This document shows positions 1 to 35,560 of a DNA stretch of 35,560 bases, in pieces. This stretch comes from Marinitoga hydrogenitolerans DSM 16785 (GTDB taxonomy: Bacteria; Thermotogota; Thermotogae; Petrotogales; Petrotogaceae). Made by a program: the position numbers and the translations under genes. The DNA is taken from NCBI RefSeq assembly GCF_900129175.1, contig NZ_FQUI01000023.1, forward strand, positions 1-35,560, in the 5' to 3' direction. The notes beneath the pieces are model-generated. The model made no database searches, was not told the DNA's origin, and saw only the letters and a program-made list of their open reading frames with translations. The stretch's first letter is position 1. The number at the start of each line of letters is the position of its first letter.

Positions 1-8
1 TATAAATA

Positions 9-36
9 AAAAAAGCAGCCAAATGGCTGCTTTTTT
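9..36 (-). terminator. Intrinsic terminator of the Leu-fMet-Met tRNA operon
   Basis: A 12-bp stem (9-20 with 25-36) with a 4-base loop. Read on the minus strand it ends in a T-rich run. It starts directly at the encoded CCA end of tRNA-Met, so the A of CCA (position 36) is also the first stem base. That leaves almost no 3' trailer and fits a rho-independent end for the tRNA operon. Confidence 0.8.
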
Positions 37-112
37 GGTGGCGGCGAAGAGACTCGAACTCTTGACACTGCGGGTATGAACCGCATGCTCTAGCCAACTG
101 AGCTACGCCGCC
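36..112 (-). tRNA. tRNA-Met (CAU), elongator
   Basis: Cloverleaf of 77 nt with acceptor stem GGCGGCG/CGCCGCC, D-loop TAGCTCAGTTGGCTAGAGC, anticodon arm GCGG-TTCATAC-CCGC and T-arm GAG-TTCGAGT-CTC. CCA is encoded at 38-36. The loop TTCATAC and full 1:72 pairing mark it as the elongator rather than the initiator. It is the last gene of a three-tRNA operon. A tRNA-Ile with a modified CAU anticodon is less likely from the stem sequence. Confidence 0.93.
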
Positions 113-122
113 ATAAAAAAAA

Positions 123-199
<77 letters not shown>

Positions 200-232
200 C
201 CGCATATGTTGTAGTACAGAGTAAAAATAAAA

Positions 233-321
233 TGGTGCCGAGGGTGGGACTTGAACCCACACGAGTGTCTCCACCCAACGGATTTTAAGTCCGCAGCGTC
301 TGCCAATTCCGCCACCTCGGC
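233..321 (-). tRNA. tRNA-Leu (UAA)
   Basis: 89-nt class II tRNA with a long variable arm and acceptor stem GCCGAGG/CCTCGGC. The anticodon loop contains TTAA, giving anticodon UAA, and CCA is encoded (235-233). It is the first gene of the minus-strand tRNA operon, directly behind a consensus promoter. The acceptor stem is the same as in the tRNA-Leu(GAG) at 1587-1674. Confidence 0.95.
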
Positions 322-352
322 ATTCCCATTTCTTCCTTATTTAACCGTATTT

Positions 353-381
353 ATTTTATCATCTTTTATCCTTTTTGTCAA
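353..381 (-). promoter_or_regulatory. Promoter of the Leu-fMet-Met tRNA operon
   Basis: Minus strand: TTGACA (381-376), 17-base spacer, TAAAAT (358-353). This is a near-consensus housekeeping sigma promoter placing the start near 346, about 25 bases before tRNA-Leu. It lies in the gap behind the stop codon of the ABC-like gene. Confidence 0.85.
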
Positions 382-392
382 TACTTTCTTCG

Positions 393-1148
393 TTACAAGT
401 TTTTAAAATTATTTTGTTTGAAATTAATAATAAATTCCTTTGGTATTGAATCAAAAACAATTTTTCCTTCTTTCAAAACAATAATTCTATTACATATATC
501 AAGATATCTAAATAAATTTCTTGTTGCAAATATCAAAATTCTATTTTGATTTATATCTAATATAACATCCTTAATTTTTTTCAATAAAACATCATCTATA
601 TGATCCAAAATAGAATCAAACATAAATACTTTAGGGTTTTGTGCTAAAGAAACAAAAAGTAATAATGATAATTTATCAGCACTTGACCAATTTGATAAAT
701 CATTATAATATTTTAAACTTTTTAAATCTATAAATTTATCCATTAAATCTAATTTTTTTAATAAAGAAATATGTTCATATGATAAATTCTGTGGAGTAAT
801 CCCCAACGAAACTTTTAATAACTCTTTTAGTGATATATAATTTAAATTTTGCAAATATTGAGGTTCAGTATATGTTATATTACTTCTTAAATATCTTTTA
901 TCCTGTTCTCTAACATCTTTACCTCTATATTTTATATCCCCTTTTCCATACACGTTACTAAATAATTCTTCATTCAAGTGAACAAAAGAACGCAACAAAG
1001 CAGATTTACCGGAATTCCTTTCCCCATAAATCAAAACAGATTCATTATTGTATAAATTTAAATTAATTGATTTCAATACTTCTCTATTATTCATATATAA
1101 TGAAAAATCTCTTATTTCAATAATAGGTTTCTCTTCTTCAAAATACAT
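393..1148 (-). CDS. Degenerate ABC-type ATPase (PstB-like), probably without ATPase activity
   Basis: A 251-residue protein with the length and order of a single ABC nucleotide-binding domain. It has an intact Walker A (GERNSGKS, residues 42-49) and a Q-loop glutamine near 97. The signature motif is degraded (LSNWSSADK, 151-159). Walker B reads VFMFDS with Ser179 where the catalytic Glu should be. The switch His region reads IFATRN, without His. It probably binds ATP but hydrolyses it poorly. The sequence recalls phosphate-transport PstB proteins, but no permease is adjacent. I chose the ATG at 1148 because GGGTGA lies 5 bases before it; a GTG at 1157 overlapping the upstream stop (GTGA) would add three residues. 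It is coupled to the small gene upstream. Family is sure; function is unknown. Confidence 0.8.
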   Translation of the reverse strand: MYFEEEKPIIEIRDFSLYMNNREVLKSINLNLYNNESVLIYGERNSGKSALLRSFVHLNEELFSNVYGKGDIKYRGKDVREQDKRYLRSNITYTEPQYLQNLNYISLKELLKVSLGITPQNLSYEHISLLKKLDLMDKFIDLKSLKYYNDLSNWSSADKLSLLLFVSLAQNPKVFMFDSILDHIDDVLLKKIKDVILDINQNRILIFATRNLFRYLDICNRIIVLKEGKIVFDSIPKEFIINFKQNNFKNL

Positions 1149-1153
1149 GCAAT

Positions 1154-1327
1154 TCACCCATTATTTTTTAATTCTTCTTTTTTATTTTTAGAGTTAACAT
1201 TTTGAATGGAATTAAAGAATCTTTTCTTTGTAAAATTTTCTAACTCTTCCTCATTTTCAATATCTTTTATCTGTTTTAAAAAATCATATTGTGACAAGAT
1301 ATTTATTTTATCTGTTTTGTATTCCAT
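1154..1327 (-). CDS. Small uncharacterised protein (57 aa), coupled to the degenerate ABC ATPase
   Basis: Starts MEYKTDKINILSQYDF and ends KEELKNNG. It has an excellent ribosome-binding site, GGAGGTG, 5 bases before the ATG. The protein is highly charged and probably helical, with no membrane segment or signal peptide. Its stop codon touches the start region of the ABC-like gene, so the two are almost certainly translated together. The strong Shine-Dalgarno and tight coupling make it a real gene despite its size. I do not recognise the family; a regulator or partner of the ABC-like protein is only a guess. Confidence 0.65.
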   Translation of the reverse strand: MEYKTDKINILSQYDFLKQIKDIENEEELENFTKKRFFNSIQNVNSKNKKEELKNNG

Positions 1328-1500
1328 CAAAACACCTCCTTATCTTATAATAATACAAAAATATATACATGATTTTGAAAGAATATTTATTTTACCAACA
1401 CTATTTGTAAATTTTTTATTATTTCTCAAAAATATAATATTATATGAACGTTTAAATTTAATAGTTTTAAGGTTTGGATAATAAATAATAAATAATACAT

Positions 1501-1525
1501 CACAACAACATTACTTGTTGTTGTG
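1501..1525. repeat. Perfect 10-bp inverted repeat upstream of the tRNA-Leu(GAG) promoter
   Basis: CACAACAACA (1501-1510), 5-base spacer, TGTTGTTGTG (1516-1525). It lies between the divergent small ORF and the tRNA-Leu promoter, 21 bases before the -35 box. It is not followed by a T-run, so it is not an evident terminator. An operator or upstream element is possible. Confidence 0.5.
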
Positions 1526-1546
1526 AAAAGCTTTTTAAAATTACTC

Positions 1547-1575
1547 TTGACAAAAATAAAAAGTTGTTGTATAAT
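1547..1575 (+). promoter_or_regulatory. Promoter of tRNA-Leu(GAG)
   Basis: TTGACA (1547-1552), 17-base spacer, TATAAT (1570-1575): a perfect housekeeping consensus. The expected start is near 1582, five bases before the tRNA. Confidence 0.92.
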
Positions 1576-1586
1576 ATTGAAGGCTT

Positions 1587-1674
1587 GCCGAGGTGGTGGA
1601 ATCGGCAGACACGCATGGTTGAGGGCCATGTGGGAATTTATCCCGTGCGGGTTCAAGTCCCGCCCTCGGCACCA
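1587..1674 (+). tRNA. tRNA-Leu (GAG)
   Basis: 88-nt class II tRNA with acceptor GCCGAGG/CCTCGGC. The anticodon arm is GCATGG-TTGAGGG-CCATGT, giving anticodon GAG. It has a long variable arm, and CCA is encoded (1672-1674). It is transcribed alone from the consensus promoter in front and ends at the hairpin 1684-1713. Confidence 0.95.
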
Positions 1675-1683
1675 ATTAAAAAA

Positions 1684-1713
1684 GGGAAAACCTATTTGTT
1701 CAAAGGTTTTCCC
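1684..1713. terminator. Bidirectional terminator between tRNA-Leu and the flippase gene
   Basis: GGGAAAACCT (1684-1693) pairs perfectly with AGGTTTTCCC (1704-1713) around a 10-base loop. It is followed by a T-rich tail on the plus strand and preceded by an A-run that serves the converging minus-strand operon. Confidence 0.85.
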
Positions 1714-1720
1714 TTTTTCT

Positions 1721-2713
1721 TTATTTTTTTAACTTTTTAGGTGTTCTATGATTCAATACTACCACTATTCCACCTATTATCAAAACATAATAGTAAGTTA
1801 TAAATCTCCATAAAACTAAAATCGCGCTCATCTTTTCAGGGGTTAACATATCAGAAAACACTAAATAAAATATACCTTCAGCACCACCTGATGTCCCTGG
1901 TGTTGGTATAATTGATGAAGTTACTTGTGTTATTAATGATTTAAAAATCAAGTTTAATGTGCTATTATAACTAAAACCTTTTAAAACAATTGGTAAAATA
2001 AGAAATGAACAAGAAAATTGCAAAACACTCAAAAGAAATATAATAATTATTTTTCCTAACTTTTTTGATTCTAATTTAAATACATCTATAAACACCTTTA
2101 CTTTTGAAATTATTTCATCTGTATATTTTTCTGGATTTTTTAATACGCCAATTTTTTTTAGAGCTTTTACAAAAAATAGTGTAGTATTGATGGCAGCTTT
2201 TTGATTAATTACATAAAATATTATCAAAAAAACCGCTAATGAATTCAATAATATACCTAAAATAATACCTGTTGTAATTGTAGATGAAAAATGATAAAAA
2301 GAATATATTGCTGCTATAGTACCTAAAAATGCCATATTTATCTGGAAAATAAACGTTTTAAAAAGAATGGTTGCTGTAGCTTTTCCAGGATCGATACCAT
2401 ATTTTGAAATATATAATATTTGAAATGGCTGACCTCCAGTATAAAATGGAGTTAAATAACTATAAAATTGGCCTATTAGTGTGAAATTTAATGACTGTTT
2501 TAAAGAAATGTTTTTTAATAATAACTTTATTACCAAACTTTCAATAAACCATTTGGTTGTAATTAATAAAAATCCGTAGAATAAAAATATATAATTGTAC
2601 CCAAAAAAAGATTGGATACTGTTTGTAAATCCTATTGTTACTGAAATTAATATAAAAACTACTGCTGTTGCTATTAATGCAAACAAAAAACCATATAAAT
2701 ATTTTTTTTTCAT
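1721..2713 (-). CDS. Flippase-like integral membrane protein (UPF0104 / LPG-synthase TM-domain family)
   Basis: A 330-residue, highly hydrophobic protein with about eight membrane spans, starting with a span at residues 5-30. It carries the family landmarks GGQPFQ (about residue 95) and PTPGTSGGAEG (about residue 275). The family covers the membrane part of lysylphosphatidylglycerol synthase and proteins thought to move lipids or lipid-linked sugars; the substrate cannot be read from sequence. It is the last gene of the surE-def-fmt operon, its ATG lying one base after the upstream stop. A paralogue with the same two motifs is at 22228-23235, inside a glycosyltransferase cluster. Confidence 0.82.
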   Translation of the reverse strand: MKKKYLYGFLFALIATAVVFILISVTIGFTNSIQSFFGYNYIFLFYGFLLITTKWFIESLVIKLLLKNISLKQSLNFTLIGQFYSYLTPFYTGGQPFQILYISKYGIDPGKATATILFKTFIFQINMAFLGTIAAIYSFYHFSSTITTGIILGILLNSLAVFLIIFYVINQKAAINTTLFFVKALKKIGVLKNPEKYTDEIISKVKVFIDVFKLESKKLGKIIIIFLLSVLQFSCSFLILPIVLKGFSYNSTLNLIFKSLITQVTSSIIPTPGTSGGAEGIFYLVFSDMLTPEKMSAILVLWRFITYYYVLIIGGIVVVLNHRTPKKLKK

Positions 2714-2714
2714 A

Positions 2715-2930
2715 TTAATATTTTAATTCAAATCCCTTTGTTTTTAATTTATTACTAATTTCTTCTCTTGATATTTTTTCATCATCATATGTTAATTCAA
2801 CTGCTCCAAATGCTTTTTCTACCTTGAATTTTATAATTCCATCGATTCCCTTTAAAATTTCTTCTATAATTTCAGCATCTTTTTCGTTTTTATATCCCTT
2901 TATCATATACATATTAAATGTTTTTGCCAT
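2715..2930 (-). CDS. Small HMA-like (heavy-metal-associated fold) protein without the CxxC motif
   Basis: A 71-residue soluble protein with the beta-alpha-beta-beta-alpha-beta pattern of HMA domains: MYMIKGY at the first strand, IIEEILKGIDGI as the first helix, KVEKAFGAVELTYDD for strands two and three, and a final helix before GFELKY. The metal-binding CxxC that should follow the first strand is absent, so ordinary copper or cadmium binding is unlikely. I take the ATG at 2930, which has GGGGTG placed six bases before it, rather than the GTG at 2939 that overlaps fmt. It sits between fmt and the flippase gene in a tight operon. Function is unknown. Confidence 0.65.
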   Translation of the reverse strand: MAKTFNMYMIKGYKNEKDAEIIEEILKGIDGIIKFKVEKAFGAVELTYDDEKISREEISNKLKTKGFELKY

Positions 2931-2931
2931 T

Positions 2932-3876
2932 TTACTCACCCCTTTTTATATTTTTTAATATATCTCCAATTTTAATTTTTCTTCCGTTAAAAGCATCAAT
3001 TATATTAACTGCTTTTTTTCCTGGAAATTGAATCTTTCTTATCTTTATGCTACCTTTTCCAGTAGAAACCTCTGCGCCAGTTTTATTTATATTTAGTATT
3101 TTCCCAGGGATATCTGTTTCAATACTGCCCAAAGAAACATCAAACAACTTAATAATTTGCTCATTTAATAAGCATTTAGCTCCCGGAATGGGATCATAAG
3201 CTCTGATTTTGTTAAATACCTTTTCGTTAGATTCGAACCAGTTGATATACGTATCTTCCACAGATATTTTATTTGCGTATGTTGCTTTTAAATCATCTTG
3301 GAAAATTAATTTTTTTGTATATTTTTCAAAATTAATTAAGAACTCTAATAAAGATTCACTTCCTATTTTAGCTAATCTGTTGTATAAACTTTCAAAATTA
3401 TCTTCTAAATATATAGGAGTTTCTTTAATATATGCTATAGGTCCAGCATCTAATGCTTCTACAATTTTAAAAATAGAAATTCCTGTTTTTGTTTCTCCAT
3501 TTTCTAGGGCTCTTTGGATAGGAGCTGCCCCTCTATATCTCGGTAATAATGATGCGTGAACATTCCAACATCCTAATTTTGGTAAATTAATAACATTTTT
3601 CTTTAATATTTTACCATAAGCTACGGTAATTATTATATCAGGATTCAATTTTTTTAATGCTTCAAATCCAGATTTAACATTTACACTTTTTGGTTGGAAA
3701 ACTGGAATATTATTTTCCTGAGCAATAATTTTCACTGGTGTAGGTAAAAGTTTTTTTCCTCTTCCTTTAGGTTTATCTGGTTGTGAAAAAACCCCTACAA
3801 TATTAAAATTATTATCTATCAATTTTTTTAAATGTATAGCTGCAAAATCAGGTGTCCCCATAAATACTATTCTCAT
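2932..3876 (-). CDS. fmt: Methionyl-tRNA formyltransferase
   Basis: Formylates Met-tRNA(fMet) using 10-formyl-tetrahydrofolate, as needed for bacterial initiation. The 314-residue length is normal. The N-terminus MRIVFMGTPDFAA is a hallmark. The catalytic region shows NVHASLLPRYRGAAPIQ (about 107-123), with the conserved Asn and His, and later GISIFKIVEALDAGPI with the active-site Asp. The C-terminal OB-like domain carries YDPIPGAKC. It overlaps def by four bases (ATGA), so the formylation and deformylation enzymes are translationally coupled. The substrate, initiator tRNA-fMet, is encoded at 123-199. Confidence 0.97.
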   Translation of the reverse strand: MRIVFMGTPDFAAIHLKKLIDNNFNIVGVFSQPDKPKGRGKKLLPTPVKIIAQENNIPVFQPKSVNVKSGFEALKKLNPDIIITVAYGKILKKNVINLPKLGCWNVHASLLPRYRGAAPIQRALENGETKTGISIFKIVEALDAGPIAYIKETPIYLEDNFESLYNRLAKIGSESLLEFLINFEKYTKKLIFQDDLKATYANKISVEDTYINWFESNEKVFNKIRAYDPIPGAKCLLNEQIIKLFDVSLGSIETDIPGKILNINKTGAEVSTGKGSIKIRKIQFPGKKAVNIIDAFNGRKIKIGDILKNIKRGE

Positions 3877-4403
3877 TTTATTTCTAACTCCCCCAATTCT
3901 TTTGCTAATTTTCTTCCTTCTTTCATTAAATCTTTTATTTTACCTTTAACTTTAGCTTTTGTTGCTGTACTTACTTTATCAATAAATAAAGTTCCGCCAA
4001 GATGGTCATATTCATGTTGAAAAATCCTTGCAGTATATTCATGTAATTCTTCTTCAATTTCTTCACCATTTTCATTGGTATATTTTACCCTAATACCTTC
4101 AGGTCTTTTCACATTTAAAAATATGCCTGGTATACTCAAACACCCCTCTTCAAATATAACCTCGTCACCTAAAAATTCCAAAATTTCTGGATTTATTACT
4201 TTTCTTAAGTTTTTTCCATCATCCATTATAAAAAATTTTTTACTAATACCAACTTGTGGTGCAGCTAATCCGACACCATCTTCTTTATACATAACTTCTG
4301 TCATTATATCTAATAACTCTCTAAATTTATCATCTATGTTTTCAACTTTAGTTGCTTTTTTTCTTAAAACAGGATCTCCTATTATCCTAACCTTTAAATC
4401 CAT
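3873..4403 (-). CDS. def: Peptide deformylase
   Basis: Removes the N-formyl group from nascent proteins. All three signature motifs are present in 176 residues: GVGLAAPQVG (about 43-52), EGCLS (about 91-95) with the metal-binding Cys, and QHEYDHLGG (about 133-141) with the HExxH metal ligands and catalytic Glu. It starts inside the last codons of surE (17-base overlap) and overlaps fmt by four bases. The def-fmt pairing is widespread in bacteria, which supports the call. Confidence 0.97.
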   Translation of the reverse strand: MDLKVRIIGDPVLRKKATKVENIDDKFRELLDIMTEVMYKEDGVGLAAPQVGISKKFFIMDDGKNLRKVINPEILEFLGDEVIFEEGCLSIPGIFLNVKRPEGIRVKYTNENGEEIEEELHEYTARIFQHEYDHLGGTLFIDKVSTATKAKVKGKIKDLMKEGRKLAKELGELEIK

Positions 4404-5166
4404 TGTTTTCCTCCTCTATATTTTTTATTAATTTATTCATATAATCATAATCTGTTAAAAAAGATTTAATAGGTGTTATTGAAACATAATTTTCTTTTAA
4501 AACAAAATAGTCTGAATCTTCTGCATTATCATCTTCTATTATTTCTCCTAACATCCAATAATATGTATTTCCATAGGGATCTTTTCTTGGTTCAAAATAA
4601 TCTTTATATCGCCTTTTACTCTGTCTGGTAATTTTATATCCCCTAATCTCAGAATAATCTACATTAGGAACATTAATATTCAAAGCACTAAATTCAGGCA
4701 TATTAATAATACTATTATTTTCTAAAAAATCCAAAATAAATTTTGCTGCCGTTTTATAATTAGGATTTTGATAGTTTGCTGATGAAATTGCTATTGATGG
4801 ATATCCATTTAACGAACCTTCTAGTGCTCCAGAAACAGTTCCTGAATATAATAAATCTGTACCTAAATTTGGACCTTTATTAATACCACTAATTATTATA
4901 TCAAACTTTATATCTTTATATATAGCTTCCAATCCTAACTTAACACAATCTGCTGGAGTTCCATTTACAGCATAACCCAAAAACTCATCATTTAAAAATA
5001 TTTTCTTTGCCCATAATGGGTTCCTAATTGTAATTGCATGACCTGTAGCACTTCTTTCGACATCAGGAGCTACCACATAAACATTATATTTTTTTTCCAA
5101 TTCCTTTTTTAATATAAAAATTCCTGGTGCCATAATTCCATCATCGTTTGTTACAAGAATATTCAT
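4387..5166 (-). CDS. surE: 5'/3'-nucleotidase SurE
   Basis: A metal-dependent nucleoside monophosphate phosphatase, known from Thermotoga maritima and many bacteria. The N-terminus ILVTNDDGIMAPG contains the conserved Asn-Asp-Asp metal-binding motif. DVERSATGHAIT, GTPADCVKLGL and SGINKGPNLGTDLLYSGTV are the other conserved blocks. At 259 residues it is normal for the family. It is the first gene of the surE-def-fmt-HMA-flippase operon; its leader contains an extended -10 promoter and a 13-bp dyad at 5236-5277. All expected catalytic motifs are present. Confidence 0.96.
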   Translation of the reverse strand: MNILVTNDDGIMAPGIFILKKELEKKYNVYVVAPDVERSATGHAITIRNPLWAKKIFLNDEFLGYAVNGTPADCVKLGLEAIYKDIKFDIIISGINKGPNLGTDLLYSGTVSGALEGSLNGYPSIAISSANYQNPNYKTAAKFILDFLENNSIINMPEFSALNINVPNVDYSEIRGYKITRQSKRRYKDYFEPRKDPYGNTYYWMLGEIIEDDNAEDSDYFVLKENYVSITPIKSFLTDYDYMNKLIKNIEEENNGFKG

Positions 5167-5226
5167 AATATCACCTCACGTTTACAATTTAAAAAAGATA
5201 TACTAAAAATCTTTCTAAGCTATATT

Positions 5227-5235
5227 ATTATACCA
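5227..5235 (-). promoter_or_regulatory. Extended -10 promoter of the surE operon
   Basis: Minus strand TGGTATAAT (5235-5227), a TGn-extended -10, about 50 bases before the surE start. There is no good -35 box; the -35 position falls within the spacer of the dyad 5236-5277. Confidence 0.7.
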
Positions 5236-5277
5236 TTCAAAGTTTAAAAAAGAGGATTAGTTGCTTTAAACTTTGAA
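5236..5277. promoter_or_regulatory. 13-bp perfect dyad directly upstream of the surE -10 element
   Basis: TTCAAAGTTTAAA (5236-5248) and its exact complement TTTAAACTTTGAA (5265-5277) lie around a 16-base spacer. The dyad abuts the TGG of the surE extended -10 and covers its -35 region. That position suits an activator or repressor site better than a terminator, because no gene reads into it from either side. Confidence 0.55.
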
Positions 5278-5390
5278 GAAATATATTCTGAGAAAATTAA
5301 TACCGTATATTTAGTAAAAATTGTTATTTATATAACTTGAAAATTTAAAAAAAATATGATAATATCCTTATGCAGTTTTTTGAGTTATTA

Positions 5391-5404
5391 TGCTATAATA
5401 TAAT
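5391..5404 (+). promoter_or_regulatory. Probable promoter of the membrane protein-BMP transporter unit
   Basis: TGCTATAAT (5391-5399) is a TGn-extended -10, overlapped by a second TATAAT (5399-5404). No convincing -35 was found. The following gene has AGGAGGTG at 5424-5431 before a GTG start at 5437. Together with the surE promoter this explains the 270-base divergent gap 5167-5436, in which no gene was found. Confidence 0.6.
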
Positions 5405-5436
5405 CACAGTGATGAAAATTTTTAGGAGGTGCTTTT

Positions 5437-7374
5437 GTGAAAAAGATTGGTTTATTAATAGTATTTTCTTTTATAGCTTTAAGCATATTTTCTTTAAATA
5501 TGTCTGAAATAAAAAATTCTTACGTGAATTATATCGAGCAGTATAACAATCATTCAGAAGAACTTCAATGGTTTTTTGAAGAATTGAAAAATATGGGATT
5601 GTATAAATTTTATAAAACTCAAATGGTTGGGAGTGCTGAATATACTGATAGGCCATCATATATTTCAAAACACCTTTCCTCTATCGCAGAAGAGCATAAA
5701 TTTACTTCTTTAGAAAATGAAATTGCATTTGCTGGTTTTCTCGCTTATGTTCAAAGCGATTTGGCCGGAAAGTCTTTAAAAGAAGAGACTATTAGATCGT
5801 TACCTGCATTTTATTTAGCTTTAGAAGAATATTCAAGTTATTTACAAGATACTGGTTTTTTATACATAAAAAACACTATTGCTTATTCTCTTGGTTTGGT
5901 AAAAGAAACTCCAAATCAATCATTAACAAAAGTAAGAATGAAAAACAGACGAGCAAAGTTAGAAGCACCTGAATACTATATCTATGAAGGAAGTCCTGAT
6001 CCTTTCTTTGATGACATTATAAGTAAAAATAAGGAAATACTTGAAAATGGAATAAAAGAAATTTCTACAATGAAAATAACAGGTGAAGATTTAGAAATTG
6101 AAATAGATGATCTTGCTTCACAGGTACTATCGTTTGTTCCAGATACCATAAGAAACGATACTTTAGAAGTTATAAATATTTTTTTAAATAATGCTGAAAT
6201 TAAGAAAAGCAAAAGTTGGATCCGTTTTGTTGTGTATTTTATCTTAATTATATTAATTTATTTTTTGAAAAACAAAAATTTTTATCAATGGCTATTCTTA
6301 GGTATAGCTATTAGCGAAATCGTTTATATATTAAATTATTTTGATTTTTCAAAAGACATAATTACTGCTTTTATATATGGTTCTTTTTTAATTTTAGCTT
6401 TTTCTTTGATTTTGATTACGATGTTCTTCCAAGCATTCGGTAGAAATGTACATTGGTTAAAAAGAATAATAAATATTTCTTTAATTGTATTATTTGTATT
6501 ATTAATGAATATTCCATTGTTTAAAAATATTGAAGAAATAAAAATGGAAAATAATACTGGTTTCCATAATTCTATTATGCAAAAGACTTTATTGAATGAT
6601 GTCCTGGTTTATCCATATACGTTTGTAAACAAAGATGTTGCTTATATTGGTTCTCAACTTTCTGCTGAATATTCTGATGTCAGAAATTTATATAATTCTG
6701 CTTTAAAAAAGTTTTTATTAGATTCAGGTAAAAATAAAATATTAGATTATTTAAATTTTGAAGATGGAAGAGTTTCTATCGACTTAATAAAAGAAGGAAT
6801 GTATATTGAAAATTATGAAGTTTATTCAAAATTAACTGATAACTTCAAAAAATATATAGATGATTTTGAAAAAAATTCTCAAAAAAGATATGATAATATC
6901 AATAAAGGATTAGAACAATATAATGAGAATGTGATTAATATTCTTAAATATTCAGATGAAGATTTTAAAGAATTATTACAAAAAACATTAGAGTCAAAAC
7001 TCATAAAATCAAGTGTTTTAATAAATTATAAATCTAAATTATTAGATGTATTTTCAAAAAATATGAATTTCTCTATTAATGTTAAACCAATGATTACTGA
7101 TTGGGGAACAAAGGTGTTATTACTTTTAATTTTAGGCTTTTTATATTTCTTTTTAAATGAAAAATTGCCATTTAAAATAATTGGATTAACGATTATGACT
7201 ATTGCGTCTATTTTATCTTTTATAAAACCAACAACAATACATATTTTATCCGAATTTAAATATCCTGTTTTAAATGCTCAAACTTTTAGTGTAAACATTT
7301 TATTTGGTTTCATAATGTTGATATTTACCGCATTTAGCGGATTATTAATCATCAAATTCTATAAAGGGAGGTAA
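5437..7374 (+). CDS. Multi-pass membrane protein of unknown function
   Basis: A 645-residue protein not recognised as any known family. It has a signal-like segment (residues 1-20), a soluble helical domain (about 21-255), four membrane spans (about 262-278, 282-302, 307-332, 343-361), a second soluble and partly coiled-coil domain (about 365-550) and three more spans (about 558-573, 579-597, 617-641). The GTG start is fixed by AGGAGGTG five bases before it. It ends four bases before the BMP-family binding protein gene and shares its promoter, so a role linked to the nucleoside-type importer is plausible but unproven. No enzymatic motif was seen. The two soluble domains probably face the outside or the cytoplasm in alternation with the membrane blocks. 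Confidence 0.85.
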   Translation: MKKIGLLIVFSFIALSIFSLNMSEIKNSYVNYIEQYNNHSEELQWFFEELKNMGLYKFYKTQMVGSAEYTDRPSYISKHLSSIAEEHKFTSLENEIAFAGFLAYVQSDLAGKSLKEETIRSLPAFYLALEEYSSYLQDTGFLYIKNTIAYSLGLVKETPNQSLTKVRMKNRRAKLEAPEYYIYEGSPDPFFDDIISKNKEILENGIKEISTMKITGEDLEIEIDDLASQVLSFVPDTIRNDTLEVINIFLNNAEIKKSKSWIRFVVYFILIILIYFLKNKNFYQWLFLGIAISEIVYILNYFDFSKDIITAFIYGSFLILAFSLILITMFFQAFGRNVHWLKRIINISLIVLFVLLMNIPLFKNIEEIKMENNTGFHNSIMQKTLLNDVLVYPYTFVNKDVAYIGSQLSAEYSDVRNLYNSALKKFLLDSGKNKILDYLNFEDGRVSIDLIKEGMYIENYEVYSKLTDNFKKYIDDFEKNSQKRYDNINKGLEQYNENVINILKYSDEDFKELLQKTLESKLIKSSVLINYKSKLLDVFSKNMNFSINVKPMITDWGTKVLLLLILGFLYFFLNEKLPFKIIGLTIMTIASILSFIKPTTIHILSEFKYPVLNAQTFSVNILFGFIMLIFTAFSGLLIIKFYKGR

Positions 7375-7378
7375 GGTT

Positions 7379-8470
7379 ATGAAGAAAGCTGTACTTTTTG
7401 TTTTATTATTGACATTAGTTGTTTCATCTTTTGCTTTCAAAGTTATTATGGTAACAGACGTAGGGGGTTTAGGAGACAAATCATTTAATGACGGTTCATG
7501 GGCTGGCGTTTTAAAAGCAAAAGATAAATATGGAATTGACGTTCAAGTTATTCAATCTAAAGAGCAAAGTGATTATGTTGATAATTTATCAAATGCTGCA
7601 AAAGAAGCCGACGTTGTTATTGCTGTTGGATTTATGATGAGTAACGCATTATTTGATGTTGCTCCACAATATCCAAGCACGAAATTTATAGGTATCGATA
7701 TTGCTCCTTCAGAAGGCGGAAATGTACCTAAAAACGTTCAATTATATTTGTTTAAAGAACAGGAATCTGCATTTTTCGTAGGATATTTGGCAGCTGCTAT
7801 GACAAAAACAGGAAAAGTTGGATTCATTGGTGGTATTGCTATTCCTCCAGTTGAAAGATTTAGATATGGTTATGTAGCTGGAGTTAAAGCTTACAATGAT
7901 ATTTATGGTGAAAATGTTGAAGTTGTTGTAGGATATACAGAATCATTTACAGATGCAGCAAAAGGAAAATCAATGGCATTAGCACAATATGCTGAAGGTG
8001 CAGATATTATTTTTGCAGCAGCTGGTGCTTGTGGAAATGGTGTTATTGATGCAGCAAAGGAAAAATCATTAAAATTATATGGAATTAATGCAGATGCTGA
8101 TTTAGCAGAAGTTATTGATGCATATTATGAAAAAGGTGAAGGATATTTTGCAATTGGTGTTGACTCAGATCAAGATTATATGGCACCTGGATATGTGTTA
8201 GCAAGCGCTCTAAAAAGAGTTGATAATGCATCTTACTACGGTGTTAGAGACGCATATAGAAACAGATTTAAAGGTGGTTTAGAAGTATTAGGCGCTCAAG
8301 AAGATGGTGTAAGTTTATCACCTATGAAATACACAAAAGGTTTAGTTTCTGCAAGAATATTAGCTGAAATAGAATACTTAAATTATGCAATAAAAACTGG
8401 ATTATTAGTAGTTCCTGATAATGAAAATGATTTAAATAATTTCTCTGTTGATGTTGAATTTCCATTTTAA
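7379..8470 (+). CDS. BMP-family substrate-binding protein of a nucleoside-type ABC importer
   Basis: The extracellular binding protein of the importer encoded downstream. The 363-residue precursor has a signal peptide (KKAVLFVLLLTLVVSSFAF) but no lipobox Cys, so it is probably released or held without a lipid anchor, as in other Thermotogota. The mature N-terminus KVIMVTDVGGLGDKSFND is the hallmark of BMP/PnrA proteins, whose Asp and Asn contact the nucleoside. DVVIAVGFMMSNAL, KVGFIGG and FAAAGACGNGVIDAA are further family blocks. Nucleosides are the known ligands of this family; the exact one is inference. Two stem-loops after the stop may keep its expression above that of the membrane parts. 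Confidence 0.93.
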   Translation: MKKAVLFVLLLTLVVSSFAFKVIMVTDVGGLGDKSFNDGSWAGVLKAKDKYGIDVQVIQSKEQSDYVDNLSNAAKEADVVIAVGFMMSNALFDVAPQYPSTKFIGIDIAPSEGGNVPKNVQLYLFKEQESAFFVGYLAAAMTKTGKVGFIGGIAIPPVERFRYGYVAGVKAYNDIYGENVEVVVGYTESFTDAAKGKSMALAQYAEGADIIFAAAGACGNGVIDAAKEKSLKLYGINADADLAEVIDAYYEKGEGYFAIGVDSDQDYMAPGYVLASALKRVDNASYYGVRDAYRNRFKGGLEVLGAQEDGVSLSPMKYTKGLVSARILAEIEYLNYAIKTGLLVVPDNENDLNNFSVDVEFPF

Positions 8471-8499
8471 TTTGAATTAAAATTAGAAATAAATTTAGG

Positions 8500-8516
8500 G
8501 GCGGGGTATTCCCGCC
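8500..8516 (+). terminator. Stem-loop after the binding-protein gene, possible attenuator
   Basis: GGCGGG (8500-8505) pairs with CCCGCC (8511-8516), a G+C stem that stands out in this A+T-rich gap. It is followed by TTATTTATAAATTTT, which is only weakly T-rich, so termination is probably partial. The ATPase gene downstream belongs to the same transporter. Confidence 0.5.
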
Positions 8517-8537
8517 TTATTTATAAATTTTAGAACT

Positions 8538-8585
8538 TTAATAATTTGTAAATATCAAAAAAAATTGGTATTTACAAATTATTAA
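8538..8585 (+). repeat. Long 19-bp stem-loop between the binding protein and ATPase genes
   Basis: Arms 8538-8556 and 8567-8585 pair over 19 bp with a single G:U, around a 10-base A-rich loop. The arms are almost pure A+T, so it is not a classic terminator. It may be an RNA processing or stability element, or a protein-binding dyad. The rest of the 253-base gap (8586-8709) is A+T-rich, with no gene and no firm promoter seen. Confidence 0.6.
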
Positions 8586-8723
8586 GGTGTTTTATTAATT
8601 ACGGATTGTATATAAATTTTAAAATGAAATTCTCACAAAATTTTTATCTATTGATGAATATTTTATTTATATATTTCATATAAATTAGTTTTTTAAAGAT
8701 ATTAATGTTAGGAGGTGTAAAAG

Positions 8724-10316
8724 TTGAGTATAGATTTATCTTCCATTAATAAAAAGGAATATGCTGTAATAATGAAAGATATTGTTAAGCAATTCCCAAA
8801 AGTATTAGCTAATGATCATGTTAATTTTTTTGTAAAAAAGGGAGAGGTCCACTCAATTATTGGTGAAAACGGTGCAGGAAAATCTACATTAATGAATCAA
8901 TTATATGGTTTATACACACCAACTTCAGGAGATATTTATATCTTGGGTGAAAAAAAGGTATTTAAAGGACCTGGTGATGCTATTAGAAGCGGTATTGGTA
9001 TGGTCCACCAACATTTTATGCTGGTAGATACTTTAACTGTTGCCGAAAATATTGTATTGGGTTCAGAACCTAAAACTGGAATGATTTTTGATCTTAAAAG
9101 AGCTAGAAAAGAAGTTAAAGAACTTTCTGAAAAGTATGGATTATTTGTTGATGTTGATGCAAAAATTGAAGATATTCCTGTTGGAATGCAACAAAGAGTT
9201 GAAATTTTAAAAACTATTTATAGAGGTGCAGAAATACTTATATTAGACGAACCTACAGCTGTTTTAACTCCACAAGAAACTGAAGAATTATTTGGAATTA
9301 TTAGAAAATTAAAAGAAGATGGTAAAACTATTATTTTCATTTCCCATAAACTTCATGAAGTTATGGAGATAAGTGATAATATTACTGTTATGAGATTAGG
9401 GAAAGTCACCGGTAATGTTGCTGCAAAAGATACAAATGCTAGGGAACTTGCAAATATGATGGTTGGTAGAGAAGTTGTATTGAGAATTGAGAAAAAAGAA
9501 AAGACTCCTGGTAATGTTGCTGTAGAAGTTGAAAATTTATGGGTTAAAGATAATAGAAATCTTGAAGCTGTAAAAGGTATTAGTTTTAAAATAAGAAAAG
9601 GCGAAGTTTTAGGTGTTGCTGGTGTTGCTGGTAATGGGCAAACTGAATTAGTTGAAGCTTTAACAGGTTTAAGAAAAATAGAAAAAGGTAAATATATATA
9701 TAATGGTGAGGATGTTACGAAAAAAACTGTTAGAGAGTTGAGAGAAAGAAATATTGGTCATATCCCAGAAGACAGATATAAATATGCTATGGTAAAGGAA
9801 TTTCCAAATTATTATAATTTAATTTTAGGAAAACATTATAAAGAGCCTTTTGCTAAAAATGGTTTCTTAAATCATAAAGTAATTAATAAAAATGCGGATA
9901 TTTTAATAAAAAGGTTTGATGTTAGACCACCGGATGGAACAATACCAACTGGAAATTTATCTGGAGGAAATCAACAAAAAGTTGTTATTGCGAGAGAAGT
10001 TAGTTTTAATCCTGAATTTATCGTTATTGCCCAGCCTACCAGAGGGTTGGATGTTGGTGCTATTGAATATGTTCATAAGGAAATTTTAAATCTTAGAGAT
10101 AAAGATGTTGCTGTATTGTTAGTTTCTATGGAATTAGAAGAAGTATTATCTCTTTCTGATAGAATCATTGTTATGTATGAAGGTGAAATTATGGGTGAAG
10201 TTAAACCTGAAGAAGTTACAATTGAAGAGTTGGGTTTAATGATGGCTGGTCATAAAATTGAAGATATAAAACTTGAAGAAAAGCTGGCACATGGAGGGGA
10301 TTCAATTGAAAATTAA
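8724..10316 (+). CDS. Double-domain ATPase of the nucleoside-type ABC importer
   Basis: Energises the BMP-type importer. The 530 residues hold two ABC domains. The first is complete: Walker A GENGAGKST (47-55), signature VGMQQRVEI and Walker B ILILDEPTAVL. The second has a lysine-less Walker A (GVAGNGQTE), a good signature LSGGNQQK and Walker B IAQPTRGLDVGA with Gln for Glu. This asymmetry is normal for the RbsA/NupO type. The start is TTG at 8724, set by AGGAGGTG eight bases before it. It overlaps the first permease gene by 11 bases. Confidence 0.95.
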   Translation: MSIDLSSINKKEYAVIMKDIVKQFPKVLANDHVNFFVKKGEVHSIIGENGAGKSTLMNQLYGLYTPTSGDIYILGEKKVFKGPGDAIRSGIGMVHQHFMLVDTLTVAENIVLGSEPKTGMIFDLKRARKEVKELSEKYGLFVDVDAKIEDIPVGMQQRVEILKTIYRGAEILILDEPTAVLTPQETEELFGIIRKLKEDGKTIIFISHKLHEVMEISDNITVMRLGKVTGNVAAKDTNARELANMMVGREVVLRIEKKEKTPGNVAVEVENLWVKDNRNLEAVKGISFKIRKGEVLGVAGVAGNGQTELVEALTGLRKIEKGKYIYNGEDVTKKTVRELRERNIGHIPEDRYKYAMVKEFPNYYNLILGKHYKEPFAKNGFLNHKVINKNADILIKRFDVRPPDGTIPTGNLSGGNQQKVVIAREVSFNPEFIVIAQPTRGLDVGAIEYVHKEILNLRDKDVAVLLVSMELEEVLSLSDRIIVMYEGEIMGEVKPEEVTIEELGLMMAGHKIEDIKLEEKLAHGGDSIEN

Positions 10317-11367
10317 ACTCTCAAAAAAAACTATGAGTATTTTAGTTCCTGTAACAGCAGTAATCATTGCTTTATTTATTGCAGCAATTGTTATATTATT
10401 AATAGGTAAAAATCCAATAGCTGCATATTGGGTTATGTTACAAGGAGCTTTTGGTGGAAAAGCTGCATGGGCTGCAAATATTTCTAAAATGATGTCACTT
10501 GTTTTAACTGGGTTGGCTGTTGGATTTGGATTTAGAGCAGGAATATTTAATATTGGTGCTGAAGGACAATTGATGATGGGTGCAATTTTTGCTACATTTG
10601 TAGGAATAAATTTAGGTAATGTTTCTCCCGCATTTGCTATACCTATCACTATGTTAGCCGGAATTTTAGGCGGAGCATTTTGGGCTTCTATTGCTGGATA
10701 TTTAAAAGCAATGACTGGAGCTCATGAAGTTATTACAACAATAATGCTTAACTGGATTGCTGTATATTTAACTAATTATTTTGTAGTTGGTCCTTTGGCT
10801 GTTGGTCAAGGTGTTCCAAAATCTCCTGAAATAGCTCAAAGTGCTCAATTACCACCATTAATGACTGTTCAAGCAAATACTTTACCCTCTGGAATAATTG
10901 TTTCAATAATTGCTGCAATTTTAGTTTATATACTATTAGAAAAAACTACAACTGGATATGAAGTTAAAGCTGTTGGTTTTAATCCATATGCTGCTGAAGC
11001 TGGTGCTATATCATTAAGTAAAAATATAGTTTTAACAATGGCTATTAGTGGGGCTTTAGCTGGTTTAGCTGGTTCTATGGAAGTTATGGCGATTCATCAT
11101 AGAATTTTTGGTGATTTTAGTGGTGGTAAGGGTTTTGATGGTATATCTATCGCATTAATAGGTCAAAATAATCCTATTGGTATTATTTTTGCTGCATTCT
11201 TAATATCTTCATTAAGAACAGGATCTAATGCTATGCAATTCGCAAAAGTTCCTGATGATATAGTTACAATTATTCAAGGTATTATTATCTTCCTTGTAGC
11301 AGCTGATAGAATAGTTAGAACCTTAATAATGAAATTTGCTTCTCCTAAAGGTGGTGAATCTAAATGA
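10306..11367 (+). CDS. Permease 1 of the nucleoside-type ABC importer
   Basis: One of the two membrane subunits of the BMP-type importer, about 353 residues with eight to ten spans. Family blocks include GFRAGIFNIGAEGQLMMGA and GAHEVITTIMLNWIA, the cytoplasmic loop that meets the ATPase, and AVGFNPYAAEAGAIS. I choose the TTG at 10306 because GGAGGGG sits six bases before it (10293-10299); an ATG at 10273 lies deep inside the ATPase gene and has no ribosome-binding site. It overlaps the ATPase gene by 11 bases and the second permease gene by four (ATGA), so all three are translationally coupled. Confidence 0.93.
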   Translation: MKIKLSKKTMSILVPVTAVIIALFIAAIVILLIGKNPIAAYWVMLQGAFGGKAAWAANISKMMSLVLTGLAVGFGFRAGIFNIGAEGQLMMGAIFATFVGINLGNVSPAFAIPITMLAGILGGAFWASIAGYLKAMTGAHEVITTIMLNWIAVYLTNYFVVGPLAVGQGVPKSPEIAQSAQLPPLMTVQANTLPSGIIVSIIAAILVYILLEKTTTGYEVKAVGFNPYAAEAGAISLSKNIVLTMAISGALAGLAGSMEVMAIHHRIFGDFSGGKGFDGISIALIGQNNPIGIIFAAFLISSLRTGSNAMQFAKVPDDIVTIIQGIIIFLVAADRIVRTLIMKFASPKGGESK

Positions 11368-12314
11368 ATGTTTTTGAAGCCATAATATATAGTTTTTCCA
11401 CACCTATATTTTATAAATTAATGCTTATGAGTGCAACTCCTTTAATTTTTGCTGCATTAGGCGGCGTTTATAGTGAAATTACTGGTGTTACAAATATCGC
11501 TTTAGAAGGTATAATGAAGATTGGCGCCTTTACTGCTGTAGTGTTTACTTTTTATACGGGAAATCCCTGGTTAGGACTTTTAGGAGCCATTGTCTCCGGT
11601 ATAATGTTAGCTTGGTTACATGCTTATGTGTCTATAAGATGGAGCGCTGACCAAATCGTTAGTGCTACTGCCTTAATTCTTATTGCATCAGGTTTGTCTG
11701 CTTTTTTAATGGAACCAATTTTTGGTCATTCCGGACAAACAGATTTTGTTGCGAAAATACCAAAAGTAAAAATTCCTGCCGTTCAAGATGTTCCATTTTT
11801 AGGTCAAATTTTTGATGAAATGAGTATTTTTGTTTATTTAGCTTTTATTGCTGTCGCCTTAAGTTGGTTTTTAATATATAAAACTCCTTTAGGATTAAGG
11901 ATGAGAGCTGTTGGTGAAAATCCTAAATCCGCTGATACTTTGGGTGTCAATGTTTTTAGAATTAGATATTTTGGTGTTTTAATGAGTGGTGTTTTAGCTG
12001 CTTTTGCTGGTGCATATTTGAGTATTGGAGAGTTAGGACAGTTTCAAGAAAATATGCCTAGTGGTAAAGGTTTTATTGCATTAGCTGCTATGATTCTTGG
12101 TAATTGGAATCCAGTTGGTGCAATGTGGGCTGCATTATTATTCGGTGCTTCAGATGCTTTAAATATCCAATTACAATCAATTCTTGATATACCACCTGAA
12201 ATGAAAGCTTTGCTTAATTTATTACCATTTGTAATTACAATAGTTGTTGTTAGTGGATTTGTTGGTAAAACAAGACCACCAGCTGCTGATGGTATTCCTT
12301 ACGAAAAAGAATAA
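11364..12314 (+). CDS. Permease 2 of the nucleoside-type ABC importer
   Basis: The second membrane subunit, 316 residues and shorter than permease 1, as is usual for this transporter class. It shows GGVYSEITGVTNIALEGIMK near the N-terminus, matching the GIFNIGAEGQL block of its partner, and LRMRAVGENPKSADTLGVNV, the coupling-loop equivalent. Its start overlaps the end of permease 1 (ATGA). A strong terminator follows at 12319-12349, so it ends the operon that begins at 5391. Confidence 0.93.
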   Translation: MNVFEAIIYSFSTPIFYKLMLMSATPLIFAALGGVYSEITGVTNIALEGIMKIGAFTAVVFTFYTGNPWLGLLGAIVSGIMLAWLHAYVSIRWSADQIVSATALILIASGLSAFLMEPIFGHSGQTDFVAKIPKVKIPAVQDVPFLGQIFDEMSIFVYLAFIAVALSWFLIYKTPLGLRMRAVGENPKSADTLGVNVFRIRYFGVLMSGVLAAFAGAYLSIGELGQFQENMPSGKGFIALAAMILGNWNPVGAMWAALLFGASDALNIQLQSILDIPPEMKALLNLLPFVITIVVVSGFVGKTRPPAADGIPYEKE

Positions 12315-12318
12315 TTTA

Positions 12319-12349
12319 AAAAAGCTCCAGATTCTTTCTGGAGCTTTTT
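12319..12349. terminator. Bidirectional terminator between the importer and DUF4097 genes
   Basis: A 13-bp stem (12319-12331 with 12337-12349) with core AGCTCCAGA/TCTGGAGCT and a 5-base loop. A-runs on one side and T-runs on the other serve both converging operons. Confidence 0.88.
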
Positions 12350-12366
12350 AAATTAATAACAAATTG

Positions 12367-13263
12367 TCATTTTTCTATATTCTCTTTTAAAAATATCTCT
12401 GCATCTTCTTTTGTATAACCAACATTTTCAAGTAATTCAACAGCAAATTCTTCACTAATTTTTTTTGATTTTAACAATTCTAAAATCTTTCTTTCCTCTG
12501 GTGTAAAAAGTTTTGATTCTATATTTGTCTCTGTAGTCTTTTTTTCTTTATTTTTATGTTTTTCTTCTTTTTTTGATTTTATTGTTAAATCTCCACTAAC
12601 ACTTTTAAAATTAATAAATCTTTTTTCTGAAATCCCTCCAACTTTTAATGGTATATTTGAATGAATTTCACCTGATAGTGATGAATCCTTTGTTATATTT
12701 ATCTCATCATTTCCTAAAACAAATAAATCGATATCTCCCGAAACAGTCTTTATTGAACATGCAAAGTCACTATTTAAATAATCTATCTCACAATCTCCTG
12801 ATACTGTTTTTACTTTTATGAAATCTATTATAGAATTAGATGTTTCAATATCTCCACTGGTTGAATTATACTCTAAATGTTTGATTTTCGAATTATATAT
12901 ATTTATATCTCCTGATACTGTTTTTAAAAATAATTTTTCAAGAGAAACATCGTTTAAAGTAATATCACCACTTACTGAATTAATATTTAAATCAATAATA
13001 TCATTGTTAATCTTCAATTTTGCATCTCCATGAGAAAATGAATTAAAAGAAAAACCTAATATCTTCGATATAAAAGAATTTGAATTTTGTTCTATTTTTA
13101 AATACCATATTCCATCTCTTACATAATTTTCTATTTTTACATTTTCAGGAAAATCTTCATACTCAAAAACAACATCTTTATTATACAAAATATCAATATC
13201 TATATTTATAAAGTCTAAAAAAATACCTTTAACTTTTTTTTCAGGAACTAAAATACCATTCAT
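12367..13263 (-). CDS. DUF4097-family repeat protein
   Basis: A 298-residue protein built on at least six repeats of about 20 residues, each centred on SGD (SVSGDITLN, TVSGDINIY, STSGDIETS, TVSGDCEID, TVSGDIDLF, SVSGDLTIK). This is typical of DUF4097, a right-handed beta-solenoid-like fold often described as a putative adhesin. There is no signal peptide or membrane segment. The C-terminus has a lysine-rich linker and a small helical domain (PEERKILELLKSKKISEEF and LLENVGYTKEDAEIFL), similar in style to the C-terminus of its neighbour. Its start overlaps the DUF2089 gene by four bases. The pair likely acts together; the biochemical role is unknown. Confidence 0.82.
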   Translation of the reverse strand: MNGILVPEKKVKGIFLDFINIDIDILYNKDVVFEYEDFPENVKIENYVRDGIWYLKIEQNSNSFISKILGFSFNSFSHGDAKLKINNDIIDLNINSVSGDITLNDVSLEKLFLKTVSGDINIYNSKIKHLEYNSTSGDIETSNSIIDFIKVKTVSGDCEIDYLNSDFACSIKTVSGDIDLFVLGNDEINITKDSSLSGEIHSNIPLKVGGISEKRFINFKSVSGDLTIKSKKEEKHKNKEKKTTETNIESKLFTPEERKILELLKSKKISEEFAVELLENVGYTKEDAEIFLKENIEK

Positions 13264-13637
13264 TTTTCTCCCCTCTCTCCCCTTAAAATTTCTTTTGCTT
13301 CCTCAGGTGTTAATTCTCCTTTTTCTATTTTTTCAAGAATTTTTAAGGTGTCAATATTGGATTTTTCCTCTGAAAACCCCATTGCTCTAACAACACCTTC
13401 TAATCTTGCTTTTGCTGTAGGATAAGATATTCCAATTTCTTTTTGTACATCAGAAAGATTTCCACGATTTTTAATAAAAATTTTTAAAAAATATAATTGT
13501 TCATCTGAAAGTCTGGCGAAATCATCTAAATAAAAACTTCCACGAATAGTAACATCACATTCTGGACATTTAAACTCTGAAATGATCAATTCTCCTCCAC
13601 ATACAGGACAACGAGTTAACCTATTATTTTTTTTCAT
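13260..13637 (-). CDS. DUF2089-family zinc-ribbon and helix-turn-helix protein, probable regulator
   Basis: A 125-residue protein. The N-terminal zinc ribbon has four cysteines (CPVCGG at about 9-14 and CPEC at about 24-27). A helix-turn-helix-like segment follows (LSDVQKEIGISYPTAKARLEGVV, about 57-79), then a C-terminal helical tail. This order is that of DUF2089 proteins. DNA binding is inferred from the fold. It is first in a two-gene operon with the DUF4097 gene. Its own promoter is embedded in a large palindrome (13677-13711), which strongly suggests autoregulation. GGAG precedes the ATG by nine bases. Confidence 0.82.
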   Translation of the reverse strand: MKKNNRLTRCPVCGGELIISEFKCPECDVTIRGSFYLDDFARLSDEQLYFLKIFIKNRGNLSDVQKEIGISYPTAKARLEGVVRAMGFSEEKSNIDTLKILEKIEKGELTPEEAKEILRGERGEK

Positions 13638-13674
13638 AAATCCATCTCCTTTTTAAGCTTTTTGTTATAATAAA

Positions 13675-13703
13675 ATAATACCACTTAACTTTAAAAAAGT
13701 CAA
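13675..13703 (-). promoter_or_regulatory. Promoter of the DUF2089-DUF4097 operon
   Basis: Minus strand TTGACT (13703-13698), 17-base spacer, TATTAT (13680-13675), with an expected start near 13668. Both boxes lie in, or at the edge of, the palindrome 13677-13711. Confidence 0.8.
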
Positions 13704-13711
13704 GTGGTATT
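13677..13711. promoter_or_regulatory. Operator-like 15-bp palindrome covering the DUF2089 promoter
   Basis: AATACCACTTAACTT (13677-13691) and AAGTCAAGTGGTATT (13697-13711) are complementary at 14 of 15 positions, with a T/C difference that pairs as G:U in RNA. The 5-base centre lies inside the -10/-35 spacer. A protein bound here would block RNA polymerase directly. Confidence 0.7.
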
Positions 13712-13762
13712 TACTATTTTTTTATCTTTAAAAGAATATTTTTTAAAATAACTAAATTTTGA

Positions 13763-14353
13763 TTAAATAATTTTCACTTCATCATTCAATTTTTCTATTT
13801 CCAATATTTCTTTCATGTTTTTTTCATTAACACTTTTTATGTAATTTTCTAAGACTATAATATTAAACTTTTTTTCCAATGCCGTTTTTATTGTTTCCAA
13901 AACACATACATCACCTGCTAACCCTAAAACAGCCAAATTCTTTATATTATTCTTTCTTAAATAATTTTCTAATTCTGTTGGTGCTTTAGAATTAAAATCT
14001 TCATAAAATGCTGAATAACTGTCTGTATTTTCAGTAGTTCCTTTTTTTATAAGAAAATCATAATGCGAAATAAATAATTCATTTCCAAATGTGTTTTTAA
14101 CACAATGTGGTGGCCATATTTTAAAAGAAATATGTTTTTTAGGATGATCATCCTTACTTGCAATTATTTTATATTTATTCTTTTTTGCGTAGTTTAAAAA
14201 ATCATTTACAGAGTTTATCCATTCTTCTGTTGTTCCTTTTACTGGTAATTCATCTGAACATCTTAATGTAAACCCATTTTGACAATCTACACACAATATT
14301 GCTGTATCTTCTGGATTATATCCAAGTTTTTTTAATTTTTCTATAATATCCAT
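13763..14353 (-). CDS. pncA: Nicotinamidase (isochorismatase-like hydrolase family)
   Basis: Converts nicotinamide to nicotinate for NAD salvage. The 196-residue protein carries the active-site Asp in LCVDCQNGF (about 20-28). The metal-site pattern SKDDHPKKHISF is followed by WPPHCV, the catalytic Lys lies in FLIKKGT, and the nucleophilic Cys lies in GLAGDVCVLET. The WPxHCV block together with the DxH metal site favours nicotinamidase over other isochorismatase relatives. The ATG at 14353 is chosen because GGAGGTG lies six bases before it; a TTG at 14368 would start on the Shine-Dalgarno itself. It stands alone with its own promoter. Confidence 0.9.
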   Translation of the reverse strand: MDIIEKLKKLGYNPEDTAILCVDCQNGFTLRCSDELPVKGTTEEWINSVNDFLNYAKKNKYKIIASKDDHPKKHISFKIWPPHCVKNTFGNELFISHYDFLIKKGTTENTDSYSAFYEDFNSKAPTELENYLRKNNIKNLAVLGLAGDVCVLETIKTALEKKFNIIVLENYIKSVNEKNMKEILEIEKLNDEVKII

Positions 14354-14385
14354 TTTTTTCACCTCCAAAAAAACTTTATATATTT

Positions 14386-14414
14386 ATTATACTATAATAC
14401 TGAGAAAATGATAA
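14386..14414 (-). promoter_or_regulatory. Promoter of the nicotinamidase gene
   Basis: Minus strand TTATCA (14414-14409), 17-base spacer, TATAAT (14391-14386), about 35 bases before the start codon. Confidence 0.7.
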
Positions 14415-14494
14415 ATATGATGAAAATCTTTTCATTATCTACATGAAATTGCTATTATTTAACATTATAGAAGGTTTTTTAAGGATAATAAGTA

Positions 14495-14503
14495 TGGTAT
14501 AAT
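14495..14503 (+). promoter_or_regulatory. Extended -10 promoter of the aminotransferase-serA operon
   Basis: TGGTATAAT, a TGn-extended -10, lies 37 bases before the ATG at 14541. The -35 position is only a T-run. Confidence 0.65.
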
Positions 14504-14540
14504 CACATAGGGAAATAATAATTTCAAGGAGGGTGATAAC

Positions 14541-15689
14541 ATGGCAAAAATGATACGAAAGAATTATTTATTAGCACCTGGACCAACTCCAGTTCCAATT
14601 GATTTACTTTTAGAAGGAGCAAAAGACACAATTCATCACAGAACACCTCAATATTTAGAAATTCAAAAAATAGCTTTAGATGGTGCAAAATATATTTTTA
14701 GAACTGAAAATCCTGTTTTTATTTTATCTTCTTCAGGTACAGGTGCCATGGAAGCTGCAGTTGCTAACACATTAACACCTGGTGATAAAGCTATAGTCGT
14801 TGTTGCTGGTAAATTTGGTGAAAGATGGATGGAAATATGTAAAGCATATGGTATAGAACCTATTGTTGTAGATTTAGAATGGGGAGACTACGTAAAACCT
14901 GAAACTATAAAAGAACTATTGGAAAAAAATCCTGATACAAAAGCTGTTTTTACAACATTGAGTGAAACATCAACTGGTACAGTACATCCAGTAAAAGAGA
15001 TTGCTGAAGTAGTCAAAGATACAAATGCTATTATTGTTGTTGATGCCATTAGCGGTATGTTAGCACAACCATTAGAAATGGATAATTGGAATTTAGATAT
15101 AGTAGTTACAGGTGTTCAAAAAGGATTCATGATGCCTCCTGGTATTGCCTTGATAAGTGTAAGTGAAAAGGCATGGAAGGTTATTGAAGAAAATAAAAAT
15201 CATCATTATTATTTTGATTTAAAGGCATATAAAAAGAAATATCCTGATTCACCATATACACCTCCAGTTAATTTAGTATACCAATTAGCTAAATCTGTTC
15301 AGATGATCGAAGATGAAAGTATTGAAAATGTTTGGGAAAGACATAAAATTATGGCAGACGCTACAAGAGCTGCTGTCCAAGCTATGGGATTAGAGTTGTT
15401 TGCAAAGAGACCTGGAAATGTTTTAACCTCTATTAAGGTTCCTGATGGTGTCGACGGTGGAAAAATTTTAAAATACTTAAGGGATGAAGAAGGCGTAACA
15501 TTTGCTGGTGGTCAAGCGCATTTAAAAGGGAAAATAATTAGGATTGCACATTTGGGATATATGTCAAAATATGATGTTATCGTAGGAATTTCTGCCTTAG
15601 AAATGGCTTTAAAGAAATTTGGATTTAATGTTGATTTGGGTTCTGGTGTAAAAGCTGCACAAGAAGTATTCATGAAAGAGGGTGTTTGA
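14541..15689 (+). CDS. Class V aminotransferase (serine-glyoxylate/alanine-glyoxylate type; probable phosphoserine or serine aminotransferase)
   Basis: A PLP-dependent enzyme of 382 residues. The N-terminus [12 protein letters not shown] is typical of the AGXT/SgaA branch of class [12 protein letters not shown] (about 64-74) binds the cofactor phosphate, VVDAISG contains Asp168 that contacts the pyridine nitrogen, and [11 protein letters not shown] carries the Schiff-base Lys194. It is followed one base later by a 3-phosphoglycerate dehydrogenase gene, so it most likely makes phosphoserine from phosphohydroxypyruvate, standing in for SerC; a similar gene pair is found in Thermotoga. Serine-glyoxylate or alanine-glyoxylate transamination is the alternative. 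GGAGGG precedes the ATG by eight bases. Confidence 0.88.
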
Positions 15690-15690
15690 T

Positions 15691-16620
15691 ATGTGGATAC
15701 ATATTAATGATCCTTTAGCCGAAGAAGCTACAGAAAAATTGAAGAATGCTTTACCTGAAGCTAAGATTACTATAGAACATTTTGAAAAAGAAGAATTAAA
15801 AGAAAAGATAAAAGATTTCGATATTCTAATTATAAGAAGTGCTACAAAAGCAACTAAAGATATCATTGAAAATGGAAAAAATTTAAAATTAATTGCCAGA
15901 GCTGGTATGGGTTTAGATAATGTTGATTTAAATGCAGCGAAAGAAAAAGGTATTAAAGTTATTAATACTCCAGGAGCAAATTCTTTATCAGTTGCTGAAT
16001 TAGTTGTTGGGTATATACTTTCCATATACAGACATATTGTAACAGGAACAGTTACATTAAGAGAAGGAAAATGGGAGAAAAAGAGCTTAAAAGGATTTGA
16101 ATTAACAGGAAAAACTCTTGGAATTGTTGGTTTTGGGCATATTGGAAAATTAGTACGAAAATTAGTTACTGGTTTTGATATGAAAGTTTTAGTTTTTGAT
16201 GTTTTTGAAATTCCTGAAGAAGTCCAAAAAGAAAATAACGTTAAGCAGGTTTCTTTTGAAGAACTAATTAAAAATTCTGACATAATTACATTACATGTTC
16301 CTTTGAATGAGAAAACAAAACATTTAATCTCAGAAAAAGAATTTGAAATGATGAAAGATAATGTTGTTTTAATCAATGCTGCACGTGGTGGCGTTGTTGA
16401 TGAAAAAGCACTATTGAAATATTTAGAAAACGGTAAGGTTTTAGGAGCAGGTTTAGATGTTTTTGAGACTGAGCCTCCTATTTCAGAAATTCAAATGAAA
16501 TTATTAAATCATCCTATGGTTGTTGCGACACCCCATATTGGTGCAACAACAAAAGAAGCTCAAAGAAGAGTTGGGTTGGAATTAGTAGATAAAATTGTAG
16601 AGATAGCAAAAAATATGTAA
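15691..16620 (+). CDS. serA: D-3-phosphoglycerate dehydrogenase (short form, no ACT domain)
   Basis: The first step of serine synthesis, oxidising 3-phosphoglycerate with NAD. The 309-residue protein consists only of the catalytic and NAD-binding domains and lacks the C-terminal regulatory domain of longer SerA forms, so serine feedback through an ACT domain is not expected. Motifs: RAGMGLDNVD, the Rossmann block TLGIVGFGHIGKLVRK, INAARGGVVDEKAL with the substrate-binding Arg, the catalytic Glu in FETEPP, and the catalytic His in PHIGATTKEAQ. The ATG at 15691 is preferred (GAGGGTG six bases before); a GTG at 15682 lies inside the upstream gene. Another 2-hydroxyacid dehydrogenase activity is possible, but the neighbour favours SerA. 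Confidence 0.92.
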   Translation: MWIHINDPLAEEATEKLKNALPEAKITIEHFEKEELKEKIKDFDILIIRSATKATKDIIENGKNLKLIARAGMGLDNVDLNAAKEKGIKVINTPGANSLSVAELVVGYILSIYRHIVTGTVTLREGKWEKKSLKGFELTGKTLGIVGFGHIGKLVRKLVTGFDMKVLVFDVFEIPEEVQKENNVKQVSFEELIKNSDIITLHVPLNEKTKHLISEKEFEMMKDNVVLINAARGGVVDEKALLKYLENGKVLGAGLDVFETEPPISEIQMKLLNHPMVVATPHIGATTKEAQRRVGLELVDKIVEIAKNM

Positions 16621-16644
16621 TTTGTTAAATTCTTTTAATATACT

Positions 16645-16885
<241 letters not shown>

Positions 16886-16888
16886 CAT

Positions 16889-16915
16889 AAAGGTCGGCCA
16901 TTAAGGTCGACCTTT
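16889..16915 (+). terminator. Terminator of the ferredoxin gene
   Basis: AAAGGTCG (16889-16896) pairs with CGACCTTT (16908-16915), followed by TTCTTTG. It lies four bases after the ferredoxin stop. Confidence 0.8.
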
Positions 16916-16963
16916 TCTTTGTCTTACATAAAAAAATAATTTGAAAAACAAAATAATCTAAAT

Positions 16964-17001
16964 AAACTAAAAAACCAATTCTTTAATTGGTTTTTTAGTT
17001 T
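16964..17001 (+). terminator. Second terminator hairpin upstream of minD
   Basis: A perfect 17-bp stem (16964-16980 with 16985-17001) with a 4-base loop and core AACCAATT/AATTGGTT. It insulates minD from ferredoxin transcription. Its last base overlaps the minD -35 box. Confidence 0.75.
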
Positions 17002-17028
17002 TGATATTTTAAAAAAATGTTGTATAAT
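17001..17028 (+). promoter_or_regulatory. Promoter of the minD-minE-yjbQ operon
   Basis: TTGATA (17001-17006), 16-base spacer, TATAAT (17023-17028). The minD ATG is 38 bases further on. Confidence 0.75.
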
Positions 17029-17066
17029 ATGTAATGAAATTTAAATATACTTTTGGAGGGGGCATT

Positions 17067-17891
17067 ATGAAAAAAAGCAAAGTAATTGTAATAACTTCTG
17101 GAAAGGGGGGCGTAGGAAAAACTACAATCTCCGCTAATATTGGAGCTTCTTTGGCACTGATGGGGTACGATGTATGTTTAATTGATGCTGATATTGGTCT
17201 TAAAAACCTGGATCTGGTTTTAGGGTTGGAAAATAGAATTGTTTACACAATACTTGATGTAATTAAAGGTGGAAAATCTCCATTAGATGCTATTGTTAAA
17301 CATAAACAAATTAAAAAATTAAATTTACTTGCTTCTTCACAAATTGCTAATAAAGATATGATATCCCCTGAAGATATGAAAATGATTGTGAATGAACTTT
17401 CAAAACATTTTGATTATGTTATTGTTGATTCTCCTGCAGGTATTGAAAGAGGTTTTAAAAATGCTGTTGTTGCTGCTCAACACGCTATAGTTGTTACAAC
17501 ACCTGAATTAACTGCAATAAGTGATGCTGATAGAGTAATTGGGCTATTAGAAAATGAAAAATTTGGTGAAGAAAATATTTCTTTAATCGTCAATAGAATA
17601 AAATTACATATGATAAATAAAAATGAAATGCTTTCTCCCGAAGATATCAGAAGTGGTTTAGCTGTTGAATTATTAGGGGTTGTTCCTGATAGTGAAGAAA
17701 TAATTATTGCAACAAATAAAGGTATTCCAATTACTCTTGAAGATAATTCTAAAATTTCAAATATATTTATGAATATTGCTCAGCGAATTGCTGGAAAAGA
17801 AAATCCTATAGAAAATGATTTTTCTCTTTTAAAAGATGATTCAAGAAAAGGTTTTATGGGATTCCTGCAAAAGATGTTCGGTGGCAGGTGA
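17067..17891 (+). CDS. minD: Septum site-determining ATPase MinD
   Basis: A membrane-cycling ATPase that places the division septum together with MinC and MinE. The 274 residues begin with VIVITSGKGGVGKTT, the deviant Walker A with its signature lysine. LIDADIGLKNLDLVLGL and VIVDSPAGIERGF are the switch blocks. The C-terminus KGFMGFLQKMFGGR fits the amphipathic membrane-targeting helix of MinD. I chose the ATG at 17067, with GGAGGGGG before it; an ATG at 17034 would read through the Shine-Dalgarno. minE follows after five bases. No minC is in the window. Confidence 0.96.
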   Translation: MKKSKVIVITSGKGGVGKTTISANIGASLALMGYDVCLIDADIGLKNLDLVLGLENRIVYTILDVIKGGKSPLDAIVKHKQIKKLNLLASSQIANKDMISPEDMKMIVNELSKHFDYVIVDSPAGIERGFKNAVVAAQHAIVVTTPELTAISDADRVIGLLENEKFGEENISLIVNRIKLHMINKNEMLSPEDIRSGLAVELLGVVPDSEEIIIATNKGIPITLEDNSKISNIFMNIAQRIAGKENPIENDFSLLKDDSRKGFMGFLQKMFGGR

Positions 17892-17896
17892 TTTGA

Positions 17897-18187
17897 ATGG
17901 GTTGGTTCAATTTTGGTAAAAAAAAGGCTAGTAGAGATGTTGCATTAAAAAGAATGCAAAATTTAGTTGGAAATAGAAGAGAAAATATTTCAAACATTTC
18001 TATAAGAGAAAGAGGAAATGTTGCTGTTGCTGAAAGATATAATGTAAATATTAATCCTAATGAGATATCAAAAGTTATTAGAGATTATGTTAGGAAAAAA
18101 GCAAAAATAGATGGTAAAAATGTAAAGATTCATATTAGTAAGGATGAAAATGGGTATACTATAGTAACAAATATTTTTTTCAGGTGA
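17897..18187 (+). CDS. minE: Cell division topological specificity factor MinE
   Basis: The partner that stimulates the MinD ATPase and sets up Min dynamics. The 96-residue protein has the family order: an amphipathic N-terminus (MGWFNFGKKK), the MinD-contact helix (VALKRMQNLVGNRR, about 15-28), and a C-terminal dimerisation domain of helix and strands (ISKVIRDYVRKKAKID and VKIHISKDENGYTIVTNIFF). The sequence is divergent between residues 30 and 55 compared with enterobacterial MinE, but position directly after minD makes the call secure. Confidence 0.92.
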   Translation: MGWFNFGKKKASRDVALKRMQNLVGNRRENISNISIRERGNVAVAERYNVNINPNEISKVIRDYVRKKAKIDGKNVKIHISKDENGYTIVTNIFFR

Positions 18188-18196
18188 GGTGGTTAA

Positions 18197-18595
18197 ATGT
18201 TAAAAGAGTTTTCTATTTCAACTTCCCATAGAAATGAATTCGTTGATATCACTCATCTTATACAAAATTTTATAAGTGAAAGTAAAATACAAAATGGAAT
18301 TGCTGTAATATTTGTCCCACATACTACAGCTGGAGTTACTATAAATGAAAATGCAGATCCATCAGTAAAGAAAGATATGAATGAATTTTTGAATAAACTA
18401 ATACCTAAAGAACCTTTTTTTACTCATTTCGAAGGAAACTCCGACTCTCATATAAAATCTACATTGGTTGGACCATCTCTAACTTTGATAATCAATAATA
18501 ACAATATTTTATTGGGAACTTGGCAAGGTGTTTATTTTTGTGAATTTGATGGTCCTAGAAAAAGAAAGTTTTTTGTTAAATTAATACGTGAATAA
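18197..18595 (+). CDS. YjbQ/UPF0047-family protein (first copy)
   Basis: A 132-residue single-domain protein of the YjbQ family, for which a weak thiamin-phosphate synthase side activity has been reported; the true role is not settled. Conserved blocks: VPHTTAGVTINENADPSV (about 48-65) with the invariant His and Glu, the second His region FEGNSDSHIKS, and LGTWQGVYFCEFDGPRKRK at the end. It follows minE after nine bases with its own GAGGTGG and is the last gene before a strong terminator, so it is co-transcribed with minDE. A second, more divergent copy is at 33583-34041. Confidence 0.9.
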   Translation: MLKEFSISTSHRNEFVDITHLIQNFISESKIQNGIAVIFVPHTTAGVTINENADPSVKKDMNEFLNKLIPKEPFFTHFEGNSDSHIKSTLVGPSLTLIINNNNILLGTWQGVYFCEFDGPRKRKFFVKLIRE

Positions 18596-18620
18596 ACGGG
18601 AACCCCTTCCCGTTTTTTTT
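18596..18620 (+). terminator. Terminator of the minD-minE-yjbQ operon
   Basis: ACGGGAA (18596-18602) pairs with TTCCCGT (18607-18613) around CCCC, followed by seven T. It starts immediately after the yjbQ stop. Confidence 0.93.
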
Positions 18621-18623
18621 ATA

Positions 18624-18652
18624 TTGATTTTATCAATTTAATAGAGTATAAT
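18624..18652 (+). promoter_or_regulatory. Promoter of the CNBD-glycosyltransferase operon
   Basis: TTGATT (18624-18629), 17-base spacer, TATAAT (18647-18652), placed directly after the preceding terminator. GGGAGGGGG then precedes the ATG at 18672. Confidence 0.82.
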
Positions 18653-18671
18653 TTAAAAGGGAGGGGGAATT

Positions 18672-19934
18672 ATGGAAAAATTAATTTTTTTTGAAGAAGA
18701 AACTATTCAAGAAGAAAATGGTGAACCTATAGGACTTATTATACTAAAAAAAGGTGCTTTACTATGCCAGTCACATTTTTGCAATTATAGGAAAATATAT
18801 ATCAATAAAGGTATTTTTTCAGAAGAATTTCTTTTCCAAATGAAAGTTAATGAATTTTTATCGAATATTAGAAATAGTGAGATATTATTACTTGACAATT
18901 TAAAAGAAGCTAATGAATTTTTAGCAAATAATAGCGAATTATTAAAATTTGCTATTGAAAAAAGAATAAATATGTTAATTAAAATGAATGAAAAAATTTC
19001 TTTGAAATTTACAAAATTAGATGAAGTTTTTTCATATACAAAAGAAGAAACCAAAAAATTTTTTAAACATATTTATAGGTATAATTGGAACCATTTTAAC
19101 GATAAATTTATTCAAAATTATATTTTGGCAAGAGAGAAAATTTTGGAAGATGAATATGAGGACGCATTTGAAGTATTAAATAAAATAAATTTAAATGAAA
19201 TAAAGGATAATTTTTTTAAAGCCGAAATAGATATATGGAAAATATATTGTACTAATTTTTTTAACACAAAAAAAGCCCATAATTTATTTGATAAAATACA
19301 TTTCAAGTATGATTTTCTTGACTCTTTATTTTCTTTTAAAATATTGAGAAAAACTTTATTTGACGAAAACTTAGATACTATTTATAAAACTTATTTAAAA
19401 AAAGGGTATCTAATCCCCTCGAATACTGTTTTATTCTATGAAAAAGAAGATGGCGATTGGTCATTTTTAATATTAAGTGGAAATGTTTATGTTTCAAAAT
19501 TTGTAGATGAAAAAACAGAAATTTTATTAAATATTTTAACTGAAGGCGAAATTGTTGGTGAAATTGCTGTTTTACAAAGCATTAAAAGAACTGCTACTGT
19601 TTTTACTAAAACTCCATTACAAATGATTTTAATCAATTCAGAAAATTTCGAAAGTTTAATAGAAGAAAGTTATTTATTAGGTAAAAACATATTAAAAGCA
19701 CTTATCAATAGAGTTGATTTTCAAAAAAGTTTAGCAAAACAAAATACTTTAACAGAAAAAGCATCTTTATTAATAAAAAAGTATTCCATAAAAAGATTAA
19801 ATAGTTTGCATTTAACCCCTTCACAATTTATAAATTTATTTGGAATTCAAGAAAAGATTGATGATTTTTTTTCTGAAATATTATTAAATAAAATTGCCAC
19901 TTTAAGACCTGATGGAACACTTTATTTTAAATAA
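18672..19934 (+). CDS. Cyclic-nucleotide-binding-domain protein A (tandem paralogue)
   Basis: A 420-residue soluble protein. The C-terminal part (about 245-350) is a clear CNBD: PSNTVLFYEKEDGDWSFLIL, then the phosphate-binding cassette GEIAVLQSIKRTATV (296-310) with the Glu297 and Arg306 that bind the cyclic phosphate in this superfamily. The N-terminal 100 residues look like a degraded CNBD without the cassette. The middle (about 130-245) is helical and TPR-like (ILAREKILEDEYEDAFEVLN). The end (about 355-420) resembles a small helical or winged domain closing with ATLRPDGTLYF. No enzymatic output domain is seen. It heads a long operon of glycosyltransferases and is followed after 18 bases by its paralogue. 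The ligand (cAMP, another cyclic nucleotide, or none) is unknown. Confidence 0.83.
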   Translation: MEKLIFFEEETIQEENGEPIGLIILKKGALLCQSHFCNYRKIYINKGIFSEEFLFQMKVNEFLSNIRNSEILLLDNLKEANEFLANNSELLKFAIEKRINMLIKMNEKISLKFTKLDEVFSYTKEETKKFFKHIYRYNWNHFNDKFIQNYILAREKILEDEYEDAFEVLNKINLNEIKDNFFKAEIDIWKIYCTNFFNTKKAHNLFDKIHFKYDFLDSLFSFKILRKTLFDENLDTIYKTYLKKGYLIPSNTVLFYEKEDGDWSFLILSGNVYVSKFVDEKTEILLNILTEGEIVGEIAVLQSIKRTATVFTKTPLQMILINSENFESLIEESYLLGKNILKALINRVDFQKSLAKQNTLTEKASLLIKKYSIKRLNSLHLTPSQFINLFGIQEKIDDFFSEILLNKIATLRPDGTLYFK

Positions 19935-19952
19935 ATATATGGAAGTGATTAT

Positions 19953-21230
19953 ATGAAAGAAATTTTATATGCTCCTGATAAAATACTCATAAATGAAGGA
20001 GATTTAATAAATGATTTAATATTGTTGAAAGAAGGAAAATTAGAAACTTTTTCAAATTTTTGTAGTCATTCTTCAATAGAAACTAAAGGTATATTTGGTT
20101 CTGAAATGATCGTTTCTGAAACAAAATCTTTCGAATCAATTCGAGTTATTGAAAATAGTAGGGTTATACATATAGAAAAAGAATTGGTAGAGAAATTTTT
20201 ACTTTCAAATTCTCATTTAATTATACATTTAATTCAAAAATATATAATCAAATTAATATCTTTAAATAATAAAATATTTGGAGACACCCTCAGAAAAAGC
20301 GGCAAGAATGAAAATACAATTGACAAGAACCTTACAAAAGAAGATTTATCAAAAAAATATTTAAAAAAAGTGAGAAGAAAAAATTTTTATCATATTAATG
20401 ATGAACAATTAATCACATATAGGATTGCACGAAGTTTGTTTAATCACGGAAAAATAAAAGAAGCCTTAAATGAATTTAAAAAAATCCAATATACTAATTT
20501 TGGTGTGTATTTTCAAGCTGAAATTGAAACCTGGAAATACTTATGTATGATTTTAATTTATCCAGAAAAAAAATATTATTTAGAAAAAACTTTAAAAGAA
20601 AAATATCCTTTTATTAAAGAACTTTTTTCTTTTATGATTTTTGAAAGTATTATAACAAATATGCCATTATCCAAACCACTTATAACTTACTTAAAAAGTG
20701 GGTATTTAATTCCCGCTAATACAGTTCTTTTTTATGAAGGTGAAGAAGGAGATTGGGCTTTTATGATTTTGACTGGAAATGTTAGAGTTTCACAATTTAC
20801 CCCTTCAGGAGAGCGATTATTAGCTATTTTATCAAACGAAGAAGTTGTCGGGGAAATATCTTGTTTCAAAGAAGTTCAAAGAACTGCTACTGTTTTTACT
20901 TCTACTCCTTTACAAGGCATAATAATAGAAAAAAATAATTTAGATGAATTAGTAAATAGTAATCCTGCTTTTGGATTAAAAATTGTAAAAAACTTAATTA
21001 AAAGATTAGACTTTGAACGTTTTTGGCATTCACCGTTATCTTTTGAAGAAAAGTTAAACTTTATGATAAATAAATATGGTAAAAATATATTGAATAAATC
21101 CCAATTAAAAATTGAAGAAATCAGGGAACTTTTTAGAATTTCTAACAAAAAAAATAACGAACTAATAAATTATTTATTTAAATCTAATATTGCAACCTTA
21201 AGAGCTGATGGTACTTTAAAATTCATGTAG
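19953..21230 (+). CDS. Cyclic-nucleotide-binding-domain protein B (tandem paralogue)
   Basis: A 425-residue protein with the same architecture as its upstream neighbour: a degraded N-terminal CNBD (INEGDLINDLILLKEGKLET, about 13-32, and GSEMIVSETKS, about 49-59, with no cassette Arg); a helical, TPR-like middle (YRIARSLFNHGKIKEALNEF); a complete C-terminal CNBD (PANTVLFYEGEEGDWAFMIL, then GEISCFKEVQRTATV, 300-314, with Glu301 and Arg310); and a terminal helical segment ending ATLRADGTLKF. It arose by tandem duplication, but the copies have diverged considerably. The GT4 gene starts nine bases after its stop. Possible roles are a transcriptional regulator or an allosteric partner of the glycosyltransferases; neither is shown. 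Confidence 0.83.
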   Translation: MKEILYAPDKILINEGDLINDLILLKEGKLETFSNFCSHSSIETKGIFGSEMIVSETKSFESIRVIENSRVIHIEKELVEKFLLSNSHLIIHLIQKYIIKLISLNNKIFGDTLRKSGKNENTIDKNLTKEDLSKKYLKKVRRKNFYHINDEQLITYRIARSLFNHGKIKEALNEFKKIQYTNFGVYFQAEIETWKYLCMILIYPEKKYYLEKTLKEKYPFIKELFSFMIFESIITNMPLSKPLITYLKSGYLIPANTVLFYEGEEGDWAFMILTGNVRVSQFTPSGERLLAILSNEEVVGEISCFKEVQRTATVFTSTPLQGIIIEKNNLDELVNSNPAFGLKIVKNLIKRLDFERFWHSPLSFEEKLNFMINKYGKNILNKSQLKIEEIRELFRISNKKNNELINYLFKSNIATLRADGTLKFM

Positions 21231-21239
21231 GAGGTAATA

Positions 21240-22244
21240 ATGAAAGTATTACTATTTTCAGAAGGAAAAAATTTATTTAAAAAATCTGGTGTTGGAAAAG
21301 CTTTAGAACATCAAATGAAAGCTTTAGAGTTAGCTGGTGTTGAATATACACTAGATCCAAATGATAAATATGACATAGTTCATATAAATACAATAGGGTT
21401 ATTAAGTGAAAAAGTTTTAGATAAAGCAAAAAAAAATGGAAAAAAAGTTATAGTTCACACACATACAACATATGAAGATTTTAAAAATAGTTTTATATTT
21501 AGCAATTATTTTGCCCCTATAATAAAAAAAAGATTAATCAGAATGTATTCTAAAGCAGATATGCTTATTTCACCTTCTTTATATACAAAAAAATTGATTT
21601 TATCATATGGTATAAAAAATAAAATTGAAGTTGTTTCAAACGGTGTAGACACAAACAAATTTAATTGTCAAAAAAAGTCGAAAAAAATTTTTAAAAAATA
21701 TTTTAATATAGAAAAACCTTTGGTATTATCGGTGGGTTTACCTTTTGAAAGAAAGGGTATTATCGATTTTTATAAATTAGCAGAAAAGTTACCTTTTTAT
21801 GATTTTGTTTGGTTAGGAGCAAAATTAAATGTTATTCCTAAAAAGATAAAAAAGTTATTAAATAATAAATTACCAAACCTAAAATTCCCAGGTTTTGTTT
21901 CCGAAGATTTATTGCTTGCTGCTTTTTGTGAATCTGATGTTTTTTTGTTTCCAAGTTATGAAGAAAATGAGGGAATTGTAGTTCTAGAAGCATTATCTTC
22001 TAAAACTCCTCTGATATTAAGAGATATTCCTGTATATGATAATTGGTTGTCTCATGGAGAACATTGCTTAAAATCTAGAAATTTAGATGATTTTATGAAA
22101 AATATCAAATTAGTTATTAATAATGAAATCGATATAAAAAAAATGGTTGATAATGGAAGACGTATTGCAGAAGAACGTGATTTAAAAAAGATTGGTGTTA
22201 TGCTAAAATATATATATGGTGAGATTTATGAAAGAAAAGGTTAA
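21240..22244 (+). CDS. GT4-family glycosyltransferase (first)
   Basis: Transfers a sugar from a nucleotide-sugar donor with retention. The 334 residues form a GT-B fold: the N-terminal acceptor half has the glycine loop KSGVGKALEHQMKALE, and the C-terminal half has VVSNGVDTNKF and the E-x7-E donor motif in SYEENEGIVVLEAL (about 240-253). It is a little shorter than the 370-400 residues usual for the family. AGGAGG precedes the ATG by five bases, and the next gene overlaps its end. Operon context with a flippase-like protein and a second GT4 suggests a glycolipid or lipid-linked saccharide as product. Donor and acceptor cannot be inferred. Confidence 0.9.
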   Translation: MKVLLFSEGKNLFKKSGVGKALEHQMKALELAGVEYTLDPNDKYDIVHINTIGLLSEKVLDKAKKNGKKVIVHTHTTYEDFKNSFIFSNYFAPIIKKRLIRMYSKADMLISPSLYTKKLILSYGIKNKIEVVSNGVDTNKFNCQKKSKKIFKKYFNIEKPLVLSVGLPFERKGIIDFYKLAEKLPFYDFVWLGAKLNVIPKKIKKLLNNKLPNLKFPGFVSEDLLLAAFCESDVFLFPSYEENEGIVVLEALSSKTPLILRDIPVYDNWLSHGEHCLKSRNLDDFMKNIKLVINNEIDIKKMVDNGRRIAEERDLKKIGVMLKYIYGEIYERKG

Positions 22245-23235
22245 AAATATTATTGGTATAATATCTTCAATTATTATAGGACTATTTGTTATTCTATTTA
22301 TTCAAAGATTTTATAATACTGATATATTAAGTGAAATAAAAAAAATAAAAATCTACGATATCATTATAGTTTTTTTTATATATTTTACAGGATATATAAT
22401 TGATTCTTTAAGATATTTTATTATAATAAAACAATTTAATAGAAAAATTGGTTTTCTAAATCTATTATATAACAACGTTATGGGATTATTTTTTTCCTCA
22501 ATAACTCCGTTTGCCGCAGGTGGCCAACCATACCAAATTTATCATTTGAATAAACATGGCTTAGACATAGAACATTCAACGAATATTGTTGTCTCGCGCT
22601 TTATTACTACTATGTTTTTAAATTTAACAATTGCTATTCTCTCATATAAAAAAGTTATCAAAGCTTTATACGGTACAACATTTGAATCTGCATTAATTAA
22701 TTTAGGTTTAATTATTTCTGCAACTATAACTATTTTAATTTTAATTGTTTTTTCAAATTCAGAAATTATAATAAAGCTTTTAGATCTATTAAAACTAAAA
22801 AAAATTAAAAAATTAAAAAATAAATATATTGAATGGTCAAAAAATTTAAAAGATAGTATTAAATTTTTATGGAATGAAAATTTACATATAATGATTTTAG
22901 ATATCATTTTAAATTTAATAGTACTATCTCTACAGGCTTATTCTCTTTTTTATTTATTCACAAAATATGCTTATTTAAATATATCAATAGATAATTTTTT
23001 AATAGTTTTTGGAACTATGATGTTATTAAATATGGTTGTTTATTATATTCCTACTCCAGGGGCAAGTGGAACAATTGAAGCTTCTTATCAACTAGTTTTT
23101 TCTTCAATATTAAAAATTCATAAAGGTGTCCTTTTATCTATTGTAGGCTGGAGATTTTCAACTTATTATTTACAAATTTTATTAGGGATTATTTTCCGAA
23201 CTTATGTGAAGCTTTTTATTAAAGAAAGCAAATAA
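22228..23235 (+). CDS. Flippase-like integral membrane protein (UPF0104 / LPG-synthase TM-domain family)
   Basis: A 335-residue membrane protein with about eight spans, paralogous to the protein at 1721-2713. Shared landmarks are AAGGQPYQIYHLNKHG (about residue 90) and PTPGASGTIEASYQ (about 270). The ATG at 22228 has GGTGAG four bases before it; an in-frame ATG at 22216 would add four residues. It overlaps the end of the upstream GT4 gene by 17 bases, so the two are coupled. Lying between two GT4 genes, it may move the glycolipid product across the membrane; that is inference from family and context only. Confidence 0.82.
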   Translation: MKEKVKNIIGIISSIIIGLFVILFIQRFYNTDILSEIKKIKIYDIIIVFFIYFTGYIIDSLRYFIIIKQFNRKIGFLNLLYNNVMGLFFSSITPFAAGGQPYQIYHLNKHGLDIEHSTNIVVSRFITTMFLNLTIAILSYKKVIKALYGTTFESALINLGLIISATITILILIVFSNSEIIIKLLDLLKLKKIKKLKNKYIEWSKNLKDSIKFLWNENLHIMILDIILNLIVLSLQAYSLFYLFTKYAYLNISIDNFLIVFGTMMLLNMVVYYIPTPGASGTIEASYQLVFSSILKIHKGVLLSIVGWRFSTYYLQILLGIIFRTYVKLFIKESK

Positions 23236-23277
23236 ATATTTTTACAAATTCACAAAATAACGTAAAGAGGTGGAATA

Positions 23278-24429
23278 GTGAATATTGGAATTTTTTCTGA
23301 TGTGTATTTTCCGCAAAAAAATGGAGTTTCTACTGCTGTAAAATTATATAAAGATGAAATGGAAAAATTAGGGCATAATGTTTACTTGTTTATCCCTAAA
23401 TATTCTAAGAATTATAAAAGAAATGAAAAAAATGTATTTGAATTTCCAGCTATAAAATTTTTATTCGAAAAAGAGCAAAGAATTGCTTTACCATTATCAA
23501 CAGATATATTTAAAATAAAAGATTTAAATTTAGATATTATTCATTCCCAAGACCCTTTTTCAATGGGTATCTTTGCAGAATTTATGTCTAAATTATTAAA
23601 AATAAAACACGTTGGAACTCATCATACAATGTATGAATATTATAGAAATTATTTACCATTGATTATAAGGCCTACCCTTAAACAAACTCAAAGAATGATA
23701 CGAAATTGGTGTTTAAAGTTAGATAAAGTTATTTCTCCTACAAATAATATTAAAGATTTATTAGTTAGTTATGGTGTTCCAGATGATCATGTTATAGTTA
23801 TTCCAACTGGGATCGACACAGAAAAATTTAATAAAGAAATAATCTGGAATTTGAGAGATGAATATAATATATTACCTGAAGAAAAAGTATTGCTATTTGT
23901 TGGAAGATTAGGACAAGAAAAAAATATAGATTTTTTAATTAAAGTTTTTCATAAGGTCTTTCATGAGGAAAGAAACATAAGATTTGTTATCATTGGAGAC
24001 GGAATTGAAAAAAATAAATTAGAAGAGTTGGTTGTAGATTTAGATCTTCATGAAAGAGTTATTTTTACAGGTAGTCAACCTAGAGAAAATGTTATAGATG
24101 CTTATAAACAGGCTGACCTTTTCATCTTTGCATCTTATACAGAAACACAAGGTCTCGTTGTCTTAGAATCTATGGCTGCTGGAACACCTGTTGTGGCTTT
24201 AGGAAAAATGGGGGTATACGATTTATTAAATCATGAAAATGCAGGAGGTATAATGGTTAAAGATTTAAACGAAGATATTTTTGTTCATGAAATATTAAAG
24301 GTTTTAAAAGATGAAAATTTATATAACACTTTATCAAAAAATGCTATAAACTTTGTAAAAGAAAATTATTCTATAGAAGTATCAGTGAGAAAAATCATCG
24401 ACGTATATAAAAATGTTTTAGAATATTGA
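23278..24429 (+). CDS. GT4-family glycosyltransferase (second; diacylglycerol glycosyltransferase-like)
   Basis: A 383-residue GT-B enzyme with full-length family features. The N-terminus IGIFSDVYFPQKNGVSTAV is characteristic of GT4 enzymes that glycosylate diacylglycerol or related lipids. GTHHTMYEYYR and VIPTGIDTEKFN follow, then the C-terminal LLFVGRLGQEKNIDFLI and the E-x7-E motif in SYTETQGLVVLESMAAGTP (about 289-307). It starts with GTG behind GAGGTGG. The -35 box of the tRNA-Val promoter overlaps its stop codon. Glycolipid synthesis is the likely role; the exact lipid acceptor is not established. Confidence 0.91.
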   Translation: MNIGIFSDVYFPQKNGVSTAVKLYKDEMEKLGHNVYLFIPKYSKNYKRNEKNVFEFPAIKFLFEKEQRIALPLSTDIFKIKDLNLDIIHSQDPFSMGIFAEFMSKLLKIKHVGTHHTMYEYYRNYLPLIIRPTLKQTQRMIRNWCLKLDKVISPTNNIKDLLVSYGVPDDHVIVIPTGIDTEKFNKEIIWNLRDEYNILPEEKVLLFVGRLGQEKNIDFLIKVFHKVFHEERNIRFVIIGDGIEKNKLEELVVDLDLHERVIFTGSQPRENVIDAYKQADLFIFASYTETQGLVVLESMAAGTPVVALGKMGVYDLLNHENAGGIMVKDLNEDIFVHEILKVLKDENLYNTLSKNAINFVKENYSIEVSVRKIIDVYKNVLEY

Positions 24430-24454
24430 CAAAAAAAAAATTTTATGGTAGAAT
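24426..24454 (+). promoter_or_regulatory. Promoter of tRNA-Val, overlapping the GT4 stop codon
   Basis: TTGACA (24426-24431), 17-base spacer, TAGAAT (24449-24454). The TGA stop of the second GT4 gene is part of the -35 box. Confidence 0.82.
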
Positions 24455-24466
24455 TCTTGAGGTAGT

Positions 24467-24541
24467 GGGTGCTTAGCTCAGTGGGAGAGCGCTTCCTTGA
24501 CGCGGAAGAGGTCGCAGGTTCGATCCCTGCAGCACCCACCA
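24467..24541 (+). tRNA. tRNA-Val (GAC)
   Basis: 75-nt cloverleaf with acceptor GGGTGCT/AGCACCC, anticodon arm CTTCC-TTGACGC-GGAAG, T-arm GCAGG-TTCGATC-CCTGC and encoded CCA (24539-24541). It sits inside a run of glycosyltransferase genes, 37 bases after one and 22 bases before the next. A run of seven T directly follows CCA and its one-base spacer. Confidence 0.96.
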
Positions 24542-24563
24542 TTTTTTTGTAAGGAGAGAAAAT

Positions 24564-25694
24564 ATGGATATTTTATTCTTTTCTATTGTGTTTTCTATGC
24601 TTTTTCAACTATTAGGTAAATATTCTAATCTTTATAAAACTTTTCTCAGCAAAAAAAATTTAAAGTATCATTCGGATTTAAAAATTTCCATTATTATCCC
24701 TACATATAATGAAGAAAAAGTTATAGAAAAGAGCATTGAATGTATTCAAAAAAATACATATAAAAATTTTGAAATCATAGTTATTGATGACAACTCTTCT
24801 GATAGCACTTTTAAAATACTGAATGATTTAGAAAAAAAATACGATAATATAAAAATTTTATTAAAAAAGGGATATAAAGGAAAATCCCAATCTATCAATG
24901 AAGCTTTTAAATATGTAACGGGTGATGTTGTCCTCTTCTTGGATGCCGATACGTTAATAGATGAATACTTTTTAGAAGAACATATAAAATACTTTTATAA
25001 TGATAAAATAAATATGACATATGTTGATTTTGAACCATATAATTATAAAGAAAAAATTATCTTTGATTATCAAGAAGTATATTTTGAATTTAGTCGAAAT
25101 ATATTATATTCAAATTTATTTTCAAAGGCTGTATTTATGGGAAATGGTGTTTTTATTAGAAAAAATATATTAGAAAAAGTTTTACCTTTAGATAATTTAA
25201 CATTAGTTGATGATGTTCATTTAGCATTAAAACTCAATCATATAAAAATTAATCAAATTTTTGTTATATCACCTAAGGTCAAAATACAATATGTGAACAG
25301 CTTTAGAGACTTATATCTCCAACATAAAAGATGGTATATTGGCGGAATTGAAGAATTATTTAAAGCCTTAAAATATAAAAATATTAATATTTTTATTATA
25401 AATTTAATTATTATATCTATACTAACTCTACCTATCAGCTTTGCTTTTATTTCTTTAATACTACCTAAAATAGGATTTTTTTTATTAAAAACTTTTTTTG
25501 GCATTGTTTGGGGGTTAAATCTCGGTTCAGCTTTAATATTAATCAAAAAAAATAAATTATATAGAACCTTAATAAATATATTTGTAACTACACCTTTTAT
25601 GCTCTTTTTTGAATATATAGTTTTAATAAATTCTTTTTTTAATCTTTTTAAAAAAGAAAAAAAATGGTATAAAGTCGAAAGAGAAACAATATAA
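24564..25694 (+). CDS. Membrane GT2-family glycosyltransferase (processive-type motifs)
   Basis: A 376-residue inverting glycosyltransferase. A hydrophobic N-terminal segment (about 1-18) is followed by the GT-A catalytic domain: ISIIIPTYNEEKVIEKS, DDNSSDST, FLDADT (the DxD metal site), a TLVDDVH acidic motif, and LQHKRWYIGG, which is the (Q/R)xxRW motif of processive enzymes such as those making poly-N-acetylglucosamine or hyaluronan. Two to three membrane spans follow (about 275-360). AAGGAGAG precedes the ATG. No gene-specific promoter was found, so transcription probably comes from the tRNA-Val promoter or the upstream operon. Polymer or glycolipid extension is likely; the sugar is unknown. 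Confidence 0.88.
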   Translation: MDILFFSIVFSMLFQLLGKYSNLYKTFLSKKNLKYHSDLKISIIIPTYNEEKVIEKSIECIQKNTYKNFEIIVIDDNSSDSTFKILNDLEKKYDNIKILLKKGYKGKSQSINEAFKYVTGDVVLFLDADTLIDEYFLEEHIKYFYNDKINMTYVDFEPYNYKEKIIFDYQEVYFEFSRNILYSNLFSKAVFMGNGVFIRKNILEKVLPLDNLTLVDDVHLALKLNHIKINQIFVISPKVKIQYVNSFRDLYLQHKRWYIGGIEELFKALKYKNINIFIINLIIISILTLPISFAFISLILPKIGFFLLKTFFGIVWGLNLGSALILIKKNKLYRTLINIFVTTPFMLFFEYIVLINSFFNLFKKEKKWYKVERETI

Positions 25695-25716
25695 AAACGG
25701 CCATATTGGCCGTTTT
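25694..25716. terminator. Bidirectional terminator between GT2 and the minus-strand operon
   Basis: AAAACGGCCA (25694-25703) pairs perfectly with TGGCCGTTTT (25707-25716) around TAT. It terminates the plus-strand glycosyltransferase unit and overlaps the last codons of the converging minus-strand gene. Confidence 0.88.
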
Positions 25717-26227
25717 ATGTTCTTGAAATTCTACCAAAATTAGTAGTTTTAACTATACCTGCACCTAATAAAAATAAAATAATATAAAAAAATTCATTGA
25801 TATTATTCCTTATATTAAACCAAAAAGGAATTTTATTTACTAATAGAATTAAAGCAATTGAAAATGAGAAACCTTCTAATCCTCTTAATAAAATTCTTTT
25901 CATTAAAAATTTATAAAAATATGATTCTCTTGTATACCCAAAAGAAAGTATCATAGATCTAAATCTACTATCAAATTTATCTTTAGCTGTGAGATATGAT
26001 CTCACATAAAATATAATTAAAGTTATAAAAAATAAAAAGTTAGCAAATTTCAAGTATTCTATACTCATAATTTTTATAAATAATATTAGCACCACAAAAT
26101 TATATAAATTCATTAATTCAAAAATATAAGGAAACTTTTTATTTGTAATAATATAATATTGCGCAACAAAAAATGCTATAAAAGATGCTATAAAACATTC
26201 AAATAAAAGATACCAAAAATATAGCAT
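25715..26227 (-). CDS. Small integral membrane protein of unknown function
   Basis: A 170-residue, strongly hydrophobic protein with about five spans (near 5-27, 38-55, 60-75, 112-128 and 145-160) and a basic loop around residues 80-112 (RSYLTAKDKFDSRFRS and RILLR). I do not recognise a family. It follows the stomatin-like gene after four bases, with AAGGAG ahead of the ATG, so it is the last cistron of the rplI-tRNase Z-NfeD-stomatin unit. Its stop codon lies next to the bidirectional terminator. A membrane partner of the NfeD/stomatin pair is conceivable but not shown. Confidence 0.75.
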   Translation of the reverse strand: MLYFWYLLFECFIASFIAFFVAQYYIITNKKFPYIFELMNLYNFVVLILFIKIMSIEYLKFANFLFFITLIIFYVRSYLTAKDKFDSRFRSMILSFGYTRESYFYKFLMKRILLRGLEGFSFSIALILLVNKIPFWFNIRNNINEFFYIILFLLGAGIVKTTNFGRISRT

Positions 26228-26231
26228 TTAA

Positions 26232-27161
26232 TCATTTCTCCTTCCCATCTATATCTTTTTCCATCTCCTCTTTAACTGATTTAGATTCAACTAAAGTTGC
26301 AACTGAGCCAAGTACTCCAATAATATCATAAGGAATAAACATTTTTGAAGCTTTTCCATTTGCCATTTCTTTTAAGGCTTCTAAATATTTAACCCTCAAT
26401 AAATCCTGGGTAGGTTTTCCTTCATGAATTGCATTAAACACATTGATAATTGCATGAGCTTGACCTTCTGCTTCAACCTCGTATTTATATTTCTGAGCTT
26501 CTGCTACTCTCTTAACTGATTCTGCTTGCCCTTCTGCTTTTAATATTGCGGATCGCTTATCCCCTTCAGCTCTTAAAATTGCTGCTTGTTTATAACCTTC
26601 TGCCTCTAATATTGCAGCTCTTTTCATTCTTTCAGCTTTCATCTGTTTACTCATAGCTTCCATAATGTCATTTGGTGGATCTATTTTTTTTATTTCAACT
26701 CTTGTAACTTTCACACCCCATTTATCTGTAGCTTCATCTAACACTTCTCTTAATCTAGTATTTATCATTTCCCTTGATGTTAATGTTTGATCAAGTTCTA
26801 ATTCACCTATAACATTTCTTAAATTTGTTTGAGCTAATTTCACTGCCGCAACTTCAAAACGATTTACATTATAAATAACTCTAAATGCTTCTGTAACTTC
26901 ATAATAAATAACCGCATCTACAGTAACTATAACATTATCCTTAGTTATAACCTCTTGTGGTGGAACATCAATAACCATTTCCCTCATATCAACTTTTATT
27001 ATTCTATCGAGAAAAGGTACAATAAACTGCAACCCTGGTTGTGCTTCTCGATGAAACTTCCCCAATCTTTCAATTAAAGCTTTTTCATATGGTCTGATAA
27101 CTTTTAAACTTGTGGCTGCTAAAACTATTACAAAAAGTGTAATTATACCAAATAAATACAT
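26232..27161 (-). CDS. Stomatin/prohibitin-like SPFH (band 7) membrane protein
   Basis: A 309-residue protein of the SPFH family (QmcA-like), which forms large membrane-attached oligomers linked to membrane organisation and proteolysis. One N-terminal span (about 2-20) is followed by the SPFH domain: [39 protein letters not shown], and a helix with repeated AEG segments ([19 protein letters not shown], about 190-225) that makes the coiled coil. It is paired with NfeD, whose gene ends 14 bases upstream, a partnership conserved in many bacteria and archaea. Confidence 0.94.
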
Positions 27162-27175
27162 AAAAATCCCCCTCC

Positions 27176-27604
27176 TTATAGTTGTTTTTTCACAATTAAA
27201 ATATTAGAATCCCTTTTTAAAATAATAATTTTATCTCCTTTTTTTATTTCTTCATCTTTCGAATATGCTCGCCACTCTTCTCCATTTACTTTCACTATAC
27301 CCGAATTATTTTTATCAAAGGTTGTAAGAGCTATTCCTTCTTTATTGATCAATTCATCTAAATGAAATTTTACATTCTGAATAGGTTTCATCCAATTTTT
27401 TACAATTTTTCTTGAAAATAACCACAAAATTGTTGACAATATGATAAAAATTGTTGAGGTAATAATATAATTTGTAATAAATATTCCAAAAATCGAAGTG
27501 ATAAAAGCAGCTATTCCAAACCATAAAAAGAAAAATGTTGGCGTAATAATTTCAAGAACAACAAATATAATCCCCAATATCAACCAAAATTGCCATTCTA
27601 ACAT
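27176..27604 (-). CDS. NfeD-family membrane protein (short form)
   Basis: 142 residues: three close membrane spans (about 5-22, 26-42, 45-65) followed by a soluble OB-fold domain (about 85-142, with [29 protein letters not shown] in pieces). This is the short NfeD form without the protease domain. NfeD proteins act with SPFH/stomatin proteins, and the stomatin-like gene follows after 14 bases. A very G-rich Shine-Dalgarno precedes the ATG. Co-transcription with tRNase Z upstream is likely, since the gap is only 18 bases. Confidence 0.92.
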
Positions 27605-27622
27605 AGTCCCCCCCCTTTCCAG

Positions 27623-28465
27623 CTAAATTATAGAAATTTCTTCTGGATGAACAATGTGAAATTCAATGTTTTTAAAACTTTCTGTTAACTCTTTTTCAGC
27701 TTTATTTATTAATCTATTATATCTACTTGATATATGATATAATATAACCCTTTTTGGACTTATATAAGTTAAAAGCTTTTTTATCTCATCCAAAGATGTG
27801 TGATTCCTCAACTTTCTGTCTGATTCTTTTATAAATGTACATTCATGAACTAACGTATCTGAATCTTCAATAATATCTGGAGATATAGGTAAAGAATCTC
27901 CACTAATTGTTATTATTTTTTTTTCATACTCCTCAAGAACTTCATCTTTTCCATTTTCTAAAATAATTTCTTTTATCTCTTTTCCAGAAAAATTTCGATA
28001 CTCTGGTTTTAACCTTTTTCTTTTTTCAATTATTTGAAAACCTATAGATTTCTCACCTGGTGTATGACGTGTTTTAAAAATTTTTAAACATCTATTATTT
28101 TTCAAAGGTATTATATCTCCATGTTCAACTTCTTTAATATATAATTTGAATCTAAGATATTTATTCATTTTTTTTATAAAATTCAAATAATCTTCTATAT
28201 TTTTCGAACCTTTAGGATAATATATTTCAAGATCCTTTTCGCGACTTCCCATTGCATTATTACGAGTATTGATAAATCCCCATAATCCAGCTATATGATC
28301 TACATGCGAATGGGTAATAAATAATTTTTCGATACTATATATTTTATTCCCAAGTGCTGCGCTAATACCTTCCCCCACATCAAACAGCAATCTATTTGGC
28401 TTATAATATATCCACGTTGTATATAATGCTTTCGATCTAATTATAAATTCCAAAATATTCACCAT
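27623..28465 (-). CDS. rnz: tRNase Z (metallo-beta-lactamase fold), Thermotoga type
   Basis: A 3' tRNA-processing endonuclease. The 280 residues show THSHVDHIAGLWG (the HxHxDH metal site), then NNAMGSREKDL, a His region TRHTPGEKSIGF, SGDS, HECTF and ILYHIS, all in the order of Thermotoga maritima tRNase Z. That enzyme is known to cut after an encoded CCA rather than before it, which fits the five CCA-encoding tRNA genes here. The ATG at 28465 lies four bases after the rplI stop without a good Shine-Dalgarno; a TTG at 28453, with GGATGGTG before it, would match the T. maritima N-terminus in length, so the start is uncertain. Confidence 0.9.
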   Translation of the reverse strand: MVNILEFIIRSKALYTTWIYYKPNRLLFDVGEGISAALGNKIYSIEKLFITHSHVDHIAGLWGFINTRNNAMGSREKDLEIYYPKGSKNIEDYLNFIKKMNKYLRFKLYIKEVEHGDIIPLKNNRCLKIFKTRHTPGEKSIGFQIIEKRKRLKPEYRNFSGKEIKEIILENGKDEVLEEYEKKIITISGDSLPISPDIIEDSDTLVHECTFIKESDRKLRNHTSLDEIKKLLTYISPKRVILYHISSRYNRLINKAEKELTESFKNIEFHIVHPEEISII

Positions 28466-28468
28466 CCA

Positions 28469-28918
28469 TTATTCTAAAGGTTCTACTCTTAATTTTATAT
28501 CTCCTTTAACTCCTTCAGCAAGTTTTATTTTTAAAGTATATAATCCTATTTCCTTAATATTAACCTTTTCTACAAACCATCTTTTATCAAAATCTATATT
28601 TGTGGTTTCTTTTATTACTTTAGCTATATCTTTTGCTGTGATAGAACCAAATAATTTACCATTAGCTCCCGATTTTATTTTAATTTTATATACTCTATCT
28701 TGTAACTGTTTTAATAATCTTTCATTTTTTTCTTTTCTTTTTTGCTTTACTTCATTTTTTACTTCTTGTATTTTCTTTACATGCTTAATTTCACCTTCTT
28801 TTGCTTCAATAGCAAGTCCTCTTGGAATTAAATAGTTTCTACCATAACCATCAGAAACTTTAACTATTTCCCCTTTTTTTCCAACTTTTGATACATCTTT
28901 TAACAACATAACTTTCAT
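28469..28918 (-). CDS. rplI: Ribosomal protein L9
   Basis: A 149-residue large-subunit protein with the classic two-domain layout: N-terminal [18 protein letters not shown] and [14 protein letters not shown], a long connecting helix (about 42-75), and a C-terminal domain ending [19 protein letters not shown]. The ATG at 28918 has GGAGGTTGAT before it; an in-frame ATG at 28933 lies upstream of that site. It is separated from rpsR by a terminator-like hairpin but has its own extended -10 promoter. It is followed by tRNase Z after three bases. Confidence 0.96.
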
Positions 28919-28949
28919 ATTATCAACCTCCAATTATTCTTCTACTTTT

Positions 28950-28958
28950 AGTATACCA
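28950..28958 (-). promoter_or_regulatory. Extended -10 promoter for rplI and the genes after it
   Basis: Minus strand TGGTATACT (28958-28950), 31 bases before the rplI start and after the rpsR hairpin. There is no clear -35. It would drive rplI, tRNase Z, NfeD and the stomatin-like gene. Confidence 0.55.
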
Positions 28959-28995
28959 TAATTCTTTTAAATTTTAATTTTATATTTTTAAATAT

Positions 28996-29018
28996 AAAAA
29001 AAGGAGGCTTCGCCTCCT
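28996..29018 (-). terminator. Terminator or attenuator between rpsR and rplI
   Basis: Minus strand AGGAGGC (29018-29012), loop GAA, GCCTCCT (29008-29002), followed by six more T: a compact rho-independent terminator three bases after the rpsR stop. Confidence 0.88.
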
Positions 29019-29020
29019 AA

Positions 29021-29248
29021 TTAATCATTTACAAAAGGTAGTAAAGCCATTTGTCTTGCTCTTTTTATGGCTGTTTTAACCATTCTTTGATGTTTAGCAC
29101 AATTTCCATTTAATCTTTTTGGAATAATCTTACCCTTTTCGTTTATAAAATCTTTTAATAAATCTGTATTTTTGTAATCTATATATTCAACTTTCATTGA
29201 GCATAATTTACATTTTCTTACCCTTCTCGGTCTTCTATTAAATGCCAT
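29021..29248 (-). CDS. rpsR: Ribosomal protein S18
   Basis: A small-subunit protein of 75 residues with a basic N-terminus ([10 protein letters not shown]) and the core [17 protein letters not shown], ending [11 protein letters not shown]. It keeps cysteines in CKLC (13-16) and NCAKHQ, so it looks like the zinc-binding form of S18. It follows ssb after 13 bases. S18 forms a heterodimer with S6 (rpsF, first gene of this operon), which in many bacteria binds the operon's own leader. Confidence 0.96.
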
Positions 29249-29261
29249 TTATTTTCACCTC

Positions 29262-29768
29262 CTAAAAATTTGGTGGAGTATCATCTTCTGGATTATCATC
29301 ATCAATAGGAAAAAATTGAGGAAAATCGTTATTTGAAAAATCATCCAGATCATCAGATACTTCATTTATGTTCGGTTCGATTACTTCTATTTTAGAATTA
29401 TTTTCAAAATTATCTGTTATATAAGCATCTCGACTAGACTTAGATTCCATAAATTGAATACTTGTTGCAGAAACTTCAGCTCTTTCTTTATAATTATTAT
29501 TTTGATCTCTCCAACTATTTATTCTTAATGCACCTTCAACAAGAATCAATACTCCTTTTTTTAAATAGTTTTCTGCAAATTCAGCTCTTTTCCCAAAAAC
29601 AACAACTCGGATAAAGTCTGTTTTTTGACCATTATAATCATTATTCCAATTTGGCCTATCTACTGCTAATGTAAAATTAGCAACTTTATCTCCAGAAGTT
29701 GTCATCCTAACTTCAGGATCACGCGTTAACCTTCCTACTAAAATAACTCTATTAAATGAATAACTCAT
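29262..29768 (-). CDS. ssb: Single-stranded DNA-binding protein
   Basis: 168 residues: an OB-fold (about 1-110) with FNRVILVGRLTRDPEVR, KVANFTLAVDR, FIRVVVFGKRAEFAENYLKKG and VEGALRINSWRDQ, then an acidic, flexible tail. The tail ends DDDNPEDDTPPNF, similar in charge to the usual SSB tail, but the tip is PPNF rather than the common DIPF. It lies between rpsF and rpsR, the standard bacterial order. Confidence 0.96.
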   Translation of the reverse strand: MSYSFNRVILVGRLTRDPEVRMTTSGDKVANFTLAVDRPNWNNDYNGQKTDFIRVVVFGKRAEFAENYLKKGVLILVEGALRINSWRDQNNNYKERAEVSATSIQFMESKSSRDAYITDNFENNSKIEVIEPNINEVSDDLDDFSNNDFPQFFPIDDDNPEDDTPPNF

Positions 29769-29781
29769 AATTTCATCCCTA

Positions 29782-30168
29782 TCATTCTTCAGAATTTACT
29801 GGTTCTTCAACAACAACTTCTTGATTTTCTACTGCTTTTTTTTCTTTACTTTTTTCAGCTTTTTCTAAATCTTCTCTTCTAAATACTTGCCATCTGAATG
29901 TATTTTGGCTATTAATCCTAAATAATCCGTCTAAAATATTCACTTTTTCAGGAGAAGCCTTAAAAATACCCCATGTGTAATCACCTTCAGTATGATTTTG
30001 ATGGGTTCTATATGCTAATTTCCTTACGCCCCATCTTTCCCAATGCTGAATCTCACCTTCAACCTTTTCTTCTATCCAACTTTTTACTTTCTCTACTTCA
30101 TTATTTCTTGCTTCTTCAGATAATTCTGGAGAAACAATAAACATAACCTCATAAATCCTTTCTTTCAT
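29782..30168 (-). CDS. rpsF: Ribosomal protein S6
   Basis: A 128-residue small-subunit protein. YEVMFIVSPELSEEARNNEVEKV and QHWERWGVRKLAYRTHQNHTEGDY are the typical S6 core, and a lysine/glutamate-rich tail follows (about 103-128). It starts with ATG behind GAGGAGGTG and is the first gene of rpsF-ssb-rpsR. Its leader (30169-30226) may carry the S6:S18 autoregulatory site. Confidence 0.96.
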   Translation of the reverse strand: MKERIYEVMFIVSPELSEEARNNEVEKVKSWIEEKVEGEIQHWERWGVRKLAYRTHQNHTEGDYTWGIFKASPEKVNILDGLFRINSQNTFRWQVFRREDLEKAEKSKEKKAVENQEVVVEEPVNSEE

Positions 30169-30226
30169 ACTACACCTCCTCGGACAATTTTGGCCCTTTT
30201 TAAGAGCGGGTTTTTATAATTCGAAC
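30169..30226 (-). promoter_or_regulatory. rpsF leader RNA, candidate S6:S18 autoregulatory motif
   Basis: A leader of about 58 bases between the expected transcription start and rpsF. It contains ACCCGCTCTTAAAAAGGG and then GGCCAAAATTGTCCGAGG, giving short G+C helices and a CCG element near the Shine-Dalgarno. S6:S18 leader motifs known from many bacteria carry a conserved CCG. The match here is by eye only. Confidence 0.4.
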
Positions 30227-30233
30227 ATCCTAT

Positions 30234-30262
30234 ATTATACCAAATTTTTCATTGATTATGAA
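30234..30262 (-). promoter_or_regulatory. Promoter of rpsF-ssb-rpsR
   Basis: Minus strand TTCATA (30262-30257), 17-base spacer, TATAAT (30239-30234), extended by TGG (30242-30240). Confidence 0.78.
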
Positions 30263-30309
30263 GCATTTAACATAATGTTATTCAAATTAATAACTTTTCG
30301 AAACTGAAA

Positions 30310-30338
30310 TTGAAACTTAGATAAAATTATGCTATACT
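30310..30338 (+). promoter_or_regulatory. Promoter of the exonuclease-PhoH operon
   Basis: TTGAAA (30310-30315), 17-base spacer ending TGC, TATACT (30333-30338). AGGAGG follows, with the ATG at 30360. Confidence 0.78.
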
Positions 30339-30359
30339 TAAATATAGGAGGTATTAGCA

Positions 30360-30926
30360 ATGTATAATTTTAATACGCAAGTATTCGTTTCTTTTGATTT
30401 AGAAACTACAGGACTAAAACCAGATTTAGGAGATAGAATTATTGAAATTGCGGCTATTCCAATATTTAATGGAAAAATAAAAAGAAAATATGAATTCCAT
30501 ACACTAATAAATCCAAAAATCAAAATTCCCGTTGAAGGTTCTCAATTCCATAAATTAAACAATAAAGACATAGAAAATGCCCCTACTATAATAGAGATTT
30601 TTCCAAAATTCAAAGAATATATTTCAAACACCATCTTAGTTTCTCATAACGCTAAAATGGATATGTTATTTTTAGATGTTGCTGCCAAAGAAAGTGGAAT
30701 TTTACCTATTGAAAATTATTATATAGATACACTTGAAATTGCTAAAACTCTTTTAGAAAAAGGACCTTATTCATTAGAATATCTCTCAAAAAAATTTAAC
30801 ATTTATATTGGAAAATCACACAGAGCTTATGAGGACGCTTTAATGACTGCAAAGTTGTTTTTAATTTTTTTAAATAAATTCGGGTTAAAAAGTTTAGGCG
30901 ATTTTATAAAAAAATGGAGGGGATAG
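30360..30926 (+). CDS. DEDDh-family 3'-5' exonuclease (DNA polymerase III epsilon-like)
   Basis: 188 residues forming one RNase T/epsilon-type exonuclease domain. SFDLETTGLKPDLGDRIIEI (about 11-30) holds the Asp13/Glu15 metal ligands, SHNAKMDMLFLD (about 95-106) holds the third acidic residue, and HRAYEDALMTAKLF (about 155-168) holds the catalytic His and the last Asp. There is no further domain, so it is a stand-alone proofreading or DNA/RNA trimming enzyme and not the PolC type. The PhoH-type gene starts two bases after its stop. Confidence 0.92.
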   Translation: MYNFNTQVFVSFDLETTGLKPDLGDRIIEIAAIPIFNGKIKRKYEFHTLINPKIKIPVEGSQFHKLNNKDIENAPTIIEIFPKFKEYISNTILVSHNAKMDMLFLDVAAKESGILPIENYYIDTLEIAKTLLEKGPYSLEYLSKKFNIYIGKSHRAYEDALMTAKLFLIFLNKFGLKSLGDFIKKWRG

Positions 30927-30927
30927 T

Positions 30928-32208
30928 ATGATTAAAAATTACGTACTTGATACAAATGTATTGATTCATGACCCAAAAGCTATTTTTAACTTTGAAGACA
31001 ATAACGTTATTATTCCGTTTCCTGTACTTGAAGAAATAGATAATCTAAAAACTCGAGGTGAACGAACTGGTGCTGCTGCCCGTGAAATTAATCGAGTTTT
31101 AGATAATTTAAGAAAACAAGGTAATCTAAGAACTGGAATAAAATTAGAAAACGGTGGAATACTCAGAATAATGACTTTAGAAGAAAATGGAGTAAAAATT
31201 CCACATTATTTAGGCAAAAAAATGGATGACTGGATTTTATTATACGCTCTTGAATTAAAAAAAGAAAGTAAAATCCCAACATATTTAGTTACAAAAGATT
31301 TAAATTTACGAATAAAAGCAGAGGCTGCTGGTATTGAACCACAGGATTATTTAACTGATAGAGTAGAATATGAAAATTATTTTCCTGGATTTATTGAACT
31401 TACTGTTGATAAAAAACTTGTTGAAAAAGAAAAAATCAACTTTAATCTATTAGATTTAGAATCAAAACCTTTTCCCAACACATATTTTGACTTAAATGAT
31501 GGAAATTATTATAGATATTCTGAAAAGGAAAAATCCCTAATTAAATTAGAAGTTTCTTATTTTACCGAAGTTTTTGGAATAACCCCATTAAATAGAGAGC
31601 AAATTTTTGCATTTGATGCTTTATTAAACGACGAAATTCCTCTCGTCACATTGGTTGGAAGTGCAGGTACCGGTAAAACACTATTAGCTTTAGCTGTTGG
31701 ATTAAACAAAGTTTTAGAAGAAAAACAATATAAAAAATTATTAGTTTCAAAACCTATTGTTCCTGTAGGCAAGGATATCGGTTATCTTCCCGGATCTATA
31801 CAAGAAAAAATGAAACCATGGTTACAACCTATATATGATAATTTGGATTTTTTATTTCAAGGAAAAGGAAAAAAACCTGGTGAATATTTAGAAAAAAGGG
31901 ATATTTTAGAAATCGAAGTGTTGTCATATATTAGAGGTAGGTCAATCCCTCAGCAATATATGATAATTGATGAAGCACAAAACCTTACACCTCATGAAAT
32001 AAAAACAATAATAACTAGAGTTGGTGAAAATACAAAAATAGTTTTAACAGGTGACCCTTTTCAAATAGATAATCCATATTTAGGCTTTTCTTCAAATGGT
32101 TTAATTTATGTATCTTCAAAATTTAAAGATTCTAACTTGGCCGCTCATATATATTTATTAAAAGGCGAAAGATCCGAATTAGCAACCAAAGCTGCAGAAC
32201 TTTTGTAA
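30928..32208 (+). CDS. PIN domain-PhoH-like ATPase fusion (YlaK type)
   Basis: 426 residues in two domains. The N-terminal PIN nuclease-like domain (about 1-140) has YVLDTNVLIHDPKAI, PFPVLEEIDNLK and TKDLNLRIKAEA, supplying the acidic residues of a metal site. The C-terminal PhoH ATPase (about 205-425) has Walker A VGSAGTGKTLLA, VSKPIVPVGKDIGYLPG and Walker B MIIDEAQN, then TGDPFQID. PIN-PhoH proteins are proposed RNA helicase/nucleases. It is adjacent to an exonuclease, which suggests a nucleic-acid turnover unit. Confidence 0.93.
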   Translation: MIKNYVLDTNVLIHDPKAIFNFEDNNVIIPFPVLEEIDNLKTRGERTGAAAREINRVLDNLRKQGNLRTGIKLENGGILRIMTLEENGVKIPHYLGKKMDDWILLYALELKKESKIPTYLVTKDLNLRIKAEAAGIEPQDYLTDRVEYENYFPGFIELTVDKKLVEKEKINFNLLDLESKPFPNTYFDLNDGNYYRYSEKEKSLIKLEVSYFTEVFGITPLNREQIFAFDALLNDEIPLVTLVGSAGTGKTLLALAVGLNKVLEEKQYKKLLVSKPIVPVGKDIGYLPGSIQEKMKPWLQPIYDNLDFLFQGKGKKPGEYLEKRDILEIEVLSYIRGRSIPQQYMIIDEAQNLTPHEIKTIITRVGENTKIVLTGDPFQIDNPYLGFSSNGLIYVSSKFKDSNLAAHIYLLKGERSELATKAAELL

Positions 32209-32272
32209 AAAACATTTAAGATATATAATGTAAAATATAGGGGTAATTCTATTTTATTGAAAGGGTGATTTA

Positions 32273-32518
32273 ATGAAAAATGAAGTATTAGAATATGATG
32301 TATATTTAAGAGTAAAAAAAGAAGACATTCATCTTGTTACTTATCTATTAGAATCTGTTGATAACTTAATGAATGTTCGAAATGTGGTTGAAGGTAATTT
32401 AATGAAAATAATATGCCCTAAAGATACTTTGGATGAATCCTTAACATTAATAAATTCTTTAAAAGAAATGACTGATTTGGAGGTTGTAAGGGTTGAACCC
32501 AACAACGGAAAAGTCTAA
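32273..32518 (+). CDS. DUF4911-like small protein
   Basis: An 81-residue soluble protein resembling DUF4911: YDVYLRVKKEDIHLVTYLLE, GNLMKIICPKD and LINSLKEMTDLEVVRVEP suggest an alternating strand-helix ferredoxin-like fold. It has AAGGGTG before the ATG. It overlaps the following HAD phosphatase gene by 26 bases. A TATAAT lies at 32224-32229 in the 64-base gap before it, without a good -35. Function is unknown. Confidence 0.72.
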   Translation: MKNEVLEYDVYLRVKKEDIHLVTYLLESVDNLMNVRNVVEGNLMKIICPKDTLDESLTLINSLKEMTDLEVVRVEPNNGKV

Positions 32519-33554
32519 AAGAAATATATATAATATTATCCCTATACCTTATGAACACCACTCAACAATTTTCGACATTGATTACAAAAAATTAAAAAAG
32601 TTAGGTTTTACCACAATATTGTTTGATTATGATTTCACCTTAGCTCCCTGGAAACAACAAATTGATGATAAAACTTTATCTCTTTTTAATAAACTTTATG
32701 AAATGGGATTTAAAATAGCTGTTGTCTCAAACGGTCCGGAAAAGAGAATTAAAAATGTTAAAGAAAAAACAAAAGGTAGAGTTAAAGTATATTGGAAAAT
32801 GAGAAAACCTTTTTCAAAAAAATTAAAAAAAGTTTTGACTGATTTAAACTCAAAACCTCAAGAAACTATATTAATTGGTGATTTATTTTTTACAGATATT
32901 TTCGTTGGCAACAGAACTGGATTATATACCATATTGGTTAATCCTTATACATTTGAAATTGATTCCACATATAAAAAAATATCTGCATTTATATCGAAAG
33001 TCTTGTATTTTATATTTTTTTATACTCTTGGGTGGCTATTTAGAGTAATGGATTTAGCAGTACCAAATGAATTTGTTAAATCAGTTTTTGATATTGATTA
33101 TAATAAATTAAAAAATAAAAATTATGAATTATTAATTTTTGATTTTGATAACACATTAACTACATGGCGCTCAGAAAAATTACCCGAAGATGTTCTAAAC
33201 TTATTTGAAAAATTATCAAAAGATTTTAAGATCTTAATAGCCTCAAATGGCAAAGATCACCGATTTAACAGCATTAGAGAAATTTTAAATAAATATAATA
33301 TAAATGTCATGGGATATTCATTAAAGCCTTTTCCTTTCAGAATAAAAAAGAAAATTCAGGAATTAAACATAAAACCAACACATGCAGTATTAATAGGCGA
33401 TCAACTTTTTACAGATATTATAGCAGGTAACAAATCTGGATTTTATACCATAAAAGTAGAACCATTATCTTCTAAAGAAAGGATTATCACTAAAATTTTA
33501 CGCTTTTTTGAAAAAATAAGCATAAAAACCATGCGCGAAAAGCCTAAATTCTAA
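32493..33554 (+). CDS. Tandem YqeG-type HAD phosphatase (two complete HAD domains)
   Basis: A 353-residue protein with two copies of a YqeG-like HAD-IIIA phosphatase domain, which normally occurs singly in about 170 residues. Domain 1 (about 28-155): FDYDFTLAPW with Asp45/Asp47, VVSNG, and ILIGDLFFTDIFVGNRTG. Domain 2 (about 198-325): FDFDNTLTTW with Asp217/Asp219, IASNG, and VLIGDQLFTDIIAGNKSG. Both keep all HAD motifs, so both may be active. A hydrophobic stretch (about 166-186) joins them. The start is TTG at 32493 with GGAGG nine bases before, inside the DUF4911 gene. The substrate is unknown; lipid phosphates are possible, given PGP-phosphatase relatives of this family. Confidence 0.87.
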   Translation: MNPTTEKSKRNIYNIIPIPYEHHSTIFDIDYKKLKKLGFTTILFDYDFTLAPWKQQIDDKTLSLFNKLYEMGFKIAVVSNGPEKRIKNVKEKTKGRVKVYWKMRKPFSKKLKKVLTDLNSKPQETILIGDLFFTDIFVGNRTGLYTILVNPYTFEIDSTYKKISAFISKVLYFIFFYTLGWLFRVMDLAVPNEFVKSVFDIDYNKLKNKNYELLIFDFDNTLTTWRSEKLPEDVLNLFEKLSKDFKILIASNGKDHRFNSIREILNKYNINVMGYSLKPFPFRIKKKIQELNIKPTHAVLIGDQLFTDIIAGNKSGFYTIKVEPLSSKERIITKILRFFEKISIKTMREKPKF

Positions 33555-33582
33555 TAATTAATTTTTAAACTGGGGGGGTATT

Positions 33583-34041
33583 ATGAGTTTTGATGAAGAA
33601 ATATATGGAAATGAAGTGAAAAGCGTAACAAAATATTTATGGTTTAATACAAAAAAAAAGATTGAAATAATTCACTTAACAAATGAAGTTAGAGATTTTG
33701 TTAAGGAATCAAATATTATTGACGGGTATGTCATGGTATCCGCAATGCATTTAACGGCATCAATATATATTAATGATTGCGAAAGCGGTCTAATAGAGGA
33801 TATTAAAGAATGGTTAGAAAAATTGGCTCCTCAAAATTATCCATACAAACATCATAGAACCGGCGAAATAAACGGACATGCTCATTTAAAAAATTTAATA
33901 ATGCATCATCAAATAATTGTTCCTATAACCGATGGAGATCTTGATTTAGGACCATGGCAGGAAATTTTTTATGCCGAATTTGACGGTCAAAGACGAAAAA
34001 GAGTTATTTTGAAAGCATTTGGTATAACTGGTAAAAGGTGA
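33583..34041 (+). CDS. YjbQ/UPF0047-family protein (second copy)
   Basis: 152 residues, with an N-terminal extension of about 15 compared with the copy at 18197-18595. Conserved blocks: [16 protein letters not shown], with the His and Asn, where the first copy has [30 protein letters not shown]; and [19 protein letters not shown]. The two copies are clearly from different subfamilies rather than a recent duplication. A run of seven G serves as Shine-Dalgarno. It is followed by the GH1-like gene after five bases. The biochemical role is not settled for the family. Confidence 0.88.
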
Positions 34042-34046
34042 TAGAG

Positions 34047-35174
34047 ATGGAAAAAAACATATCTTTTCCAAAGGGATTTATGTGGGGAAATACTTTTTCT
34101 TCTTATCAAATTGAAAAAGTAAATAATAAAACTAATTGGGATTTATGGCAAGAAAAAGGTCATATAAAAGATGGTAGTAATTTGTCTATTTTAAATAATA
34201 TTAATATAAATCTGTTTAACGAAATACTTAAAATCTCTAAAGATCTACATTTAAATTCATTATCTTTTTCATTAGAATGGGCGAAAATTATACCTGAAAT
34301 GAATTTTATTAATTATAAAAAATTGGAAAGTTATAAAAATTTTATTCTAAATTTGAAAAAAAGCAATATAGAACCTATAGTTATTTTAAATTACTACACC
34401 TTACCTATATGGTTTGAAGAACGTGGTGGTTTTAATAGAGAAGAAAATCTGAAATTTTTTACTGATTATGTTGATATTATCCTTAATTATATTGGAAATA
34501 TTGTGGATTACTATATAACTTTTTTTGAACCTGGAAAATTTATTAAAAATAGTATTGAAAATATTTATCCCTCAAAGAATATCGAAAAAAAAGATTACAT
34601 CATAAAAAAATTATATGATTTACACAAAGAAACATATGTAATGATAAAAAAGAAAAATAAATTCTCTAAAATATCGTTAGCAAAAAATATAGCATATGAT
34701 GAAATTGATTTTAGAAAATATAATTTACTAAAATATATGGATTTCATTTCTATAAGTTATGATGGTGATTATAATTTTGATTCATCTAAACCTCTTCAAA
34801 AAGATGATATTGGAAAATCCATTAACCCTGATGTTTTATTAGATAGCTTGCTTAAATTAAAACACTTTGATAAACCAATTTTAATATTATCAACAGGAAT
34901 TGCTGACGAAAATGATATATATAGATCTACATTTTTAATAAAAACTTTAACTAATTTACATAAAGCCTTAGAAAAAAAGATTAAAATTCTTGGATTTCAT
35001 CATAAAACAATTTTTGATCTTTTTGAATGGGAATATGGTTTTTCTGCTAAATATGGTCTCTATGAATTCGACTACGAAAATATCAAATTCCATATTAGAT
35101 CCAGTGGAAAAATATATGCTAATATTGTACAAAATAATGGCATTTTATCTTATCTGGAAAAATATACACAATAA
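34047..35174 (+). CDS. GH1-family glycosidase homologue with a degraded active site (pseudoenzyme)
   Basis: 375 residues, shorter than the usual 440-470 of GH1 beta-glycosidases. The fold markers are clear: FPKGFMWGNTFSSYQIE at the N-terminus, NYYTLPIWFEERGGF, and DLFEWEYGFSAKYGLYEFDY near the end. The acid/base motif TFNEP reads TFFEP: Glu161 is kept, but the preceding Asn is Phe. The nucleophile motif TENGIAD reads LSTGIAD, so the nucleophilic Glu is lost. The HF of the substrate-binding HFTLP is YY. It is therefore probably not a hydrolase and may bind sugar. ATG 34047 is preferred, with AAGGTG before it; a GTG at 34038 overlaps the yjbQ stop. Confidence 0.85.
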   Translation: MEKNISFPKGFMWGNTFSSYQIEKVNNKTNWDLWQEKGHIKDGSNLSILNNININLFNEILKISKDLHLNSLSFSLEWAKIIPEMNFINYKKLESYKNFILNLKKSNIEPIVILNYYTLPIWFEERGGFNREENLKFFTDYVDIILNYIGNIVDYYITFFEPGKFIKNSIENIYPSKNIEKKDYIIKKLYDLHKETYVMIKKKNKFSKISLAKNIAYDEIDFRKYNLLKYMDFISISYDGDYNFDSSKPLQKDDIGKSINPDVLLDSLLKLKHFDKPILILSTGIADENDIYRSTFLIKTLTNLHKALEKKIKILGFHHKTIFDLFEWEYGFSAKYGLYEFDYENIKFHIRSSGKIYANIVQNNGILSYLEKYTQ

Positions 35175-35212
35175 AAAACAGCCGTATGTTAATATATATA
35201 CGGCTGTTTTTT
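35173..35212. terminator. Terminator of the exonuclease-to-GH1 operon
   Basis: AAAAAACAGCCGTAT (35173-35187) pairs perfectly with ATACGGCTGTTTTTT (35198-35212). It is symmetrical enough to serve both strands. Confidence 0.9.
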
Positions 35213-35217
35213 ATTTA

Positions 35218-35373
35218 TTATTCAGTTGCTGGCGGTTGAAAAGTTCTTGCTGCCAATTCTCCTAACTTTGACAGCAATCTGGGAAATTTAAGGAAAATAG
35301 AACGGTAGAATGCGGGTTTGAGACGATAAAAGTATGGAAAAATAGGATTAAAAAAAATCGTGTGATGACACAA
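35218..35373 (-). pseudogene. Possible C-terminal remnant of a gene next to the insertion sequence
   Basis: Minus strand reading frame of about 52 codons ending KLGELAARTFQPPATE and a stop at 35220-35218, just before the terminator hairpin. An in-frame stop lies upstream near 35382, and the only start is a TTG near the IS boundary with no Shine-Dalgarno. The segment 35221-35340 is visibly richer in G+C than its surroundings. It may be the tail of a gene cut by the insertion sequence, or not coding at all. I do not recognise the protein. Confidence 0.3.
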
Positions 35374-35398
35374 AATATTTTAACAATAGTGTAATTTT

Positions 35399-35452
35399 CT
35401 TGATTTCATAGTGTTTTTGTGGTATAATATACAGTGACATTATGAAATCAAG
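35399..35452 (+). promoter_or_regulatory. IS 5' region: transposase promoter inside a 12-bp inverted repeat
   Basis: TGGTATAAT (35420-35428) is an extended -10, with expected start near 35435. It is flanked by CTTGATTTCATA (35399-35410) and TATGAAATCAAG (35441-35452), a perfect inverted repeat. The right arm runs into the Shine-Dalgarno AGAGGTG (35451-35457). The left arm is upstream of the native start, so only read-through transcripts could form the hairpin. The left end of the element is not identified. Confidence 0.6.
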
Positions 35453-35463
35453 AGGTGATTTTT

Positions 35464-35560
35464 ATGTTTTTAAGAATTGTTAAAAATAATAAAGGAACAG
35501 AATATTTGAGAATTGTTGAAAATTATAGAGAGAACGGTAAAAACAAACAAAAGGTAATAG
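35464..35560 (+). CDS. Transposase N-terminus (IS1634/IS4-like), cut by the window end
   Basis: The first 32 codons of an open frame: MFLRIVKNNKGTEYLRIVE, then NYRENGKNKQKVI. This opening (a short strand, then a Lys/Asn-rich turn, GTEY, and YRENGK...QKVI) is typical of the N-terminus of IS1634-type DDE transposases of the IS4 superfamily. AGAGGTG precedes the ATG by six bases. The rest, including the catalytic domain and the right end of the element, lies outside the window. Confidence 0.7.
   Translation, partial: MFLRIVKNNKGTEYLRIVENYRENGKNKQKVI

Follow-up and report, generated by a model that had tools for sequence, protein, structure and literature searches.

Organization of the locus

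The window analysed here is a stretch of 35,560 nucleotides from Marinitoga hydrogenitolerans DSM 16785, in which two adjacent genes, CNBD-A and CNBD-B (A and B), head a run of glycosyltransferase (GT) and flippase-like genes (Table 1). The original prediction had placed both open reading frames at the coordinates listed there, and domain and family matches confirmed the GT4, flippase-like, GT4 and GT2 genes downstream. Its proposal that all of them form one unit between terminators held in part. Hairpins are found at both ends of the block (in other Marinitoga they also occur at the position equivalent to 18594-18615), and the promoter before A is conserved, with hexamers and 17-base spacer identical in 5/5 Marinitoga retaining A or its remnant. 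The unit is interrupted before GT2 by a tRNA-Val gene whose own promoter is present in 7/7 Marinitoga (TTGACA-17-TAGAAT or TAAAAT, with TG in front). Because this gene and its promoter lie between the second GT4 and GT2, GT2 is probably a separate transcript outside the CNBD-headed unit, and the separate enzyme promoters that would argue against a common operon were found for GT2 only. In one Marinitoga (G042) GT2 is missing from this position and an AAA protein stands instead. The window also holds two UPF0047-like genes, at 18197-18595 and at 33583-34041, the latter labelled solely by its resemblance to the former.

Table 1. Features of the CNBD-headed locus in window coordinates.
Feature	Position	Strand	Remarks
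Terminator-like hairpin	18594..18615	+	Closes upstream UPF0047 gene
Promoter ahead of CNBD-A	18624..18652	+	TTGATT-17-TATAAT
CNBD-A	18672..19934	+	Degenerate CNBD, helical middle, intact CNBD, winged-HTH-like end; dispensable paralogue
CNBD-B	19953..21230	+	Architecture as in CNBD-A; 7/7 Marinitoga
GT4, IagA/BgsA type (glycolipid glycosyltransferase)	21240..22244	+	NF053513
Flippase-like membrane protein	22216..23235	+	LPG_synthase_TM / TIGR00374
Second GT4, nearest alpha-monoglucosyldiacylglycerol synthase	23278..24429	+	NF049988
tRNA-Val promoter	24426..24454	+	TTGACA-17-TAGAAT with TG; 11/12 consensus
tRNA-Val (GAC)	24467..24541	+	Between second GT4 and GT2; 7/7 Marinitoga
Membrane GT2	24564..25694	+	Probably co-expressed with tRNA, not with CNBD cassette
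Bidirectional terminator-like hairpin	25694..25716	.	End of block

The first GT4 scored 446 bits over its full length against the IagA/BgsA model, narrowly below the curated cut-off of 460, and the best of 45 families for the second GT4 was alpha-monoglucosyldiacylglycerol synthase (197 bits, short of the cut-off of 400). Because of this first score and this nearest family, the operon likely makes a glycolipid of the glucosyl-diacylglycerol type, and the BgsA-like and MGlcDAG-synthase-like GT4s support the envelope glycolipid foreseen as product class. The cassette of G039 (L099:3635-6706) has gained a UDP-galactopyranose mutase, a GlfT1-like GT and an extra flippase-like gene; the mutase and GlfT1-like insertion fits an envelope glycolipid role. 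Elsewhere in the window (1721-2713) lies a second flippase-like gene, which is a better match than the operon's own flippase to those of GT4-flippase cassettes in families f2 and f8.

Conservation of A and B within Marinitoga

A and B are paralogues (38% identical), and a fully supported grouping in the tree marks them as a duplication within Marinitoga. B occurs in all seven Marinitoga genomes. Three of them carry an intact A; in G040 the gene is frameshifted, in G043 it is gutted, and two genomes lack it. The G040 frameshift is likely a sequencing error, because neighbouring genes are broken too; in G043 an in-frame internal deletion has removed all but the two protein ends (L103:7804-8106). 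We conclude that B is the core protein and A a genus-level duplicate that has several times been lost or gutted. An obligate A-B heterodimer, an extension of the suggestion that the pair may work as a heterodimer, was rejected as unlikely on these grounds, with A absent or gutted in 3/7 Marinitoga.

The order B-GT4-flippase-GT4 is kept in 6/7 Marinitoga, the first GT4 being deleted in G041, and G039 and G044 carry genes inserted ahead of the second GT4. Marinitoga synteny reaches well past the operon and linkage of B to the GTs is hardly above this background, and linkage alone is therefore weak evidence of function. In a single contig scan, the sole outside match to B came from the close relative Marinitoga lauensis, at 80% identity.

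Domain architecture

With 420-425 aa and two CNBDs each, A and B differ from the CRP/FNR norm of about 220 aa and a single CNBD. Pfam places a CNBD in the C-terminal half of both, at residues 249-332 of A (52 bits) and 254-337 of B (82 bits summed over two stretches). When 29 family members are aligned, eight columns are invariant, including those that hold the Glu and Arg of the phosphate-binding cassette in the C-terminal CNBD (E301 and R310 in B numbering, 29/29); none of the aligned members retains a cassette in its N-terminal CNBD. AlphaFold models, built on a small alignment of three sequences (A and B of the window and one related locus), give a helical, TPR-like middle and are of low confidence except near the C-terminus (mean pLDDT 49 and 45); Foldseek with these low-confidence models returned no match at E 0.001. 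The degraded state of the N-terminal CNBD, the helical middle and the intact cassette of the C-terminal half had all been anticipated and are borne out, the cassettes across the alignment and the middle by the low-confidence models. Read by eye, no PF00027 protein found in the genome other than A and B combines an intact cassette with an HTH-like end.

The original prediction had seen no obvious output domain; a candidate was found in the C-terminal half, which is co-linear with CRP/FNR proteins through the winged helix-turn-helix. The match of the family profile to CRP structures takes in the CNBD, the C-helix and the helix-turn-helix. In a profile-profile comparison with the CRP/FNR-type proteins of the same genome (two proteins only), the aligned region likewise ran from the CNBD almost to the C-terminus, with a probability of 89%. 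For the C-terminal 65 residues of B, AlphaFold modelled three helices followed by two strands (H-H-H-E-E, pLDDT about 70-84, from the three-sequence alignment). A stand-alone profile of the HTH domain, searched against PDB and Pfam, gave no significant CRP match, its top PDB matches being designed helical repeats. The recognition helix (IQEKIDDFFSEIL in A, SNKKNNELINYLF in B) lacks the usual DNA-contact residues in A and most members; one member from family f10 retains SRQET. Sequence and models together suggest that an output domain probably exists and is most likely a CRP-derived winged helix with putative DNA binding, and since the recognition helix is degenerate and the stand-alone match non-significant, DNA binding by A and B may have been lost.

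Family distribution and association with a class III cyclase

Searches with the family profile, centred on this phylum, covered 103 Thermotogota genomes and found full-length double-CNBD members in 27, from four taxonomic families; the family is apparently phylum-wide in Thermotogota and undescribed. Outside Marinitoga its neighbours are kbl/tdh with a beta-aspartyl-peptidase gene, genes for TrkA-N and RNase III domain proteins, lepA with gatA, or a GT4 gene. The GT4 gene directly adjoins the double-CNBD gene at L121 and L122 (G102 and G101), and the GT4 of L121 is nearest to mannosylglucosylglycerate synthase (427 bits, cut-off 640). No CNBD was found near the BgsA-like GT4-flippase cassettes of families f2 and f8 in 14 stretches of 16 kb. 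The expected general link between the CNBD pair and glycosyltransferases is not supported: outside Marinitoga the gene stands mostly apart from GTs, an outcome that the original prediction had itself named as counting against it, and a link to glycolipid synthesis is seen in Marinitoga only.

A gene pair by kbl-tdh in this genome (L187:2649-3981, G000:C19) was considered as a split relative and rejected, as only its first gene matched the family profile, via the CNBD. The two genes overlap, and the CNBD of the first has no cassette; in family f9 a double-CNBD gene likewise adjoins kbl-tdh.

A class III cyclase (PF00211) is encoded in 35/103 genomes, occurring in 26/27 genomes with a full-length member versus 9/76 without (Fisher p about 1e-15, uncorrected for relatedness). 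At genus level, all 10 receptor-bearing genera have the cyclase compared to 13/38 overall (p about 6e-7, likewise uncorrected), and the pattern recurs within families f1, f9 and f10, in which cyclase-less genera are also without the receptor. The exceptions are G086 (92% complete, 260 contigs), with a family member and no cyclase, and the nine cyclase-bearing genomes with no full-length member.

The genome studied here encodes a single class III cyclase, a CHASE2-cyclase located away from the A/B locus (G000:C6, L176:329-2323), in which the metal Asp, substrate Lys and transition-state Arg motifs are all present. Downstream of it lie genes with HD-GYP-like products, as judged by eye. Metal Asp and substrate Lys motifs are found in 31/31 cyclase loci read, and the [DN]YT...N..R motif in 29/31, the motif script having missed L155 and L158. 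Most loci carry KF[IV]GD and DYT, and two carry KYEGD and NYT; we take the Lys/Thr pair to fit class IIIb adenylate cyclase. A CYTH cyclase was sought in the taxonomic family and none was found. The invariant C-terminal cassette and the phylum-wide co-occurrence with a class III cyclase lend support to the nucleotide-binding switch proposed at the outset. As far as sequence can indicate, the ligand of A and B is most likely cAMP from the genome's CHASE2-cyclase, and their identity as cAMP receptors is fairly well supported.

A candidate cAMP receptor heading a glycolipid operon

The explanation we favour, at a probability of roughly 45%, is that both A and B act as receptors for cAMP, probably as regulators of the CRP kind, and that they head and perhaps control the glycolipid operon. 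It builds on the observed architecture, invariant cassette, cyclase co-occurrence, gene order and conserved promoters, from which we infer binding of cAMP and of DNA and control of the operon. The family would be built from a dead CNBD, a helical, TPR-like middle, a live CNBD and a CRP-like winged helix. cAMP made by the CHASE2-cyclase would bind the C-terminal CNBD of A or B, and ligand binding there would reposition the winged helix, as in CRP, together with the helical middle, altering binding to DNA or to a partner. In Marinitoga, the receptor genes would have become the first genes of an operon of BgsA-like GT4, flippase-like and MGlcDAG-synthase-like GT4 genes, such that at least B would be co-produced with these enzymes and may determine how they are expressed. 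We regard as doubtful the wider proposition that double-CNBD winged-helix proteins serve throughout the phylum as the cAMP receptor instead of canonical CRP, partnered by a single class III adenylate cyclase, and that in Marinitoga they link cAMP to the glycolipid make-up of the membrane.

It is quite possible that A and B are a general cyclic-nucleotide effector that owes its position at the operon head to ancestry and regulates no glycolipid synthesis, as homologues elsewhere adjoin unrelated genes, the 16 kb stretches read around the f2 and f8 GT4-flippase cassettes contain no CNBD, and synteny in Marinitoga is high in general. However, the unit holds together in all Marinitoga, with tight spacing and no gap sized for a clear internal promoter, and it does so even in G042, where a rearrangement breakpoint lies just upstream of A.

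The receptors might instead act through protein contact rather than on DNA and switch the pathway post-translationally, with the nucleotide altering how the middle helices and the degenerate winged helix dock on the GTs or another target. In favour are a recognition helix that departs from the CRP pattern in A and most members, a stand-alone domain that is not recognised as a CRP HTH, and a TPR-like middle suggestive of protein binding. We consider this unlikely; outside Marinitoga the architecture adjoins unrelated enzymes (kbl/tdh, lepA/gatA, TrkA-N/RNase III), so that no common partner is evident. Least probable is that the CNBDs bind no ligand at all or sense a nucleotide other than cAMP, for example cGMP or a cyclic dinucleotide. 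The residue following the cassette Arg does vary across the family (T, M, Q, L, A, S), but cyclase and receptor co-occur and the cyclase motifs fit a class IIIb adenylate cyclase.

Relation to known systems

The favoured reading, of A and B as CRP-like cAMP receptors, draws on their resemblance to CRP/FNR factors such as M. tuberculosis CRP (3h3u), with which they share the CNBD-C-helix-HTH alignment and the intact G-E...R cassette, but they stand apart in the extra CNBD and helical domain at their N-terminal side, in the degeneracy of the recognition helix and in DNA binding that is putative. PKA and PKG regulatory regions likewise have two CNBDs per chain, with a canonical cassette in the C-terminal one; in A and B, however, the N-terminal CNBD is without a cassette, so the two tandem CNBDs are not both functional, a helical domain lies between them, and no kinase or inhibitor segment was seen. 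Bd1971 (CNBD-EAL) and family 2B encapsulins are also bacterial non-CRP CNBD proteins and both turn up in similarity searches, whereas A and B carry neither an EAL nor an encapsulin domain, nor any other output domain with a name. As in the two-enzyme glycolipid systems of Firmicutes, BgsA/BgsB (PMC3083329) and Listeria LafA/LafB (PMC2764115), two GTs of glucosyl-diacylglycerol type are encoded close together, but the Marinitoga GTs are split by a flippase-like gene and preceded by receptor genes, and their NCBIfam scores fall under the curated cut-offs.

A literature search, by title and abstract, found no account of cAMP signalling in Thermotogota at that level. A receptor family that tracks the class III cyclase throughout the phylum would provide a candidate receptor for such signalling and render it testable, and if the operon link is true, cAMP would be tied to envelope lipid composition in hot-vent bacteria. 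A separate gene of this genome (L185:3514-4020, G000:C39), which encodes a single CNBD with an intact cassette and lies beside a potassium-channel-like gene, is another candidate cAMP effector.
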